64,000 bases of DNA from Phycisphaerae bacterium RAS1. Its GTDB lineage: Bacteria; Planctomycetota; Phycisphaerae; UBA1845; Fen-1342. A program made the translations under genes and the position numbers. Positions 1 to 64,000 of the stretch are shown here, piece after piece. The notes under the pieces were generated by a model that saw only the letters and a program-made list of their open reading frames with translations, did no database searches and had not been told where the DNA came from. The stretch spans positions 2,914,001 to 2,978,000 of the forward strand of contig SMLU01000001.1 in assembly GCA_007859745.1 (NCBI GenBank), written 5' to 3'. Numbering within the stretch: position 1 is the first letter of the stretch; every line of letters begins with the position of its first letter.

Positions 1-269
1 TCAACCGGCGGCTGTTCGACCGGCGGTTGGTTCACGGGCGGGTTGACCGGCGGGTTATTGGCCGGCGGCTGGTCGGCGGGGGGGTTGTTGATCGGGTCGG
101 TTTTCTCGGTCGTGGGGTCCGGGGCAGCGGAGTCCAGCGTGTCGGTGCCAGGGCATCCGCCCAGGCAGAGCAGCAGTGCGGCCATCACGCCCGCACTGGC
201 AACGCACGCTCCGCACGACGCCTTGCGCCCCCGGGCCGGTGACCTGCTGCCGCCGAAAGTGGTCTTCAT
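1..269 (-). CDS. Proline/asparagine-rich lipoprotein, N-terminal part (runs off the left edge)
   Basis: This is an open frame of 89 codons from an ATG at 267-269 that leaves the window without a stop, so only the N-terminus is present. A basic N-terminus is followed by a hydrophobic stretch (VMAALLLCLGGC) ending in a good lipobox, LGGC, so the protein is probably exported and lipidated. After the cysteine comes a low-complexity tail rich in Pro, Asn and Gln with repeated PPV(N/E/D)QPP-like units, which is typical of a flexible cell-wall or envelope linker. The functional domain would lie outside the window. No Shine-Dalgarno is obvious. Function unknown. Confidence 0.65.
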   Translation of the reverse strand, partial: MKTTFGGSRSPARGRKASCGACVASAGVMAALLLCLGGCPGTDTLDSAAPDPTTEKTDPINNPPADQPPANNPPVNPPVNQPPVEQPPV

Positions 270-355
270 GATCAAGCCTCAGTGTTAACGACACGCTCCC
301 ACGCGCAGCGCTCACTGCGCGGGTGCACTCTCCTGAGCGAAGTCCTCGCTCAAGC

Positions 356-2617
356 TTAACGCGGGCGGGGCGATGTTTCCGGAAATTCCGCCTCGGTCGC
401 GGCGGTCAAGCTGAACGGTCGTCCCCGCTCGTAAAGCCCGATTCTGCTGACGATGTCCGCCAGCAAGTCCATCTCGCCGCGGGTCTCGGCCCGCCGGGCG
501 GCGCGCCGCGCGACGGCCGCGGCCGCTTCAAAATCGCCGCCACGGGCGTGCGCCATGGCGAGCACGTCGAGCGCTTCGGCGTCCTCGCCGGCGGTCGCGG
601 CCGCGGCTCGCCGGGCCAGGCGAAGGGCCTCGCCGGCGTCGTGCACCCGCGGATCGGCAGAGGCCGCCCGCAGCAGGGCCGCAAGCAGCAGCGCCTCGCG
701 CGAATCTGGATAGGCGGCCAGGACCGGCGTGACGGCGGACAAGGCGTCGCAATCACGCTGCTCCCGATGGGCGGTCTGCGCCTCGAGCAACAGCCCGTCG
801 AGTCGCCGTTCGGCGTCGATCAGCCCGGCGCGGGCGTCGGCCCGCTGCTCCCGCGAAAGCACGCGACGGAACTCGGAAAGCGCCTCCGCGGGTCGGTCGG
901 CGAGCCGCAGCGCGGCGGCCAGCGCCACGCGTGCGTCGTGATATTCCGGGTCGATTTCCAGCGCCCGCCGATAGCGATCGAGCGACTCCGCCAAGCGTCC
1001 GCGCGACTGGAGCGCGTGGCCCAAGACGAGCTCGGCCCAGGCGTAGGCCGGGTCGATCGCAACCGCCTGCCGCAGGTGATCAAGCTGCTCATCGCTCAAC
1101 CCGAGGCGCCCGGCGGCGTAGGCCAGCCACACGTGACCGGCGGCGTAGCTCGGCTGAAGCGCGACGGCATTTCGAAATTCGCTCAAGGCCGCGTTCCAAT
1201 CGCCCTTCAGCCGCCACGCCTGGCCGCGCGCCATGGCGCCTTCGGCGGCGAAGCTGTAGGAGCGCGCCTGCGACGGCAGGAACGACACGAGAATCGCGAT
1301 GGCGGCCGGAATCAGCATTCGCCGCAGCGCGAATCTCCAGTTCGCACGCGCAGCGCCGAGAATCTCCGCGAATCCGACTCCGGCCAGCGCGAGCACGCCC
1401 GGCAGCATCGGCACGCGATAGCGGCCCGACGCCACGCCGATCACCTGCGTCACGACGACGGCCAGTGTCAGCAGGAGCAGCGGCGGCGGAACGCGCCGCG
1501 CGCCCGTCGCCAGCCCGACCGCGGCGAGCGCCAGAAGGAGCCCGAAGCGGCGATCGCCGGTGCGCAGCAGCCAGACGTCGGGCTTGAGCGCTTCGAGCGG
1601 CGCGCTGGCCGGGATTTCCTCGGCGCTGAGCGACAGCAGGAGCTTCTGACCCAGCAGCCTGAGCCACGCCAGCGGGCGCTCGCGGATGAACTCCAGCGCG
1701 CGGTCCGTGAAGAAACGATCGCGGCCGGCCGTACGAAACAGGCCGGCTTCGACGTGCGGCCGGGCGGTCAGCCGGTCCCATGCCGGTCCGAAGCGGATGT
1801 TGGGCGTGCCGTCCGCGGCCGGGTTGTTGCCGATGAAGAAATTCAGTCCGCCGTGCTTCTGGACCAGCACGAATTCCCCCGCGATGCGGCTGTTGTGAAT
1901 GGCGACCGGGGCGATCAGCAGTGCAGCGGCCGCGGTCGCGGCGAGCGCCGGGGCGACTGAGCGCCGTGTCGTCGCGCCTGTCTTTCGACACGCGATCCAG
2001 CCGATCAGCAACAGCGCGAAAAGCAGGTTTCCGGCATGGGTCAGGATGGACAGCCCGAGGATGAGGCCGATCGCGGCGGCGCGGCGCAGCGTCATCGGCC
2101 CGCGGCAGGCGGCGCAGGCTGCGATCGCGGCGCAGTTCAGCAGCAGCAGCAGTCCTTCCGAAAGGAGTTCAGCTTCGTAGTAGATCAGCGGTACGTAGAC
2201 GGCCCAGAGCAGGCCGCAGGCCAGTCCCGCCGCACGTCCGGCGCTGCGATAGATGACGTGCATGATCAGCGCCATGGCGCCCACGCCGAGCAGGAGCTGC
2301 GCGGCCCGGGCGATCCACGCCGCGGAGCCGCTCAGGGCGTAGCAGCCGGCCAGCCAGTAGGCGTAGAGCGGGGCGTGAATGGGGACGTGGTCCCACAGCC
2401 ACCGGCCGCTGAGGATCGTCTGCGCCCATTCGTGGTATTCCCGCACATCGGGTCCGGCGGGCGTAGCCCATAGGGGGCTGCTGCGGTAGTCGAGCAGGTA
2501 GGCCGCACGAACCGCGAGCGCGAGCAGCAAGACAGCGGCGGTCGCGAGCTGGCCACGGCGCCCCGCGCGATCCGGCGGGCCCGATGGAACTGCGGACGGT
2601 GAAGGATGAAGCGGCAC
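356..2617 (-). CDS. Membrane glycosyltransferase (GT-C, ArnT/PMT-like) fused to C-terminal TPRs
   Basis: This 753-residue protein starts at a GTG. Residues about 22-450 form a multi-pass membrane region of the GT39/ArnT type: a first transmembrane segment is followed by an extracytoplasmic loop with an acidic residue in AGPDVREYHEW (D57), the place where GT-C enzymes carry their catalytic Asp. Residues about 465-740 are soluble and hold TPR units, for example AVALQPSYAAGHVWLAYAAG and RALEIDPEYHDARVALAAAL. The family transfers sugars from polyprenyl-phosphate donors to lipids or proteins outside the membrane; the acceptor is not predictable here. There is no Shine-Dalgarno before the GTG, but a TAAACT hexamer ends 6 nt upstream, suggesting a leaderless message. 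Specific substrate unknown. Confidence 0.75.
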   Translation of the reverse strand: MPLHPSPSAVPSGPPDRAGRRGQLATAAVLLLALAVRAAYLLDYRSSPLWATPAGPDVREYHEWAQTILSGRWLWDHVPIHAPLYAYWLAGCYALSGSAAWIARAAQLLLGVGAMALIMHVIYRSAGRAAGLACGLLWAVYVPLIYYEAELLSEGLLLLLNCAAIAACAACRGPMTLRRAAAIGLILGLSILTHAGNLLFALLLIGWIACRKTGATTRRSVAPALAATAAAALLIAPVAIHNSRIAGEFVLVQKHGGLNFFIGNNPAADGTPNIRFGPAWDRLTARPHVEAGLFRTAGRDRFFTDRALEFIRERPLAWLRLLGQKLLLSLSAEEIPASAPLEALKPDVWLLRTGDRRFGLLLALAAVGLATGARRVPPPLLLLTLAVVVTQVIGVASGRYRVPMLPGVLALAGVGFAEILGAARANWRFALRRMLIPAAIAILVSFLPSQARSYSFAAEGAMARGQAWRLKGDWNAALSEFRNAVALQPSYAAGHVWLAYAAGRLGLSDEQLDHLRQAVAIDPAYAWAELVLGHALQSRGRLAESLDRYRRALEIDPEYHDARVALAAALRLADRPAEALSEFRRVLSREQRADARAGLIDAERRLDGLLLEAQTAHREQRDCDALSAVTPVLAAYPDSREALLLAALLRAASADPRVHDAGEALRLARRAAAATAGEDAEALDVLAMAHARGGDFEAAAAVARRAARRAETRGEMDLLADIVSRIGLYERGRPFSLTAATEAEFPETSPRPR

Positions 2618-2623
2618 GTCGCA

Positions 2624-2629
2624 AGTTTA
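2624..2629 (-). promoter_or_regulatory. -10-like hexamer TAAACT, 6 nt before the GTG of the TPR glycosyltransferase
   Basis: The hexamer TAAACT on the minus strand ends 6 nt before the start codon. This places a transcription start at or next to the GTG. No -35 match stands out. Confidence 0.35.
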
Positions 2630-2662
2630 GCCGCGGCGCAGCCGCGCGTGGGTGTGGAACGG

Positions 2663-3259
2663 CTACAGCGCTGCCGCGGCGCGGATTTTCGCGAGATTCA
2701 GCGTGAAGTGTGGCAGCGCCTCGCTTTGATAGGCGTCTCCGGTGACGGCAACCGGCTGGAACGTGTCGTGGCGCAGTCGGAAGAAGAAGAACCCGCCGGA
2801 GTCTGGGTCGATCACCCAATACTCGCGGACGCCGGCGCGCGCGTAGTCGCTGAATTTCATTTTCATGTCGGCGTCGCGCGATTCGGGCGAGAGCACCTCG
2901 ACGACCAGATCGGGAACGACTTCGATTCGGCTGCCTATCCGTGCGGCGGCGGCGGGCGAGAAGCAGGCGATGTCCGGGCGATACACAAGGTCGCCGCCGC
3001 GGGGTTGCGCGGGAAGGCGCACGTCGGTTTCGTAGAACACTTCGCCGAGATTCCGGCTTTCGCAGTAGTTCGCGAGCTGCATGAACACCGCCCGGGCGAC
3101 GCGTTGATGTCGTGGTGCAGGGCTGGGTGACATGATGACGACGCCGTCGATGAGTTCGGTCCGCGGCCCGTCGCACGGGAGCGCGTAGTATTCGTCGGCG
3201 GTCAATCGCAAGCCGTCAAAGTCAGGGCGGGCTGATGTGGTCGGCGCGATGTGTGACAT
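2663..3259 (-). CDS. Uma2 family restriction-endonuclease-like protein (DUF820)
   Basis: The 198-residue product matches the Uma2/DUF820 family of PD-(D/E)XK-fold proteins. The family pattern is visible: LTADEYYALP near the N-terminus, ELIDGVVIMSPSPAPRHQRV, a core strand YRPDIACF, then PDLVVEVLSPESRDADMKMK with the D/E-x-K-like residues, and ARAGVREYWVIDPD. These proteins are very common in cyanobacteria and planctomycetes, usually as singletons; their biological role is unclear, although a nuclease activity is inferred from the fold. The frame is open 38 codons further upstream, but the ATG at 3259 is chosen because the family homology begins there and a perfect TATAAT ends 7 nt before it. 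Confidence 0.85.
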   Translation of the reverse strand: MSHIAPTTSARPDFDGLRLTADEYYALPCDGPRTELIDGVVIMSPSPAPRHQRVARAVFMQLANYCESRNLGEVFYETDVRLPAQPRGGDLVYRPDIACFSPAAAARIGSRIEVVPDLVVEVLSPESRDADMKMKFSDYARAGVREYWVIDPDSGGFFFFRLRHDTFQPVAVTGDAYQSEALPHFTLNLAKIRAAAAL

Positions 3260-3266
3260 GATGGTG

Positions 3267-3272
3267 ATTATA
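3267..3272 (-). promoter_or_regulatory. Perfect -10 box TATAAT, 7 nt before the Uma2 start
   Basis: TATAAT on the minus strand, 7 nt upstream of the ATG with no Shine-Dalgarno in between. The expected transcription start is the A of the start codon, which suggests a leaderless mRNA. Confidence 0.45.
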
Positions 3273-3439
3273 ACCCGGCCGACGCCGCCGGCAGCGGGCC
3301 GCCGGCGACGAGTTTCTTCTGACGGGAGTCGACGCGGAACGGCAGAATCAGAGAGACTGCTATCGCACCACACGACATGAGGAGAACGACGCGATCGGAG
3401 TAGCGTACCTGCATGAACCGGTCGCCGGGGAGGGTTGGG

Positions 3440-3490
3440 CGTCCGACTCGGAGGTCGGACGCTACGCGCCGTCGGACACGGGGGCCGACG

Positions 3491-3493
<3 letters not shown>
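3440..3493. repeat. Intergenic hairpin repeat of the GTCCGACTCGGAGGTCGGAC family
   Basis: One hairpin unit (GTCCGAC stem, short loop, GTCGGAC) is followed by a diverged copy. The family recurs at 18191-18299 and as four tandem units at 19874-19987. It reaches into the aconitase stop codon and may act as its terminator. The rest of 3260-3440 holds nothing recognisable. Confidence 0.7.
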
Positions 3494-6241
<2,748 letters not shown>

Positions 6242-6277
6242 TGCGTGAACTCCGTCGATGTTGAATGAATGCCGCAT

Positions 6278-6305
6278 CTTATAGGCCGATGCAGTGAATT
6301 GCGAA
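6278..6305 (-). promoter_or_regulatory. Candidate promoter of acnA (TTCGCA-N16-TATAAG)
   Basis: On the minus strand TTCGCA (plus 6300-6305) and TATAAG (plus 6278-6283) are 16 nt apart. This would give a leader of about 30 nt holding the GGAG ribosome-binding site of acnA. Confidence 0.35.
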
Positions 6306-6367
6306 TCGCGCGGTACGGGGTGCTGGTGCGTGCGCCCAGAAATCCGGGCAAGCCCGCTCTGGCTTGT

Positions 6368-6484
6368 CCGAACCCGCCGCGCCGAGCGGCGGGGTGAGGT
6401 GCGCCCGGCGATCGGCGTCATTCTACCACGCGCCGCCACGCACGCGCCCGGACGTCACCCCGCCGCTTGGCGCGGCGGGTTCGG
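6368..6484. repeat. Long inverted repeat, CCGAACCCGCCGC...GCGGCGGGTTCGG family
   Basis: Two arms of about 30 nt (CCGAACCCGCCGCGCCGAGC and its inverse ending GGCGCGGCGGGTTCGG) flank a spacer of about 60 nt between the 5' region of acnA and the 3' end of the ABC ATPase gene. Same family at 24230-24326, 41579-41675 and 57383-57479, with a half copy at 37093-37130. Confidence 0.8.
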
Positions 6485-6526
6485 AAAGATGGCGCCCACG
6501 ACCGACTTGACCGATCCCCCAGATCA

Positions 6527-7330
6527 TCACGATGGCGCCGCGGGAACCGCCGCCAGCAGCGTCCGCGTGTACTCGGCCTGCGGCGCCTCGAAGATGCGCC
6601 GAGCCGGGCCGTGCTCGACGATCCGCCCGCGGTGCATCACGGCGATCTCGTCGCTGCAATGCCACACAACCGCCAGGTTGTGCGAAATGAACAGGTAGGT
6701 CAGCCCGTGCGTCTCCTGAAGCTCCGCCAGCAGGTTCAGCACCTGCGACTGAATCGACACGTCCAGCGCCGACACCGGCTCATCGCAAATCACCAGCCGC
6801 GGCCGCAGCGCCAGCGCCCGCGCGATCACGATCCGCTGCCGCTGGCCGCCCGAAAACGCGCCGGGCCGGCGGTCCAGGTCGTCCGCGCTCAGCCCCACCT
6901 GCCGCAGCAACTGCGCCACGCGTTCGCGCCGCTGCACCCGGCCGCGCACCAGCCCGTGCACCTCGAGCGCCTCGCCCACGATCACGTCGACGCTCAGCCG
7001 CGGATTCAGACTGCCGTACGGATCCTGAAAGACGACCTGAACGTCGCGGCGGAAGCGCTGCAGTTGCGATCCGCGCAAGGTCGCCACGTCGCGCCCGTCG
7101 AAGAGCACGCGCCCGGACGTGGCGCGCGTCAGCCGCAGGATCGCGCGCGTCAGGGTCGTCTTGCCGCAGCCGCTCTCGCCCACCAACCCGAGCGTCTTTC
7201 CTGCCGGCAGTTCGAACGACACCCCGTCCACGGCGCGGATCACGGCGCGTGGGCGAAAGAAAAGTCCGCGACGCGCGTCGAACTCGACGCGCAAATCGCG
7301 GACGCTCAGCAGCGGATCGGCGGAACTCAC
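6527..7330 (-). CDS. Oligopeptide/dipeptide-type ABC transporter ATP-binding protein (OppF/DppF-like)
   Basis: This ATPase subunit of about 267 residues would energise a peptide-class ABC importer from the cytoplasmic face. Walker A is GESGCGKTTL, the signature is SGGQRQRIVIARAL, Walker B is LVICDEPVSALD, and the switch His is in FISHNLAVVWH. The YGSLNPRLSV segment after Walker A is characteristic of the Opp/Dpp family. A start at 7393 would overlap the upstream gene by 62 nt; the GTG at 7330 begins 1 nt after that gene's stop and begins just before the domain, so it is preferred. The usual OppB/C permeases, binding protein and partner OppD are absent from the window. Confidence 0.85.
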   Translation of the reverse strand: MSSADPLLSVRDLRVEFDARRGLFFRPRAVIRAVDGVSFELPAGKTLGLVGESGCGKTTLTRAILRLTRATSGRVLFDGRDVATLRGSQLQRFRRDVQVVFQDPYGSLNPRLSVDVIVGEALEVHGLVRGRVQRRERVAQLLRQVGLSADDLDRRPGAFSGGQRQRIVIARALALRPRLVICDEPVSALDVSIQSQVLNLLAELQETHGLTYLFISHNLAVVWHCSDEIAVMHRGRIVEHGPARRIFEAPQAEYTRTLLAAVPAAPS

Positions 7331-7331
7331 G

Positions 7332-8252
7332 TCACGGGATATTACCCGTGAAGATGATGAAGTGAATCGCGAAGTAGGGATCGAGAACGTCAAACGGCAG
7401 GCCGCCGCCGGTCGAGCCGGTCTGCGAGGGCAGCGGCTGACTGGTGGGCGAAGGGACGCCGACCGACAGCGAGCCTTCCAGCAGCCCGTAGTCCGGCCCC
7501 GAGCCAGAGATGCCCGTGATGATGTCGTGCGTGTGCGCCAGGTCGTGGACGTGCGCCGGCAGCTCCTCGGGCGTCATCGTGTGCGTCGGCCAGCCGCCGC
7601 TGGGCGTCGGGCTGCCGGCGACCGTCGTGGCCGGCGGTCCCGCGGCGACGTCCGTGCTGGCGCCCATCGGCGAGCGGTCGCGGAAGTCCGGCAGATTGAA
7701 CGTGCTGGTCGCGTCGCCGCGGCCGAAGCGTTCACCGATAGTCGCAAAGAGCTTGTCAAACGTGGCGCGTGACACCGGGCGGCCGTCGCAGGGGAGCCAG
7801 CCGATCGGGATGTTGGCCAGTTGTCCGGCCCACAGGCGGACTTCTCCAACGAGCATCGCGGACACCGGCCCGGGCGGTCCCGGCGGACCGGGAGGGCCGG
7901 CCGGTCCCGTCCCGCCGACCGGCCCCGGCGGTCCGATCGGGCCAAGCGGTCCCGGCGGTCCCTGAATGACGCCCTGGCCATCCTGCCCGCGCGGGACGGC
8001 GCCCAGAAATACGACCAGGTAGCGGTCCGAGTTGGCGTTATCGACGAGCTGCTGCAACTCCTCCGCGGTCAGCACTCGGCCGGCCTCGTAGCCGGCCAGC
8101 TCGTTTGCGCCCGGCGAGTTGCCGGTCGAGAGCATCCCGTCCTGCGGGACGCAGGTGGGGGTGGCTTGCAGGAGCACGAGCATGCCCAGCGCCAGCGCCA
8201 GCGTGGGCGCGGCGACAGCGCGGCGAATCTTGCGCGAATTACCCTGGCTCAT
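7332..8252 (-). CDS. Secreted collagen-like protein with phage tail-collar domain
   Basis: The 306-residue product has an N-terminal signal or anchor (residues about 8-32, ALALGMLVLLQATP) and a spacer. A collagen-like run of Gly-X-Y triplets follows at about 98-130 (GPPGPLGPIGPPGPV and GPPGPPGPPGPV), and then a tail-collar domain from about 134. The collar motif is clear: VGEVRLWAGQ, GWLPCDGRPVSRATFDKLFA and FNLPDFRDRSPMG, followed by a His-rich HVHDLAHTH segment. Tail-collar domains trimerise in phage fibres, and collagen triplets also trimerise, so a trimeric surface fibre is inferred. The ATG at 8252 is chosen for GGGAG 8 nt upstream. No other phage gene lies nearby, so this looks like a cellular surface protein. 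Confidence 0.85.
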   Translation of the reverse strand: MSQGNSRKIRRAVAAPTLALALGMLVLLQATPTCVPQDGMLSTGNSPGANELAGYEAGRVLTAEELQQLVDNANSDRYLVVFLGAVPRGQDGQGVIQGPPGPLGPIGPPGPVGGTGPAGPPGPPGPPGPVSAMLVGEVRLWAGQLANIPIGWLPCDGRPVSRATFDKLFATIGERFGRGDATSTFNLPDFRDRSPMGASTDVAAGPPATTVAGSPTPSGGWPTHTMTPEELPAHVHDLAHTHDIITGISGSGPDYGLLEGSLSVGVPSPTSQPLPSQTGSTGGGLPFDVLDPYFAIHFIIFTGNIP

Positions 8253-8348
8253 TTGCCATTCTCCCGTGGTTTGGACTCGGCTTGTATCGGTCATTCGCGC
8301 GCGGAACTGCGATAGCGAGAAAGGAAACGTAGCGCCGGCGACCGTCTT

Positions 8349-8374
8349 TCCGAGCCGCGACCGCAGGGAGCGGC
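8349..8374. repeat. Single copy of the CCGAGCCGCGACCG(T/C)A(A)GGGAGCGG repeat
   Basis: A short member of a family seen again at 13099-13157, 28813-28872, 47708-47767, 52045-52195 and 52921-52979. The remaining part of 8253-8436 shows only GC-rich intergenic sequence. Confidence 0.6.
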
Positions 8375-8436
8375 ACCGGTAGCGGCCGGCCCCCGTGCCG
8401 GCCGTAATCCGACGGCCCCCCGAGCGCTGCCGCCGG

Positions 8437-9033
8437 CTATCGCTTACGCCGCATGGATATTGCGGCCTTGCCCGCGCGGCGCCCGTTCGCGGTCGGCTTC
8501 TTCGCCGACGTCGCCTTGGGTTTCACCGGGCGGCGGCTTGACGCACTCTTTTGCGCCGCGCGCGTCGCCGCGGCGCGGCGGTTCGACGTGAGCGCGGCCT
8601 CGTAGTGCCGGATGTACTCGTCCGCCCGCACACGGCGGATCGCCTCGCCGACCACTTCGAGCGGCAGGTCTTCCAGCTTGCGGAAGCGGATGCAGCATTT
8701 GCCCATGTCGAGCTTTTTGCCGGCCCGCGCCCACGCCTCGCGCAGCCATTTCTCCTGAGCGTCATTGCCGTAGCAGGCCATCAGGTAAATCGACATGTAG
8801 TTCTTCTGCGACGCCAGACCGGCGAAGGGCAGCGGCTGGGCCGGGTTGCAGTGATAGCCAGGCGGGAAAACGCTGTGCGGCACGACGTAGCCGATCATGC
8901 CGTATGACATGCACTCTTCGAACTGGCGGTCGAGGTTCTTGAGGATGACTGCGCGGACGGCCTGAAGCGCCCGACGACGATCTTCGGGAAGTTCGCCAAG
9001 GTACTTCTCGACGGTCGCGGCTTTGCTTTGCAT
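8437..9033 (-). CDS. DUF1801 (YdhG/YjbR-like fold) protein with basic C-terminal tail
   Basis: The 198-residue product carries a DUF1801 domain in residues about 1-145: a start of VEKYLGELPEDRRRALQAVR, then EECMSYGMIGYVVP, a central YHCNPAQPLPFAGLASQKN, and KKLDMGKCCIRFRKLEDLPL. The domain is small, of the YjbR/YdhG fold, and its biochemical role is not established. Residues about 150-198 form a Lys/Arg/Ala-rich tail (KPKATSAKKPTANGRRAGKA) resembling the tails of histone-like and nucleic-acid-binding proteins, so nucleic-acid contact is possible but unproven. No Shine-Dalgarno is seen; TAGACT ends 7 nt before the ATG. Confidence 0.85.
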   Translation of the reverse strand: MQSKAATVEKYLGELPEDRRRALQAVRAVILKNLDRQFEECMSYGMIGYVVPHSVFPPGYHCNPAQPLPFAGLASQKNYMSIYLMACYGNDAQEKWLREAWARAGKKLDMGKCCIRFRKLEDLPLEVVGEAIRRVRADEYIRHYEAALTSNRRAAATRAAQKSASSRRPVKPKATSAKKPTANGRRAGKAAISMRRKR

Positions 9034-9040
9034 GGCGCGC

Positions 9041-9046
9041 AGTCTA
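9041..9046 (-). promoter_or_regulatory. -10-like TAGACT 7 nt before the DUF1801 gene
   Basis: On the minus strand TAGACT ends 7 nt before the ATG. TTGCCC lies 16 nt further upstream and could serve as -35. A leaderless or near-leaderless mRNA is predicted. Confidence 0.4.
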
Positions 9047-9175
9047 GCGGTGGTCCACGACCGGGCAAGTCCAGCGCGGCGTGGGTAGTCTCTCAGGTGT
9101 CCGTGCGTTTGGGGGACCGGTCTCCGGCCGGTCTCTCATTGCATGTTCGTGGAGACCGGCGCGGATCGTGGAGCG

Positions 9176-10309
9176 TTATTGCGCCGCGCCGCGCTCGGCG
9201 CTGCGTTTTCTCGACCAGTAGAGCAACGCGCCGCCGATGATGACACCGGCGACCGCCGACAGCGCGCCGGCCGGGATCACTGACGCACCCGTGCGGCGCT
9301 GCCTGGCGGGCGGCGGCTCGATCTGGATTTCCTCAAGTTCGTAGAACATGTTGACCTTCAGCGCCCGCACACGGCCGGTGCCTTCGTGGACCGGTCGGTT
9401 GTCGCAAAACACCTGGCCCGGCTCATACGGAAATAGGAAAGAGCTTTCCGGCTGAGGGCCCACCTGCAGGTCGCGAGCCTCGATGCTCGAAGTCCACACG
9501 GGCTCGGCGCGGCCCTGCTCGCGCGATTCGAGCAGCGCTCGCACGGGCACGGCACGCGCCGCCTCGTCGCGGCGATAGCTGATGCGAACGCTGTTGGATC
9601 CGGAGCGGAGCTTGCGCGTCCATTCGACGACGGCAAAATCGAACTCCGGATCGAGGCGGCATTCCGTCACTCCGTCCGATCCGGTTCGCGTAATGCGGAC
9701 TCTCGCGATTCCGTTGTCCGAGAGCCGCGCATCGATCGACGTGTTGGGATCTGCGCGCAGCTCGGCGAATGTCGCGCGATATCCACCCGGCAGCAGCCAG
9801 TCTGTCGGCGTCCGCGTCGGCAGGAAGTCTCCCGCACGCAGAATGGCGTGCTGATTCGTGCGAGGCACGCGGTGGATCAGCATCCGGCCGTCGTCCAGGT
9901 AGAGCGAATCTTCAAACGAACCGCGACCCTGCTCGCGCGGCAGGTCGAGGTCATAGCGCGTCTCGAGGCGGACGCGCCGGCCATCCTGAGTCCAGACCAT
10001 GCTGCCGCGTACGCGGCCGTCGCCCAGCCTGTATTCCGTGTGCGATTGGAGCACGGAGCTCGGCAGAGCTCGGATATCGACGGTCTGCTCGAAGTCGAAG
10101 ACCGCGTGGACGGAGCTGAGGTGCTCCTGAGTCGATGCGGCGATGCTCAGCATTTGTTCGACCGCTTCGTCGCGCGTTGCACCGTCGCTTGTTCTGGAGC
10201 TGGTTGTACCCGAATCGGAGGTTGGTGGACTGGCGGCGGCGATCGGCATCATCAGCGTTGCAACGAGCAGTGAATGCGACGATCGTGCAACGCGCTGCAA
10301 GGAGGACAT
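9176..10309 (-). CDS. Unknown exported protein with C-terminal membrane anchor
   Basis: The 377-residue product is not recognised. It begins with a signal peptide (residues about 1-27, SSHSLLVATLMMPIAAAS) and ends with a membrane segment (ALSAVAGVIIGGALLYWS) followed by basic residues RKRSAERG, so it should be anchored with most of its mass outside the cytoplasm. The body is mainly polar and probably beta-rich, with no cysteine motif and no obvious catalytic signature. The ATG at 10309 is chosen because GGAG lies 7 nt upstream and the signal peptide starts there; the frame continues 28 codons upstream without support. It is transcribed away from the IS-disrupted gene on its upstream side. Confidence 0.7.
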   Translation of the reverse strand: MSSLQRVARSSHSLLVATLMMPIAAASPPTSDSGTTSSRTSDGATRDEAVEQMLSIAASTQEHLSSVHAVFDFEQTVDIRALPSSVLQSHTEYRLGDGRVRGSMVWTQDGRRVRLETRYDLDLPREQGRGSFEDSLYLDDGRMLIHRVPRTNQHAILRAGDFLPTRTPTDWLLPGGYRATFAELRADPNTSIDARLSDNGIARVRITRTGSDGVTECRLDPEFDFAVVEWTRKLRSGSNSVRISYRRDEAARAVPVRALLESREQGRAEPVWTSSIEARDLQVGPQPESSFLFPYEPGQVFCDNRPVHEGTGRVRALKVNMFYELEEIQIEPPPARQRRTGASVIPAGALSAVAGVIIGGALLYWSRKRSAERGAAQ

Positions 10310-10575
10310 TGGGTTTCTCCGAACCGCGTAAGCGGCGGTCGCTGTTGTCACAAACGTACTCGCGCTACATATCACGTTGGATCGTGAATGCACCCGCGCG
10401 TCGTCCTACTATACTCATTACACCAACTGGCGCAACTTCCATCGGTATAGTAAATGTCGCGTTGACAGAGGACATCCACCCACTCGCACGCCGGGCCGAC
10501 CATCGTCACACATGTGTTCCACTGATAAATCACGCCGCGCTTGGACACCGACGTGCCCTGAAACTGGCAGGGATA

Positions 10576-10603
10576 TTACCCCGGTCACTAAACATTGGAC
10601 ATT
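10576..10603. repeat. Left terminal inverted repeat of the IS630 element
   Basis: Begins TTACCCCGGTCACTAAACAT and ends in TTGGACATT. Pairs with 11663-11690. Confidence 0.88.
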
Positions 10604-10604
10604 T

Positions 10605-11636
10605 CTACCCTGCGGCGTAGCGCACGGGTTCGGCTTGGAAGTAATTCCTGATGATGTTGGGTCGGCGTTGCGTGTCGCGGAGGTAGCCTTGGAGATTGGC
10701 GATCAACTCGGGTTTGGTGGCGGGCCGCTGGCGGCCGACGGCGTTGGTTTTGACGTCGTTGTTCAGGTACTCGTCGGGGTTCAGCTCGGGGCTGTAGCCC
10801 GGCAGGAAGAAGATGCGGATGCGGTGTCGGTGGGCGTGCAGCCAATCGCGCGCCGCGGCCGAGCGATGCACCGGATGACCGTCCACGATCAGGAACACGC
10901 GCCGCCGCCGTTGGCGCAGCAAGCGGCGGCAGAAGCGGATGAAGACCTCGGCGTTGAACGAGCCTTCGAAGACCAGGAAGCACAAATGGCCGCGGTTGGT
11001 GATGCTGGACATCAGGTTGGCCCGGAAGCGCTGCCCCGTGCCGGGAATCACTGGCGTGACGCCGCGCCGGCCGTAGCTGCGGCCGGCCTGATGATCGCTG
11101 CGCGCCCCGAGCTGGTCGCCCCAGTGAATCTCGCCGTTTTCGGCCTTGGCCTGCTTCACGATCGCCGGATACTCCTGCTCCTTCCAGCGCTGCACGGCCG
11201 CCGGGTCGCGTTCGTACGCCCGCCGCAGCGGCTTCTGCGGCGTGAAGCCCCAGCGCTTCAGGTAGCGGCCCGCCGTTCGCACCGAAACGTGCAGGCCGGT
11301 GCGCTGCGCGATCAGGTCGCGGACCGCCTCGCGCGTCCAGAGCGCGAAGGGCAGCTTGAGTTGATCGGGCGTGCGGTCGGTGATCTGCCGGACGATGGTC
11401 GCGGCCTGCTGCGCCGGCAGACGCGGCTGCGGCGGCCGGCCGCGCTGCTTGGAGCGCAGCGAGGTGATGTTGCCGGCCTCGACCTTGGCCAGCCAGGTGT
11501 CGATCGAGGTGCGCGAGACGCCGAACGTGCGGGCCGCGACCGACTTCTTCGTGCCGCCGCGGATCGCCGTGACGACGCGAATGCGAATCTGCTCCTGGGC
11601 CTCCGGCGACAGCCTGCGTGTATCGAGTTGGCTCAT
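10605..11636 (-). CDS. IS630 family transposase
   Basis: The 343-residue product has an N-terminal helix-turn-helix region (KKSVAARTFGVSRTSIDTWL, residues about 30-50), a winged-helix linker (PFALWTREAVRDLIAQRTGL) and a DDE catalytic core. The acidic residues are visible in IHWGDQLGARSDH, in VFLIVDGHPVHRS (second Asp) and in LPGYSPELNPDEYLNNDVK (third acidic residue), all typical of IS630/Tc1-type enzymes that insert at TA. Length is close to other IS630 transposases of this single-frame type. The frame is intact, so the element may still be active. The ATG at 11636 gives the normal N-terminus. Confidence 0.95.
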   Translation of the reverse strand: MSQLDTRRLSPEAQEQIRIRVVTAIRGGTKKSVAARTFGVSRTSIDTWLAKVEAGNITSLRSKQRGRPPQPRLPAQQAATIVRQITDRTPDQLKLPFALWTREAVRDLIAQRTGLHVSVRTAGRYLKRWGFTPQKPLRRAYERDPAAVQRWKEQEYPAIVKQAKAENGEIHWGDQLGARSDHQAGRSYGRRGVTPVIPGTGQRFRANLMSSITNRGHLCFLVFEGSFNAEVFIRFCRRLLRQRRRRVFLIVDGHPVHRSAAARDWLHAHRHRIRIFFLPGYSPELNPDEYLNNDVKTNAVGRQRPATKPELIANLQGYLRDTQRRPNIIRNYFQAEPVRYAAG

Positions 11637-11662
11637 GCATGAAGTATATCACAAAGCCACAG

Positions 11663-11690
11663 AATGTCCAATATTATATGGCCGGATTAA
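11663..11690. repeat. Right terminal inverted repeat of the IS630 element
   Basis: Read on the minus strand it begins TTAATCCGGCCATATAATAT and ends in TGGACATT, matching the left end at 21 of 28 positions. The TTA of its tip creates the premature stop in the interrupted gene. Confidence 0.88.
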
Positions 11691-11911
11691 TAAGTCGTCC
11701 AGGAACAGCATTCGTAGGCGCCCGGGTCGCATCCGTTATACACCTGGCTCGCGCACGTGTAGCCGCTGCCCTGGCCGAATGCGAGCAAAGGTATCGATGC
11801 GGCGATCATCGCGAGTCCAACGGCGCGCATGACGTCTTTGATTTGTAATTCGTACATGTTTTGGTCTCCACAGCCCAAACAAACGGACAATGTGCACGGC
11901 AGCGACCCGAC

Positions 11912-11938
11912 GTAGCGGAGGTAGCGGAGGTAGCGGAG
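11912..11938. repeat. Three tandem copies of GTAGCGGAG
   Basis: A 9-bp unit repeated three times in the 5' region of the split cysteine-rich gene. Confidence 0.75.
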
Positions 11939-11970
11939 CACGGACCCAAAGCCGCATGCTGCGCGACGTC

Positions 11971-11976
11971 ATTATA
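11971..11976 (-). promoter_or_regulatory. Perfect -10 box TATAAT upstream of the split cysteine-rich gene
   Basis: TATAAT on the minus strand, about 114 nt before the ATG at 11857. A TTGACT lies too far upstream (29 nt) to be a normal -35. The long predicted leader contains the 9-bp tandem repeats. The remaining 11977-12144 shows no gene. Confidence 0.35.
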
Positions 11977-12144
11977 AATTCGAGTATGATCGCGCCGCGT
12001 ACCGAAGTCAAGCCGAAAGTCGATTTCGCATCGCGAATGTGAAACAAGTCTCTCCCGGAACCTGTCCGGAATCCGAGCCGCGTGAAAGCAAGTGGTATTT
12101 CAGGCCTACACCTGTGCCGTGTGAGCACCTGACGGGCCGATCGC

Positions 12145-13059
12145 TCAGCCGATGCGATCCAGCCGCGACAGGCTCTCGCGCCGCCACGCCAGCAGCAGCC
12201 AACCCGCCACGCCGGCCAGAATGAACGGCGCCCCGAGCATCGTGGCGACCGGCGGCTTTTCACCGACGATGACAAACGTGAAGAGCGGATTCAGAACCGT
12301 CTCGAGCAGAAGCAGCAGCGACGCCCGATGGGCTTCGATGTACTGCAGCGCCCACGAGAACATCAGATACGGCAGCGTGAATTGCACCAGGCCCAGCACG
12401 ACGATCAGGATGAACTGCCGGCTTTCGATCTGGTCCACGCCGGACGCGATCACGGCCGGCGCCAGCAGCAGCCCCGAGCCGACCGCGTTCATCGCCACGA
12501 CAACGAGCGGGTTGACCGCCCGCAGCCCGCGCAGGAAAACCGTCAGCGCCCCGTATCCCATCCCGCTCGCCAGCGCCAGCCCCACGCCGCTCAGCCCGTG
12601 CGACGCGTAGCCCGAGAGAATGATGCCGATGCCCGCCATGCAAACCAGCAGCACCCAGCCCTCCGAGCGCCCCGGCCGCTCGCGCAAAAGCAGTGGTGAA
12701 AGCAGGAACACCCACACCGGCGACGTGTATTGCAGCAGGATCGCCGTCGCCGCGTGAACCTTGGTGGTGGCGGCGACAAAACAGTAGGTCATGATCGTGA
12801 AGGCGATCACGGATGCGATCGGCCAGCCGATCGAGACGTTGCGCAGCGTGTCCAGCCGCCGCAGCGCCAAAGGCAGGAAGAACACGCCGCCCACGAGCGA
12901 GCGATAGCAGGCAATGGAGAGGCCGGAGACGCCGCCGCCCTCCGCGCCGCCGGCGTACAGCAGCTTGATCAGCGGGCCGTTGAGACTCCAGAGGGCTGCG
13001 CAGCCGACCAGCGCGGCGATCGCGAACCACTTCCTCCCGGGGTCAGCCGCGCCATTCAT
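12145..13059 (-). CDS. EamA/DMT-superfamily transporter
   Basis: The 304-residue protein is a ten-helix drug/metabolite transporter made of two EamA repeats. The first repeat starts at residues about 12-35 (AIAALVGCAALWSLNGPLIK) and ends in a helix with ILLQYTSPVWVFLLSPLLLR; the second contains YGALTVFLRGL and ends with MFSWALQYIEAHRASLLLLL, a typical EamA end motif. The substrate cannot be inferred. There is no Shine-Dalgarno; TATACT ends 6 nt before the ATG, which suggests a leaderless message. The gene appears to be alone. Confidence 0.9.
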   Translation of the reverse strand: MNGAADPGRKWFAIAALVGCAALWSLNGPLIKLLYAGGAEGGGVSGLSIACYRSLVGGVFFLPLALRRLDTLRNVSIGWPIASVIAFTIMTYCFVAATTKVHAATAILLQYTSPVWVFLLSPLLLRERPGRSEGWVLLVCMAGIGIILSGYASHGLSGVGLALASGMGYGALTVFLRGLRAVNPLVVVAMNAVGSGLLLAPAVIASGVDQIESRQFILIVVLGLVQFTLPYLMFSWALQYIEAHRASLLLLLETVLNPLFTFVIVGEKPPVATMLGAPFILAGVAGWLLLAWRRESLSRLDRIG

Positions 13060-13065
13060 GGCGGA

Positions 13066-13071
13066 AGTATA
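13066..13071 (-). promoter_or_regulatory. -10 box TATACT 6 nt before the EamA gene
   Basis: TATACT on the minus strand, in the context CGCTATACTTCC, which is shared with the E1 gene promoter at 22465-22470. A start point on the ATG itself is predicted. Confidence 0.45.
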
Positions 13072-13098
13072 GCGGCGCCGGCGAACGGCCTGGGATCA

Positions 13099-13157
13099 GA
13101 GCCGCGCGCGTGAGCAAGCGGTTCTTATGCCTCCGCTCCCTTGCGGTCGCGGCTCGG
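13099..13157. repeat. Hairpin repeat GAGCCGCG...CGCGGCTC
   Basis: Inverted repeat with arms GAGCCGCG and CGCGGCTC around AGCAAGCGGTTCT and CCGCTCCCTTGCGGTCG. Nearly the same sequence occurs at 52921-52979. Confidence 0.75.
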
Positions 13158-13229
13158 AAAGACCAGAAATCGGCTGCAGCCGTCGCATGCTTTCTGCCCG
13201 GCGCTTGTCGCTTGCGGTGCGCGCGGTTG

Positions 13230-13235
13230 TATAAT
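13230..13235 (+). promoter_or_regulatory. -10 box TATAAT for the LysM-cmk-plsC operon
   Basis: Perfect TATAAT 60 nt before the LysM gene start. The best -35 is TTGTCG with a long 19-nt spacer, so strength is uncertain. Confidence 0.45.
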
Positions 13236-13294
13236 CCGCGGCGGCTCGCGCAAGGCGGCGCGGGCGGGACCGCTTTTTTCGCTGGGGTACGACG

Positions 13295-14548
13295 ATGCGC
13301 ACGGAAGTGAAACTGGCCCTGGTGGTCGCAACCGCGATGATCGCCGGCGGCATCTACTGGGCTTCGCGGCAGGTGGGGTCCGGCAAGAGTCCGTCGGAAA
13401 TTCCGATGGACGCGAAGAAGATCGAGAAAAACGCGCAGGACGCTGCGGCCAAAAAACCGCCGGCGACCCCCGCCGGGCCGCAGCGGCAGACGCCCGCGCG
13501 GCCCACGCCTTCCCCTGCAACGACGAATCAACCCGCGCCGAGCGGAGCGCCCAGCGCCACGCATCGCGATGCGCCTCCGCCGCAGAACACACAACCCAAG
13601 CCGCCGGCCGACGCGCCGCGCCTGCCGCCGCTCGCGAGTGACCCGCGCGGCACATCGGCTGAACCCTCGCGCCCGACGACGCCGCTGAGCAGTGCGCCGC
13701 CCGCAACGACTCGACCTGCGGCGGCTGAGCCGCCGTTCCTGTCTAGCTCGTCTCAGCCGTCGATCAGTCGCCCGCCTCCCTCCGGCACGCCCGGATCGCC
13801 GGCGACGGATAAGCCCGCCGACAGGCGCGAGCCGGGCGTCGCCACCCCGCCGCTGAAAGAGCCGGCGCCGCGAACCGATGACATCAACACCCGCTTGCAA
13901 CCGTTGGACAAGCCGGCGCCGGCCGGCGCGGCAAAGCCTGCGGCCACGCCCGGCGGCGGCTCGAAAACGTACGCCGTCCAGGAGGGGGACACGCTCAGCG
14001 CGATTGCTCGCGAGCAGCTAGGCGATGAAAACCTGTGGCCGCGCATCGCCGCCGCCAATCCGGGCGTGAACCCCGACCTGCTGAAAGTCGGGCAGACGCT
14101 CACCATTCCTGAGAAGGGCGCGCCGGCGAAACCGGCTGCAAGCGACGCCGCCAAGCCCGCGCCCCCTCGCAACGGCGAAACGGCCAAAGCGCCCGGCACG
14201 CCGCCGCCGAGCGGAGTGGCCGCGCCGCCGGCGCGTCCCGACGCCGCCAAGCCGGATGCCCCGCCGAAAGCCGGCGGAGCGACGTACGTGGTCGGCCGCG
14301 GCGATACGCTGCGCAGCATCGCGCGCAACGTCCTGAAGGACGGCGGCAAGTGGCGGCAGATTTACGAACTCAACAAGGACAAGCTGCAATCGCCGGACGT
14401 GATCCCGGAGGGCGTAGAGCTGCGGCTGCCGCCGGTCAACGGCGCCGCGAAGCTGCCGCCCGACAGCGGCAAGACGGGCAACGGTGCGGCCAAGTCTTCC
14501 AAGCCGGCCAGCAAGCCGAGCAGCCCGGCCGGCGGCGCGCGGCGCTGA
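13295..14548 (+). CDS. Membrane-anchored protein with two LysM domains
   Basis: The 417-residue product has an N-terminal membrane segment (LALVVATAMIAGGIYWAS, residues about 7-24), a long Pro/Ala-rich linker (about 40-220), and two LysM domains. LysM1 spans about 224-273 (TYAVQEGDTLSAIAREQLGD and LKVGQTLTIP) and LysM2 about 329-379 (TYVVGRGDTLRSIARNVLKD and VELRLPPV). LysM binds N-acetylglucosamine polymers, so peptidoglycan contact in the periplasm is inferred. A low-complexity Ala/Pro/Lys tail follows. It is the first gene of a probable operon with cmk (15-nt gap) and plsC. The planctomycete-type WRQIYELNKDKL in LysM2 is common in LysM proteins of the group. Confidence 0.85.
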   Translation: MRTEVKLALVVATAMIAGGIYWASRQVGSGKSPSEIPMDAKKIEKNAQDAAAKKPPATPAGPQRQTPARPTPSPATTNQPAPSGAPSATHRDAPPPQNTQPKPPADAPRLPPLASDPRGTSAEPSRPTTPLSSAPPATTRPAAAEPPFLSSSSQPSISRPPPSGTPGSPATDKPADRREPGVATPPLKEPAPRTDDINTRLQPLDKPAPAGAAKPAATPGGGSKTYAVQEGDTLSAIAREQLGDENLWPRIAAANPGVNPDLLKVGQTLTIPEKGAPAKPAASDAAKPAPPRNGETAKAPGTPPPSGVAAPPARPDAAKPDAPPKAGGATYVVGRGDTLRSIARNVLKDGGKWRQIYELNKDKLQSPDVIPEGVELRLPPVNGAAKLPPDSGKTGNGAAKSSKPASKPSSPAGGARR

Positions 14549-14563
14549 GACAGGAACGCCTGC

Positions 14564-15283
14564 GTGATTATCACGATTGACGGCCCGGCCGGGTCCGGAA
14601 AGAGCACCGCGGCGCGCAAGCTGGCGGCGCGGCTCGAGATTCCCTACCTCGACACCGGCGCGATGTACCGCGTAGTAACGCTCGCGGCGCTGGAACGCCG
14701 CGTCGATCTGACCGACGAAGCGGAGCTCGTGAAGCTGGCGGAATCCGACCTGTACCACCTGGACCTGGGATCGACGCACATCCGCGTCACGCTCCGCGGC
14801 CACGACGTGACCGAGGAAATTCGCTCGATGCGCGTCAGCGAGCACACGCGCTTCATCGCCGCTTCGCCCGGCGTACGGCACGTGCTGATCCGGCGGCAGC
14901 GTGAGATCGGCCGCCGTCTGGGCTCGATGGTCACCGAGGGCCGCGACCAGGGCACGGCGGCGTTTCCCGACGCGGACGTCAAGTTTTTCGTTCAGGCCGA
15001 CGCGCAGCGCCGCGCCGAGCGCCGCTATCACGAGCTCATCGCCGAGGGAGAGGATGTGACGCTGGAGGAGGTCCGCCGCAACGTGGAGGAGCGCGACCGC
15101 ACCGACTCGAACCGGTCGGTGGCGCCGCTGATCAGGCCGCCGGGGGCGATCGAAATCGACACGAGCCAGATGAGCATCCACGACGTGGTGGACTGCATGT
15201 TCCGGCACGTGGAGCAGGCGCGCGGCGCGCGCCGCGGCTCGCCTGCTCCTGAATTTGTGCAGCCAGAGAAACACCGCGCATGA
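14564..15283 (+). CDS. cmk: Cytidylate kinase
   Basis: The enzyme phosphorylates CMP and dCMP to the diphosphates in pyrimidine salvage and nucleotide supply. The P-loop is at residues 7-15 (GPAGSGKST), followed by LEIPYLDTGAMYRVVTLAAL, the CMP-binding DTG motif. Further signatures are MRVSEHTRFIAASPGVRHVL, EGRDQGTAAFPDADVKFFV (usually GRDIGT) and the lid region DRTDSNRSVAPLIRPPGAI. Its 239 residues slightly exceed the normal 220-230 because of a short C-terminal tail. Translation starts at GTG with AGGA 8 nt upstream. The gene order cmk-plsC is found in many bacteria and supports both calls. Confidence 0.96.
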   Translation: MIITIDGPAGSGKSTAARKLAARLEIPYLDTGAMYRVVTLAALERRVDLTDEAELVKLAESDLYHLDLGSTHIRVTLRGHDVTEEIRSMRVSEHTRFIAASPGVRHVLIRRQREIGRRLGSMVTEGRDQGTAAFPDADVKFFVQADAQRRAERRYHELIAEGEDVTLEEVRRNVEERDRTDSNRSVAPLIRPPGAIEIDTSQMSIHDVVDCMFRHVEQARGARRGSPAPEFVQPEKHRA

Positions 15284-15350
15284 GCGGGACCGGGCGTGCG
15301 CGATTGACTGATTCCTCAATCCCCGACGGCTCAGCGGAGCTTCCAGCCTA

Positions 15351-15992
15351 GTGGCCCCGATGCGTCCCTGGTACCGCTTCTGCCGCATCGCGTGCCAGGC
15401 TCTCTTCACTCTGTTTTTCCGCGGGCGCGTCTTCGGCGTGCGGAACGTGCCGCAGACCGGCGGCGTGCTGCTGGTCTGCAACCATCAGAGCTACCTCGAT
15501 CCGGTACTGGCGACGCTGGCGCTGCCGCGCGAGTGCCACTACATGGCCCGCGATACGCTTTTTGAGAACCCGTTTTTCAAGGGTTTGATCGAATCGCTCA
15601 ATGCCTTCCCCATCAAACGCGGGACGGCGGACATGCGCGCGATCAAGGAGACGCTGCGGCGGCTGAAGAACGAGCAACTGGTCGTCACGTTTCCCGAGGC
15701 GACGCGCACGCGCGACGGCTCGATCGGCCCCATGCAGCCGGGCGTGGTGCTGCTGGCGCGCAAGACCAACGTGCCCATCGTGCCCACGCTGATTCTCGGC
15801 GCGTTCGAGTCCTGGCCGCGGCAGTCAAATTTCCCGCATCCGCGGCCGGTGCTCGTGGCTTACGGCGAGCCGATCCGGCCGGAGGCGCTGGCGCAGGTGG
15901 ATGACGAAGCGTGTATCCGGATGGTTCGTGATCGCGTGCTGGAGCTGCAGAAGCGGTACGCCGGTCACGTCATGTTGAGCAAGAGCGTCTGA
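15351..15992 (+). CDS. plsC: 1-acyl-sn-glycerol-3-phosphate acyltransferase
   Basis: The 213-residue enzyme transfers an acyl chain to lysophosphatidic acid to make phosphatidic acid at the inner membrane. The acyltransferase motifs are present: CNHQSYLDPVL (HX4D), FPIKRGTADMRAIK, and FPEATRTRDGSIGPMQPGV, with VPIVPTLILG as block IV. The N-terminus has an amphipathic or membrane segment (CRIACQALFTLFFRG). The GTG start at 15351 has GGAG 11 nt upstream; an ATG nine nt later is possible. It lies 67 nt after cmk and probably shares its transcript. Confidence 0.93.
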   Translation: MAPMRPWYRFCRIACQALFTLFFRGRVFGVRNVPQTGGVLLVCNHQSYLDPVLATLALPRECHYMARDTLFENPFFKGLIESLNAFPIKRGTADMRAIKETLRRLKNEQLVVTFPEATRTRDGSIGPMQPGVVLLARKTNVPIVPTLILGAFESWPRQSNFPHPRPVLVAYGEPIRPEALAQVDDEACIRMVRDRVLELQKRYAGHVMLSKSV

Positions 15993-16040
15993 CAATTCCT
16001 GGCCGTGTCACCCCGGACGCGAGCGGGAGCGCGGACACAA

Positions 16041-16105
16041 GGGTGGGACGGGCGTCTCGCCCGTCCCCGCGGTCGATCGGAACGGGCAAGATGCCCGTTC
16101 CACCC
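16041..16105. repeat. Double hairpin GGGTGGGACGGGCGTCTCGC family
   Basis: Two hairpins in tandem: GGACGGGCGTCTCGCCCGTCC and GGAACGGGCAAGATGCCCGTTCC (stems GACGGGCG/CGCCCGTC and AACGGGCA/TGCCCGTT), framed by GGGTGG and CCACCC. Ten copies occur in the window. This one is between convergent genes. Confidence 0.9.
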
Positions 16106-16106
16106 G

Positions 16107-16144
16107 AAAAAAAAGACGCGGGCCGCTCTCAAGCGCGGCCCGCG
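16107..16144 (-). terminator. Rho-independent terminator of the PKD-like lipoprotein gene
   Basis: On the minus strand a 10-bp perfect stem (CGCGGGCCGC with GCGGCCCGCG, 8-nt loop) is followed by TCTTTTTTTT. It lies about 60 nt after the stop of the gene that ends at 16206. Confidence 0.85.
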
Positions 16145-16205
16145 CCTCGTATTCTCCTGCCGGCGCCCGATCGCAATCCAATGCGATCCGGCTCAGCGTC
16201 GATTC

Positions 16206-17528
16206 CTAGAATTCAACCGGCTCAAGCATGCCGCGGCTTTCCAGGTAGCCCGTCAGCACCGTCTCGAACGTCTCCGGATCGAGCACGTCGAAGCTGAAGA
16301 ACTCCGCATACGTGAGCGACGTCTCCGACACCGGCTCGATGAACACCTCGTCGGTCCCGATGAAGATGCCGCCGATCAAGCTGTCCACGCGCTCGACGTA
16401 GAACTGGATGAACACGCCGAACTCGCCCACCGAAATATCGGTCACTTCCATGTACACGGACGCATCGGCGGTGTCGAAGTTGACCGTGTCGCCGATGGCC
16501 TCGACCGAGTAGACGATGTCGTCTTCTTCCTCGGGCGTGGAGAAGCCCAGATAGAACGTCACGGTGCCGCCGAAGATGTCGACGTCAAACGTGTCTTCAA
16601 CCGGATCGATCTGCGTCGAGGTTCCTTCGGAGTCGAACAGCTCGCCGTTGACCTCGACCGTGCCGGTCCAGTTGCCTTCGACGCCGAATTCGTCGGTCGG
16701 CTCATCTTCCTCCTTGACGCCGATGCGGACCGTGTCCGTGCTGGTGTTTCCGGCTGCGTCGGTGACCGTCAGCAGGAAGGCGTAGTCGCCGGCTTCGGCC
16801 GCGTCAAAGAAGGTCACGATGTCCGTGTTGTTGTCGATCGTGGCCTCCGGGCCGTCGATCTGCGTCCACTCGAACGTCAGGTCGCCGCCCTCCGGATCGC
16901 TGCTTTCGGTCGCGTCCAGTTGGACCTGGTCGCCGACCAGCGCCTCCTCCGCGGCCTTGGCGACCGCGTTCGGGGCGTCGTCCTTGTCGGGATCGTCGTC
17001 GCCATGCGGCGTCGGGTCGCAGGCGTCGCCCTTGCCGTCGCCGTCCGCGTCCGACTGGTCATCGTTGGCGACCGATGGGCAGTTGTCCTCGGAATCCGAA
17101 ATGCCGTCCTCGTCCGTGTCCTTGCTCGGATCGTCATCCGGAGCCGCCGAGCCGATGGCCACCTTGACCGTGTCCTGATCGGAACCGCCGCGCCCGTCTT
17201 CCACGGTGACCACAAACTCATAGTCGCCGGCGCGCTCCGCGACGAAGCTGGCCTGCGGCTGGTTGTCGTTTGTGATTTCGACCTGCGGCCCCTGTGTCTG
17301 CGACCAGGTGAACGACAGCGGATCGCCGTCCTGGTCTGTGCTGGCGTTGCCGTTCAGCGTGACGGTGTCGCCGATGAACGCGTTCTTGTCCGGGCCGGCG
17401 TTCGCAGTCGGCACGAGGTTGACCGTGGGCGGTGTGAAGTCGGTCGGGCAACCGCTGCCCGGCAGCAACGTCACGAGGACGGCCGCGCATAGGACAACCA
17501 TACTGCGTGGGAACGTACGTCTCTTCAT
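16206..17528 (-). CDS. Secreted protein with PKD/Ig-like domains and thrombospondin type 3 calcium repeats
   Basis: The 440-residue product has a signal peptide with a possible lipoprotein end (VLVTLLPGSGC). A first Ig/PKD-like domain (PTANAGPDKNAFIGDTVTLN and SFTWSQTQGPQVEI) is followed by a calcium-binding thrombospondin type 3 segment (DTDEDGISDSEDNCPSVAND and DADGDGKGDACDPTP). A second PKD-like domain (EEALVGDQVQLDATESSDPE and FEWTQIDGPEATID) and a C-terminal domain of about 150 acidic residues of unknown type complete it. Such proteins are cell-surface or extracellular adhesive modules. The ATG at 17528 has GGGAG 6 nt upstream; the longer open frame lacks a signal peptide. A strong terminator follows the gene. 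Confidence 0.85.
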   Translation of the reverse strand: MKRRTFPRSMVVLCAAVLVTLLPGSGCPTDFTPPTVNLVPTANAGPDKNAFIGDTVTLNGNASTDQDGDPLSFTWSQTQGPQVEITNDNQPQASFVAERAGDYEFVVTVEDGRGGSDQDTVKVAIGSAAPDDDPSKDTDEDGISDSEDNCPSVANDDQSDADGDGKGDACDPTPHGDDDPDKDDAPNAVAKAAEEALVGDQVQLDATESSDPEGGDLTFEWTQIDGPEATIDNNTDIVTFFDAAEAGDYAFLLTVTDAAGNTSTDTVRIGVKEEDEPTDEFGVEGNWTGTVEVNGELFDSEGTSTQIDPVEDTFDVDIFGGTVTFYLGFSTPEEEDDIVYSVEAIGDTVNFDTADASVYMEVTDISVGEFGVFIQFYVERVDSLIGGIFIGTDEVFIEPVSETSLTYAEFFSFDVLDPETFETVLTGYLESRGMLEPVEF

Positions 17529-17724
17529 GTGTGTCTCCCTTCTCTGGAAGCTGCCTGTGGACCCTGGCAGCAGAATGAGCGACAGAACGCTACCGCGCTC
17601 ACGGGTCGCCCGCAAGTTCTGCCTCTGCCTGATAGGAAACGCCAAGTCCGCGTCCTCACTAACGCGCTGCCTGCCCCAAATCCGATGGACCGTCCGTTCC
17701 TTCGTGAGTAATCTCCATAACACC

Positions 17725-18189
17725 ATGCAGACACACGAGATTCGAATTCGTGCCGCCGCCCCTGCCGACGCCGACACCCTCGCCGACTTCAACCTCGCCA
17801 TGGCGCTCGAAACCGAGGACCGCCGGCTCGACGAGTCGAAAGTCCGTCGTGGCGTCGCGGCGCTGCTGGCCGACGCCCGGCATGGCGTGTACTACGTCGC
17901 CGAGGCGGGCGCGCGAATCGTGGGACAGATGCTCATCACCTACGAATGGAGCGACTGGCGCAACGGGCGGTTCTGGTGGATCCAGAGCGTCTACGTCTTG
18001 CCCGACGCGCGCCGCCTGGGCGTGTATCGCGCGCTGCATCGCGCCGTCGAGGAAACGGCCCGCGCCACGCCGGGCGTCTGCGGGCTGCGGCTATACGTCG
18101 ATCGCGAGAACACCCGCGCGCAGCAGGTCTACCGCGAGATGGGTATGGTCCAGACGGACTATTTGCTGTTCGAAACCGATTGGGCCTGA
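17725..18189 (+). CDS. GNAT family N-acetyltransferase
   Basis: The 154-residue product is a single GNAT domain that transfers an acetyl group from acetyl-CoA to an amine. The N-terminal strand IRIRAAAPADADTLADFNLA is followed by YYVAEAGARIVGQMLITYEW, the central WWIQSVYVLPDARRLGVYRA (motif A, with RRLGVYRAL replacing the usual RxxGxG/A) and LRLYVDRENTRAQQVYREMG (motif B). The substrate is unknown. The ATG at 17725 starts the domain and matches family length. It is divergent from the preceding lipoprotein gene and precedes a repeat array. Confidence 0.9.
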   Translation: MQTHEIRIRAAAPADADTLADFNLAMALETEDRRLDESKVRRGVAALLADARHGVYYVAEAGARIVGQMLITYEWSDWRNGRFWWIQSVYVLPDARRLGVYRALHRAVEETARATPGVCGLRLYVDRENTRAQQVYREMGMVQTDYLLFETDWA

Positions 18190-18190
18190 C

Positions 18191-18299
18191 GGTAGCGTCG
18201 GCCCTCTGTGGCCGACGGCGGCTTCTTGCGGGGTTTTCGGGCATCGTCGGTCACAGAGGGCCGACGCTACGGTCCGTCAGACACGGAGGTCCGACGCAG
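18191..18299. repeat. Inverted repeat of the GTCGGCC/GGCCGAC and GTCCGAC family
   Basis: GGTAGCGTCGGCCCTCTGTG and its inverse CACAGAGGGCCGACGCTAC flank about 30 nt and are followed by a diverged GTCAGACACGGAGGTCCGAC unit, just before the start of the transglutaminase-like gene. Confidence 0.75.
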
Positions 18300-18309
18300 C
18301 AGGTTCACC

Positions 18310-19866
18310 ATGAACGCGCGCTATTCGCCTCTGCTTCGCCATTTGTCGCCGTTTGGCGTCGCCGGACTCCTGGCTTCGCTCGTCGGGTGCGCCGCCACCT
18401 GGCCCGCCGACGTTGAATTCGCGCTCCGTCGCGCCGGCCCAAACCGTTCCCAGCTCGAGCACGTGCTCGATTCGTATCGCCGCAGCGGCGACTCGCGCAA
18501 GCTCCTGGCGGCCCAGTTTCTCATCGCGAACATGCCCGAGCACGGTTTCGTGGAATACGCGCTGCGGACGGTCGCGGGCGAGGACGTTTCATTCGACGCG
18601 CTGAACTATCCGAACTTCGCCGCGGCGCAGGCGGCGCTGGACGCGCTCGAGAAAGAGCGCGGCACCCTGGATTTTCAGAAAGCGAAATTCGTCAGCGATC
18701 TGCAGACCATCACCGCCGACACGCTGTCCGAGAATATTGAGCTGGCGTTCGAAGCGTGGCGCACCAGGCCCTGGGCCCGGGCGCTGACCTTCACCGCCTT
18801 CCTCGAGCACGTTCTGCCCTATCGCGGCAGCAACGAGCCGATCAACTCGACCCGTCGCACGCTGCTGGATCGCTACGCCGACCTGCCGGGGCGGATGAAG
18901 GACGCGTCCGACATGGCGGAGGCGGCCCGGCTGATCGAAACCGATGTTTCGGCCTGGGTCGGCTTTGACGAACTTTACTATCTGCACCCGACGGATCAGA
19001 GCTTCGAGGAGATGTCGCAGCGCCGCAAAGGCCGCTGCGAGGACATTACCAACATGCAGCTTTACGCGCTGCGCGCCTGCGCCGTCGCGGTCGCGTCGGA
19101 CTACACGCCGTGGTGGGCCGACCGCGACAACAACCACGCCTGGAGCGTGGCGCTCGACGCCCGCGGGCGCGGCAGGGCGGGGCTATCCAACCGGGCCGCG
19201 AAGATCTACCGCAAGACCTACTCGCGAAGCGCCGACAGCCTGGGGGCCATCCGCCGGCCGGATGAGGCCGTGCCGCCGACGCTGACCAGTTCTCACGTCA
19301 TCGACGCGACCGATCAGTATCTGCCCGTCAGCGACGTGGTCGTGCAGCTCGATCAGCCTCACGCCGAAGGCACGCGCTTCGCGTACCTGTGCGTTTTCAA
19401 CGGCGGTGAGTGGCGGCCGATTCACTGGGGGCGCATTGCGCCGGGAAGCGCCGCCCGGACCGTGTTCACGCGCATGGGGCGCAACATCGCGTATCTGCCG
19501 GCGTACTTTGAGGAGGGGGAAGTTCGCCCGGCCGCGCCGCCCTTCATCCTGACGCCGGCAGGGACGATTCGCTTGCTCGACGCCGACGCTCCTGCGACGT
19601 CGGTCGAGTTGAGCGCGACCATCCCGACCACGCCCGATGCCGATACGCGCCGCGACAAACCGCTCATCGCCGTTGAATCCGGGAAGACCTATGAGCTGTT
19701 CGCGTGGCAGAATGGCTGGCGCTCGCTGGGAAGGAAGATCGCCGGCCGCGAGCCGGTTTCGTTCGATGCTGTGCCCGCCGGGCGGCTGCTGTGGCTGGTC
19801 GCCGACGGCTCGCGCAAGCTGGAGCGGATTTTCACGATCGAAGAGGGGCGGCAGGTGTTCTGGTGA
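18310..19866 (+). CDS. Transglutaminase-like domain lipoprotein
   Basis: The 518-residue product starts with a signal peptide ending in a lipobox (LLASLVGC, Cys at about 25). A helical domain is followed by a transglutaminase core with the full papain-like triad: C243 in RRKGRCEDITNMQ, H276 in DNNHAWSVALD and D283. The RGRC-E-D signature is typical of bacterial transglutaminase-like proteases or cross-linkers. The C-terminal part (about 330-518) is beta-rich with a WRPIHWGRI segment. In planctomycetes such proteins are exported; the substrate is unknown. The ATG at 18310 starts the signal peptide. It converges with the E1 gene across a hairpin array. Confidence 0.85.
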   Translation: MNARYSPLLRHLSPFGVAGLLASLVGCAATWPADVEFALRRAGPNRSQLEHVLDSYRRSGDSRKLLAAQFLIANMPEHGFVEYALRTVAGEDVSFDALNYPNFAAAQAALDALEKERGTLDFQKAKFVSDLQTITADTLSENIELAFEAWRTRPWARALTFTAFLEHVLPYRGSNEPINSTRRTLLDRYADLPGRMKDASDMAEAARLIETDVSAWVGFDELYYLHPTDQSFEEMSQRRKGRCEDITNMQLYALRACAVAVASDYTPWWADRDNNHAWSVALDARGRGRAGLSNRAAKIYRKTYSRSADSLGAIRRPDEAVPPTLTSSHVIDATDQYLPVSDVVVQLDQPHAEGTRFAYLCVFNGGEWRPIHWGRIAPGSAARTVFTRMGRNIAYLPAYFEEGEVRPAAPPFILTPAGTIRLLDADAPATSVELSATIPTTPDADTRRDKPLIAVESGKTYELFAWQNGWRSLGRKIAGREPVSFDAVPAGRLLWLVADGSRKLERIFTIEEGRQVFW

Positions 19867-19873
19867 GGTGGAC

Positions 19874-19987
19874 GTCCGACTCGGAGGTCGGACGCTACGG
19901 CCGTCCGACTCGGAGGTCGGACGCTACGGCCGTCCGACTCGGAGGTCGGACGCTACGGCCGTCCGACTCGGAGGTCGGACGCTACGA
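19874..19987. repeat. Four tandem 29-bp hairpin units between convergent genes
   Basis: Four near-identical units with period 29 (starting at 19874, 19903, 19932 and 19961), each containing GTCCGACTCGGAGGTCGGAC, a 7-bp stem with a 6-nt loop, followed by GCTACGGCC. It lies between the stops of the transglutaminase-like gene and the E1 gene and could terminate transcription from both sides. The rest of 19988-20085 shows no gene. Confidence 0.92.
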
Positions 19988-20085
19988 ATGCACGACAAGA
20001 GCAATCACAAATCACAAATGGGAGACGGAAAACGCCGGGAACGGTCGGCCGCGGGGCATTGTTTCAATCTTCAATTTCCCATTTC

Positions 20086-22455
20086 TCATGTTCCATTTTG
20101 CCATTCGGGTTTCGCCGGCCGGCGTCCGACTCGAGCGTTGGAGGTTTCGGCGCGCGCCAGATCGAGCGCTTCACGCACGATGTCCGGCTCGGTCGGCAGC
20201 ACGGCGTTCGCCGCCGGGCCCAGCGGTGTGTAGGTGTCCAGCCCCGTCAGCCGCGCGGCCAGCACGTCTTCTGCCGCCCGCTCCGCGACCAGCGCCAGGA
20301 TCGCCTCGGCAATCCCGCCCGTGTAGCGGCCTTCGTCAACCACCAGCAATCGGCCCGTCGCGCGGGCCTGCTCAAGAATAAAGTCCTCGTTCAGCGGATT
20401 CAGCCAGCGCAGGTCAACCACGCGTGCGGCGACGCCGTGCTGGTCGCGCAGCATCCTGGCCGCGCGCAGCGACATGTACAGCCCGTTGCCGTACGTCATG
20501 ATCGTCAGCCCATCCGCCTCTTCGTGATAGACCGCGCCGTCGCCCAATCGAATCGCCTCATTCGGCGGCGGATAGGCCGAGAGCCAGCCGCGATCGTCCG
20601 CGGTGTGCAGGTCCTTGGTCATGTAGAGCGCGATCGGCTCTATGAAGCACACGACGCGCCCGTCCACCTTCGCCAGCGCCAGGCACGTCCGCAGCATTTT
20701 TACCGCGTCGTCGCCGCGCGACGGCACGGCGATCACCAGCCCCGGAATGTCGCGCAGCGCCGCAAGGCTGTTGTCATTGTGAAAATGGCCGCCGAAGCCC
20801 TTCTGATAGCCCAACCCCTGGATGCGCACCACCATGGGGTTGCTGAATTGCGCGTTTGAAAAGAACTGCGTTGAGCACGCCTCGCCGCGGAGCTGGTCGA
20901 TCGCGTTGTGCACGTACGCCAGGTACTGAATCTCCGGCGCCGGCAGCAGTCCCAGATGCCCCGCGCCGATGGCCATGCCGAGAATGCTGGTTTCATCCAG
21001 CAGCGTGTTGAACACACGCGCCAGCCCGAAGCGCGCCGACAATCCGGCCGTGACGTAATAAACGCCGCCGCGGGCCGCCACGTCTTCGCCGAAGATCATC
21101 ATCTCCGGATACTTCGCTAACAGATCTCGCAGCCCCCAGTTCAGAATCTGCGCCAGGTGCCGCGGCGGCTGAAACTCGGGCAATCGCGGCCGCTCGCCGA
21201 GCTTTGAGAAGCCCGGGGTGCTGTCAAGCGCGAAGGCGTGAACGCGCGCGTCCTCCGCCGACACGCGCGTCGCCTCGGCGTGCACGCGGTCGGCGTGGTA
21301 GGGGGCCAGCGGCGCCGTCACCTCCACCGCCGAGGTCAGCTTCGGCGCGTCGCCGATTCGGGCCGCCTCCGCGGCGACGCGCTGCCGCGTGTCTTCGTAC
21401 AGCGCCAGGACGTCGTCGGCGTCCATGAAACCGCCGTCGAGCAGCAGCCGCGCTGAATGCAGGAGCGGATCTTGCGCTTCGGCCGCCTCAATCTGCTCCA
21501 GCGGGTGGTATTCGGTCTCGGGATCGGTCCCCGCGTGCCCGAGCAGCCGCACGACCTTCATATGGAGAAACGCGGGCTTGCGCATCCCGCGGACGTACGC
21601 CGCCGCTTGGCGGGCGGTCCTCAGCGCATCCACCAGGTCCAGGCCGTTGCAGCGGAAATAGCGAATCGCCGGGCGCTGGGCGCAAGACGACTCAATCCAG
21701 TTCGTCGCGGTGTGCACCGAAATGCCGATGCCGTTGTCTTCGCACACCAGCAGCAGCGGCACGGGCAGGTTCTGATAGGCCGCGTAGCTGCACATGTTGA
21801 ACGCGCCCTGCGAAACGCTGTGATTCACGGTCGCGTCGCCGAACGTGCAGAGCATGATGCTGTCGCGCGGGATTTCCCCATGCGCCCCGACAATCGGAGA
21901 GACGTTCAGCCGCTTGCAGCGCTCCAGCGCCAGCGCCGCACCGACCGACTTGGGCAATTGGCTGGCGATCGTGCTCGTCTGCGGCAACACGCACAGCGGC
22001 GCGCTGCCCCACACCTTGTGCCGCCCGCCCGAGATGGGGTCGAGCGTGCTGGCCATGAACGACAGCAGCGTGTCGCGGATGAAGTCGGCCCCGATCTGCC
22101 GCGAGCGCTCGGCCATGAGCGCCCCGGCGCGGTAGTGCAGGAAAGCGGGGTCGCTGAAGCGCAGCGCCCGCCCCAGCACGGCATTGCCCTCGTGCCCGCT
22201 GGAGCCGATGGTGTAGAAGCCGCGATTGCTCTTCCGCAGCTCGCGGGCCATCAGATCGAGCCGGCGGCTGAGCACCTGCGACTCGAACAGCTCCGAGAGC
22301 ACGCGCCCGGTGATGTCGGGCGTGTCGGCGCCGACCGGCTCATCCAAGGGCCGGCGGGCGCGTGCGTGACAGGTCTGTGCGGCTTGCTGACAGAACTGCA
22401 CGAAGTTGCGGTCCACCACTTCGGCACGGTTCATCGTAAACGCGGGCGCGGCCAT
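20086..22455 (-). CDS. Fused alpha/beta E1 component of a 2-oxoacid dehydrogenase
   Basis: The 789-residue protein joins both E1 subunits in one chain. Residues about 1-400 form the thiamine-diphosphate-binding alpha part (GSSGHEGNAVLGRALRFSDP; GDATVNHSVSQGAFNM and LLLVCEDNGIGISV, the GD...N cofactor motif). Residues about 435-780 form the transketolase-like beta part (MMIFGEDVAARGGVYYVTAG, RVFNTLLDETSILGMAIGAG, VVRIQGLGYQKG and RVVDLRWLNPLNEDFI). The enzyme would decarboxylate pyruvate or a branched-chain 2-oxoacid and pass the acyl group to a lipoyl E2. No E2 or E3 gene is present nearby; a thioesterase lies upstream. No Shine-Dalgarno; TATACT ends 9 nt before the ATG. Confidence 0.9.
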   Translation of the reverse strand: MAAPAFTMNRAEVVDRNFVQFCQQAAQTCHARARRPLDEPVGADTPDITGRVLSELFESQVLSRRLDLMARELRKSNRGFYTIGSSGHEGNAVLGRALRFSDPAFLHYRAGALMAERSRQIGADFIRDTLLSFMASTLDPISGGRHKVWGSAPLCVLPQTSTIASQLPKSVGAALALERCKRLNVSPIVGAHGEIPRDSIMLCTFGDATVNHSVSQGAFNMCSYAAYQNLPVPLLLVCEDNGIGISVHTATNWIESSCAQRPAIRYFRCNGLDLVDALRTARQAAAYVRGMRKPAFLHMKVVRLLGHAGTDPETEYHPLEQIEAAEAQDPLLHSARLLLDGGFMDADDVLALYEDTRQRVAAEAARIGDAPKLTSAVEVTAPLAPYHADRVHAEATRVSAEDARVHAFALDSTPGFSKLGERPRLPEFQPPRHLAQILNWGLRDLLAKYPEMMIFGEDVAARGGVYYVTAGLSARFGLARVFNTLLDETSILGMAIGAGHLGLLPAPEIQYLAYVHNAIDQLRGEACSTQFFSNAQFSNPMVVRIQGLGYQKGFGGHFHNDNSLAALRDIPGLVIAVPSRGDDAVKMLRTCLALAKVDGRVVCFIEPIALYMTKDLHTADDRGWLSAYPPPNEAIRLGDGAVYHEEADGLTIMTYGNGLYMSLRAARMLRDQHGVAARVVDLRWLNPLNEDFILEQARATGRLLVVDEGRYTGGIAEAILALVAERAAEDVLAARLTGLDTYTPLGPAANAVLPTEPDIVREALDLARAETSNARVGRRPAKPEWQNGT

Positions 22456-22464
22456 AGGGCGGGA

Positions 22465-22470
22465 AGTATA
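22465..22470 (-). promoter_or_regulatory. -10 box TATACT 9 nt before the E1 gene
   Basis: TATACT in the context CGCTATACTTCCCGCC on the minus strand, 9 nt upstream of the ATG. The surrounding bases match those at the EamA gene. Confidence 0.45.
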
Positions 22471-22514
22471 GCGGGCCGGTCCGTTCGGCCGCAGTCGCCG
22501 ATGGGGATATTCGT

Positions 22515-22940
22515 TCAGCGCGCGGCGCGCTCCAGCAGCGCGCGGACTTCCGGCGGAATTGAGATGGATGCGAACCGCCCGGCCTGCATGCGGGCGCAGA
22601 CGGCCGTGGTCTCCGCCAGAGCCAGGCGCTGGCCGGCGCGGGAAAACTCGACCTGAAAGGTGTAGGACTTCTGCCCAACGCGCGTGACGCGCAGCGACAG
22701 GTCGATTTCATCTTCAAACCGGGCCGGACCATCGTACTCACAGCGGGTCGCCACCCGCGGCCAACTGATGGCGCCTTCGACGGCGTGCGCGTCCTGCACG
22801 ATGCTCATGCCCAGCGAGCGCCAGAAGGCGTGCTCGATGTCCTCCATCCAGCGGTAGTAGTTGGAGAAGTGCATCACGCCCGCCAGGTCCGTCTCGCTGA
22901 AGGCCACGCGCCGCGTAATGTTGAAGCAAGATTCGCCCAT
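22515..22940 (-). CDS. Hotdog-fold acyl-CoA thioesterase (YbgC/4-hydroxybenzoyl-CoA type)
   Basis: The 141-residue product hydrolyses an acyl-CoA thioester in the cytoplasm. The hotdog-fold active-site segment is FSETDLAGVMHFSNYYRWME, where the Asp corresponds to the catalytic Asp of 4-hydroxybenzoyl-CoA thioesterase. It is followed by AFWRSLGMSI, CEYDGPARFEDEIDLSLRV and AETTAVCARM. Length fits the family (about 135-145). The ATG at 22940 is chosen because AGGT lies 5 nt upstream and homology begins there; upstream the frame runs into a hairpin repeat. It precedes the E1 gene by 59 nt on the same strand, which may reflect linked acyl-CoA metabolism. Confidence 0.88.
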   Translation of the reverse strand: MGESCFNITRRVAFSETDLAGVMHFSNYYRWMEDIEHAFWRSLGMSIVQDAHAVEGAISWPRVATRCEYDGPARFEDEIDLSLRVTRVGQKSYTFQVEFSRAGQRLALAETTAVCARMQAGRFASISIPPEVRALLERAAR

Positions 22941-22979
22941 GATTACCTGCCGGCCAGAGAGTCTGTGAGTTTCTTTCGC

Positions 22980-23041
22980 GTGGAACGGGCATCGTGCCCG
23001 TTTCTGAGGCCGCACGGACGGGCGAGACGCCCGTCCCACCC
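22980..23041. repeat. Double hairpin repeat (GGAACGGGCATCGTGCCCGT ... GACGGGCGAGACGCCCGTC)
   Basis: A copy of the ten-member double-hairpin family in the 5' region of the thioesterase gene. Confidence 0.88.
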
Positions 23042-23124
23042 AAATGTTCAGAACTCAGAGGCCGGCTTCTCAGGCTACCGCGGGGCGCCGCGTGACGCTA
23101 CGGCGGCGGCGCCTTGGGTTGCGT

Positions 23125-23259
23125 GACAGTTTGGCGGGGTCGCAATCCGAGCCCCAAGCGCGAGCGCGCGGGTGTTTAGGCGAGTGTCACCCAACTCTGA
23201 AAATGCCCACGCGCTTGCGCTTGGGGCTCGGGTCCCGGCGGGCCGCCGCCCAAACTGTC
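23125..23259. repeat. Large inverted repeat around GAGCCCCAAGCGCGAGCGCG
   Basis: The outer ends GACAGTTTGG and CCAAACTGTC pair, and the inner arms GAGCCCCAAGCGCGAGCGCG and CGCGCTTGCGCTTGGGGCTC pair, giving a cruciform-like element of about 135 nt just after the anti-sigma gene. A related element occurs at 37145-37273. Confidence 0.85.
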
Positions 23260-23506
23260 AGACACCCGGCGCCTTGCGGCGGGCGGCCAGGATGGCGCGG
23301 ACGAGATCGGGCGGCACATCGCGGCAAGGGTCGGCCTCGTCGCCGCCGGCGGCGCGCGCCAGGGCAATCGTGGTGCGGTAAGACTTGAGGTACGCGACAC
23401 AGGGCGGGCAAACCGACAGATGGTTCTCGAAGGCGCGCAGCTCGTCGACCGGCAGCTCGCCGGCGTCGTAGCTCATCAGGAAATCGAAAATCTCGCGACA
23501 GGTCAC
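23258..23506 (-). CDS. Zinc-finger anti-sigma factor, cytoplasmic
   Basis: The 82-residue product is a short zf-HC2/ZAS-type anti-sigma protein. The zinc ligands are C3, then H29, C33 and C36 in HLSVCPPC, the H-x3-C-x2-C motif. There is no membrane segment, so it would act as a soluble anti-sigma factor that binds and inhibits the adjacent sigma factor. The GTG start overlaps the sigma gene's stop (GTGA, 4 nt), indicating translational coupling and a fixed ratio of the two proteins. The signal that releases the sigma factor is unknown; ZAS proteins often respond to redox state. Confidence 0.85.
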   Translation of the reverse strand: MTCREIFDFLMSYDAGELPVDELRAFENHLSVCPPCVAYLKSYRTTIALARAAGGDEADPCRDVPPDLVRAILAARRKAPGV

Positions 23507-24099
23507 GTCTCAGCTCCGCGCATGTACGGGTCCAGCAGCGTTCGCAGCGCCTGCCGCGCGCGGTGCAGGCGCGTTTTCACTGCGTTGACCTCGATTCCCA
23601 GCAGGCGGGCGGTCTCTTCGGTGTCCAGGCCGTCGAGGTCGCGAAGTTGAAGCACAATCCGATAGGACTCGGGCAGCTTCGCGATGCAGTTGCGAACAAG
23701 CTCGCGCATCTCGCGACCGGCCGCGGCCTCATCCGACCGTTGCCAGTCGACCGCCGGGTCCGCCTGGTGGCCGTCGGTCAGAAACGCGGGCAGCAGCGAC
23801 TCGATCGACTGCTCCGGGCGGCTCTTGCGGCTTCGCAGACGCATCAATGCGGCATTGACTGTGATGCGGTGCAGCCAGGTGGAGATACGCGACTGCCCGG
23901 AGAACGTGCCGATCGCCTTGAACGCCGACAGGAACGCCTCCTGCACGACTTCGCCGGCGTCGTCCTCGCTGGGCAGCATCCGCCGCGCGACGGCCAGCAT
24001 TCGTCCGCCGTGCGTGCGGACGAGCAGCTCGTAGGCCTGCTCGTCGCCGGCGCGGAGCGCTTGGAGCAGCGCGGGATCATCGTGCTCGACGTTCGGCAT
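23503..24099 (-). CDS. ECF-type RNA polymerase sigma factor
   Basis: The 198-residue protein is a group 4 sigma factor. Region 2 is visible as YELLVRTHGGRMLAVARRML, DDAGEVVQEAFLSAFKAIGT and STWLHRITVNAALMRLRSRK; region 4 as LVRNCIAKLPESYRIVLQLR, LDTEETARLLGIEVNAVKTR and LHRARQALRTLL. It recruits RNA polymerase to a dedicated set of promoters. It is co-transcribed and translationally coupled with a zinc-finger anti-sigma gene. Its regulon is unknown; many ECF units control their own promoter, but no clear ECF -35 AAC motif was identified here. Confidence 0.94.
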   Translation of the reverse strand: MPNVEHDDPALLQALRAGDEQAYELLVRTHGGRMLAVARRMLPSEDDAGEVVQEAFLSAFKAIGTFSGQSRISTWLHRITVNAALMRLRSRKSRPEQSIESLLPAFLTDGHQADPAVDWQRSDEAAAGREMRELVRNCIAKLPESYRIVLQLRDLDGLDTEETARLLGIEVNAVKTRLHRARQALRTLLDPYMRGAET

Positions 24100-24229
24100 G
24101 CGGAGGACTCAGCCCACCAGTGGCCCACCGCGGACGATACTGGCGAAGTCCGCGGGCGGCAATCTGGCGAACCGGCCGGTACTGGTCAAGGGGCGCATCC
24201 CCATACAGGTTGCGATCGGCGGCGTCTTT

Positions 24230-24326
24230 CCGAACCCGCCGCACCAAGCGGCGGGGTGACGGTCGTTTGCGACTGGCGCCCCACAGGCCGCGGACGTCAC
24301 CCCGCCGCTTGGCGCGGCGGGTTCGG
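24230..24326. repeat. Long inverted repeat, CCGAACCCGCCGC...GCGGCGGGTTCGG family
   Basis: Arms of about 32 nt separated by about 35 nt in the space between the divergent sigma and PQQ-propeller genes. The other parts of the 364-nt gap (24100-24229 and 24327-24451) hold nothing recognisable. Confidence 0.85.
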
Positions 24327-24451
24327 ACGGATCGCCACCTGATACTGAATGCACCCTGGTCAGGTTGTACGGTGGGTGCCGCATCATGGCACCCGAACGT
24401 GACCAGCACCGATCGGCCTCAGGCCGGTCCCCCCAGGCGCTTGGGCAAGCG

Positions 24452-24457
24452 TACAAT
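24452..24457 (+). promoter_or_regulatory. -10 box TACAAT 6 nt before the large PQQ-propeller gene
   Basis: TACAAT, then TCGCTC, then the ATG at 24464. No Shine-Dalgarno. A leaderless mRNA is predicted. Confidence 0.45.
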
Positions 24458-24463
24458 TCGCTC

Positions 24464-27400
24464 ATGACGCACTCTGTTCGGACCGCTGTCTGCGTCCCGC
24501 TCGCGCCACGGGGCGGTGCGATCCTGCATGCGTTGTTCGCCTCCTACCTTGCCTCGAGCCTGCTCGCGGCCGCCGCCGCGTTTGGGCAGGCGCCGGAGCA
24601 GGACGTGACGCCGGTGTCCGCGGCGCTGCCGGAGAGCAACGAAGCGGCGATTCTGACCGCGCAGGTGGAGCAGGCACTGCAGTTCGGCGACTACCGCCTG
24701 GCGATCAGCCTGACGCGCAGAATCGCCGAGCTTCCCGAAGGGCTGGTCGCCGTCCCGGGGGCGCGAACCTATTACCCGGTCTGGCGCCAGGCGCTGCGGC
24801 TGTTGGCGCAGCTTCCGCCGGAGGCGAGCGAGCTCTATCGGCAGATGTACGACGCGCAGGTGCGCGCGGAGCTGGACGACGCGGCGCCGCGGGGCGACTT
24901 GCCTGCGCTCAGGCGGCTGTTTCGAACGCACCGCGCCAGCGGGCAGTGGGAAGCCGTGGGCGGCGAGCTGGCGGCGCAGCTCATCGACCGGGGCGAGTTC
25001 GGTGAGGCGATCGACGTCCTGCGGGTGATGTCGGAGAACGCGACGTCGCGCGCCGCGGACGTGGCGGCGCAGCTCGCCGTCGCGCTGGGCCACGTGGGCG
25101 CGACCCGCGCCGCGGGGCGCACGCTCGAGCGGCTGGCCACCGAGCTGCGGGCTCATCCGCAGCCGGGCTGGCCCGAGCGGCTGGCGCTGCTTCAGGCGTG
25201 GCTGGGAGCCAGCGCCGCGGCCGGGCGGGGCGACGGGATGACGCTGGAGCCGCTTCGTTCGATCGACGCCAACTGGTCGCTGCCGCTGACGCCGGCGAGC
25301 TCGGGCGTGTTCGACAACGACGACCAGGTGGCCGAGACGATGGATACGCTGCGGCGGTTGCCGCTGATCGAGCCGGTGCTTGACGACGATATGCTCTTCG
25401 TGCGCGGGCGCGGCACGCTGTGGGCCATCGACGCGCTGACGCTGACCCTGCGTTGGCGGATGGGGGACATGCGGCAGGCGGGCGGAGCCGTGCAGCCGGA
25501 ACGGCACGACGAGCCGGGTGAGGAGGACAGCCCGCCGCTATCAGACGACGCGTCGCTGCTGTTTTCGCACGCCTTGCGGCACGCCATATCGACCGGTTTC
25601 GGCAAGGTCTTCACCATCGAAGGGCTGACGCTGGCGGACCAGGACGCCGAGCGCTTCGGCTGGCAGGGCATCGGCAACGATGCGCCCGGACCGGTTCCCA
25701 ACGCGCTCGTCGCTCGCGACCGGGCTGACGGACAGATCGTATGGCGAGCCGGCGTGGATGCCGATGATCCGCTCTTCGGCGTTGCGTTCCAGGACGCGCC
25801 GCTCATCGCGGGCGGCGCAATCTGCACCGCCATCCAGCGCGGCAACGAACTGCGCGTCTGCCTGATCGATCCGGAAAGCGGCAAGTTGCGAAGTGAAGTG
25901 ATGGTGGTCGGGCCGCCGACCGCGTTCTCGGCGCTCGGCGGGCGCTGCCTGCTCACGTGCGATGAAACGACGGTGTATCTCTGCACGGGCAACGGCGTGG
26001 TCGCCGCGCTGAGCCGCGATGACCTGTCGTGGAAGTGGGCCGCGGTCTATCCGGGCACAAGGCAGGAGCGTCGCGGGCGCTGGCGCTGGATGCCATCGTC
26101 GCGCATCCGGATGCACAGCCTCGGCGCGCAGCGGCCGCTGATCGCGGAAGATCTGCTGATCGTCTGCCCGCCGGACGCGCCGTTCGTGTTCGCCTTCGAC
26201 CGCTTCAACGGCCGCCAGGTGTGGCCGCCCATTGAGCGCTCGGCGTTCGATTTCGTGGTTGGGCCGGCGGCCGAAGGGTTGCTGGTGGCGGGAAACAGCG
26301 TGGTCTGCCTGGACCTGGCTGACGGCCACACGGTCCGCTGGCGCTCGGTGACCATGGAGATCGCCGGCCGCCCGTGCGTCGCGTCCGATCGTGTCTACGT
26401 GCCGACGACGGGAGGACTGGTCACGCTCGACGCCCGCACCGGGCGCGTACTCGACGACGCCGGCCAGGCGATGGCGGAGAGCGTGCGGCGCTCAGCCACG
26501 CCGACGGGCGTGGGCGCGGCGCTGCTGACGGACGGCCGCGCGCTCTACGGCGTGTCGCCCAACGGCGTCTTCAAGCAGCCGGATGCGGCCGCGGCGCGGG
26601 CGCAGGTGGACGAGCTGCTGGCCGCCGCGCCCGCGGACGCGCGGGCGGTGCTGGCCGACGCGTGGCTGAAGCTGCTCTCGGGACACGACGAGGCGGCGCT
26701 CGACGCGCTGCGTTTGCTGCAGCGTGGTGACGCTCAGGTTGCCGCGGCATGCGACCGGCTGCTGACGGGCGTGTTTCTGGCGCTCGCGCGAAAATCGCCC
26801 GACGCCGCCACCCGGCTGGACTGGCTGAAGCGGGCCGCGACGCTTTCGCCGGGTCCGGACGGCGCGGCGGCCGGGCTGATGCTATACGTGGGGCGAACCC
26901 TCGAGGAAAGCGGGCAGTTGGAGGCGGCGACGGCGCACTACTGTGACATGCTCTCGGGCATGTCGGCTGACGCCGCCATCGACCGCAGCGATCCGCGTCT
27001 GCGTCGCGCTGGCTGGTCCCTGGCGCTGGAGAGGCTCGACGCGCTGCTGGCGGGAGCGGACGGGGCGGTGGAAAGCACGTTGTCGCAGCGGGCGGCGGCG
27101 GCCGGCGCGGCGCGCGACTACCGACTGCTGCGGCGGCTGCGCGGCGCGGCGCTGCCGGAGCGGACCCGGGCCGAAATTGACGCGGCGCTGGCGGCTTCCG
27201 ACCTGCCGTATGAGCTGGCGTTCGAGTTTGCCGAGTCGGCCGCGCAGCGCGGCGGTGAGCCGGGGATGTTGCTGGAGCGCTGGGCGGCGCACGTTGCGCT
27301 GGGGCGCTTCGCCGAGGCGCAGCAGGATCAGGCGCGCTGCACCGAGGCGTTCGGCGCGGGCGTCGGGCTGAGCGACGCCGAGCGGAGCCTGCTGGCGCGC

Positions 27401-28774
27401 GTTCAGCGGGACATGGAGAAGCTGGTCCGCGAGCAGACGCCGCCCTTTGATCCGACGTTTTTCCGCCCCTGGCGACTGCCGGCGAGCGAGCTGCTGCTGC
27501 CGATCGGCGGCGTCCCGAGGGACGCGGCGTTTGTGCTCGCGCGGAGCCTGTCGGATGACGCCCGCCTGGTGCGGCTGGTGAGCGTGGCGTCGGGGCAGAC
27601 GTGGCGAAGCTGGACGGACGGGCTGGAGCGTCACAGCGGCGCCGCAGCGATCACTCACGCGTTTTTCAACGAGCGGCTTGGGCACGGTGATGTGGAAAGC
27701 GCCTGGCCGGTCGCCACGTTCGGCGCCCTGGCCGCGGCGCCGGTCGCGGGCGGGTTGATCGGCGTGGGCCTGGCGCCGATCGGCCCGGAAAAGCGGGCCG
27801 GCACGCGCCTGTGGGAATATCCGCTGCCTGAATGGGGCGAGCTTCCGCCTGACTTTCATCAGGTCTGCGCGGTCGGTCCGGAGGGCGTCTGCCTGTTGAC
27901 GCCGCGGCGACGGCTGGTGCTGCTCGACTGGCATGACGGACATCCGATCTGGGAGCGTGAGCTGGGTTCACTGGACGCGGTTCGCATCGCGCGCGCCGGG
28001 CAGACGCTGGTGATTCTGGATCGCGACGATCAGCTTTCGTCGCTCGCGTGGCGCGACGGTCGAAACCTCGATCGCTTTCAGTCCGACAATCTGGTGGTGC
28101 ATGACCTGCTCGCGCTCGAAAACACGGTGATCGTCTGGAGCGATCTGGGCGTGACGGCGATCGACGCCCAGACGCGCGAGGTTCTCTGGACGCATCAGGA
28201 ACCGACCGACGATCTGCACGCTCTGGACGCCGCCGGCGGATGCCTCGCGCTGCATCACGCGGGCGGCGGCGTGGCGCTGCGCGACGTGCATTCGGGAGAG
28301 GCGCTGCTGCACGGTCCGCTGCCGGACGTGGGCGACCTGACCGCGGTCGCGCGTTCGGCGACGCGCGCCTACCTTGCGGGCATCGGCGCCGCGCCCGGGG
28401 CCGGGGCGCTACGGTCGAACGTGCAGATCTGCTGCGTCGAGCTGCCGAGCGGCCGGAAGATATGGTCCAACGTGATCGAGTCGCTTGTTCCTGTGACGTG
28501 GGGAGCGCTGACGGCGAATCCGCAGTACATCCCGGTGTTGATTGAACGGTCCGGCGCCGACGGTTCGCCCGAGGCGCGCGTGGCGAGCCTCGCGATTCAA
28601 CTCATCGAGCGCGAGTCGGGCCGGGCGCTGGAGCCGCTGCCCATCTCCGAGCATTTTCGCAACGCGGACACGGGCGGCCCGACCTGCCTGCTGACGACGT
28701 CGTCACGGATGATCGTGCAGTTCGGCGGTTCGATTGCAGCCTTCGGGCTCTCGCGCACGACGCGCGAGCCTTGA
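24464..28774 (+). CDS. Very large exported PQQ-like beta-propeller protein (two propellers)
   Basis: The 1436-residue protein has a signal peptide (about 20-45, FASYLASSLLAAAAAFGQA), a helical region of TPR-like character (about 55-260; FGDYRLAISLTRRIAEL), a first PQQ-type propeller (about 300-720), a second helical TPR-like region (about 730-1010) and a second propeller (about 1030-1430). Propeller blades are recognised by strings such as LWAIDALTLTLRWRMGD, GQIVWRAGVDADDP, LVTLDARTGRVL and VTAIDAQTREVLWTHQEPTD. These are PQQ-like or WD-type repeats, not a quinoprotein dehydrogenase with cofactor residues. It is likely periplasmic and structural or binding. The next gene, a prenyltransferase-repeat protein, starts 13 nt after its stop. 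Confidence 0.85.
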   Translation: MTHSVRTAVCVPLAPRGGAILHALFASYLASSLLAAAAAFGQAPEQDVTPVSAALPESNEAAILTAQVEQALQFGDYRLAISLTRRIAELPEGLVAVPGARTYYPVWRQALRLLAQLPPEASELYRQMYDAQVRAELDDAAPRGDLPALRRLFRTHRASGQWEAVGGELAAQLIDRGEFGEAIDVLRVMSENATSRAADVAAQLAVALGHVGATRAAGRTLERLATELRAHPQPGWPERLALLQAWLGASAAAGRGDGMTLEPLRSIDANWSLPLTPASSGVFDNDDQVAETMDTLRRLPLIEPVLDDDMLFVRGRGTLWAIDALTLTLRWRMGDMRQAGGAVQPERHDEPGEEDSPPLSDDASLLFSHALRHAISTGFGKVFTIEGLTLADQDAERFGWQGIGNDAPGPVPNALVARDRADGQIVWRAGVDADDPLFGVAFQDAPLIAGGAICTAIQRGNELRVCLIDPESGKLRSEVMVVGPPTAFSALGGRCLLTCDETTVYLCTGNGVVAALSRDDLSWKWAAVYPGTRQERRGRWRWMPSSRIRMHSLGAQRPLIAEDLLIVCPPDAPFVFAFDRFNGRQVWPPIERSAFDFVVGPAAEGLLVAGNSVVCLDLADGHTVRWRSVTMEIAGRPCVASDRVYVPTTGGLVTLDARTGRVLDDAGQAMAESVRRSATPTGVGAALLTDGRALYGVSPNGVFKQPDAAAARAQVDELLAAAPADARAVLADAWLKLLSGHDEAALDALRLLQRGDAQVAAACDRLLTGVFLALARKSPDAATRLDWLKRAATLSPGPDGAAAGLMLYVGRTLEESGQLEAATAHYCDMLSGMSADAAIDRSDPRLRRAGWSLALERLDALLAGADGAVESTLSQRAAAAGAARDYRLLRRLRGAALPERTRAEIDAALAASDLPYELAFEFAESAAQRGGEPGMLLERWAAHVALGRFAEAQQDQARCTEAFGAGVGLSDAERSLLARVQRDMEKLVREQTPPFDPTFFRPWRLPASELLLPIGGVPRDAAFVLARSLSDDARLVRLVSVASGQTWRSWTDGLERHSGAAAITHAFFNERLGHGDVESAWPVATFGALAAAPVAGGLIGVGLAPIGPEKRAGTRLWEYPLPEWGELPPDFHQVCAVGPEGVCLLTPRRRLVLLDWHDGHPIWERELGSLDAVRIARAGQTLVILDRDDQLSSLAWRDGRNLDRFQSDNLVVHDLLALENTVIVWSDLGVTAIDAQTREVLWTHQEPTDDLHALDAAGGCLALHHAGGGVALRDVHSGEALLHGPLPDVGDLTAVARSATRAYLAGIGAAPGAGALRSNVQICCVELPSGRKIWSNVIESLVPVTWGALTANPQYIPVLIERSGADGSPEARVASLAIQLIERESGRALEPLPISEHFRNADTGGPTCLLTTSSRMIVQFGGSIAAFGLSRTTREP

Positions 28775-28786
28775 CGAGGAGAACGC

Positions 28787-29944
28787 ATGAGTGCGTTTCA
28801 CTTCACGCACCGCTCCCTTACGGTCGCGGCTCGGATGACGGTTACGGCTCGGATGACGGTCGCCGCTCGAACGCTGAGCGCGGCTCTGATGCTGGTCGCG
28901 GCGCGCGATGCAACGCCGCTCGCCCACGCGGATGAACGCCCGAGCGCCGCGCCCGCTCCGCCGTCGCTGGTCACACCGCCGCCGGAGATCACGCCCGCCG
29001 TGCAGCGGGCCATCGAGAGCGGGCTGCGGTACCTCGTCTCCACGCAAAACCGCGACGGAAGCTGGCGCACCAGCGGCTCCTCCGGCGATTACCCGGTCGC
29101 GATGACGGCGCTGGCCGGTCTGGCGCTGCTCGCCGGCGGCAGCACGCCTACGCAGGGCCCGTACGCCTCCAACGTCAGCCAGGCGCTCTCGTTCGTACTC
29201 AAGAGCGCCCGCCGCGACGGGCTGATCGCCCAGGCCGAGGAGGAGAGCCACTGCATGCATGGTCACGGCTTCGCCATGCTCTTTCTGGCGGAATGCTACG
29301 GCATGGAGGAAGACCCGAAGCGTCAGGCGTCGATCAAGCTCGCGCTTCAGCGGGCCGTTGATCTGACGGCCCGCAGCCAGAGCGCGGCCGGCGGCTGGCT
29401 GTATACGCCCGACGCCGCCAGCGATGAAGGTTCGGTGACGGTGACGCAGGTGCAGGGCATGCGCGCCTGCCGCAACGCCGGCATCGCCGTTCCCAAGAAA
29501 GTGATCGACAACGCGATGCGTTACCTGGAGCGCTCCACGAATGACGACGGCGGCATCCGCTACCAGGTTTCAGACAGCGGTCCAAGCCGCCCGGCGATTA
29601 CGGCGGCCGCCGTCGCCTGCTGGTTCAACGCCGGCGAATACGAGAACCCGCTGGCGAAGAAGGCTCTGGTCTTCTCGGAGAAGACGCTGAACCCCGGCCA
29701 GCCGCAGAACATGCGTTACTTCGGGCACTACTTCTATGCCCATCTTTACATGGCGCAGGTAATGTACCTCTCGGGGGAGCAAAAGTGGCAGGACTACTTC
29801 GCCTCGATGCGCGACGCGCTCGTGCGCACGCAGCAGACCGATGGATCATGGGACGGCGACCGCGTCGGATCGACCTACGGAACGGCGGTTGCGCTGATCA
29901 TCATGCAGTTGCCGTATAAGAACCTGCCGATCATGCAGCGGTAG
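28787..29944 (+). CDS. Exported prenyltransferase/squalene-cyclase-repeat protein
   Basis: The 385-residue product folds as an alpha/alpha toroid of prenyltransferase-type repeats: IESGLRYLVSTQNRDGSWRT, VDLTARSQSAAGGWLYTPDA, AMRYLERSTNDDGGIRYQVS and LVRTQQTDGSWDGDRVGSTY (QxxDGSW-type motifs). It lacks the DxDD motif of real squalene-hopene cyclases, so a non-enzymatic or binding role is likely, as for many planctomycete proteins of this type. The ATG has AGGAG 8 nt upstream and lies 13 nt after the PQQ gene, so they form an operon. The first about 30 residues (TVAARMTVTARMTVAARTLS) are encoded by a genomic hairpin repeat and form an atypical basic signal region. Confidence 0.88.
   Translation: MSAFHFTHRSLTVAARMTVTARMTVAARTLSAALMLVAARDATPLAHADERPSAAPAPPSLVTPPPEITPAVQRAIESGLRYLVSTQNRDGSWRTSGSSGDYPVAMTALAGLALLAGGSTPTQGPYASNVSQALSFVLKSARRDGLIAQAEEESHCMHGHGFAMLFLAECYGMEEDPKRQASIKLALQRAVDLTARSQSAAGGWLYTPDAASDEGSVTVTQVQGMRACRNAGIAVPKKVIDNAMRYLERSTNDDGGIRYQVSDSGPSRPAITAAAVACWFNAGEYENPLAKKALVFSEKTLNPGQPQNMRYFGHYFYAHLYMAQVMYLSGEQKWQDYFASMRDALVRTQQTDGSWDGDRVGSTYGTAVALIIMQLPYKNLPIMQR
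28813..28872. repeat. Genomic repeat embedded in the 5' end of a coding region
   Basis: CGCTCCCTTACGGTCGCGGCTC followed by two degenerate copies (GGATGACGGTTACGGCTC and GGATGACGGTCGCCGCTC). It is the same family as 8349-8374 and 52045-52195, here translated as the N-terminal segment of the prenyltransferase-repeat protein. Confidence 0.8.
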
Positions 29945-30007
29945 GGTGGGACGGGCGTCTCGCCCGTCCCTGCAAGGCCAGGAACCGGCAAGATGCGCGT
30001 TCCACCC
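29944..30007. repeat. Double hairpin repeat between convergent genes
   Basis: GGGTGGGACGGGCGTCTCGC family copy starting right after the stop of the prenyltransferase-repeat gene, with the second hairpin slightly decayed. Confidence 0.88.
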
Positions 30008-30023
30008 GCAGCTTTGATGTTCT

Positions 30024-31604
30024 CTATTTCACCTGTCCGCCGCCGGCGCCCGCCTGAATCGCGTACAGCGCCCGCCGGTTGGTGATATACAGAACGCCAT
30101 TCGCGGCGACCGGGGTAGTGTAGACGGAACTCTCCAGGTTGTTTACCGCCAGCTTTTCCATCTTTCGCCCGTGCTTGAACACATAGACGTCGCCGTCTTC
30201 GTTCCCAAGCATGACCTTGCCGTCCACGACGTAGGGCGATCCCCAGATCGCCGCTTCGAGATCGGCGCGCCACAGCCGCTCGCCGGTCTTCAGATCGAAG
30301 CAGTACAGAAATCCGCTGAGGTCGCAGGCGTAGACCAGGCCGTCGCGCACGGCCGCGGTCGAGAGCGAGCGGTGGAAATCATTGCCACCGTGGCTCCAGA
30401 GCTTCGCCGCACCGGTGGCGTCGCCTGTTTTCGTCGCGTCGATGCAATGAAACTGGCCGACGCCTTCGCCGTGCTCCGGGTCCTGGCCGACGCACAGGAA
30501 CACCTTGTTCTCGAAGAATACGGGTGTGGAGATGATGTAGCTTTTCGTGCCCCGGCCGCCGAGCACGTACTTCGCATCGGGCGGATTCATGTTGTACTTC
30601 CAGATCGGGTCGCCCTTGGCGGGATCAAGCGAATAGAGCCATCCGTCGCCGCCGGCGAAGAACACCTGCGGCTTGCCGTTCACGACGCCGTAGGACGGCG
30701 AGGACCATTGGCCGTGAAGCGTGTTTTTTCCGGGGTCGTTTCGGGTCCAGGCCACTTCGCCGGTCTTTTTGTTGACGCCGATGAACGCGGGCGCCGCGGG
30801 CGCCGGGAGGTTCAGGTGTCCCTCGTCCACGCCGTTGGACGTAATGACGTAGACCATGTCCCCTACAACGATGGGCGAAGAAGTCGCCAGGTTGTGCGGG
30901 AAGACGCCCAGTTCTTCGATCATGTCCAGCGACCAGACAATATCGGCGTCTTCCTTCTCGTTGTACTTCTCATCCGTGACCGGGCCGTCGTTGTCACCGT
31001 CGAGAAATCCCTCCACGTCGGCGCACACCAGCTCGCAGCGATTGCTGACGTAGTAGACTCGGTCGCCGTCGGCGGACGCCGTCGAGCAGATGCCCTGCTC
31101 GGGCCAGTCGTTGACCTGGCCGGTCGGGAGCTTGTCGTGCGTCGCCTGCCAGAGGAACTTGCCGGTTTTCTCGTCCACGCAGACCACGACGCCCTTATCG
31201 CCCTTAATCTTGGGGCGCAGCTCGCCGTTGTTGTTCGTGCCGACGAAGATCTTGCCGCCCGCGATGACCGGATTGCCGTAGGTCTGCGACCCGAGCGGCG
31301 CGACCCACTTGATGTTCTTCTTGCTGCGCGCGTCCCACTCGGTTGGCATTCCCGTCTCGTCGCTCACCATGTTGCGATCGACGGACCCGCCCCACATGGG
31401 CCAGTCGCCGCGCTTGGCGGCGGGGGGAGCCGCCGGGCAGAGCGAGCTGCCTGCGCACAGGAGCGCCGCCAGCGCCTGCAACAGCAATGTCGAATGTCGA
31501 ATGCTGAATGCGGCGCCTTCGCGGCTCGCTGTTCGCGCGACGAATTCGACATTCGACATTCGACATTCGCCGCGCCGCGATGCGGAGTGTTCTGATTTAT
31601 TCAT
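30024..31604 (-). CDS. Exported PQQ-binding-like beta-propeller protein
   Basis: The 526-residue protein is an eight-bladed-type PQQ-like propeller with blade motifs such as GDKGVVVCVDEKTGKFLWQA, AFIGVNKKTGEVAWTRND, DGWLYSLDPAKGDPIWKYN, FLYCFDLKTGERLWRADLEA and VYVFKHGRKMEKLAVNNLES. A hydrophobic signal segment (STLLLQALAALLCAGSSLCP) lies at residues about 38-57, preceded by an unusual polar stretch encoded by a genomic repeat. The start ATG overlaps the stop of the upstream propeller gene (GAATGAATAA), indicating translational coupling. The role is inferred only: exported binding or scaffolding protein, possibly linked to the neighbour's product. Confidence 0.87.
   Translation of the reverse strand: MNKSEHSASRRGECRMSNVEFVARTASREGAAFSIRHSTLLLQALAALLCAGSSLCPAAPPAAKRGDWPMWGGSVDRNMVSDETGMPTEWDARSKKNIKWVAPLGSQTYGNPVIAGGKIFVGTNNNGELRPKIKGDKGVVVCVDEKTGKFLWQATHDKLPTGQVNDWPEQGICSTASADGDRVYYVSNRCELVCADVEGFLDGDNDGPVTDEKYNEKEDADIVWSLDMIEELGVFPHNLATSSPIVVGDMVYVITSNGVDEGHLNLPAPAAPAFIGVNKKTGEVAWTRNDPGKNTLHGQWSSPSYGVVNGKPQVFFAGGDGWLYSLDPAKGDPIWKYNMNPPDAKYVLGGRGTKSYIISTPVFFENKVFLCVGQDPEHGEGVGQFHCIDATKTGDATGAAKLWSHGGNDFHRSLSTAAVRDGLVYACDLSGFLYCFDLKTGERLWRADLEAAIWGSPYVVDGKVMLGNEDGDVYVFKHGRKMEKLAVNNLESSVYTTPVAANGVLYITNRRALYAIQAGAGGGQVK
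31484..31568. repeat. ATTCGACATT/AATGTCGAAT inverted repeat within a coding region
   Basis: AATGTCGAATGTCGAATGCT and, inverted, GAATTCGACATTCGACATTC flank about 45 nt, all inside the 5' end of the propeller gene ending at 30024, where it encodes the residues before the signal segment. Confidence 0.8.
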
Positions 31605-33864
31605 TCGGCCTCACCTCAATATTGTCGTAGAAGATTTCCGTTCCCTTGCTCTTGGCGGTCGTGCCGTTCGAGTACCCGTACAGGGCCGGGCTGCCCTCAG
31701 GGATCGGGAATGGATCAATCAACTCGACCGTCCATTCCTTCGGCTCGCTCTCGCCCCGCGGCCAGACTTTGCCGCGGACGATGCCCTTGTCGCCCTCGCG
31801 CTGCACCTGCAGTTTGACTGTGTACCACGTGTCCGTCTTCCAGTCGAACGGCACGTCCTTCTGCAACCGCGGAATCGCCGGCCAGGTCGTCAGCCGCAGC
31901 GACGGCTCCGTGCCCATCAGAAACAGCTCGTAGCGTGCGTTCACCAGGCCCATGTCCGGCTTCCAGTTCGGCTTCTTCGGCATGCCGAGCATGTCGGCCT
32001 GAATGGTGTAGCCGCCCGCAATGGGCGGAGTCATGTATGTGCGGATGCGCATGAACGGCGGCGACGGTTTTTCCGCGAGCTTCTGGAGTACTTTTCCGCC
32101 GTCGCGCTCGACGACCTTGGTCTTGCCCGCCACGCCCAGCCAGGCGGGCGGAATGCTGTCGGCCGCCAACGGCTCGAAATCGACCTTGAACGGCGGCTTG
32201 GGGCAGACGCGGACGCGAACGGCCGCTTCCTTGCCGTGATACTTCAGCGTGAGCGTGCCGGCCGAGAACACGGGCTCCGGCGCAGCCTTGAACGCCAGCC
32301 CGCCGTCGTGTGTGAATGCGCCTTTGACGCCCTTCACGCTCCACTCCTGATCCTCGGCGACGATGGCCTGCATCGACGACGCCCCGCTCTCGCTGTACTC
32401 GCGAATCTGGAAGGTGGTGGACTCGCCGGGCGCAAGTGTGACTTCACACGGCACGACCAGCAGCGCCTCCGCCATTCCCGGCCCCAGGCCGTATAGCTTC
32501 TCCGCCGCGTACTCAGGCGCGCGCGTGTCGCTTTTTCCGCCGATGCAATATGTATTGTAGCGCGTCTGCAGGTAGACGCGTCCGTCCACGACCGCCGGCG
32601 ACCCCTGAACCTCGTCAATCAGATCATCCGATCGCTTGAATTCCTCCACGTCCAGCTCTGCGCACGCGGCGCCATTGTCTTTCAGGATGTGGAATGACCC
32701 ATTGACTTCTCCGATGTAGACGATGCCGTCGGCGGTCACAACCGGCGACCCTTTGCATTGCCGCCCATACTTGTGCCGCCACTGCTCCTTTCCATCCTCC
32801 GCGTTCAGGCAGTAGAGATTGGCGGAATTGTCGGCCACGTACAGCCGCCCGTTGGCCAGCGCCGGGGACGCATACCCGGCTTCAATGCCGTCATTCCGCC
32901 AGATTTCGGCCGTCCCGGTGATATCCCCTGCCCCGGAACCGTCGAAACACGCCACGCGGCCCATCACGGTCGTGTCCAGGTTTTCCTCGCTGTGCGAGAC
33001 GTAAATGCGGTTGCCCTGAACCACCGGCGAGGTGTTCAGCGGCCGGGCGGCAAAATGGTAGGACCAGACCTTCAGCCCCGTCTGCGACAGCAAACCATAG
33101 ACCCAGCCGTCCGCCGACGGGCAGATCACCAGCCGCCGCCCGCCAATCGTGGCTACCGCCGGCGTCGCGTAGGTCGTGTCCAGCGGCTGGTCACACGGCG
33201 CTGAAATCCAGATCGCCTGCCCACTCTTCTTCTCGAACGCCGCAAATCGCTGGGCCGGCTTGGCGTGCTCGCCCCAGCTCGAACCGTTGTAGCCGATGAT
33301 CACGCGATCTTCGTCGATCACGGGCGTGTAGAGCCGCCCGCCGTATCCGCTGGCGCGGCCAAAGGACTCGAGCAGCGAGTGCTTCCAGACGAGCGTCCCC
33401 TCGCGCGAGTAGCAGATCAACTCGCCGCCGGTGCTGTGCGCGTACACCTGGCCGGTCTCGGGATCTGCCGCCAGCGACGTCCAGCCGACGCGGTTCTCCA
33501 CAATGTCGGTGTGATACACCGCGAAGCGCTGCTCCCAGCGCGTCGCTCCCGTCCCGCGATCCAGGCAAATGACCCGCTCGCCCAGCGTCGGGCCTTGGCC
33601 CACCGGCGTAATGAGGAATATCGCATCGCCGTTGACGATCGGCGTTGTGCGGCCTCCCACCGGCGATTTCCAGACGACATTCTCGCCGGCCGCGGACCAG
33701 CTCTGAACCGGCGCCGGCTCGCGCGCCGCGCCATCCTGCCACGGCCCGCGCCAGCAGAACCAGTCTCCAGCGGCGGCGACGGACGCCGACGTTGTCAGCA
33801 GATACAATGCACAGACGCTTCGTCGCAGTTCGCGGCGAGGCAGACCAAACTTGACCAATCGCAT
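31597..33864 (-). CDS. Exported PQQ-binding-like beta-propeller protein with C-terminal beta-sandwich region
   Basis: The 755-residue product has a signal peptide (CALYLLTTSASVAAAGDWF), a PQQ-like propeller (about 35-460; WRGPWQDGAAREPAPVQSW, VICLDRGTGATRWEQRFAVY, LYCLNAEDGKEQWRHKYGRQ) and a C-terminal region (about 470-755) rich in beta strands. That region contains VDFEPLAADSIPPAWLGVAG and DTWYTVKLQVQREGDKGIVR, resembling a carbohydrate-binding or concanavalin-like module. The ATG at 33864 has AGGA 6 nt upstream; the frame extends further upstream into hairpin repeats. Its stop overlaps the next propeller gene by 8 nt, so the pair forms an operon. The function is not established. Confidence 0.87.
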   Translation of the reverse strand: MRLVKFGLPRRELRRSVCALYLLTTSASVAAAGDWFCWRGPWQDGAAREPAPVQSWSAAGENVVWKSPVGGRTTPIVNGDAIFLITPVGQGPTLGERVICLDRGTGATRWEQRFAVYHTDIVENRVGWTSLAADPETGQVYAHSTGGELICYSREGTLVWKHSLLESFGRASGYGGRLYTPVIDEDRVIIGYNGSSWGEHAKPAQRFAAFEKKSGQAIWISAPCDQPLDTTYATPAVATIGGRRLVICPSADGWVYGLLSQTGLKVWSYHFAARPLNTSPVVQGNRIYVSHSEENLDTTVMGRVACFDGSGAGDITGTAEIWRNDGIEAGYASPALANGRLYVADNSANLYCLNAEDGKEQWRHKYGRQCKGSPVVTADGIVYIGEVNGSFHILKDNGAACAELDVEEFKRSDDLIDEVQGSPAVVDGRVYLQTRYNTYCIGGKSDTRAPEYAAEKLYGLGPGMAEALLVVPCEVTLAPGESTTFQIREYSESGASSMQAIVAEDQEWSVKGVKGAFTHDGGLAFKAAPEPVFSAGTLTLKYHGKEAAVRVRVCPKPPFKVDFEPLAADSIPPAWLGVAGKTKVVERDGGKVLQKLAEKPSPPFMRIRTYMTPPIAGGYTIQADMLGMPKKPNWKPDMGLVNARYELFLMGTEPSLRLTTWPAIPRLQKDVPFDWKTDTWYTVKLQVQREGDKGIVRGKVWPRGESEPKEWTVELIDPFPIPEGSPALYGYSNGTTAKSKGTEIFYDNIEVRPNE

Positions 33865-33907
33865 CGCTGTTCCTTTCGATCTATGACGCCGCACGCCGCC
33901 GCGCTGA

Positions 33908-33992
33908 CTGGCACACCGGTTGGAAACCGGTGCCACAGGACACCGGTGGGAAACCGGTGCAACAGCACACCGGTTGGAAACCGGTGCCACAA
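33908..33992. repeat. Three tandem CACCGGTTGGAAACCGGTG hairpins
   Basis: Three copies of (CACACCGGTTGGAAACCGGTG) with small changes, each a self-complementary ACCGG..CCGGT hairpin, spaced by about 28 nt. They sit between the propeller operon and the stop of the ligase gene. Confidence 0.88.
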
Positions 33993-33993
33993 G

Positions 33994-35313
33994 CTACGCC
34001 TCCGCGTCCGTCGAACGCACGACGCGACGCGATTTCATCTCGAACCGCGGCAGGCTCCCCGGGGCGACGATGCGCACCGCCGCGCCGAAGTGCAGGCGGT
34101 TGCGGATCGTTGCAGATGCCGCGTGCGCGACCGCGGCGGCGTCGGCGTCAGCCGCTGGCTCGACCTCCAGTGTCAGCTCGCTCAGGGCGCCGCGGGACGT
34201 GACGACGATTCGAAACTCCGCCACGCCGGCGACGGACCGTAGGATACTCTCGATCGCCGAGGGAAACACGTTGTTGCCGCGGATGATCAGCATGTCATCC
34301 ACGCGTCCCATCACGCCCCCCTCGACCCGCACGAACGCCCGTCCGCACGCGCACTGCCCCGACCGCAACCGCACGTGGTCGCCCGTCCGATAGCGAACGA
34401 CCGGGCTGCCGGCGCGTCCCAGATTGGTGAGCACCAGCTCGCCGTCGCCGTCTGCTGCTGCGGCGCCCGTCGTCGGGTTGATCACCTCGGCGACAAATTC
34501 CGCCTCGTTGATGTGCATGCCGCCCGGCGCCGGGCTGCACTCAAAGCCCCACGCGCCGACTTCCGTCAAACCGGCATGATCGTAGACGCGCGCATTCCAG
34601 CCGCGCTCGATTCGCTGGCGCACCGCCGGCAGGCTGCCGCCCGGCTCTCCGGCCACGATGATTTTGCCGACGGCGCCCGCGCCGAGTTCAATGCCCTCGG
34701 CCGCCGCCGCCTCAACCAGGTGCAGGGCGTAGGTCGGCGTGCAGCAGATGACCGTGGCGCGATTGTCGAGGATGTAGCGCAGCCGGCCAGGCGTCGACAT
34801 TCCGCCGGCCGGGAGGCACAGGCACCCCAGCGCCGCCGCCGATTCGAAGGCCGACCAGAAACCGATGAACGGGCCGAAGGAGAACGCGAAGACCACGCGG
34901 TCCGCGCCGGTCACTCCCGCAGCTTCGTAGACCGCCGCCCAGCAGCGCTTCCACCACTCCCAGCTTTCCGGCGTATCCAGCCAGCGCAGGGGGACGCCGT
35001 TCGAGCCGGACGTCTGATGAAACCGCGTGTACTCTGCCACCGGGCGGGTGAGATTGCTCCCGAAGGGCGGATGATCGGCCTGATCCTGCTGCAGCTCGCC
35101 GCGCGTCGTCAGCGGCAGGTCTTCCAGCCGGCCGGCGCGCGCCGCGTCCAGGCACTCCGCCCATTTTCGCGCGTAGAAGCGGCTGGTGGCGGCGATATGC
35201 GGCAACAGCTCGCGCAGCCGCTGCGACTGCACGCCGCGCAGTTCGGCCGCGGCGCGCGCGAGTCGCGGCCCGTCAGGCGATTCCGAGTTGCAGCCGGTAG
35301 ACGTCTTGCTCAT
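33994..35313 (-). CDS. PaaK-like phenylacetate-CoA ligase / AMP-binding protein
   Basis: The product of about 439 residues belongs to the PaaK branch of the ANL superfamily, which activates a carboxylic acid to an acyl-adenylate and then a CoA thioester. Signatures are FHQTSGSNGVPLRWLDTPE (phosphate-binding loop), LCLPAGGMSTPGRLRYILDN, YDHAGLTEVGAWGFECSP, VVRYRTGDHVRL and GRVDDMLIIRGNNVFPSAIE. The substrate may be phenylacetate or another aryl acid, but the neighbours give no pathway. The ATG at 35313 is preferred; the longer frame from 35388 starts within an ATTCGCCATT repeat and adds a region without homology. Confidence 0.88.
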   Translation of the reverse strand: MSKTSTGCNSESPDGPRLARAAAELRGVQSQRLRELLPHIAATSRFYARKWAECLDAARAGRLEDLPLTTRGELQQDQADHPPFGSNLTRPVAEYTRFHQTSGSNGVPLRWLDTPESWEWWKRCWAAVYEAAGVTGADRVVFAFSFGPFIGFWSAFESAAALGCLCLPAGGMSTPGRLRYILDNRATVICCTPTYALHLVEAAAAEGIELGAGAVGKIIVAGEPGGSLPAVRQRIERGWNARVYDHAGLTEVGAWGFECSPAPGGMHINEAEFVAEVINPTTGAAAADGDGELVLTNLGRAGSPVVRYRTGDHVRLRSGQCACGRAFVRVEGGVMGRVDDMLIIRGNNVFPSAIESILRSVAGVAEFRIVVTSRGALSELTLEVEPAADADAAAVAHAASATIRNRLHFGAAVRIVAPGSLPRFEMKSRRVVRSTDAEA

Positions 35314-35377
35314 GTACGCGATGAGCTGACGGTTGGCCCGATCGCGGCTGTTCTGCGGCGCCGGGTGCGGTGATTCG

Positions 35378-35402
35378 GAATTCGCCATTCGCCATTCGCC
35401 AT
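35378..35402. repeat. Short tandem repeat of ATTCGCC
   Basis: GGAATTCGCCATTCGCCATTCGCC, three units of 8 nt, directly upstream of the ligase. It creates several alternative ATG codons on the minus strand. Confidence 0.7.
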
Positions 35403-35414
35403 TACTTATTCACC

Positions 35415-36944
35415 TCAAAGCGCCCGGTCCAGCCGGCGATACTGGATCGCCTCCGCCAGATGCATGGCGCTGATGTTCTCTTTCTCATCCATATCCGCGA
35501 TGGTTCGAGCGACGCGGAGCACCTTGTCGTGCGCCCGCGCCGAGAGCCCCAGCTCGCTCACAGCCTGGCGGAGCACGCGCTCGCCCTCGGCGTCGATGGC
35601 GCAGTGCTTGCGAAGCAGGCGCGACGACATGCGGCCGTTGGTGGTGGTGGAGCCTTCGCCGAAGCGGCGGCGCTGAATGTCGTGCACGCGATGAACGTGC
35701 GCCCGCTGCGTGGCGCTGTCCGTGCCGGGTTTCAGGTCGCGCAGGGCCGCGATCGGCACGGCCGGCACCTCGACGTGCATGTCGATCCGCTCCAGGAGCG
35801 GCCCGGAGACGCGCGCCAGGTACTTGTCAATCTGCGTCGCCGAGCACTTGCACGCCTTCCGCGGATCGGAAAAGTAGCCGCATGGGCAGGGGTTCATCGC
35901 CGCCACCAGCAGGAAATCGGCCGGGAAGCGTACGGCGCTGTGCGCCCGCGCGATCGTCACCGCCCCGTCTTCGATCACCTGCCGCAGCGATTCCAGCACC
36001 GTGCGGGTGAATTCTGGGAACTCGTCCAGGAACAGGACGCCGTGATGGGACAGCGACACTTCGCCCGCGCAAGGGATCGTCCCGCCGCCGACCAGCGCCG
36101 GCGTGCTGATGCTGTGGTGCGGCTGGCGGAAGGGGCGCGTCGCCAGCAGGGCGGAGCCATGGTTGAGCTGGCCGGCGGCGGAGTAGATCTGCGTCGTTTC
36201 CAGCGACTCCTGAAGCGACAGGCCGGGCAGTATCGTCACCAGCCTCTTGGCCAGCATGGTTTTGCCCGTGCCGGGCGGGCCGAGCATGAGGATGTTATGC
36301 CGGCCGGCGGCGGCGATCAGCAGGGCGCGTTTCACCTGCTCCTGCCCGCGCACGTCGGCGAAGTCCACGTCGTATTTCGCGGCCGTCTGGAACAGCGCCT
36401 CGATGTCCACGTGCGTGGCTTCGAGCGGCAATTGCCCCGCCAGAAACGAAGCCGCCTCCGTCAGCGATGAGATGCCGTACACCTCGACGCCGTCCACGAC
36501 GCCGGCTTCTTCAGCGTTTTCGCGCGGCACGATCAGCCCGCGGCGGCTGTTGTCACGGGCCAGGATCGACATCGAGAGGGCGCCCTTGATCGGCCGGACG
36601 CGGCCGTCGAGCGCCAGTTCGCCGGCGATCAGAAAATCCTCGACCACGTCGCTTTGGAGTTGGTCGTCGGCCAGCAGCATGCCCAGTGCAATCGGCAGGT
36701 CGAACGCCGGTCCTTCCTTCTTCACGTCCGCCGGCGCGAGGTTCACCGTCAGCTTCGTCCGTGGAAAAAAGAACCCCGAGTTGGTGAGCGCGCTGCGGAT
36801 GCGATCGGTGCTTTCCTTGACGCCCGAGTCCGGCAGCCCGACCACGGTGGGGGGGCCAAACCCGCGACCGGTGACATCCACCTCCACCTCGCACAGACGG
36901 GCTTCGATCCCCGCCAGAGACATGCTGTGCACACGCGCGAGCAT
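35415..36944 (-). CDS. ComM/YifB family Mg-chelatase-like AAA+ ATPase
   Basis: The 509-residue protein has the YifB/ComM architecture: an N-terminal Lon-protease-like domain (GRGFGPPTVVGLPDSGVKES and FPRTKLTVNLAPADVKKEGP) and an AAA+ ATPase with Walker A GPPGTGKTMLAKR, Walker B GVLFLDEFPEF, and a C-terminal four-cysteine zinc finger in MNPCPCGYFSDPRKACKC. The family includes the ComM branch-migration helicase that promotes recombination during natural transformation in several bacteria. Here only the family assignment is safe. The ATG at 36944 gives the standard length and TAGAAT ends 8 nt before it with no Shine-Dalgarno. Confidence 0.92.
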   Translation of the reverse strand: MLARVHSMSLAGIEARLCEVEVDVTGRGFGPPTVVGLPDSGVKESTDRIRSALTNSGFFFPRTKLTVNLAPADVKKEGPAFDLPIALGMLLADDQLQSDVVEDFLIAGELALDGRVRPIKGALSMSILARDNSRRGLIVPRENAEEAGVVDGVEVYGISSLTEAASFLAGQLPLEATHVDIEALFQTAAKYDVDFADVRGQEQVKRALLIAAAGRHNILMLGPPGTGKTMLAKRLVTILPGLSLQESLETTQIYSAAGQLNHGSALLATRPFRQPHHSISTPALVGGGTIPCAGEVSLSHHGVLFLDEFPEFTRTVLESLRQVIEDGAVTIARAHSAVRFPADFLLVAAMNPCPCGYFSDPRKACKCSATQIDKYLARVSGPLLERIDMHVEVPAVPIAALRDLKPGTDSATQRAHVHRVHDIQRRRFGEGSTTTNGRMSSRLLRKHCAIDAEGERVLRQAVSELGLSARAHDKVLRVARTIADMDEKENISAMHLAEAIQYRRLDRAL

Positions 36945-36952
36945 GGCCGCGA

Positions 36953-36958
36953 ATTCTA
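36953..36958 (-). promoter_or_regulatory. -10 box TAGAAT 8 nt before the ComM gene
   Basis: TAGAAT on the minus strand, 8 nt before the ATG, with no Shine-Dalgarno between. Confidence 0.4.
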
Positions 36959-37092
36959 GCCCGGCGCTCGTGCGCCGGATAGCGGCGGGCGTGTCGCCCT
37001 GCGGCGCGGCGGAGTGGCCTAGATATCGGCACACGCCGCCGGCCGGGCCGACTTTCCGCATTCCGATTGACGTTGCGATCGTCGGCGTATTT

Positions 37093-37130
37093 CCGAACCC
37101 GCCGCGCCAAGCGGCGGGTTGACGATCTCC
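37093..37130. repeat. Half copy of the CCGAACCCGCCGC repeat
   Basis: Single arm CCGAACCCGCCGCGCCAAGC then GGCGGGTTGACGAT. The other arm is missing. Part of the 325-nt gap 36945-37269, which holds no gene. Confidence 0.7.
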
Positions 37131-37144
37131 GGCGAGCGGGGGTG

Positions 37145-37273
37145 CGTAGCAGTGTTGGCGGCGGCCCGCTGGGAACCGAGCCCCAAGCGCAAGCGCGTGG
37201 ACTTTTGCGGGATTGGGTGACGCTCGCACAAGCACCCGCGCGCTCGCGCTTGGGGCTCCGGTTGCGACGCTAC
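37145..37273. repeat. Large inverted repeat around GAGCCCCAAGCGCAAGCGCG
   Basis: Ends CGTAGC and GCTACC and inner arms GAGCCCCAAGCGCAAGCGCG and CGCGCTCGCGCTTGGGGCTC. It is similar in layout to 23125-23259 but with different outer sequence. It overlaps the last few nt of the phosphoesterase gene. Confidence 0.82.
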
Positions 37274-38544
37274 CGCCCGCTCATTGTCACATCGTCCAGA
37301 ATCTCTCCGTTGACCGAAATCTGCCGTAAGTGCAGCGTCGCGCCGTCGATCGCCACATGTGTGAAACTGTGAATGTTGTCGATCACCTTTTCAAAGTACG
37401 CCGGCCGACTCGCCGCCGGCGCGGCCTCGTAGAGCTTCGCCCCGCCCGCACCGCTGACGATGTACACGACGCCGCGCCCTTCCGCGCCGCGTTCACCCGC
37501 GGCGGGCGCCGGCGCCGACGAAACGGCCTCCTGACCCGTCGGCACGCCGTTCCAAAGCGGCCGCGTGCGCTGATACAGATGGTCGTGCCCGCAAAAGACG
37601 ATATCGACGCCCGCCGCCTGGATCGCCGGAACCATCACCCGCTCGATTCCCGGCCGAGACTCGTCCTTGACGTGCGGCCCGACCGTGTAGGGCGGATGAT
37701 GAAAAACCGCGAAGCGCCATCGAATCGCGTGCGGCGCCGCAGCGAACGCCGACGCCATCCACGGCGCGACCCGCGCCGCCAGCTCCGCCTCCGCCAGATT
37801 TGTATCCGCCACGACGATTCGCGCTGAGCCGAAATCAAACCAGTAGTTCTCCTCCGGCGTCAGCCCGGCCGGGCCGTTTTCCGGCAGCTCGAAGACCTCG
37901 CGATAGGCCTGGGCCGGATTCGGCTCCGATACGTCGTGGTTGCCCAGCGACGGCCAGAAGCAGAGGCGGTCGATCAGTCTGCGATAGGGCGCGAAGAATC
38001 GGTCGCGGTAATCGCTGCGCTGGCCGGCGCCGTAAACCAGGTCGCCGGTGTGCAGCAGAAATTTGACGCGCGCGTCCGAGCCGGCCAGCTCCTCCATCCG
38101 CTGCGCGAGCCGGTACTGCTCGGACGAGCCACGCCCGCTGTCGCCGAAGACGATGAACCCGAAGGCGGTCGCCGCCGGCTGAACAGACTTGAGCGCCGCC
38201 TTGTGGAGCACGCGCGATTCGCAAAGGACTTCGTACCGCTGGTCCTTGTCGCGCGGGAGCCCGGTCAGGCGGATGCGGTGCCGCGTGCCGTCCACTTCCG
38301 CGCGCTGGAGCGGCGCGCCGGAATCGCCCGCGCGCACGTCGCAGTGCACGTGGCGATTCGTGTACCAGATCAGCGTCGCCTGGTCGCCGTCCGCGCCCTG
38401 CACCAGCGGCCCCTCGACGATCCGCACCGGCAGAATGAAAGGAAAGACCAGTCGAACCACCGCGCCGACGACAATCGTCGCCACGGCGTAGGCGAGCGCA
38501 TGTGCCGGCAGCGAAGCCATCCATTTCTCCGAAGCGTGGCTCAT
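37270..38544 (-). CDS. Membrane-anchored purple-acid-phosphatase-like metallophosphoesterase
   Basis: The 424-residue protein has an N-terminal membrane segment (ALAYAVATIVVGAVVRLVFP) and a Fn3-like purple acid phosphatase N-domain (about 45-115, ATLIWYTNRHVHCDVRAGDS). The catalytic metallophosphatase domain shows metal ligands in FIVFGDSGRGSSE, LLHTGDLVYGAG, PSLGNHDVSEP, FAVFHHPPYTVGP and VFCGHDHLYQRTR. It would hydrolyse phosphate mono- or diesters outside the cytoplasm using a dinuclear metal centre. The ATG overlaps the stop of the HEAT gene (TGATG), so the two are coupled. Confidence 0.9.
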   Translation of the reverse strand: MSHASEKWMASLPAHALAYAVATIVVGAVVRLVFPFILPVRIVEGPLVQGADGDQATLIWYTNRHVHCDVRAGDSGAPLQRAEVDGTRHRIRLTGLPRDKDQRYEVLCESRVLHKAALKSVQPAATAFGFIVFGDSGRGSSEQYRLAQRMEELAGSDARVKFLLHTGDLVYGAGQRSDYRDRFFAPYRRLIDRLCFWPSLGNHDVSEPNPAQAYREVFELPENGPAGLTPEENYWFDFGSARIVVADTNLAEAELAARVAPWMASAFAAAPHAIRWRFAVFHHPPYTVGPHVKDESRPGIERVMVPAIQAAGVDIVFCGHDHLYQRTRPLWNGVPTGQEAVSSAPAPAAGERGAEGRGVVYIVSGAGGAKLYEAAPAASRPAYFEKVIDNIHSFTHVAIDGATLHLRQISVNGEILDDVTMSGR

Positions 38545-39647
38545 CAGCGGCGCTCCGCGGACGGCGCGCTGGCCGCGCCCGGCGGGACGACCAGCGGGCT
38601 GCGCTGATCGGCGGGCTTGGCCCGATTAGCCTCATACCAGCGCGAGAACGCCTGCTGCGCTGCAGCGCGCGTCCGTTCATCGCAGAAGCCGAATTGCCCC
38701 GAACGCTCGGTGTCGCTCACGAACCCGACCGGCTCGGGCGGCAGCTTGTAGATGCGCAGCAGATTCAGCAGCGCCGCATCGCCCAGCGTCTGCACGATGG
38801 TGCGCTCGCCCGCGGCGCTGCGGCTGAAACGGCGGTCGCGCTGTTCCAGAAAGCGGACGAGCAGGGGCGCCGACTGTTCGTCGCCCAGTGCGCCCAGCGC
38901 GTCGAAGCACTCGGCCAGCAGCGACGGATCGCGGTAGCGCCACTGGTCGAAGAATTCGATCGCATCGGTGATGACCGGCAGCGCCGCGCGGTGCTTTGCC
39001 TGGCCCAGGATGCCGATGGCCTGTTGCGCCCACGTGCCCACCGTGCGGGCCACGTCCTGGTCATTCGCGCCATAAACGCCGGAGCGGAGCGTGCCAACCA
39101 CGTCCGCGACGTAGCGCGTGAGGCCGGAGAGCACGTGCTCGTCATGAAACTCGCGCGCCACCTCCAGCGCCTGCTCGGCGACGGTTTCGTTCCAGTCGTC
39201 CACGCGCGCGACGATCAGGATTCCCGCGGCCGTGCCGGGCTCGAGCGGAATGCGGTGCAGCGCCTCCAGGCGGACGTACTCATTCTCGTCGAAGAGCTGC
39301 TCGAGCAGTTCGCGATGGTCGCCGGCGAAGGCGTCCAGCAGCCGCCGCTGCGGCTGGGCCAGGTTGGCGCGGAAGAGGCGAATGCGAATCTGCGCCTGCA
39401 GGCGGCGAAGAACGGGCCGCAGGCGGAGCTGCTGCTCGACCGAGCGCGACTCCATCGCGCCGAAGGCGTCCGCGATGGGCGCGGCGAGCATTTCAATCAG
39501 CTTGTCGGCCGCGTCCTGGCCGGAGTCCTGGCCGGTTGCGACCGCGTCAATGAGTTTGCGGATTTCCGCGTCGTCGCCGCGGGATGGAGCGGCGTCGCCC
39601 GACAGAATCGCGGCGAGGATGAGCAGGTAGCGAAGGTAAGACGGCAT
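38544..39647 (-). CDS. Exported HEAT-repeat protein
   Basis: The 367-residue product has a signal peptide (LRYLLILAAILSGDAAP, residues about 3-20) and several HEAT-like helical pairs, for example YVRLEALHRIPLEPGTAAGI, WNETVAEQALEVAREFHDEH, TVGTWAQQAIGILGQAKHRA and PSLLAECFDALGALGDEQSA. HEAT solenoids bind proteins; no catalytic motif is visible. The ATG at 39647 has AGGTG 5 nt upstream. Its stop codon overlaps the start of the phosphoesterase gene (TGATG), so it may modulate or scaffold that enzyme. Confidence 0.82.
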   Translation of the reverse strand: MPSYLRYLLILAAILSGDAAPSRGDDAEIRKLIDAVATGQDSGQDAADKLIEMLAAPIADAFGAMESRSVEQQLRLRPVLRRLQAQIRIRLFRANLAQPQRRLLDAFAGDHRELLEQLFDENEYVRLEALHRIPLEPGTAAGILIVARVDDWNETVAEQALEVAREFHDEHVLSGLTRYVADVVGTLRSGVYGANDQDVARTVGTWAQQAIGILGQAKHRAALPVITDAIEFFDQWRYRDPSLLAECFDALGALGDEQSAPLLVRFLEQRDRRFSRSAAGERTIVQTLGDAALLNLLRIYKLPPEPVGFVSDTERSGQFGFCDERTRAAAQQAFSRWYEANRAKPADQRSPLVVPPGAASAPSAERR

Positions 39648-39749
39648 GGGTGCACCTCGGCGCGTAGTGTATCGGCAGGGGAGCGACGGCGTCCCGCCGG
39701 CGCGTGTTTGAACGCTCACCGGCCGCACGTGGGCGGGAGTTTAACCGCG

Positions 39750-39775
39750 CACCGGCGGGACGCCGATGCTCCCCG
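39750..39775. repeat. Single GGCGGGACGCCGATGCTCCCC unit
   Basis: The same 21-nt sequence forms the arms of the large inverted repeat at 44179-44286, and a related one lies at 48092-48122. Confidence 0.7.
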
Positions 39776-39788
39776 TGGACAGAGTTGT

Positions 39789-41015
39789 TCACTCGTATCG
39801 GAGGGCGTCCACGGGATCGAGCCGGCTGGCCTTGTACGCCGGATAGAGTCCGCTGGCGACGCCGACTGACACAGCCGTGAGCACGGCCGTCATGATGACC
39901 AGCGGCGACACAACGGTCTTGAAGAAATCGACGACAACCTTTTCGAGGATGTCAGCGAACATCGCGCCCAGCAGCAGCCCGCACCCGCCGCCGACGAGGC
40001 TGATGATGAGCGCCTCAACCAGGAACTGCAGCAGGATGTCGAGCCGGCGGGCGCCGACCGCCATGCGCACGCCGATTTCACGCGTGCGCTCAGTGACGGA
40101 CACGAGCATGATGTTCATGATGCCGATCCCGCCGACCACCAGCGAGATGCCGGCGATGCTGTAGAAGACGATCTTGAAGATGCCCAGCGTCTGGTTGACG
40201 CCCTGCATCGCCTCCTCCTGATTATAGATGTTGAAGTCTTCCTGTTGGCCAAGGCGGATGCGGTGAGATTCACGCAGCATCCGCTTGACAGACGCTTTCA
40301 CCTTATCCTGCGTGGTCGAGTCTTTGACTCCGACGACGAGCATGTCGAACCAGCGCCGGTTGAAGTAACGCTTCAGTCCGGCCGTGATCGGAATCACCAC
40401 CGATTCGTCCGCGTTGATGAACCCAATGCTGCCGCGCTTTTCAAGCACCCCGACCACCCGGTACGTGGACGGGCCGATCTTCACCGGCTGGCCGACCGCG
40501 TCCGCTCCGCCGAAAAGCTCATCGGCAACCTTCTTGCCCAGACACGCGACGGTCGCGCTTTCGTCAGCGGACTCAGTGGAATTAAACGCGCGCCCGGATG
40601 CCAGCTTGACGGCGTTGATACGAAAATAGGCCTCATTCGTCGCGATCACCGTACAGGTCTGGCTCTTCTGAAAGCGCTTCGCCAGACCCCCCGGTCCGGT
40701 TGCTTGCGGCGCCACGGCTTCGACGTGGTCTGCCAGTTCGCGCTCGATCAACCGCACGTCTTCCACGGTTAGCGTCTGTGTCGCCGCGCCGATCGGTCGC
40801 CCGCCTACACGTGCCTGCACCGGCGTAATGAACAAAACGTTGGACCCCATCGATCGGAAGCTCTTGGCGATCTCGGTCGAGAACCCCTCGAGAATCGACA
40901 TGCACGAAACGACTGACGCCACGCCAATCAGCACTCCCAGCGTCGCCAGGAGCGAGCGGAGGAAGTGCGCGTCGAGGCTGCGCATCGCCGTCGTGATCAG
41001 CCGGAAGTAGAACAT
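39789..41015 (-). CDS. MacB-like ABC transporter permease
   Basis: The 408-residue protein has the type VII (MacB/FtsX) permease layout: one N-terminal membrane helix (LLATLGVLIGVASVVSCMSI), a long periplasmic MacB_PCD domain (about 45-260; EGFSTEIAKSFRSMGSNVLF, FGGADAVGQPVKIGPSTYRV), and three C-terminal helices (FKIVFYSIAGISLVVGGIGI, EALIISLVGGGCGLLLGAMF, VIMTAVLTAVSVGVASGLYP) with the conserved MNIMLVSVTERTREIGVRMA motif. Such permeases transmit force to the periplasm for export or lipoprotein release. No ATPase or adaptor gene lies beside it. TAATAT ends 9 nt before the ATG. Confidence 0.92.
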   Translation of the reverse strand: MFYFRLITTAMRSLDAHFLRSLLATLGVLIGVASVVSCMSILEGFSTEIAKSFRSMGSNVLFITPVQARVGGRPIGAATQTLTVEDVRLIERELADHVEAVAPQATGPGGLAKRFQKSQTCTVIATNEAYFRINAVKLASGRAFNSTESADESATVACLGKKVADELFGGADAVGQPVKIGPSTYRVVGVLEKRGSIGFINADESVVIPITAGLKRYFNRRWFDMLVVGVKDSTTQDKVKASVKRMLRESHRIRLGQQEDFNIYNQEEAMQGVNQTLGIFKIVFYSIAGISLVVGGIGIMNIMLVSVTERTREIGVRMAVGARRLDILLQFLVEALIISLVGGGCGLLLGAMFADILEKVVVDFFKTVVSPLVIMTAVLTAVSVGVASGLYPAYKASRLDPVDALRYE

Positions 41016-41024
41016 ACCGCTTGA

Positions 41025-41030
41025 ATATTA
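41025..41030 (-). promoter_or_regulatory. -10-like TAATAT 9 nt before the MacB-like gene
   Basis: TAATAT on the minus strand, with no Shine-Dalgarno between it and the ATG. Confidence 0.3.
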
Positions 41031-41124
41031 CGGCCGGCTTCGCGCGCCCGCACGCGACGGACGCGGCCGCTCCGACAATTCCCGACGGCGTTGGGTGGGA
41101 TGGGGTCTGAGGCTGTGAACATTT

Positions 41125-41188
41125 GGGTGGGATGGGCGTCTCGCCCGTCCCTACCGTCTCAGCAACGGGCAAGATGCCCGTTCCACCC
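41125..41188. repeat. Double hairpin repeat between divergent genes
   Basis: GGGTGGGATGGGCGTCTCGC copy of the ten-member family, placed between the MacB-like and groES starts. Confidence 0.85.
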
Positions 41189-41196
41189 GAGAGCGT

Positions 41197-41202
41197 TACA
41201 AT
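41197..41202 (+). promoter_or_regulatory. -10 box TACAAT upstream of groES
   Basis: TACAAT 30 nt before the groES ATG; no clear -35, and no CIRCE-type TTAGCACTC operator was seen. Confidence 0.35.
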
Positions 41203-41232
41203 CGGGGGCACCTAACCGGAAAGACGCGACGC

Positions 41233-41550
41233 ATGAACCAGGCCAGCGGCAGCAAGCAGCTCGAAGTGGTCGAACCCATCGGCAAGCGCGTCCTGATCCG
41301 CAAGGATGAGGACAAGAAAACGACCAAGGGCGGAATCCAGCTACCCGGCAACATCGAAATCCCCACCATCACCGGTCGCGTCGTCTCGGTCTCCGCGCAG
41401 ATCGAGCGCGACGAGGACTACCCGATCAGCCAGTACGACCGCGTGCTCTTCAATCCCAAGAACGCCGTGCCGGTCGATTTCGAAGGCGACAACCGGCTGT
41501 TCGTGGTGCCGATCGAGGACATCGTGGCGGTCTTTCGCCGGTCGAAGTGA
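41233..41550 (+). CDS. groES: Co-chaperonin GroES (solo gene)
   Basis: The 105-residue protein is a GroES/Cpn10, the heptameric lid of the GroEL folding chamber. The family layout is complete: VVEPIGKRVLIRKDEDKKTT (roof and first strand), the mobile loop KGGIQLPGNIEIPTITGRVV (here GIQLPG in place of GIVLP), DYPISQYDRVLFNPKNAVPV and the final NRLFVVPIEDIVAV. It carries an N-terminal extension of about 9 residues. There is no groEL next to it, which is unusual; planctomycetes often carry several groES/groEL copies, so this may be an extra or diverged partner. Confidence 0.9.
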   Translation: MNQASGSKQLEVVEPIGKRVLIRKDEDKKTTKGGIQLPGNIEIPTITGRVVSVSAQIERDEDYPISQYDRVLFNPKNAVPVDFEGDNRLFVVPIEDIVAVFRRSK

Positions 41551-41578
41551 TCGCGCCGCCGGCGTCCGGGCCGTTCTT

Positions 41579-41675
41579 CCGAACCCGCCGCGCCAAGCGG
41601 CGGGTTGACGATCGTGAGCGAGCGGCGCCTCACAGGCCGGGGTCGTCGACCCGCCGCTTGGCGCTGCGGGTTCCG
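41579..41675. repeat. Long inverted repeat, CCGAACCCGCCGC...family
   Basis: Arms CCGAACCCGCCGCGCCAAGC and GCTTGGCGCTGCGGGTTCC flank about 40 nt between groES and the STAS gene. Confidence 0.83.
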
Positions 41676-41809
41676 ATAGAAGCAAACGCCGAGCCTGCCG
41701 AAGTCCATCGTTGCACCGTCCCCGGCACGACCCAAACGACGGACCACTTGACACCTCGCCCGGCGGATCGCGCAATACGGCGTCAGGGTCTTTTTCGGGA
41801 GCGGAGGCG

Positions 41810-42154
41810 GTGGCGTCGTCTCAGAAGGTCGATCCAATCGCGCTGGAGCGCAACGGCGAACGGCTGACCTTCATTCTGAGGGGCAGCGAGGAGATTCTTG
41901 CGTCGCTTCCGACGAACTACGACGAGCTGCTGGCCGCGCGGCTGAAGCCGATCCTGTCCGAGCCGGGTGAGTTGCGGGCGGAGATCGACCTGGGGAACCT
42001 GCCGGCGATCAACAGCCGGCAACTGGGGGCGCTGCTGGCGCTTCAGAAGGTGCTGCGGACGCGCTTTGCCAAGGTCACGGTCAGAGGGGCGAGCGACGCC
42101 GTTCGGCAGGTATTCCGGATCACGCGGGCGGAGAAGTTCTTCGAGATGATCTAG
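41810..42154 (+). CDS. STAS-domain anti-anti-sigma-like protein
   Basis: The 114-residue product is a single STAS domain: ERNGERLTFILRGSEEILAS, then LRAEIDLGNLPAINSRQLGA and LLALQKVLRTRFAKVTVRGA, ending with VRQVFRITRAEKFFEMI. In SpoIIAA-like partner-switch proteins the serine in this position (here in INSRQLG) is phosphorylated by an anti-sigma kinase; the preceding Asp is replaced by Asn. The GTG at 41810 is preferred since GGAG lies 8 nt upstream and homology begins there; an ATG 33 codons earlier would add an unrelated tail. No cognate kinase is adjacent; a SpoIIE-type phosphatase lies far away at 60231. Confidence 0.8.
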   Translation: MASSQKVDPIALERNGERLTFILRGSEEILASLPTNYDELLAARLKPILSEPGELRAEIDLGNLPAINSRQLGALLALQKVLRTRFAKVTVRGASDAVRQVFRITRAEKFFEMI

Positions 42155-42185
42155 TGTAGTTGGGCACGCTGCTTGCATCTTGATT

Positions 42186-42242
42186 GGGTGGGACGGGCGT
42201 CTCGCCCGTCGCGCGGGACGGGCGAGACGCCCGTCCCACCCA
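42186..42242. repeat. Double hairpin repeat between convergent genes
   Basis: GGGTGGGACGGGCGTCTCGC and GACGGGCGAGACGCCCGTC, a compact perfect copy between the STAS and transporter stops. Confidence 0.88.
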
Positions 42243-42280
42243 AGGACCTCGCGCATCGCTGGGTCGAGCGGTTCACTTGG

Positions 42281-43012
42281 TTAACCGTGCGACGCGGTCG
42301 CGCCGGCCGCCGACACAATCCAGAAGACGCCCACGCCAATCGCCGCCACGCAGCTTCCGAGCAGCAGTCCGCGAAACGCCCGCTGTCCGTGGCCGTCGAG
42401 GCGGCGGGCGACGCTGCCGACCACCCATGCGAAAAGCGTCATCGCCGCGACGGCGCCCACTCCGAATCCGCCGACGTAAGCGACCGCCGCGGCCCGCGTC
42501 GGCAGCAGCAGCGCCGGCAGGACGCCAAGCAGATGAGACGTCCCGGCCAGCCCGTGCAGCAGGCCGATCCCCAGAGCCGAGTGCGAGTGCGCGTGAGGGG
42601 TGCGCTCATGCGGCGGTGCGGCGGGTGCATGGACGGGGGGGGCGACGGCCTGCGCGTGCACGTGGATGTGCGCGTGGCGCCGGCCGTCATGTTCGTGGAC
42701 GTGCGTGTGAACCCGCGCCGCCAGCCCGCGCCACAATCCCCATACGCCGATCGCGATGAGCACGCCGCCGACGAGTCGCTCGCTCCAGGAGGAAATCAGG
42801 TTGATCGGCAGCCCCTCGCGCAGCAGCAGCGCCAGGGCGGCCAGCACCCAGACCCCGCCCGAATGCCCCACGCCCCACAGGAGCCCGGTAAGCCAGGTGC
42901 GGCGGCGCGCGTCGACGGCCAGAGGCGCCACCGCGGCCAGGTGGTCCGGGCCGGCGAAGACGTGTCCCACGCCCGCAAGCACGCCGGTCATGATGGAGAA
43001 TACGATGGCCAT
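42281..43012 (-). CDS. NicO/HupE-like metal transporter with His-rich loop
   Basis: The 243-residue membrane protein has about six helices. Its first helix carries GVGHVFAGPDHLAAVAPLAV, a variant of the HxxxPDH motif of NicO/UreH nickel and cobalt transporters, and the second GLLWGVGHSGGVW. A cytoplasmic or periplasmic loop is very rich in histidine (HTHVHEHDGRRHAHIHVHAQ, then HERTPHAHSHS), typical of nickel, cobalt or zinc handling. The C-terminal half repeats the fold (GLLHGLAGTSHLLGVLPALL). Metal specificity is inferred, not shown. The start lacks a Shine-Dalgarno. Confidence 0.8.
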   Translation of the reverse strand: MAIVFSIMTGVLAGVGHVFAGPDHLAAVAPLAVDARRRTWLTGLLWGVGHSGGVWVLAALALLLREGLPINLISSWSERLVGGVLIAIGVWGLWRGLAARVHTHVHEHDGRRHAHIHVHAQAVAPPVHAPAAPPHERTPHAHSHSALGIGLLHGLAGTSHLLGVLPALLLPTRAAAVAYVGGFGVGAVAAMTLFAWVVGSVARRLDGHGQRAFRGLLLGSCVAAIGVGVFWIVSAAGATASHG

Positions 43013-43062
43013 TGGGTCAAAGGATCAAGGGATCAAGGGATCAAGGGACCAAGGGACCCAGG
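43013..43062. repeat. Tandem ATCAAGGG repeats
   Basis: About five degenerate 8-nt units (AAAGGATCAAGGGATCAAGG and so on) directly before the transporter gene start on the minus strand. Confidence 0.75.
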
Positions 43063-43125
43063 GACAACGCGCGGAGGTTCGCGGATCGTCGCGCCCTCTA
43101 TCCCTTTCTCCCTTTATCCCTGTCA

Positions 43126-43162
43126 TGCGCATTCTCTGTGCCTCTGTGCCTCTGTGGTTGTT
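43126..43162. repeat. CTCTGTGCCTCTGTGGTT repeat fragment
   Basis: Short copy of the ACCACGGAG/CTCCGTGGT intergenic family, which appears as a full inverted repeat at 46862-47005. Confidence 0.6.
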
Positions 43163-43178
43163 CGTATTTGGACTTGTG

Positions 43179-43991
43179 CTACGCCGGAGCCGCTCCCGCC
43201 GGCTTGCCCGGCAACGGCGCGTGGCCGGCGACGCTCGGAGTTTCGGGCAAGATGATGCCGCCGGACATGATCGCTTTGATCGCGTCCTCGAAGCTCCAGT
43301 CGATTTCGATCACGTCGGCCCGCCGGCAAACCATGATATAGCCGGTGGTCGGACTGGGCGTGGTGGTCAGGAAGAGCGTCACGTACTCCTCGCCGGTTTT
43401 CCGATCGACGAAGAAGTTCGTAATGAAACCGATTGAATAGCTGTTGGCGCCCAGGAACGGAATCAGCGCGACGCGCTGGATCGAGGCGGACTGCTCGCCG
43501 CCGAAGGTCGTGAGGATCTGCTTGCTGGAGCGGTAGACGGTCTTGATGATCGGCAGGCGATCGAGCAGCGATTCGAAGAAAGCCAGGGCCCGCTTGCCGA
43601 TCAGGTTGGCGGTGAGCAGGCCGATCAGATAGAGGAAGAACACGGTCAGCATGACCGAGATGACGGCCAGGGCCCAGCCGGTGAGCGAGTCAGCGATCTG
43701 GCGATCGGTGCCAGCCGACCAGGTTCGCCAACTCTGGGGAAGCTTCGCGACGACCGATTCGGTGATGCGCGTGACCAGCAGCTCGTGCGGGACGATCTTG
43801 TTGACGGCCCACTGCGAGGCGTCACGCATGATCGTGAAGACGAACTTCACCAGGAAATACGTGACCCAGATGGGCAAAATGACCAGCAGGCCGCTGGTAA
43901 TCCGCGCCCGGAAAAGCGCCTTAATGGTCGTCCACAGCCGGCTAGGCCGCATGGCCGCGGGTGTCGACACGTTTGCAGTGGGATTGCTCAA
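43179..43991 (-). CDS. DUF502 family membrane protein
   Basis: The 270-residue product belongs to DUF502: two N-terminal membrane helices (ITSGLLVILPIWVTYFLVKF and ALAVISVMLTVFFLYLIGLL), then a conserved region LLDRLPIIKTVYRSSKQILT, RVALIPFLGANSYSIGFITN, and FLTTTPSPTTGYIMVCRRAD. The family is widespread in bacteria, and a role in envelope function is assumed because of the two membrane spans; its biochemical role is unknown. The start codon is TTG at 43991 with GGAGG 5 nt upstream; an ATG at residue 14 is an alternative. Confidence 0.85.
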   Translation of the reverse strand: MSNPTANVSTPAAMRPSRLWTTIKALFRARITSGLLVILPIWVTYFLVKFVFTIMRDASQWAVNKIVPHELLVTRITESVVAKLPQSWRTWSAGTDRQIADSLTGWALAVISVMLTVFFLYLIGLLTANLIGKRALAFFESLLDRLPIIKTVYRSSKQILTTFGGEQSASIQRVALIPFLGANSYSIGFITNFFVDRKTGEEYVTLFLTTTPSPTTGYIMVCRRADVIEIDWSFEDAIKAIMSGGIILPETPSVAGHAPLPGKPAGAAPA

Positions 43992-44178
43992 CTTCGCCTC
44001 CGCGGCGCTGGAAACTCAACGTCGGCGACGCGCTCCGGCGCCGGGCCGGTTGCCGCCTGCGGCCGGTGGGGGCGGATTCTACCATGCCTGAGGACTGCGG
44101 GCCTCTGGCCCGTCGGTGCGGCGGAGACGCCCGCACTCCCCGCGGTCGCCCCACGGTCCGCGCGCGATCGCCGACCGG

Positions 44179-44286
44179 GTACTGGTCAAGTTTGCGGGGA
44201 GCATCGGCGTCCCGCCGGTGCAATTCTGCACTCGCACCGGCGGGACGCCGATGCTCCCCGCGCCGGGAGTCAAACTTGACCAGTAC
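44179..44286. repeat. Very long nested inverted repeat with GGCGGGACGCCGATGCTCCCC arms
   Basis: Left arm 44179-44221 and right arm 44234-44286. The outer 16 nt (GTACTGGTCAAGTTTG) and inner 27 nt (CGGGGAGCATCGGCGTCCCG and on) each pair, and a 10-nt insert interrupts the right arm. It occupies the middle of the 414-nt gap 43992-44405. Confidence 0.9.
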
Positions 44287-44303
44287 CGCCGACCGCCGGC
44301 GGT

Positions 44304-44331
44304 TTGACAGCCCCGCGCTCGGCGTTAGAAT
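44304..44331 (+). promoter_or_regulatory. Sigma-70-type promoter TTGACA-N16-TAGAAT
   Basis: Perfect -35 at 44304-44309 and -10 at 44326-44331, leading to a 5' leader of about 68 nt for the HEAT/receiver-like gene at 44406. Confidence 0.65.
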
Positions 44332-44405
44332 CCGCCCCCGTAACTTGGCTTCGATCGTCCCTCGGACAACCCAGCCCTCCGGTTTTGCCGCTCTTGGAGG
44401 ATCCT

Positions 44406-46859
44406 ATGTACGAGTTCGCCGCATCCGGTCGGCGTTCCGGTGCCCTCCTGTCCATTCTGCTCACCCTGGCCAGTCTGGCGCCCGCTCGGGCCCAATCGGC
44501 AACCGAAGAGTTCATGACCGGCGGCGTGGGCCAGATGTGGGCCCATTGGTCAGCAGGTCTCCAGGCCATCCTGGATCGGGACCCGGCCAAGTCGGAGACG
44601 GCCTTTGGCGCGATGCTGGCGATGAGCCCGTCGCCCCTCCGCATGGCTCTGTTCGAGGAGCGCACCGTTCGCCGCGGGCTGTTGGCGGGAGCGGTTCTCC
44701 TGCTGGATCAGGACGCGCAGGCCGGCGCACTTCAGGACAACGGCAAGAGAATCGCAGAGCTTCTGGCGACTGGTCGCGAGCAGCTGAAACAGGCTGACGA
44801 CGGCTGGTACTTCGCCTCGGTCGGGCGTTTCGATATCTCGCAGGCCAATTTCAAGGCCCTGCTCGACGCCGACCCCGACCCCGTGGCGCTGCTGGAATTC
44901 GCGGAGCGCGTCAAAACCCGCAAACCCATCCTGAACCAACTCGTCAGCAACCCAGTGGTCGGTGAGTCGGTACGGCGGATTCACGTGCTGTTCGAGCGCG
45001 GCGAACAGGCCATCAAATCCGACCCGCTCCGCATTCGCACGCACCTCGATCGGCTGGGCGGCACACCGCGTGAGTTTGAAGATTCGACCGATCAACTGGC
45101 CCAGTCCGGGCAGTACGCCGTTCCGTTCATCATCCAGTACCTGCGCGACGCGGGAAAGGCCTCGCTGACGCAGCCCATCCTGCGGGCCTTGCCGCAAATC
45201 AGCCGGCCGGCGCTGAGTCCGCTCGTCGCAGCGCTGGCGATGAATGACCAGGCCACGAAGCGTCACCTGATCGACGCCATTGGGCAGATCGGCTATCCGC
45301 AGGCGGCGCCCTACCTGCTCAAGCTGCTCCAGGACGCCGGCACGCCGAACGAAATCCGCGTCGCCGGTGACAAGGCGCTGGCGGAGATTCGCCGTCGCGG
45401 GTCGGACATGATCCGCGCCGGCTCCGCGGCAGGGGCGTACTTCGAGCTGGCCGAAGCGTATTACGCCGACGACGGGTCGCTTGCGGCCGACTCGCGTCTG
45501 GAATCGGCCAGCGTCTGGTATTGGCGCGACGACCTGCTGGTTGATGTGATCGTGCCGACCGCCGTCTTCAACGAGATCATGTGCATGCGCTGTTGCGAGG
45601 AATCCCTGCGGCTCGACCCGGCCGCCAAAGCGCCGCTGGCGCTGTGGATCGCGGCCAACTTCCGCCGCGCGGCGCAGCTCGGCGAAGGCCAGGACCGCAC
45701 GCGGCCTGAGGGATTCGCGACGCCGGCGTTCTTTGCTCAATCAGCGGGGGCGGAATACTGCCTGATGGCGCTGGATCGAGCCGTCCGCGACAACGATCCT
45801 GTGGTGGCGCTGGGAGCGATCGACGCGCTGCGGAACACCGCCGGACCGGCTGCCCTGGTTGAAGGCCCCGGCGGCAAGCCTCTGGCAGACGCCCTGTCGT
45901 TCCCGGATCGGCTGGTGCGCATTCGTGCCGCGCTCACGCTCGGCCGTGCGAACCCGACGCAGGCGTTTCCGAACTATCAGAACCTGATGCCGGTGTTGTC
46001 GGAGGCCCTGCGGCTCTTCGGCGGAGCGCGAAATGCACTGCTGATCGACCCGCAACCCGGCGAGGGCAACGTGACGGCCGCGGCGCTGCGGGCGGACGGG
46101 TTCGAGGTGCTCACCGACGCGGGCGTGAACGCCGGACTTCAGAAAGCTCGCACAACATTGCCCGCATTGGACGTAATCCTGATTGCGTCGGACGTTCGCG
46201 ATCCCGGGCTGGCCGAGGCGATCGGAGCGATTCGGGCCGAGTTCCGCTTTGCCGCCACGCCGATCATCGTTCTGGCCAAGCCCGGCTCGTCTGACCTGGC
46301 CCGCGACGTGGTCCGCGCCGGCCGCAACATCGGCCAGATCGGCGCCGGCGCTGATCCTGATGAGCTACGCAAGACCCTCGCGTTCCTATCCGGCGCCGCT
46401 GGAATGACGACCATCACGCCCGAGCTGGGCAGCCAACTCGCGCTGGACGCGGCGGAGACGTTGCGGCTGCTGGCGGTGACGCGAAATCCGGTCTTCAACG
46501 TCGCCGACGCCCAGACGGCGTTGATCGCCGCGGTTCGCTCGACGGACCAGGCGGTGCGGCTGACGTCGGCGGATGTGCTCGGGTACGTTGGCAACGAGGC
46601 GTCGCAGGCGGCGATCGCCGAGATCGCGCTGGACGCAGCCACGCCGGCTGAGCTGCGGGTCAAGATGTTCGACGCTCTGGCCCAGGCGGCACGGCAGTGT
46701 GGCAATAAGTTGCCGGCGGACGCGTCGCAGCGGTTGCTCAAAATCATCGCGGAAGAGAAGGACATGGTGATCCGTGAGGCGGCGTCGCGGGCGCTGGGGG
46801 CGCTGAACCTGCCGGGCGACCGGGCGGGAGAGCTGGTTCGCGCCCAGTACCGTGGATAG
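44406..46859 (+). CDS. Exported HEAT-repeat protein with an embedded receiver-like domain
   Basis: The 817-residue protein has a signal peptide (residues about 12-28, LSILLTLASLAPARAQ). HEAT repeats span about 200-345 (FIIQYLRDAGKASLTQPILR, LSPLVAALAMNDQATKRHLI, GYPQAAPYLLKLLQDAGTPN), and more follow at about 480-535 and 690-810. Between them, residues about 541-660 resemble a response-regulator receiver fold: RNALLIDPQPGEGNVTAAAL, LDVILIASDVRDPGLAEAIG and ATPIIVLAKPGSSDLARDVV. A receiver fold in an exported protein is odd and would not be phosphorylated by cytoplasmic kinases. The ATG has GGAGG 5 nt upstream and a good promoter lies 75 nt upstream. Confidence 0.83.
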   Translation: MYEFAASGRRSGALLSILLTLASLAPARAQSATEEFMTGGVGQMWAHWSAGLQAILDRDPAKSETAFGAMLAMSPSPLRMALFEERTVRRGLLAGAVLLLDQDAQAGALQDNGKRIAELLATGREQLKQADDGWYFASVGRFDISQANFKALLDADPDPVALLEFAERVKTRKPILNQLVSNPVVGESVRRIHVLFERGEQAIKSDPLRIRTHLDRLGGTPREFEDSTDQLAQSGQYAVPFIIQYLRDAGKASLTQPILRALPQISRPALSPLVAALAMNDQATKRHLIDAIGQIGYPQAAPYLLKLLQDAGTPNEIRVAGDKALAEIRRRGSDMIRAGSAAGAYFELAEAYYADDGSLAADSRLESASVWYWRDDLLVDVIVPTAVFNEIMCMRCCEESLRLDPAAKAPLALWIAANFRRAAQLGEGQDRTRPEGFATPAFFAQSAGAEYCLMALDRAVRDNDPVVALGAIDALRNTAGPAALVEGPGGKPLADALSFPDRLVRIRAALTLGRANPTQAFPNYQNLMPVLSEALRLFGGARNALLIDPQPGEGNVTAAALRADGFEVLTDAGVNAGLQKARTTLPALDVILIASDVRDPGLAEAIGAIRAEFRFAATPIIVLAKPGSSDLARDVVRAGRNIGQIGAGADPDELRKTLAFLSGAAGMTTITPELGSQLALDAAETLRLLAVTRNPVFNVADAQTALIAAVRSTDQAVRLTSADVLGYVGNEASQAAIAEIALDAATPAELRVKMFDALAQAARQCGNKLPADASQRLLKIIAEEKDMVIREAASRALGALNLPGDRAGELVRAQYRG

Positions 46860-46861
46860 GG

Positions 46862-47005
46862 ATTGAACCACGGAGTCACGGAGACGCGGAGAATACAAAT
46901 AATGCCGACGCCGTTTGAACAAGGGGCGTTTGTAGAAGATACGTTGGCGCCTGCGTCGTGGCCGTCCGCCCTCTTCTCCGTGTCTCCGTGACTCCGTGGT
47001 TCAAT
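46862..47005. repeat. 32-nt inverted repeat ATTGAACCACGGAGTCACGG...
   Basis: Arms 46862-46893 and 46974-47005 pair at 31 of 32 positions around an 80-nt spacer. The arms belong to the ACCACGGAGACACGGAG-type intergenic family seen in many genomes. Confidence 0.92.
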
Positions 47006-47024
47006 TTGTATTGAGGAGTCGTCG

Positions 47025-47672
47025 ATGCTGGCGCTTTTCTCAACATTCGTGATGCTGCTGGTTGCACCGGCGGACGAGTTAGTCGACGCCGGAACCGGGC
47101 CGCAGCCGGCGCCGATCCCTGTTTCGTGGGAGCTGGAATTCACCTTCGAGGAGCCGCGGCGGATTGAGATGGAGATCGCCGGGCAGCGCGAGGTGTACTG
47201 GTACCTGGTCTACACGGCGACGAACGCCGGCGAGCGTTCGCAGCGGTTCTTCCCGATCGCCCAGTTGGTCACCGAGGATCTTCGGGTCGTCGATACAGAC
47301 AGTGGCATTCACCCCTTCGTTTTCGACGCGATCCGCGAGCGGCATCGGCTGACGCACAAGTACCTGGTGTCGCCGCGCGACGCCATCGGTGACTTGCGGG
47401 TGGGGTCGAGCCACGCCCGCGAATCGGTCTTCGTCTGGCGGCACGCCGACGTAAATATTAATCAATTAACGATTTACGTCGCCGGGCTGAGCGGTGAGAC
47501 ACTGGTCGTCCGCAATCCGCTGTTTCAGATGGGTCAGCCGGACTCGGCGGCGAATTCCCGGAACTTCACGCTACGCAAGACGTTGGAAATCCGCTATACT
47601 CTGCCCGGTTCAAACGCGGGCCGGCTCGAGGCCGACCCGCAGAGGCTGCGGACGCGCTGGGTGATGCGCTAG
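47025..47672 (+). CDS. Unknown exported protein
   Basis: The 215-residue product is not recognised. A short hydrophobic N-terminus (ALFSTFVMLLVAPADEL) may be a signal peptide. The rest is beta-rich with WYLVYTATNAGERSQRFFPI and VDTDSGIHPFVFDAIRERHR, a style seen in planctomycete exported proteins of unknown role. The ATG has GAGGAG 6 nt upstream, so the start is secure. It follows a large inverted repeat and precedes rpmA by 119 nt. Its position upstream of ribosomal protein genes may be chance. Confidence 0.7.
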   Translation: MLALFSTFVMLLVAPADELVDAGTGPQPAPIPVSWELEFTFEEPRRIEMEIAGQREVYWYLVYTATNAGERSQRFFPIAQLVTEDLRVVDTDSGIHPFVFDAIRERHRLTHKYLVSPRDAIGDLRVGSSHARESVFVWRHADVNINQLTIYVAGLSGETLVVRNPLFQMGQPDSAANSRNFTLRKTLEIRYTLPGSNAGRLEADPQRLRTRWVMR

Positions 47673-47707
47673 CAGACCAGCAAGGCTGGCGTGGGTTCGA
47701 GATACCA

Positions 47708-47767
47708 GAGCCGCGACCGCGAGGGAGCGGTTCACGGGAAGTCTGCTTCCTGACGGTCGCGGCTCGG
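47708..47767. repeat. GAGCCGCGACCGCGAGGGAG hairpin repeat upstream of rpmA
   Basis: GAGCCGCGACCGCGAGGGAG and CTTCCTGACGGTCGCGGCTC pair to form a hairpin 25 nt before the rpmA start. Confidence 0.8.
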
Positions 47768-47791
47768 AAACGACTGAAGTGAAGGACCAAC

Positions 47792-48043
47792 ATGGCTCAT
47801 AAGAAGGGCGGCGGGTCTACCCGCAACGGCCGCGACAGCAACCCGCAATATCGCGGCGTCAAGCTCAGCGGCGGTCAGATGGCCCGGACCGGCGCGATCA
47901 TCGTTCGGCAGTGCGGCACGCCGTTCAAGCCCGGCCTGAACGTCGGCCTCGGCCGCGACTACACGCTATTTGCGCTGGCCGACGGCCAGGTTCAGTTTCG
48001 CGGCCGGCTGGTGTCGGTGGTTCCGCTCGCGTCGAGCAGCTAG
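47792..48043 (+). CDS. rpmA: 50S ribosomal protein bL27
   Basis: The 83-residue protein is bL27, located near the peptidyl-transferase centre with its N-terminus reaching toward the tRNAs. The start [20 protein letters not shown] is canonical and has no cleavable extension. Further family features are [40 protein letters not shown] and GQVQFRGRL. The adjacent rplU (bL21) and obgE genes found beside rpmA in most bacteria are not present here, so the gene has moved out of the usual cluster. Confidence 0.97.
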
Positions 48044-48049
48044 TGTCGG

Positions 48050-48125
48050 GGACGCAGCGGCGTCTTGCCGTTGCGGAAGGATCGGATCGGGCGAGCACCG
48101 GCGCGACGCCGATGCTCCCGAAGAG
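48050..48125. repeat. Degenerate inverted repeat with CGACGCCGATGCTCCC
   Basis: GGGGACGCAGCGGCGTC and, inverted in part, GACGCCGATGCTCCCGAAG. It resembles the 44179-44286 family and lies between rpmA and rpsO. Confidence 0.5.
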
Positions 48126-48200
48126 AAACAGGCTGTCATCGGCCGCCGTGGCCCGCGGGCATCGGCTGAGACACGCCCCAGTCATGAAAGGCAACGGGCA

Positions 48201-48470
48201 ATGTCATTGCAGGCGGCCAGAAAAACCGAGGTAGTTCAGTCCTATCGTCGTCACGAACAGGATACCGGCTCGGCGGAAGTGCAGATTGCACTGCTCTCGG
48301 AGCGCATCACGCAACTGACCGGTCATTTGAAGTCGCACGTCAAAGACCATGCTTCGCGCCGCGGCTTGCTGAAGATGGTCGGCAAGCGCTCGGCGCTGCT
48401 CAAGTATCTCTCGCGCGACGCGCGGGAGCGCTACCTGAGCGTCATTAACAAGCTCGGACTGCGAAAATAA
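48201..48470 (+). CDS. rpsO: 30S ribosomal protein uS15
   Basis: The 89-residue protein is uS15, which binds 16S rRNA early in 30S assembly. Recognisable parts are [40 protein letters not shown] and [20 protein letters not shown], ending [20 protein letters not shown]. The ATG at 48201 gives the standard length. The order rpsO-pnp is conserved across bacteria, which supports this start and the downstream gene; in E. coli uS15 and PNPase are each autoregulated at the RNA level. Confidence 0.97.
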
Positions 48471-48596
48471 CCCCCGCACAAGTTGCCATGCAGCCCATTC
48501 GCAGCGCAATCGTGACGCCGGCCGCCAGTTGGGTGGTCGTCGAACGCTGCTCAGATGGCTGGTCGGTTCGCTGTCGGTGCGCTGGTCGGTGCGCTG

Positions 48597-48676
48597 GTCA
48601 GAACGCGAAGCGCAAGCGAGCGTCCAAGCCGGGGCGTCCTCCGACTTGCGCGCTCGCTTGCACTTCGCGTTCTGAC
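48597..48676 (+). promoter_or_regulatory. Long hairpin in the pnp leader (26-nt arms)
   Basis: Left arm 48597-48622 (GTCAGAACGCGAAGCGCAAG plus CGAGCG) pairs with right arm 48651-48676 at 25 of 26 positions, loop 28 nt. It lies between rpsO and pnp, 127 nt before the pnp start. By analogy with the RNase III-cleaved E. coli pnp leader this could be a processing site, but it could also be a mobile intergenic repeat. The flanking 48471-48596 and 48677-48802 hold no gene. Confidence 0.75.
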
Positions 48677-48802
48677 GGCGGGCCCGACGGCGGCTGTGGT
48701 GCGCGCGAAATCGTTTGGTCTGTCGGTCGTCGGAGAAGTCGAGTAAACAGGAATTGTTGAAAAAGTTGGAACTGAAAAGTCGGAACAGAAGGTAGAAAAA
48801 AG

Positions 48803-50914
48803 ATGAAGTTGTGCAAAGTCGAACGTGAACTCGGGGGCAAGCTCCTCAGCATCGAAACCGGAAAAATCGCAAAACAGGCCGCCGGCGCCGCCCTGGTCCG
48901 CTACGGCGACACCATCGTGCTGGGCACGGTCGTCTCCGGCCCGGCGCGCGAGGGGACGGACTTTTTCCCCCTCACCGTGGACTACCGCGAAAAGATGTCC
49001 GCCGCCGGAAAAATCCCCGGCGGTTTCTTCAAGCGTGAAGGCCGTCCGAGCATGAAGGAAGTGCTCACCTGCCGCATGATCGATCGCCCGATGCGGCCGA
49101 TGTTCCACGAGGCCTTTCGCGACGAAGTGCTCATCCAGGTGATGGTGCTTTCGTCCGACACGGAGAACGATCCCGACGTGCTGGCGTTCGTCGCCGCCGC
49201 CGCCGCCGTGTCGATCGCGCCGCTGCCCTTCAATGGGCCGTGCGCTGCGGTTCGCGTCGGCCGCATCGACGGCAAGTTCGTGATTAACCCGACCCGGGCG
49301 CAGCTTGAGTATTCGGATATGGACATGGTCGTCGCCGGCCATGCCAAGGCGATCAACATGATCGAGGTCGGCTCGCGCGAGCTCTCCGAGGACGACATCG
49401 CCGAAGGGCTGAAGTTTGGCCACGACCACGGCGTCATCCCGATCTGCGAAATGCTCGAGGCGTTCAAGAAGCGCGCCGGCGAGCCGTGCACCTGGGAAGC
49501 GCCGGAGGCCAGCGCCGCATTCCTGAACGAAATCAAGAAGAAGGCCCTGCCGGAGATCGCCGCCGCCAAGCAGCTCAAGGGCAAGCTGGAGCGCAACGTG
49601 GCGGTCAAGGCGGTTTACGACAAGCTCATCGAGGAGTATTGCCCCGAGGGCGTGGAGAAGCCGGAGCACGACAAGGCCGAAGTGAAGCACGCCGTCGAGC
49701 TGGTCGAGCAGAACTACGTTCGCTCGCAGATCCTCGAAAAGGGAATCCGCGCCGACGGTCGCAAGCTCGACGAAATCCGTCCGCTTTCCAGCGAAGTCGC
49801 CTGGCTGCCGCGCACGCACGGCTCGTCGCTCTTCACCCGCGGCGAGACGCAGGCCATGGTCACCTGCACGCTCGGCACCTCGCGCGACGAGCAGATCATC
49901 GACGACCTGGTCGAGGAATACAGCAAGAAGTTCATGCTGCACTACAACTTCCCGCCCTTTTCGGTCGGCGAAGTGAAGCGCATCGGCTCACCCGGCCGGC
50001 GCGAGATCGGGCACGGGGCGCTGGCCGAGCGCAGCCTCGAAGCCGTCCTGCCCGGTCCGGATGATTTTCCCTACACGATCCGGCTGGTGAGCGACATCCT
50101 GGAGTCGAACGGCTCCAGCTCGATGGCGACGGTCTGCGGCGGAACGCTGGCGCTGATGGACGCGGGCGTGCCGATCAAGGCCCCGGTCGCGGGCATTTCG
50201 GTCGGTCTCATCGAAGAGGGCAAAAAATACAAGCTGATGATCGACATCCTCGGCGAGGAGGATCACTTCGGCGACATGGACTTCAAGGTCTCGGGCACGA
50301 AGAACGGCATCACCGGCATTCAGCTCGACATCAAGACCACGGGTCTTTCGCACGAACTGATCCGCGAGTCGCTGACGCTGGCTCGCAAGGGGCGCATGAC
50401 CATCCTCGATCACCTGGCGACCACGCTCGACCGCCCGCGGGCCGAAATCAGCGGTTTTGCCCCGCGCCTGCTGACGATCAAGATCAACCCGGAAAAGATC
50501 GGCAAGCTGATCGGCCCCGGAGGCAAGCAGATCAAGGCGATTCAGGCCGACACCGGCGCCACCATCGACATCGAGGACGACGGCACCGTGATGATCGCCT
50601 GCAGCGACTCCGACGGCGCCAAGAGAGCGCTCGACTGGGTCAGCCGCATCACCGAAGATGTCCAGCTCGGCCGGATTTACGAAGGCCGCGTGGCGAGCAT
50701 CAAGGACTTCGGCGCGTTCATCGAGATTTCCGACGGCCAGGACGGCCTGTGCCACATCAGCGAGCTGGCCGACGCCTACGTGAAGTCGGTGACCGACGTG
50801 GTGAAGATCGGCGACATGGTGTCGGTGAAGGTGATCGCGATCGACGAGCAGGGCCGCGTGAAGCTGTCGCGCAAGCAGGCGATGCGCGAGCTGGCCGCCA
50901 CCGGGAAGGACTAG
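48803..50914 (+). CDS. pnp: Polyribonucleotide nucleotidyltransferase (PNPase)
   Basis: The enzyme degrades RNA 3' to 5' phosphorolytically and adds tails, working in mRNA turnover. The 703 residues show two RNase PH domains (AGAALVRYGDTIVLGTVVSG, FFKREGRPSMKEVLTCRMID and, in the second, GETQAMVTCTLGTSRDEQII and HYNFPPFSVGEVKRIGSPGR), a KH domain (about 553-615, KIGKLIGPGGKQIKAIQADT) and an S1 domain (about 621-690, YEGRVASIKDFGAFIEISDG). Length matches the family (about 700). AGAAGG lies 10 nt before the ATG. A very long hairpin lies in its leader and may control it. Confidence 0.98.
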   Translation: MKLCKVERELGGKLLSIETGKIAKQAAGAALVRYGDTIVLGTVVSGPAREGTDFFPLTVDYREKMSAAGKIPGGFFKREGRPSMKEVLTCRMIDRPMRPMFHEAFRDEVLIQVMVLSSDTENDPDVLAFVAAAAAVSIAPLPFNGPCAAVRVGRIDGKFVINPTRAQLEYSDMDMVVAGHAKAINMIEVGSRELSEDDIAEGLKFGHDHGVIPICEMLEAFKKRAGEPCTWEAPEASAAFLNEIKKKALPEIAAAKQLKGKLERNVAVKAVYDKLIEEYCPEGVEKPEHDKAEVKHAVELVEQNYVRSQILEKGIRADGRKLDEIRPLSSEVAWLPRTHGSSLFTRGETQAMVTCTLGTSRDEQIIDDLVEEYSKKFMLHYNFPPFSVGEVKRIGSPGRREIGHGALAERSLEAVLPGPDDFPYTIRLVSDILESNGSSSMATVCGGTLALMDAGVPIKAPVAGISVGLIEEGKKYKLMIDILGEEDHFGDMDFKVSGTKNGITGIQLDIKTTGLSHELIRESLTLARKGRMTILDHLATTLDRPRAEISGFAPRLLTIKINPEKIGKLIGPGGKQIKAIQADTGATIDIEDDGTVMIACSDSDGAKRALDWVSRITEDVQLGRIYEGRVASIKDFGAFIEISDGQDGLCHISELADAYVKSVTDVVKIGDMVSVKVIAIDEQGRVKLSRKQAMRELAATGKD

Positions 50915-50966
50915 CAAGGCCGGGCTGCGACGGGTGGGGCGCGCGGCTGAGCCTGTGAACTTTCTC

Positions 50967-51031
50967 GGGTGGAACGGGTATCTTGCGCGTTCCGGCAGAC
51001 TGCGGGGACGGGCGAGACGCCCGTCCCACCC
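50967..51031. repeat. Double hairpin repeat between pnp and tadE (convergent)
   Basis: GGGTGGAACGGGTATCTTGC and GACGGGCGAGACGCCCGTC copy of the ten-member family. Confidence 0.88.
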
Positions 51032-51052
51032 AAGCGTTCACAAGCCCGGACG

Positions 51053-51454
51053 TTAGTCGATGCCTTCTTTACGCATCGACACCGTTGCGCCGAGGTTGTA
51101 GCTGGTGCTGCCGAAGTAGCAGCCGACCAGCGTCACATCCGCGTACGGAATCAGCACGTGCACGGTCTCCGTCGGATTCTCCTCGGTCGAGCGCGTCAGC
51201 TCGACCGAGTAGGTCGTCAGCCCGAGCGGCGTCAGAAACGCCGAAATGCGCTGCTGAATGTCCTCATCGGTCGAACCGGGCAGGGCCGCGGTCCGGGCGC
51301 CCTCGCGGGCGGCGGTCGTCAGACCCTGCTTGACCGTAAACACCCAGCCGTACTCAATGATTCCGAACAGCATCGTCAGCAGCAGCGGGGTAACGATCGC
51401 CATTTCGACCGTCGCGGCGCCGCGGCGGAGCTTCTTTCCACCTGTGATTTTCAC
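51053..51454 (-). CDS. TadE-like pilus assembly protein
   Basis: The product of about 133 residues carries a TadE-like N-terminus: RRGAATVEMAIVTPLLLTML followed by FGIIEYGWVFTVKQGLTTAA, then AREGARTAALPGST. TadE proteins are pseudopilins or minor pilins of the tight-adherence (Tad) secretion system and carry one N-terminal membrane helix. Two starts are possible: an ATG at 51463 that directly abuts GGAGG, or the GTG at 51454 with GGAGG 9 nt upstream and a GTGA overlap with the preceding stop, which is preferred here. It follows the prepilin peptidase gene. Confidence 0.85.
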   Translation of the reverse strand: MKITGGKKLRRGAATVEMAIVTPLLLTMLFGIIEYGWVFTVKQGLTTAAREGARTAALPGSTDEDIQQRISAFLTPLGLTTYSVELTRSTEENPTETVHVLIPYADVTLVGCYFGSTSYNLGATVSMRKEGID

Positions 51455-52005
51455 GTCAGCCATCCTCCGCAGTAGTAGGTCAGGAGCACGGCGATCGTCC
51501 CGGCAGTCAGGGGGACGCCGTAAGGAAGCAACTGGCTCGTGTTCCCGAACGTCTTGGCGCCGCCGAACTCGCCGAAGGCGGTGTCGAGGCGCTTCATCTT
51601 GGTCATGATGGTCTGCAGGTTTGCCAGGGCGTGGACGGCGCGGTTGGTGGAGACAATCATCACCACCGCCGCAATACCGCCGATAATCGCTCCGGCCGCG
51701 AAGCTGATGAGCGTCAGCCACGGCCCGAGCCAGGCGCCGATGGCCGCCATGAGCTTGACGTCGCCGGCGCCCATGCCGTGCATGACCCACGGCACGATCA
51801 GCACGCAGAAGCCGACCAGCAGGCCGGCCAGGCCCCAGCCCACGCCGTTCACGCCGAAACACGCGAACTGTGCGCCCAGGCCGGTGACGGCGATGGCCGC
51901 ATTGAGCCAGTTGGGGACGCGCCGCTCGGCGAAGTCGATCCAGGACGCATAGAGCGTGGCCGGGATCAGCAGAGCCAGTGTCAGTTCCCAGTACCCGAAG
52001 TTCAT
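51451..52005 (-). CDS. A24-family prepilin peptidase (TadV/CpaA-like)
   Basis: The 184-residue integral membrane protein processes Flp-type prepilins. Both catalytic aspartates are visible: D24 in YASWIDFAERRVPN and D82 in HGMGAGDVKLMAAIGAW (the GxGD motif). About six helices are predicted (LALLIPATLYASW, GLAGLLVGFCVLIVPWVM, ISFAAGAIIGGIAAVVMI and others). It lacks the methyltransferase domain of larger PilD enzymes, as usual for TadV/CpaA. Its likely substrate is the Flp pilin encoded at 52328. AGGG precedes the ATG by 6 nt. Confidence 0.93.
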   Translation of the reverse strand: MNFGYWELTLALLIPATLYASWIDFAERRVPNWLNAAIAVTGLGAQFACFGVNGVGWGLAGLLVGFCVLIVPWVMHGMGAGDVKLMAAIGAWLGPWLTLISFAAGAIIGGIAAVVMIVSTNRAVHALANLQTIMTKMKRLDTAFGEFGGAKTFGNTSQLLPYGVPLTAGTIAVLLTYYCGGWLT

Positions 52006-52044
52006 GCGCTGCCCTTTTTGCTGTCGTGTTCCGAAGGACTCTGA

Positions 52045-52195
52045 TCCGAGTCGCGACCGTGAGGGCGGGTTCTCCGAGCCGCGGCTGCGAGGAAGCTGAT
52101 TCTCCGAGCCGCGACCGTAAGGCAGCGGGTTTTCCGAGCCGCGACCGTAAAGGGGCGGTCCGCGGAAAACCGCTCCCTTACGGTCGCGGCTCCGA
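52045..52195. repeat. Cluster of CCGAGCCGCGACCGTAAGG repeats
   Basis: Four direct copies (GAGTCGCGACCGTGAGGGCG, GAGCCGCGGCTGCGAGGAAG, GAGCCGCGACCGTAAGGCAG, GAGCCGCGACCGTAAAGGGG) followed by one inverted copy (CCGCTCCCTTACGGTCGCGG). They lie in the 322-nt space between flp pilin and prepilin peptidase, where they could reduce read-through. Confidence 0.88.
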
Positions 52196-52327
52196 TGGGC
52201 GTTTTCGCGCGCCGCCCGAAGCGTTATCGAACGCCGCGGGACAGAGCGTGAGAAGAGAGGCGACGGCGGTCGCCGCGTCCTGCGGCGCCGCCGTCCGATT
52301 GCCCCTCGATCGCGCGAGCGCCGCCGA

Positions 52328-52510
52328 CTACGTGCCGTCGGGCAGAGCGCCTTCCACGTTGGTGAAGATCGTGTTCACCTTGTTGCCCAGCAGCGTAATC
52401 GCCGCCAGAGCAACGATGATGATCAGCGCGAGCATGACCGCGTATTCCGTCGCGGTCGGACCGTCTTCGCTGACCAGGAACTGCTTCACGCGGTTCTTCA
52501 GAGCGTTCAT
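52328..52510 (-). CDS. Flp/Fap pilin
   Basis: The 60-residue product is a type IVb Flp pilin. The prepeptide ends at SEDG (residue 17), followed by PTATEYAVMLALIIIVALAA, where the Glu at the fifth position and the hydrophobic stretch match the Flp motif. The mature pilin would be about 43 residues and form the Tad pilus that mediates tight adherence. It has AAGGAA before the ATG. The prepilin peptidase and TadE genes follow on the same strand; the ATPase and secretin genes of the Tad system are elsewhere. Confidence 0.93.
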   Translation of the reverse strand: MNALKNRVKQFLVSEDGPTATEYAVMLALIIIVALAAITLLGNKVNTIFTNVEGALPDGT

Positions 52511-52920
52511 CCTGTTCCTTCCTTTCTGCGTACCTGCGGCCGCGGCTGCCGAGTCCTTCGGCGTCTGACCACATCAGCCGATTCCTGTCGCCCGGTTTCC
52601 CTCTCCGGACAGCACGGGCAGCGACACGCCGCCCTTCCGATGCGCCCGCGTCCATTCGAGCGTCTGGGGGGCCGATCCATGGTCCCTGTGGCCGCGACCA
52701 CCGGAACATCCGGTGCGCTGCCGTCACGCGCCCAGCGACGCGCAACACCGAGAGTCTTCGAAACGGATGACGCCCGGGCAAACCCGCGCAGGAAAAAACT
52801 GTGGTCCCCCGATCAGCGCGCCGATAAAGCACCGCCCTTGCCGCCCGGCGCTCCCCGACAACGATTCACGGACGAGCCGCTACGACACTGGAAGCTATCC
52901 CAGAACCCGGTTTTCGATCC
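52511..52920. other. Intergenic region without a supportable gene
   Basis: Between the flp start and a hairpin repeat. Open frames exist only as antisense or shadow frames without ribosome-binding sites or recognisable motifs. It must contain the flp promoter, but no clear -35/-10 pair was found. Confidence 0.5.
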
Positions 52921-52979
52921 GAGCCGCGCGCGTCAGCAAGCGGTTCTTGTGTTTCCGCTCCCTCACGGTCGCGGCTCGG
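52921..52979. repeat. GAGCCGCGCGCGTCAGCAAG hairpin repeat
   Basis: Near copy of 13099-13157. It is enclosed by AAGCTATCCC (52891-52901) and GGGATAGCTT (52989-52999), which add a second outer stem. Confidence 0.82.
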
Positions 52980-52999
52980 AAAGAGATTTGGGATAGCTT

Positions 53000-53400
53000 T
53001 TAGGGGCACTCACACACGCCGGTCAGGATGCAGTCCACAAACGTGTTGATGTCCAGCACGTTGATCGCGCCGTCGCAGTTCACATCTCCCAGCACGCCGA
53101 TGTTGACCCCCAGGTAGTACTCGGCCGTATTGTGCTTCTCGGCGTTCCAGTCGATCACCGCGCGGTCGTACGCCCGTAGCCGCAGCGTGTAGGCGCAGGA
53201 CGGCAGCGCGCGGGCATCCCAGTATCCGAGCGTATTACCGCTGACCGGCGTTCCGCTGCTGTTGATGAGATGCCAGACTCAAAGTTGATCTGCGGGCAAT
53301 CAGCCCGCGACGGGGCCGACAGGCAGAGCAACTCGAACGCCAGAAGTGCCCACGTGCCAACGGTTTGTAACGATTCGAATCGGGAACGATGCCGCAACAT
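53000..53400 (-). pseudogene. Truncated, frameshifted secreted protein with dockerin-like calcium repeat
   Basis: An ATG at 53400 with AAGGAG 7 nt upstream starts a signal peptide (VGTWALLAFELLCLSAPSRA). About 40 codons later the frame is lost. In the next frame the sequence continues WHLINSSGTPVSGNTLGYWD, CAYTLRLRAYDRAVIDWNAE, then GVLGDVNCDGAINVLDINTF and VDCILTGVCECP, ending in TAA at 53000-53002. The last part is a dockerin-like calcium-binding repeat common at the C-terminus of planctomycete exported proteins. The order suggests an internal deletion plus frameshift in a once larger gene. Confidence 0.78.
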
Positions 53401-53591
53401 GATCGTGCTCCTTCCGTCTGCGAAATGTCCGTCGACATCCCCCGGTTGAAGCTCAGCCCGGCGCAGTGTCCACGCCGGGCGGCGCGAGCGCGCCACTACC
53501 TTAACCATGCCCGCGCGCCATGCGGAGGCAGTTTTTCCTCTGGCACGGATGTTGCTTTCGCCGTGCGGCTCGCCGGTGCTCAGATCACGAA

Positions 53592-53597
53592 TACAAT
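53592..53597 (+). promoter_or_regulatory. -10 box TACAAT upstream of the pterin dehydratase gene
   Basis: TACAAT 26 nt before the ATG; a -35 is not obvious. Confidence 0.35.
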
Positions 53598-53623
53598 CCC
53601 GCGTCTGGCCGAAAGGAGGCCCC

Positions 53624-53959
53624 ATGTCCGAACTCGCACAGCGAAAATGCGTACCCTGCCAGGGCGGCACGCCGCCGCTCCTTCCCGAAGCCTCGCGCAC
53701 GCTCCAGAGCCAGTTGGGCGGCGGCTGGCAGGTGCAGCAGAATCACCACTTGGAGAAGACGTTCGCATTCCCGGATTTCGTAAGCGCCCTGAAATTCGTC
53801 AACCGCGCCGGCGAAGTCGCTGAGGCGGAGGGCCACCACCCGGATGTGTTCCTTGCCTGGGGCAAGGTCGGGTTCAAGATATGGACGCACAAGATCGATG
53901 GACTGACCGAAAGTGATTTCGTGCTCGCGGCCAAGATTGAGCGGCTGGCGGAGCGATAG
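53624..53959 (+). CDS. 4a-hydroxytetrahydrobiopterin dehydratase (PCD/DCoH-like)
   Basis: The 111-residue protein matches pterin-4a-carbinolamine dehydratases, which recycle the pterin cofactor of aromatic amino acid hydroxylases. Signatures are GGWQVQQNHHLEKTFAFPDF, VSALKFVNRAGEVAEAEGHH, and PDVFLAWGKVGFKIWTHKID with the catalytic HHP (EGHHPDV). The C-terminus GLTESDFVLAAKIERLAER is typical. AAAGGAGG precedes the ATG by 4 nt. No phenylalanine hydroxylase gene is adjacent, so a role in molybdopterin or folate-related pterin recycling is possible. Confidence 0.93.
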   Translation: MSELAQRKCVPCQGGTPPLLPEASRTLQSQLGGGWQVQQNHHLEKTFAFPDFVSALKFVNRAGEVAEAEGHHPDVFLAWGKVGFKIWTHKIDGLTESDFVLAAKIERLAER

Positions 53960-53960
53960 C

Positions 53961-54025
53961 GGGTGAAACGGGCATCCTGCCCGTTTCTTAAGACCGCGGG
54001 GACGGGCGACACGCCCGTCCCACCC
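53961..54025. repeat. Double hairpin repeat (GGGTGAAACGGGCATCCTGC)
   Basis: Copy of the ten-member family directly after the pterin dehydratase stop. Confidence 0.86.
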
Positions 54026-54089
54026 AAATGCCCGTGGCACGGCGGGACGCCCGCACTCCCCATGGCACTCCCCCCGTTTGAGGGTTCAC

Positions 54090-55307
54090 GTGTTTCTTGC
54101 GATTCTTTTTGGATTGCCGCTCGCCGGGCTTTTTTGGTGGTGGCATTCGGATTCCGAGCTGCGCCGCGCCGGGTTCTCAGGGCGCTGGCGAATGACCCTG
54201 GCCGCGTTTTGTCTGACAGTGCTCGCGTCATATCTCGCGATCGTCGGCGGTCGAATCACGGGAATGGGAAACGCGCTGCCGCTGCCGGCGTTCATCATCA
54301 GCTATATCTGGTACCTGATCGCGCTTCCGCCGGCCTTGGCCCTGGTCGTGCTCTATTCAGCCGCCGTGCGGACGTTCTCACGCCGTCCGCCCGCCGCGGC
54401 GGAATCACGCGAGCCCGCAGGCGATAGATCGCCCGGCGCTGCGGTTCAGCCTGGCGCAGTCGTCTCCACCCGGCGACAAGTGCTGGCGGCGGGCGTGGTG
54501 TCGGCCGCACCGCTTTTCACCGGCGGCGCGTCGATCCTGGCGGCGATGCAGCGCGAGTCGTTCCGAATCCGGCGCATCGACGTGCCGCTGGCGGGGCTGC
54601 CGCCGGCGCTGGACGGACTCACGATTGCGCACGTCAGCGACATCCACATCGGCCGCTTCACGAACGGTCTCGTGCTGCGGCGCATCGTCGAGCAAACCAA
54701 CGCGCTGCGGGCCGACCTGGTGCTCATGACCGGCGACCTCATCGACCACGCGCTTTCCGACCTTCCGGCGGGGATCGACCTGCTGCGCCGGCTCGACGCA
54801 AAACACGGCGTGTACCTGTGCGAGGGCAATCACGATCTCTTCGAGAGCCGTGCGGCGTTCGAGGATGGCGTGCGCGGCGCCGGGCTTAGCCTGCTGCTCA
54901 ATGAATCGAAATCGATGACGGTGCGGGGCGAAGCGCTGCGGATTCTCGGATTGCGCTGGGGTGGATTCAGGCACGATCGCTCCGCGCCCGTCGATCAAGA
55001 CCTGGCGGAAACGCTGCGTCGCGCGTCCGGCGCGGATTTCACGTTGCTGCTGGCGCACCACCCGCACATTTTCGACGCCGCCGCAGCCGCGGGCGTTCCG
55101 CTGACCCTGGCCGGCCACACGCACGGCGGTCAGCTCATGCTGACGCCCGAACTCGGGGCAGGGCCGCTGCTCTTCAAGTACTGGTCGGGTTTGTATCGGC
55201 AAGGCGCGTCGGCGCTCGTGGTATCCAACGGCGTGGGAAACTGGTTCCCGCTGCGCGTCAACGCCCCGGCGGAGATCATTCATCTTTCGTTGCGGCGCCT
55301 GGCATAG
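54090..55307 (+). CDS. Membrane-bound YkuE-like metallophosphoesterase
   Basis: The product of about 405 residues has three N-terminal membrane helices (AILFGLPLAGLFWWW, MTLAAFCLTVLASYLAIVGG, FIISYIWYLIALPPALALVV), then a Tat-like stretch (STRRQVLAAGVVSAAPLFTG) and a calcineurin-type phosphoesterase domain. Metal ligands are in IAHVSDIHIGRF, LMTGDLIDHALS, YLCEGNHDLFES, LLLAHHPHIFD and LAGHTHGGQL. Related enzymes act on phospholipids or UDP-sugars on the outer face. The GTG at 54090 with GAGGG 5 nt upstream is preferred over a TTG at 54078. Confidence 0.88.
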   Translation: MFLAILFGLPLAGLFWWWHSDSELRRAGFSGRWRMTLAAFCLTVLASYLAIVGGRITGMGNALPLPAFIISYIWYLIALPPALALVVLYSAAVRTFSRRPPAAAESREPAGDRSPGAAVQPGAVVSTRRQVLAAGVVSAAPLFTGGASILAAMQRESFRIRRIDVPLAGLPPALDGLTIAHVSDIHIGRFTNGLVLRRIVEQTNALRADLVLMTGDLIDHALSDLPAGIDLLRRLDAKHGVYLCEGNHDLFESRAAFEDGVRGAGLSLLLNESKSMTVRGEALRILGLRWGGFRHDRSAPVDQDLAETLRRASGADFTLLLAHHPHIFDAAAAAGVPLTLAGHTHGGQLMLTPELGAGPLLFKYWSGLYRQGASALVVSNGVGNWFPLRVNAPAEIIHLSLRRLA

Positions 55308-55424
55308 CGGCCGGTGACTTCCGGCGTCCTTCCAAGAGCTTACGCCCAGGGCTACAGTTCGTCGCGCATACGAGCCTGCGAGAAAAACCGGAAAGCGCGG
55401 GCGTCCGAGCCTGAGAACTTCTTC

Positions 55425-55488
55425 GGGTGGAGCGGGCATCTAGTCCGTTCCTGACACCTCGGGGACGGGCGAGACGCCCGTCCCACCC
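55425..55488. repeat. Double hairpin repeat (GGGTGGAGCGGGCATCTAGT)
   Basis: Decayed first hairpin and intact second hairpin (GACGGGCGAGACGCCCGTC), just before the hexosaminidase gene. Confidence 0.84.
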
Positions 55489-55500
55489 AAAGGTGCCCGC

Positions 55501-57348
55501 ATGGTCCGATTGATCGCGATCCTCATTGTCACCTCGTCGGGTCTCGTCGCAGCCGGCCAACCGTCGCCGGTCGATCTCGTTCCGCGGCCAGTTCACGCCG
55601 AGTTGCACGACGGCTCGTTCGAAATCGGCCCGGCCACACCGATCCTCGTTGCGTCAAGCCTCCCTGAGGCCCGAGGAGTTGCAGAGTATCTCCGTGACCA
55701 ACTCAAGAAACGGACCGGACTTTCACCCGCCATCAAATCGGTAGAGCCGCTGGCCGTTTCGGACGGCGCGATCACGTTGATGATCGGTCTGCGCAGCGAG
55801 GCGCGAATGGAAGCACTCCAGTGCGACCTGCTTGTACGCCGCGAACGGGCCCTCATCGTTTCGTCGACGACCGAGAGTGCATTCCACGGCGTGCAGACAT
55901 TCCTCCAGCTGCTTGATCGCAAAAGTCCGCAGGGGGCAGCCGCGAACTGGCACGTGCCAAGCATAAGCATCCGGGATTTTCCGCGCTACCCGCACCGCGG
56001 CATGCTGCTCGACTGCGGCCGGCATTTTATGGACAAGGCGTTCGTCAAGCGCTACATTGACCTGCTGGCATTTCACAAGATGAACGTCCTGCACTGGCAT
56101 CTCACCGAAGACCAGGGCTGGCGAATCGAAATCCGGAAGTACCCGAAGCTGACCGAAATCGGCGCCTGGCGAAAAGCCCGCGATGACGAAAAGCCGACCC
56201 GCGGCGATCTCTACGGCGGTTTCTACACGCAGGAGGACGTCCGCGAGATCGTCGCCTACGCCAAGTCGCGGTTTGTCATCGTCATCCCTGAAATCGAGAT
56301 GCCCGGCCACTGCCTCGCGGCTCTCGCCAGCTATCCGGAGCTGTCCTGCAACGGCACGCCGCTGGCCGTCGGTCGTGAATGGGGCGTCATCGAGGACGTC
56401 TACTGCGCCGGCAACGAGCGCGTCTTCGAGTTCCTTCAGGATGTCCTGAGCGAGGTGCTCGAGCTTTTCCCGTCTGAGCTCATCCACATCGGCGGCGACG
56501 AGTGCCCCAAGAAGCGCTGGCAGCAGTGCCTCAAATGCCAGTTCCGCATGCGGGCCGAAGGGCTGAAGGACGAGCACGAGCTGCAAAGCTACTTCATCCG
56601 CCGAGTCGAGAAGTTCCTGAACAGCCGCGGCCGTCGTCTGGTTGGCTGGGATGAAATACTCGAAGGGGGGTTGGCCCCCAACGCGACCGTACAGTCGTGG
56701 CGCGGCTTGGACGGCGCCATCGCCGCCGCCCGCAGCGGACACGACGTGATCTGCTCGCCGACCAGCCACTGCTACCTCGACTACCCGCAGGAACCCAACC
56801 CCGCCGCCCCGGAGTGGATGGGCTTCATCGATTTGAAGAAGGCATACTCATTCGTACCGGCGCCGCCGGACCTGACCGCAGAGCAGCTTCGCCACGTGCT
56901 GGGGCTGGAGGGCAATATCTGGACCGAGCGCGCCCCGCAGGAGCGCGTCGATCACCAGGTCTTTCCGCGGCTCTGCGCCCTGGCGGAGGTCGCCTGGTCA
57001 CCGGCGTCCACGCGCAACTGGGAGGATTTCGAACGCCGCATGCGGACGCACTATCGGCGGCTGGACGAGCTGGGCGTGACGTACTGCGTTCCGGCTCCGC
57101 GCGTGGTGGTGGACGGCAAGCCGCTTGGCGATCCGGCGGCGATTCCAGCCTCCGCCGAGATCATGCTCGAAAACCCGTTTCACGCCGGCGAGATTCGGTT
57201 CACGCTCGACGGCTCGGAGCCGGAAAAGGACAGCCCGGCATACGCCCGCAGCTTCGAGCTGGATCGCCCGCTCCGGCTCCGCGCCGCAACCTGGCTGCCC
57301 GGCGGCAACCACAGCGATTCAATAGACATCCGGCTGACGCCGAAGTAA
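55501..57348 (+). CDS. GH20 beta-N-acetylhexosaminidase
   Basis: The 615-residue exported enzyme removes N-acetylglucosamine or N-acetylgalactosamine residues from glycans, chitin fragments or peptidoglycan. It has a signal peptide (IAILIVTSSGLVAAG), a GH20b N-domain (about 25-150), and a GH20 catalytic barrel: FPRYPHRGMLLDCGRHFMDK, HWHLTEDQGWRIEIRKYPKL, EIEMPGHCLAALASYPELSC and the catalytic pair D333-E334 in LIHIGGDECPKKRW. The C-terminus (NPFHAGEIRFTLDGSEPEKD) resembles a chitobiase C-terminal domain. It probably feeds amino sugars to catabolism. Confidence 0.95.
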   Translation: MVRLIAILIVTSSGLVAAGQPSPVDLVPRPVHAELHDGSFEIGPATPILVASSLPEARGVAEYLRDQLKKRTGLSPAIKSVEPLAVSDGAITLMIGLRSEARMEALQCDLLVRRERALIVSSTTESAFHGVQTFLQLLDRKSPQGAAANWHVPSISIRDFPRYPHRGMLLDCGRHFMDKAFVKRYIDLLAFHKMNVLHWHLTEDQGWRIEIRKYPKLTEIGAWRKARDDEKPTRGDLYGGFYTQEDVREIVAYAKSRFVIVIPEIEMPGHCLAALASYPELSCNGTPLAVGREWGVIEDVYCAGNERVFEFLQDVLSEVLELFPSELIHIGGDECPKKRWQQCLKCQFRMRAEGLKDEHELQSYFIRRVEKFLNSRGRRLVGWDEILEGGLAPNATVQSWRGLDGAIAAARSGHDVICSPTSHCYLDYPQEPNPAAPEWMGFIDLKKAYSFVPAPPDLTAEQLRHVLGLEGNIWTERAPQERVDHQVFPRLCALAEVAWSPASTRNWEDFERRMRTHYRRLDELGVTYCVPAPRVVVDGKPLGDPAAIPASAEIMLENPFHAGEIRFTLDGSEPEKDSPAYARSFELDRPLRLRAATWLPGGNHSDSIDIRLTPK

Positions 57349-57382
57349 CGCAGATTCTGGCAGGCTCGGGGGGCATTTCTGT

Positions 57383-57479
57383 CCGAACCCGCCGCGCCAA
57401 GCGGCGGGTCGACGATCGTAGGCAAGCTGCGCCGCAGAGGCCGGGGACGTCACCCCGCCGCTTGGCGCGGCGGGTTCGG
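57383..57479. repeat. Long inverted repeat, CCGAACCCGCCGC...family
   Basis: Arms CCGAACCCGCCGCGCCAAGC and GCTTGGCGCGGCGGGTTCGG with CGGGGTGACG/GTCGACG inner ends, right after the hexosaminidase gene. Confidence 0.86.
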
Positions 57480-57530
57480 AACCCCCCAGCCGGGACGTCT
57501 GCCAAGAAGTTCGGCCGCGCCCTTAACTCG

Positions 57531-57557
57531 CTGTGAACAGGTAATTTGTGTTCACAG
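57531..57557. repeat. 8-bp inverted repeat CTGTGAAC...GTTCACAG
   Basis: Perfect stem of 8 with an 11-nt spacer, overlapping the -35 of the predicted ribE promoter. Possible operator; no FMN riboswitch was recognised. Confidence 0.5.
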
Positions 57558-57579
57558 TCGCGTTCAACCCAACTAACAT
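57551..57579 (+). promoter_or_regulatory. Promoter TTCACA-N17-TAACAT of the ribE-pdxA operon
   Basis: -35 TTCACA at 57551-57556, spacer 17, -10 TAACAT at 57574-57579. Its -35 overlaps the CTGTGAAC palindrome. Confidence 0.45.
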
Positions 57580-57640
57580 AGAGCAGGATAGGTATGCAGT
57601 GGCCCGCCGCACGGAGCGGCAGGTCGTCTGGAGGCTTTTG

Positions 57641-58300
57641 GTGTTTTCCGGAATCGTCGAAGCCGTCGCGCCGATCGTCGCCGTTCGGGGCACTCCCGCG
57701 GGACATCGGCTTGATTTGCGCCTCGGCGAGCTCCTGGATGAACTGACGCTCGGCGCTTCGATTGCGATCAACGGCTGCTGCCTCACGCTGGCTGCCGCAC
57801 GGGGTGGAGTGGGCGGCTTCGACGTGGTTCCGGAGACCTGGCGGCTGACAAACCTGAAGGACCTCGGGAGCGGCGCGCGCGTGAACGTCGAGCGCAGCCT
57901 GCGCATCGGCGACCGCATTGATGGGCATTTCGTTCAGGGACACGTGGACGCGCTGGGCACGGTTGAGCGCGTCGAGCGCGCCGGCGCGGAATGGAAACTG
58001 TGGATCGCCGCCCCGCACGACGTGATGCGGCTGGTGGCGCGCAAGGGGTCGATCGCCGTGGACGGCGTCAGCCTGACCGTCGTTGACGTCGACGATTCGC
58101 GCTTTTCGGTGGCGCTCATTCCCACGACGCTGGAGCGGACGGTGCTGGGCGCGCGGCGCGCGGGCGATCGCGTCAATCTCGAAACCGACCTCGTCGCGCG
58201 AACAGTCGTGCGCTGGCTGGAGACCGCGCACACGGACGAAAGCGCGCGGCCGTCGCGGGTCACGCTCCAGCGCCTGCGCGAAGCGGGGTTTGTCGCATGA
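57641..58300 (+). CDS. ribE: Riboflavin synthase (alpha subunit)
   Basis: The 219-residue enzyme dismutates two 6,7-dimethyl-8-ribityllumazine molecules to riboflavin. It contains two homologous lumazine-binding barrels: the first with FSGIVEAVAP and SIAINGCCLTLAA, the second with DGHFVQGHVDALGTVER and GSIAVDGVSLTVVDVDDS. Residue spacing and the LIPTTLERTVLGARRAGDRV end fit the family. The GTG at 57641 is chosen because riboflavin synthases start with (M)FSGIVE and GGAGG lies 6 nt upstream; the longer frame upstream lacks homology. Its stop overlaps the pdxA start by 4 nt. Confidence 0.94.
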   Translation: MFSGIVEAVAPIVAVRGTPAGHRLDLRLGELLDELTLGASIAINGCCLTLAAARGGVGGFDVVPETWRLTNLKDLGSGARVNVERSLRIGDRIDGHFVQGHVDALGTVERVERAGAEWKLWIAAPHDVMRLVARKGSIAVDGVSLTVVDVDDSRFSVALIPTTLERTVLGARRAGDRVNLETDLVARTVVRWLETAHTDESARPSRVTLQRLREAGFVA

Positions 58301-59358
58301 GCTCCCCCGCCGCCAACGGCCATGGCAACGGCGACCGGCCGCTGATCGGCATCTCGATGGGTGATCCGCTCGGCATCGGCCCGGAAGTGATCGTCAAGGC
58401 GCTGGCTGATCCGGACTTGCGCCGCCTGGCGCGCTACGTCATCTTTGGTCAGCACGAAGTGCTCGAAATCGCCGCCGACGCAAGCGAGATCAACCCCTTC
58501 TGGTGGCGCGAGCCGTACGACGGCGGGCCGCGCGTCGGCAGCGGCGTGCTTGTCGCCGATTTCGACGATCTGAACGTCGTGCCGCCGGGCGTCGAGCGCG
58601 GCCCCGACGCCGGCGCGGGCGTCGCGTCATTTCGTTTCGTGGACGAGGCGATTCGCTGCCTCAAGTGCGGCGCGATCGACGCGCTCGTGACCGCCCCGAT
58701 CTGCAAGGAAAGCTGGCTTTTGGCCAATCAGAAGTTCCCCGGCCACACCGAATTGCTGGCGACGCGCTTCGACCTGCGGCGCGTCACGATGGCCTTCGTC
58801 GCCGGCGCGCTTCGCGTGGCGCTGGCCAGCGCCCACATCCCGCTCTTCGAGCTTCGCAACCGCTTTACTATCGGCCTCGTGCATCAGCCGATCGACCTGC
58901 TTGATCACGCCCTGCGCGAATGGTTCGCCGTCGAGCAGCCGCACATCGGCGTGCTGGGCCTCAACCCGCACGCCGGCGAAAACGGCCTGCTCGGGGACGA
59001 GGAGCAGCGCATCATCGAGCCGGCCCTGACCATGGCCCGCAACGCGGGCATCCGCGTCAGCGGCCCGCTCCCGGCCGACACGGCCTTTACGCCCGATTCG
59101 CTGCGGCGCTATGACGGCATCGTGGCGATGTATCATGATCAGGGGCTGATCCCGGTCAAGATGAGCGCCTTCGATCGCGCCGTGAATGTCACGCTCGGCC
59201 TGCCGGCGATCCGCACCAGCCCGGATCACGGCACGGCGTTCGACATCGCCGGGAGGAACCGGGCCAATCCCTCGAGCATGATCGAGGCGATCCGTCTGGC
59301 GATCGATCTGGCCGCCGTGCGTCGCCGCCCCGCCTTGCCGGCGGCCGCAACGGCCTGA
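58297..59358 (+). CDS. pdxA: 4-hydroxythreonine-4-phosphate dehydrogenase
   Basis: PdxA oxidises 4-phosphohydroxy-L-threonine in the deoxyxylulose-dependent pyridoxal phosphate pathway. The 353 residues show GISMGDPLGIGPEVIVKALA, CLKCGAIDALVTAPICKESW, the metal-binding His in KFPGHTELLATRF, PLPADTAFTPDSLRRYDGIV and AMYHDQGLIPVKMSAFDRAV, then TLGLPAIRTSPDHGTAFDIA. The ATG overlaps the ribE stop (ATGA), so both are translated from one message and vitamin B2 and B6 synthesis are coupled in expression. Confidence 0.96.
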   Translation: MSSPAANGHGNGDRPLIGISMGDPLGIGPEVIVKALADPDLRRLARYVIFGQHEVLEIAADASEINPFWWREPYDGGPRVGSGVLVADFDDLNVVPPGVERGPDAGAGVASFRFVDEAIRCLKCGAIDALVTAPICKESWLLANQKFPGHTELLATRFDLRRVTMAFVAGALRVALASAHIPLFELRNRFTIGLVHQPIDLLDHALREWFAVEQPHIGVLGLNPHAGENGLLGDEEQRIIEPALTMARNAGIRVSGPLPADTAFTPDSLRRYDGIVAMYHDQGLIPVKMSAFDRAVNVTLGLPAIRTSPDHGTAFDIAGRNRANPSSMIEAIRLAIDLAAVRRRPALPAAATA

Positions 59359-59372
59359 GCGCCGTCGCTGGT

Positions 59373-59401
59373 TTGGCAGGGGCCGCGCCGCGTGGTAAAC
59401 T
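59373..59401 (+). promoter_or_regulatory. Promoter TTGGCA-N17-TAAACT of the PTS IIA gene
   Basis: -35 TTGGCA at 59373-59378, 17-nt spacer, -10 TAAACT at 59396-59401, about 31 nt before the ATG at 59433. Confidence 0.5.
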
Positions 59402-59432
59402 CCGCCCCCGTTCGGTTTCCCAAAGGACGACG

Positions 59433-59906
59433 ATGGAACTCGCCAAGACGCTGACGCTGGAGCGCATCCGCGTTCCGCTCAAGTCGCCTGACAAGGCGGC
59501 TCTGATTACCGAGCTGGTTGATCTGCTCGCCGCCACCGGCGCCCTGGCCGACCGGAACGTCGTGCTCGACGCGGTCCTGAAGCGCGAGGCGGAACGGACC
59601 ACGGGCATCGGCTACGGCTTGGCGATCCCGCACGGCAAGACCGACGGCGCACGCACACTGGTGATGGCAGCGGGCAAGCCGGCCCAGCCGGTCGACTTCC
59701 AAAGCCTTGACGGTCGGCCAGTTACGTTCGTCGTCATGCTCATCAGCCCGCCCGACCAGACCGGTCCGCATATCCAGGCACTGGCGAAGATCAGCCGGCT
59801 CATGAATATCGATGGCTTCCGTGCCGCCGTAGCGCAGGCCGCGTCGGCCGAGGAGCTGCACCAGGCCATCGCGTCGTTTGAGACCGCTGAACCCAATCGC
59901 CGGTAG
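59433..59906 (+). CDS. PTS EIIA type-2 (fructose/PtsN-like) protein
   Basis: The 157-residue cytoplasmic protein is an EIIA of the fructose/mannitol/nitrogen-PTS class. The phosphorylatable His is H67 in GYGLAIPHGKTDG. Other signatures are LTLERIRVPLKSPDKAALIT, VNL-type VLDAVLKREAERTTGIG and FVVMLISPPDQTGPHIQALA with KISRLMNIDGFRAAV. No EIIB/EIIC permease gene is adjacent, so a regulatory PtsN-like role is favoured over sugar import. It has its own TTGGCA/TAAACT promoter and AAAGGA 7 nt before the ATG. Confidence 0.9.
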   Translation: MELAKTLTLERIRVPLKSPDKAALITELVDLLAATGALADRNVVLDAVLKREAERTTGIGYGLAIPHGKTDGARTLVMAAGKPAQPVDFQSLDGRPVTFVVMLISPPDQTGPHIQALAKISRLMNIDGFRAAVAQAASAEELHQAIASFETAEPNRR

Positions 59907-59950
59907 CGTAGTCGGTTACAGCCGGAACCGATGTCGGTTACCTGACATTT

Positions 59951-60013
59951 GGGTGGGACGGGCGTCTCGCCCGTCCCTGCGGTTCAGGAACGGGCAAGAT
60001 GCCCGTTCCACCC
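59951..60013. repeat. Double hairpin repeat before the SpoIIE-like gene
   Basis: Near perfect GGGTGGGACGGGCGTCTCGC and GGAACGGGCAAGATGCCCGT copy. The remaining 60014-60230 contains no gene; a GTCGGCGTTCCCAGCCGAT short palindrome lies at 60179-60196. Confidence 0.88.
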
Positions 60014-60230
60014 GAAGACGTTCACAAGCTCGGCCGCCCGCATACCACAGCTTAGCCACCCTCACCCAGAGCCGGAAAAACACGATCGGGCACGGCTCCA
60101 CGGCGCGAGACGGCCCGAATACGGAATCTCCCCCAACTCGACAAGTTCTAAATTGATTCGTCCGATGAGGAGAGTGGGTCGGCGTTCCCAGCCGATTCTC
60201 ATCTGACTTAGAAACTGGTTGGACGCCGAC

Positions 60231-61604
60231 ATGCCCCAGCCCCACGTTCAGATCATCCTCGCGGACGACTCGGTCCCCGCCACGCTCGACGCCGCACTGA
60301 AGCGGGTCGGGGCGTCGGCCGGCTTCTGGCCGCTCACCGCCGCCCTGGAGCGCAGCTCGCTCGGCGCGGCCGACGCGTTTGTCGTGCTGCTCCCCGGCGA
60401 CGGCCGCGGCGCCGGCGACCGGCTGCGCGTCCTGCTGGACCGGCTGGCGGATTGCCCGCGGGCCACGCTGGTGCTCAAATCCGACGGCGGGTTCGTGCCG
60501 CGCATCGCCCACCCGCCGACCGTGCCGGTCACGTTCGGCTCGGGCATCAGCGAAGATGAGCTGGCGATCCGCCTGGCGACCATGCTCGAGATGCGCCGCA
60601 GCCTGGAATCGCTGCACCGCTCCGCCCGCTGCGAAGACCGCTCGCGCGAGACCTCGAACGACCACTACGTCGCTCAGCTCCGGCAGGCCAGCCGCGTGCA
60701 GCGCGAGCTGCTTGCGGGCAGCAACGGCCGCTACGGCGGCGTATCGTTCACAACCATCTACCGCCCTGAGGATTACGTCTCAGGCGACATCTACGACATC
60801 AGCCGGCTCGACGAGGAGCACATCGGAATCGCCATCGCCGACGCGACCGGACACGGCATCCCGGCGGCGCTGCTGACGGTGTTCATCAAGCGCGCCCTGC
60901 GCGGCCGCGAAGCCTGGGGAGACGGTTACCGCATTCTCCAGCCGGACCAGGTGCTCTCGCGCCTGAACGAGGACTTGCTGAGCACGAATTTCTCCGACTG
61001 CCAGTTCGTCGCCTGCGCCTACGCCCTGCTGAACACCCGCACGCACGAGCTTTCTTTTTCGCGCGGCGGCGTGCCCTATCCGATCTTGCGGCGTCGCCGG
61101 GGCGCGGCGAGCGTGCTGAAGTGCGAAGGGGGCGTGCTCGGAATTCAGTCGGGCGTGCAGTTCCCGGTGCAGCGTGTGCAACTGGACGCGGGCGACTCGC
61201 TCCTTTTCTATTCCGACGGGCTGGAGCGCGTTGTATCGCCTTCGCCCGGCGGCGCACGTGTCGCGGGCGCGTTTGGTCGTGCGGCCCGGTATGCAGCCCG
61301 TCCTGCGCTCGCTTCGATCGGAGCCGGCGGCGAAGACGTCGGCGGCGGAACGTGCGTCGCGACGCTCGATGAGCCGGACGCGCTGGTAACATGCGACGGC
61401 GACAGCGACGTATCGGGCGATGCGCGGCATGCGCTGCTCGCCGGCGCGGATGAGTTCATCACCACGTCCGATTGGTTTCAGACGTTGGCCGTGGATGGGA
61501 TGAGCGTCGCGCTCGATCGGCTCAATGTGCGCTACGACGCGCTGCGCCGAATCGGGTTCGCGCTGGATGACCTTACCGCGGTCGCGATTCAGGTTCACGC
61601 CTAA
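60231..61604 (+). CDS. SpoIIE-type PP2C phosphatase with degenerate receiver-like N-domain
   Basis: The 457-residue product starts with a region of receiver-like fold (about 1-130; VQIILADDSVPATLDAALKR, GAADAFVVLLPGDGRGAGDR) in which the phosphoacceptor Asp is not evident, then a short coiled region and a PP2C/SpoIIE phosphatase domain from about 155. Its metal-binding acidic residues are in DIYDISRLDEEHIGIAIADA, TGHGIPAALLTVFIKRAL and DSLLFYSDGLERVVSPSP. Such enzymes dephosphorylate STAS proteins in partner-switch systems; the STAS gene at 41810 is a possible partner. The ATG at 60231 is preferred over a TTG 12 nt upstream. Confidence 0.86.
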   Translation: MPQPHVQIILADDSVPATLDAALKRVGASAGFWPLTAALERSSLGAADAFVVLLPGDGRGAGDRLRVLLDRLADCPRATLVLKSDGGFVPRIAHPPTVPVTFGSGISEDELAIRLATMLEMRRSLESLHRSARCEDRSRETSNDHYVAQLRQASRVQRELLAGSNGRYGGVSFTTIYRPEDYVSGDIYDISRLDEEHIGIAIADATGHGIPAALLTVFIKRALRGREAWGDGYRILQPDQVLSRLNEDLLSTNFSDCQFVACAYALLNTRTHELSFSRGGVPYPILRRRRGAASVLKCEGGVLGIQSGVQFPVQRVQLDAGDSLLFYSDGLERVVSPSPGGARVAGAFGRAARYAARPALASIGAGGEDVGGGTCVATLDEPDALVTCDGDSDVSGDARHALLAGADEFITTSDWFQTLAVDGMSVALDRLNVRYDALRRIGFALDDLTAVAIQVHA

Positions 61605-63327
61605 CGCCGCGACGCTCGAAGACGAACACCGGCTTGTTGGCCCATCCGATGGGGCTGATCGACCAGCGGTGAAGCGCCGGCGGAAACGTCGCCCGCAGTT
61701 CGTAGTGCGAAGACCACCAGCCGTCAGTAGCGGGGAGATCATCGGCGATCATGACCAGCCAGCGCGGCAACTCACTGGGCTCGCTACATTCTCGCAACGG
61801 CAGGAGCACAACACGCCGCCCCGCGAAATTGAGCGGCGGGATCGAATAGGGTGCGGGTTCCTGCACGACGGCGATCGGCTCGCCGCCGGCCCTTTCCTTC
61901 AGAAACAGGGCGGCACGTCTCCGGGACTCGTGCACCGCGCCGGCGTCGATCCAGAATGAGCGCAGGCAGGCCGTCGCCCCTGACGTTGCGACGCACGCAA
62001 TCAGGGCGAGCGCGACGAGCGCCTGCCGCGCGACCGGCGCCCGCGCCGCGCCCGGTGCGGCAGCCAAGCCGAGCGCCCCGCCCAGCGCGATCATGAGCGC
62101 GATCGTCGGCAGCAGCAGGAAACGGGCGAACTCCGCCGGTTTCCCCGCGGCCAGGAAGACGCACAGGAGCAACATCGCCAGCGGCGCTACCCCGATCAGC
62201 AGGGCTTGTCGCGGCCGGCGCCGCGCCAGAAGAACAGTCGCGAGCAGGCCAAAGGCGACCGGCAACCCGCCCGCGACCATCAGCAGCTCCGCCACGCGCA
62301 GCGCTCCCTCCCCCGCGCGCGTCAGTTGTTCGGCGTACATCGCCATCGAGTTCCCGAGATTGCTGGCGGCCGCGGAACGACTCGAAAGCGCGCCGAGCAG
62401 GAGAAACGGATTCGCAGCCAGGAAAACGAGCACCGCAAGAGCCGCCGAGCGCACCAGCGGGCCGCCTGCGCGGCGCGATCGCCGCGCGATCGCCAGCGCC
62501 GCCCAGAGCCACGCTGCCGCCAGTCCGGTGAGCACCATGGCGGCCGCCGCTCCTGCCGTCAGTCCCAATCGCAAAACGTCGCGCGGACGTGCGCTTGAAG
62601 CGAAGCGAACGGCGAAATCCGTCGCCCAGAGCACCAGAGCGACCGAGGGCAGGTGCGGTTTGGCTTCGAGTGCGGCGGTGATGAACACGGGCGATGCCAT
62701 CACGAGGATGACTGCGACCCAGCCGGCGCCGCGCCCGCCGATGCGCCGCGCGAGCCGATAGACCGCCAGCAGCGCCAGCACGCCGAAGCTCAGCGTCAAC
62801 AGCCGCGAAACGAAGTAAAACCGGGCAAACAGGTCGGGCTGATCGAGATAGACGCCGACATCCGACGTAATCCGCGTGAAGCCGACCAGCGCCGCGGACG
62901 CCTCAAGCGCGCCGACCAGGTAGATGTAGGCCCCGCCATACTGGTACAGCTTCGGGTCGAAATCGAGCTTCCGCGGGTTCATGCGCTGCAGCGCCATGAA
63001 CGTGATCATCTCGTCCGGCTGGCGCGAAAAGAGCCGGTAGCGCCGCAGGATTTCCGCGCGGCCAGAATCAGTGCTGGTGAGGTCGACCGGTCGAGTGCGG
63101 TCGCGAATCGGATTGAGATCGGTGTCGGCCCCGGCTTCGCGGGTGCCGCGCTCTAAGAGCGATTCGGCAGCGCGAAATTCGGCGGCGCTCCACGCCGGCC
63201 GGCCGCCGAAGAGCAGGTCGTCATTTTGGCGGGACGGCAACCCCCAGCGCGCCAGCGGCGTCATGAGCGCCAGCCACGCGCACAAGAGCAGGGCGATTCC
63301 GATGGCGTTTCGCCGACGGGGCGTCAC
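61573..63327 (-). CDS. Membrane glycosyltransferase of the ArnT/PMT type
   Basis: The 584-residue protein has about ten membrane helices (AIGIALLLCAWLALMTPLAR, LLTLSFGVLALLAVYRLARR, LALIACVATSG and others). An acidic pair in the first outer loop, D36-D37 in SRQNDDLLFGGRPAW, fits the catalytic Asp of GT-C polyprenyl-phosphate-dependent transferases, with YQYGGAYIYLVGALE at the second helix. The sugar and acceptor are unknown. It starts at GTG without a Shine-Dalgarno; TACGCT ends 7 nt upstream. Its 3' end overlaps that of the convergent phosphatase gene by 32 nt. Confidence 0.83.
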   Translation of the reverse strand: MTPRRRNAIGIALLLCAWLALMTPLARWGLPSRQNDDLLFGGRPAWSAAEFRAAESLLERGTREAGADTDLNPIRDRTRPVDLTSTDSGRAEILRRYRLFSRQPDEMITFMALQRMNPRKLDFDPKLYQYGGAYIYLVGALEASAALVGFTRITSDVGVYLDQPDLFARFYFVSRLLTLSFGVLALLAVYRLARRIGGRGAGWVAVILVMASPVFITAALEAKPHLPSVALVLWATDFAVRFASSARPRDVLRLGLTAGAAAAMVLTGLAAAWLWAALAIARRSRRAGGPLVRSAALAVLVFLAANPFLLLGALSSRSAAASNLGNSMAMYAEQLTRAGEGALRVAELLMVAGGLPVAFGLLATVLLARRRPRQALLIGVAPLAMLLLCVFLAAGKPAEFARFLLLPTIALMIALGGALGLAAAPGAARAPVARQALVALALIACVATSGATACLRSFWIDAGAVHESRRRAALFLKERAGGEPIAVVQEPAPYSIPPLNFAGRRVVLLPLRECSEPSELPRWLVMIADDLPATDGWWSSHYELRATFPPALHRWSISPIGWANKPVFVFERRGVRREPESRPR

Positions 63328-63414
63328 GCCCGGCAGCGTAGCAGGGGGCGCAGGCGAAGGCTACACTGAATGACCGCGGCCGATGAGCACCGACCCACAG
63401 CCAGGACGCGCACG

Positions 63415-63771
63415 ATGGACTACTACCACGTCTGGTTCAATCTGAAGGATACGCACAAAGATATTGAATTCGCCGATCGACTGCATGCGTTTCTGGGCCA
63501 CCTGCGGCAGGAAGCGAAGATCGCGGGCTATCGGCTGACGCGCCGCAAGCTTGGATTCGGCCCTTCAGAGCTGGGCGAGTTTCACGTAATCGTCGACGTG
63601 CAGAACCTGACGCAGCTCGACGGCGCGTTCGGTCTGGCGGCGACCCGCAGCGGGCGCGTGCAGGAACTGCACGCACACGTGTATGAAATGGTGACTGATT
63701 TTCGCTCCGCGCTCTATCGCGACTTTCCGGATCCACAGCGGGCTCACGCGGCGCCGCGCGGCGAAAGCTGA
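63415..63771 (+). CDS. DUF6614-like small protein
   Basis: The 118-residue product matches a family of small proteins with MDYYHVWFNLKDTHKDIEFA, RLHAFLGHLRQEAKIAGYRL and TRRKLGFGPSELGEFHVIVD, ending in a DFRSALYRDFPDPQR tail. The compact alpha/beta pattern resembles ferredoxin-like dimeric domains such as those of antibiotic-biosynthesis monooxygenases, but no catalytic residue can be assigned. Function unknown. AGGA lies 8 nt before the ATG. It is a divergent neighbour of the glycosyltransferase. Confidence 0.8.
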   Translation: MDYYHVWFNLKDTHKDIEFADRLHAFLGHLRQEAKIAGYRLTRRKLGFGPSELGEFHVIVDVQNLTQLDGAFGLAATRSGRVQELHAHVYEMVTDFRSALYRDFPDPQRAHAAPRGES

Positions 63772-63776
63772 GCGCC

Positions 63777-63841
63777 GGGTGCGGCGGGCGCCTCGCCCGT
63801 ATCCGCGGTCTCGCCGAACGGGCAAGATGCCCGTTCCACCC
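63777..63841. repeat. Double hairpin repeat between convergent genes
   Basis: GGGTGCGGCGGGCGCCTCGC and GAACGGGCAAGATGCCCGTTC copy, with the first hairpin slightly changed. Confidence 0.84.
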
Positions 63842-63871
63842 ACAAGGAGTTGTCCGGGGCGCAAAGCAAGA

Positions 63872-63905
63872 GGGAAGAGGCTCGCGCGAATTCGAGTCCC
63901 TTCCC
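63872..63905. terminator. Candidate bidirectional terminator hairpin
   Basis: GGGAAGAGGCTCGCG and, after AATT, CGAGTCCCTTCCC form a stem between convergent stops (63771 plus, 63938 minus), followed by TTGTTCTTG on the plus strand. Confidence 0.5.
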
Positions 63906-63937
63906 TTGTTCTTGCCTTCGGAGAGCAGGTCGCAGAG

Positions 63938-64000
63938 CTAGCGGAGCAGGCCGCGCAGCTTGGTGTAAAACGCGCGGTAGTCGTCCTCGTTGATCTCACC
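63938..64000 (-). CDS. C-terminal end of an unknown gene (runs off the right edge)
   Basis: Twenty codons ending in TAG at 63938-63940 encode GEINEDDYRAFYTKLRGLLR. The GEI.EDDYRAFYTKLRGLL pattern resembles either the end of an EF-hand or a SHOCT-like short C-terminal domain; the sequence is too short to choose. The rest lies beyond the window. Confidence 0.45.
   Translation of the reverse strand, partial: GEINEDDYRAFYTKLRGLLR

Follow-up and report, generated by a model that had tools for sequence, protein, structure and literature searches.

An insertion sequence of the IS630 family has almost certainly inserted at a TA dinucleotide in the gene of a 122-residue exported Cys-rich protein, splitting the gene in two. 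The locus lies in a 64-kb window (the whole stretch of DNA analyzed, 64,000 nucleotides from Phycisphaerae bacterium RAS1), to which the bare coordinates below refer. The full-length element (1115 bp, positions 10576–11690, minus strand) is present in the genome in four copies that are 100% identical. On one side of it lies the 5′ piece of the split gene (11687–11857, minus strand), which begins with a signal-peptide-like start, encodes residues 1–56 and ends at a TAA supplied by the element. On the other side the 3′ piece (10372–10575, minus strand) carries residues 57–122 and the T completing codon 56, and is cut off from its own start. The course of events would have begun with the gene of the exported Cys-rich protein followed, in the same direction, by that of a membrane-anchored partner. 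An element of the IS630/Tc1-mariner type would then have transposed by cut-and-paste into the TA of codon 56, duplicating the TA and leaving a signal-peptide piece that stops inside the tip of the element and a 3′ piece without a start. Recent spread would account for the same element now occurring as four full identical copies, one incomplete copy and a 151-bp relic. The split gene in its present form probably makes no functional protein.

Transposase and termini of the element

The transposase (343 amino acids, 10605–11636, minus strand) is intact and reads codirectionally with the host genes. It scored 218 bits against the NCBIfam model NF033545 (transpos_IS630; cut-off 100, 1.5e-64), and its Pfam matches comprise DDE_3 (9.5e-35) and winged-helix domains. 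A DDE triad was assigned by motif, not by structure, to D174, D252 and E289, with 36 residues between D252 and E289; in the IS630 family roughly 34–36 residues separate the second D from the E. The transposase model, the TA duplication, the imperfect repeats and the DDE spacing all fit the membership in IS630 that had been proposed in the preliminary description, and the 343-residue frame with its catalytic motif residues agrees with the intact transposase reported there.

The IS630-type element ISY100 of Synechocystis has been shown in vitro to move into TA sites through a cut-and-paste reaction, with duplication of the TA (PMC2170065). The present element resembles ISY100 in having a single DDE transposase gene, a duplicated TA target and a length of about 1.1 kb, and the terminal inverted repeats are imperfect in both, measuring 28 bp here and 24 bp in ISY100 (PMC2170065). 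No difference in kind was found from the IS630 family (IS630-Tc1/mariner superfamily).

The two copies of the target duplication occupy positions 10574–10575 (left) and 11691–11692 (right), and TA is found at both borders of all four full copies. The left (10576–10603, plus strand) and right (11663–11690, minus strand) terminal repeats, TTACCCCGGTCACTAAACATTGGACATT and TTAATCCGGCCATATAATATTGGACATT, match at 21 of 28 positions. Re-measurement thus returned the identical TA flanks and the imperfect repeats as described before, and the earlier coordinates of element, TAs, repeats and joined frame proved correct to the base. The stop codon TAA at 11687–11689, at which the 5′ piece now ends, lies wholly within the element. 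Alternative ends at an inner TA pair (10577–10578 and 11688–11689, 3 bp inward) were considered and rejected, because a join there keeps an in-frame stop and the three other full copies end at positions equivalent to 10576 and 11690.

Genomic copies, age and reversibility of the insertion

A search for other copies of the 1115-bp element, suggested in the preliminary description, revealed three more full copies elsewhere in this genome of 5.5 Mb and 7 contigs, at C2:377841, C1:1944590 and C1:1940159. They are 100% identical over 1115 bp, each has a TA at either border, and their insertion sites are unrelated; among the four full copies, that of the window included, there are zero differences. 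Relatives of the element are carried by other genera of the same family. The closest one outside this genome, in G014 (another genus), has 89% protein identity and the same termini next to TA, while several more distant relatives have TTA/CTA tips like those seen here, preceded by TA. The ends of the element are proven by the three further identical copies lying between TAs together with the G014 relative; homologous copies with other ends, which had been named as evidence against the insertion, were not encountered.

The same genome also holds one incomplete copy (L005) and a 151-bp relic of the left end (L006). The incomplete copy (L005:1501-2588, corresponding to G000:C1:3360574-3361661) is without the left terminal repeat, and its identity to the others breaks off immediately behind the stop codon of the transposase. 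All four full copies interrupt long reading frames. One of them lies within an 888-codon frame for a repeat protein that, by reading of its C-terminal sequence, ends in a dockerin. Two copies (L047:8160 and L047:12591, i.e., C1:1940159 and C1:1944590 of G000) form an inverted pair 4.4 kb apart, and both apparently lie in one repeat/dockerin-type gene of roughly 2000 residues, which also shows an apparent frameshift.

The presence of several identical copies would imply that the element has moved, and since the four full copies are identical, they point to a recent spread within the genome. In principle, their identity could alternatively reflect gene conversion or assembly consensus, and it might then be supposed that the insertion is old, or that the gene had lost its function before the element arrived. 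At a position where proline is otherwise invariant in the family, the joined protein carries a glutamine, a possible sign of divergence, and the gene of roughly 2000 residues that took up two copies of the element has an apparent frameshift of its own; both would suit such a history. However, neither piece of the split gene contains a stop or a frameshift, all family cysteines are retained in the joined protein, and the four full copies show no differences despite their unrelated sites, so that an old insertion or a gene already lost appears improbable. The recent date assigned to the insertion is supported by the identity of the copies, but not by the lack of decay in the flanking frame, which cannot be dated.

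Given that the element is intact and that a precise join yields an open frame, the insertion could also be viewed as a reversible switch, with precise excision restoring the gene. What is known of the excision reaction speaks against this, as the cuts at the 5′ ends of ISY100 fall roughly two nucleotides within the element (PMC2170065), and excision by this class of transposase should accordingly leave a frame-shifting footprint. Modelled +4 excision footprints shifted the frame and destroyed the rest of the joined protein. Moreover, no empty or footprint allele of the exact locus was seen in the genomes searched, a list of relatives without a same-genus genome, and a scan of genome contigs with the downstream partner protein detected neither a relative nor an empty locus. 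On the basis of the cleavage position and the modelled footprints, physiological reversion would be unlikely, and a switch is a very improbable account of the locus. The statement that removal of the element restores the gene should hence be understood as describing the history of the gene.

The interrupted gene and its homologues

Joining the flanks with a single TA gives 369 nt, encoding 122 residues plus the stop, from the ATG at 11857 to the TGA at 10372 on the minus strand; the insertion site is the TA within codon 56 (TAT, Tyr). The clean 122-codon gene obtained in this way had been put forward as the ancestral gene. Its frame is exact, but the joined open frame by itself is weak evidence, because in this GC-rich window most TA sites fall within a reading frame of such length. 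The argument for a real ancestral gene is instead provided by homologues that run uninterrupted across the junction, with cysteines aligning on both sides of it. A search with the joined protein, as had been proposed, identified an uninterrupted paralogue at G000:C2:16146-16493 of this genome, which is 43% identical across residues 4–118, and uninterrupted homologues in four related genomes (G011, G019, G040 and G008), so that the nearest uninterrupted copies are one paralogue and genes of other genera. None of the homologues found ends at the TAA; a natural end there would have spoken against an interrupted gene. The predicted mature part of the joined protein contains 11 cysteines, and those invariant in the family occur on both sides of the junction. 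A Tyr-x-Cys motif straddling the insertion site is common to several homologues (TSYAC, TAYPC, GGYTC, IGYEC). That two separate small genes merely flank an intergenic element, their joined frame having arisen by chance, would agree with 94% of the 706 TA sites in the window being covered by an ORF of 122 codons or more and with base-shuffled flanks yielding such an ORF in 32% of cases, but the paralogue and the other-genus homologues crossing the junction leave this reading with next to no probability, and with regard to the gene family it can be considered refuted.

Of 397 genomes sampled from the class, 6 contained the Cys-rich family. Pfam, NCBIfam and PDB sequences yielded no match above cut-off to the joined protein, the paralogue or the family profile.

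With respect to expression, a promoter-like site of the transposase (TGGACA-16-TATACT with an extended TG; 11643–11670, minus strand), which is a pattern match only, faces the 3′ piece and, beyond it, the partner gene. Considering this pattern and the shared direction of the element and the host genes, it may be that the intact partner gene is still transcribed from the element. A hybrid promoter-like site produced by the insertion was also observed at 11673–11701, reading into the element, with a −35-like TGGACG in host DNA and a −10-like TATAAT in the terminal repeat.

In its 5′ leader the split gene has a tandem array of three 9-bp units (11912–11938). Including this one, tandem arrays were observed in the leaders of four homologous Cys-rich genes (the others being L041:6989-7099, L042:6989-7109 and L043:7810-7859), with units of 8–10 bp that are unrelated to each other, and in L044 the corresponding region has a run of 14 G. 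It is possible that the leaders of the Cys-rich genes are hypermutable. The other exact tandem arrays of 7–8 bp in the window (31544–31569, 35380–35403, 43022–43048 and 43134–43156) coincide with the 5′ ends of predicted ORFs or lie close to them. Short leader repeats may thus be general in this genome, where gene starts are only predicted.

A module of a Cys-rich protein, a partner and a MauE-like protein

The intact partner gene downstream (9176–10309, minus strand) encodes a presumably exported protein that begins with a signal-like stretch, carries a membrane helix at its C-terminus and matches no Pfam family at cut-off. A partner homologue follows the Cys-rich gene on the same strand in seven of seven other loci (L039, L040, L041, L042, L043, L044 and L045), and a MauE-family gene comes next in five of these seven, the assignment being made by homology in two of the five. 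The split gene is thus the first gene of a module consisting of a Cys-rich exported protein, a membrane-anchored partner and often a MauE-like protein. Neither the window gene nor the paralogue has an adjacent MauE gene, and three MauE genes are found elsewhere in the genome.

Family-model searches, and a PDB sequence search with the family profile that gave nothing convincing, yielded no named relative of the partner. Its profile recovered, among 392 sampled genomes of the phylum, only the genome under study and one weak partial match, and a single-sequence fold was unusable (pLDDT 38.6). Judging from the genomes sampled, the module is rare. A separate locus of the same genome (L046:2062-2818, G000:C2, about 372 kb) resembles the module in layout, with an exported-looking ORF of 14 cysteines beside a MauE gene and a 367-aa ORF. 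This Cys-rich ORF (G000:C2:372480) and its neighbour were rejected as module members, since no similarity was detectable.

MauE is associated with a disulfide-rich exported enzyme subunit, in the maturation of the methylamine dehydrogenase light chain. The module may be likened to the exported Cys-rich proteins associated with MauE/DoxX, a MauE-family gene following the Cys-rich/partner pair at five of the seven homologous loci, which would be expected for an exported protein rich in disulfides. It differs from those systems in that the Cys-rich protein has no match among Pfam, NCBIfam or PDB families and that MauE is not adjacent at the window locus or the paralogue. No sequence match to MauA-like proteins (methylamine dehydrogenase light chain) was obtained in Pfam, NCBIfam or PDB, and no relevant literature was found on MauE with Cys-rich proteins in planctomycetes. 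We infer that the Cys-rich protein is exported and disulfide-bonded and, by analogy, the module may serve to produce such a protein and bring it to maturity. A more speculative suggestion, which we regard as rather doubtful at present, is that a few planctomycete-like lineages possess an undescribed exported disulfide-rich system, composed of the Cys-rich protein, the membrane-anchored partner and usually a MauE-like maturation protein, whose expression is perhaps tuned by hypervariable leader repeats.

The insertion event itself is an ordinary, textbook case, although its documentation is unusually good, given the exact ends, the sister copies, the paralogue and the adjacent conserved partner. 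The gene module is undescribed, of moderate interest and more interesting than the insertion. Annotation pipelines would probably show two meaningless fragments and a transposase at this locus, whereas the joined reading led to a conserved module that, its MauE-like third gene excepted, is named by no family model in the libraries searched. This module could be tested for disulfide maturation and for a function at the cell surface.
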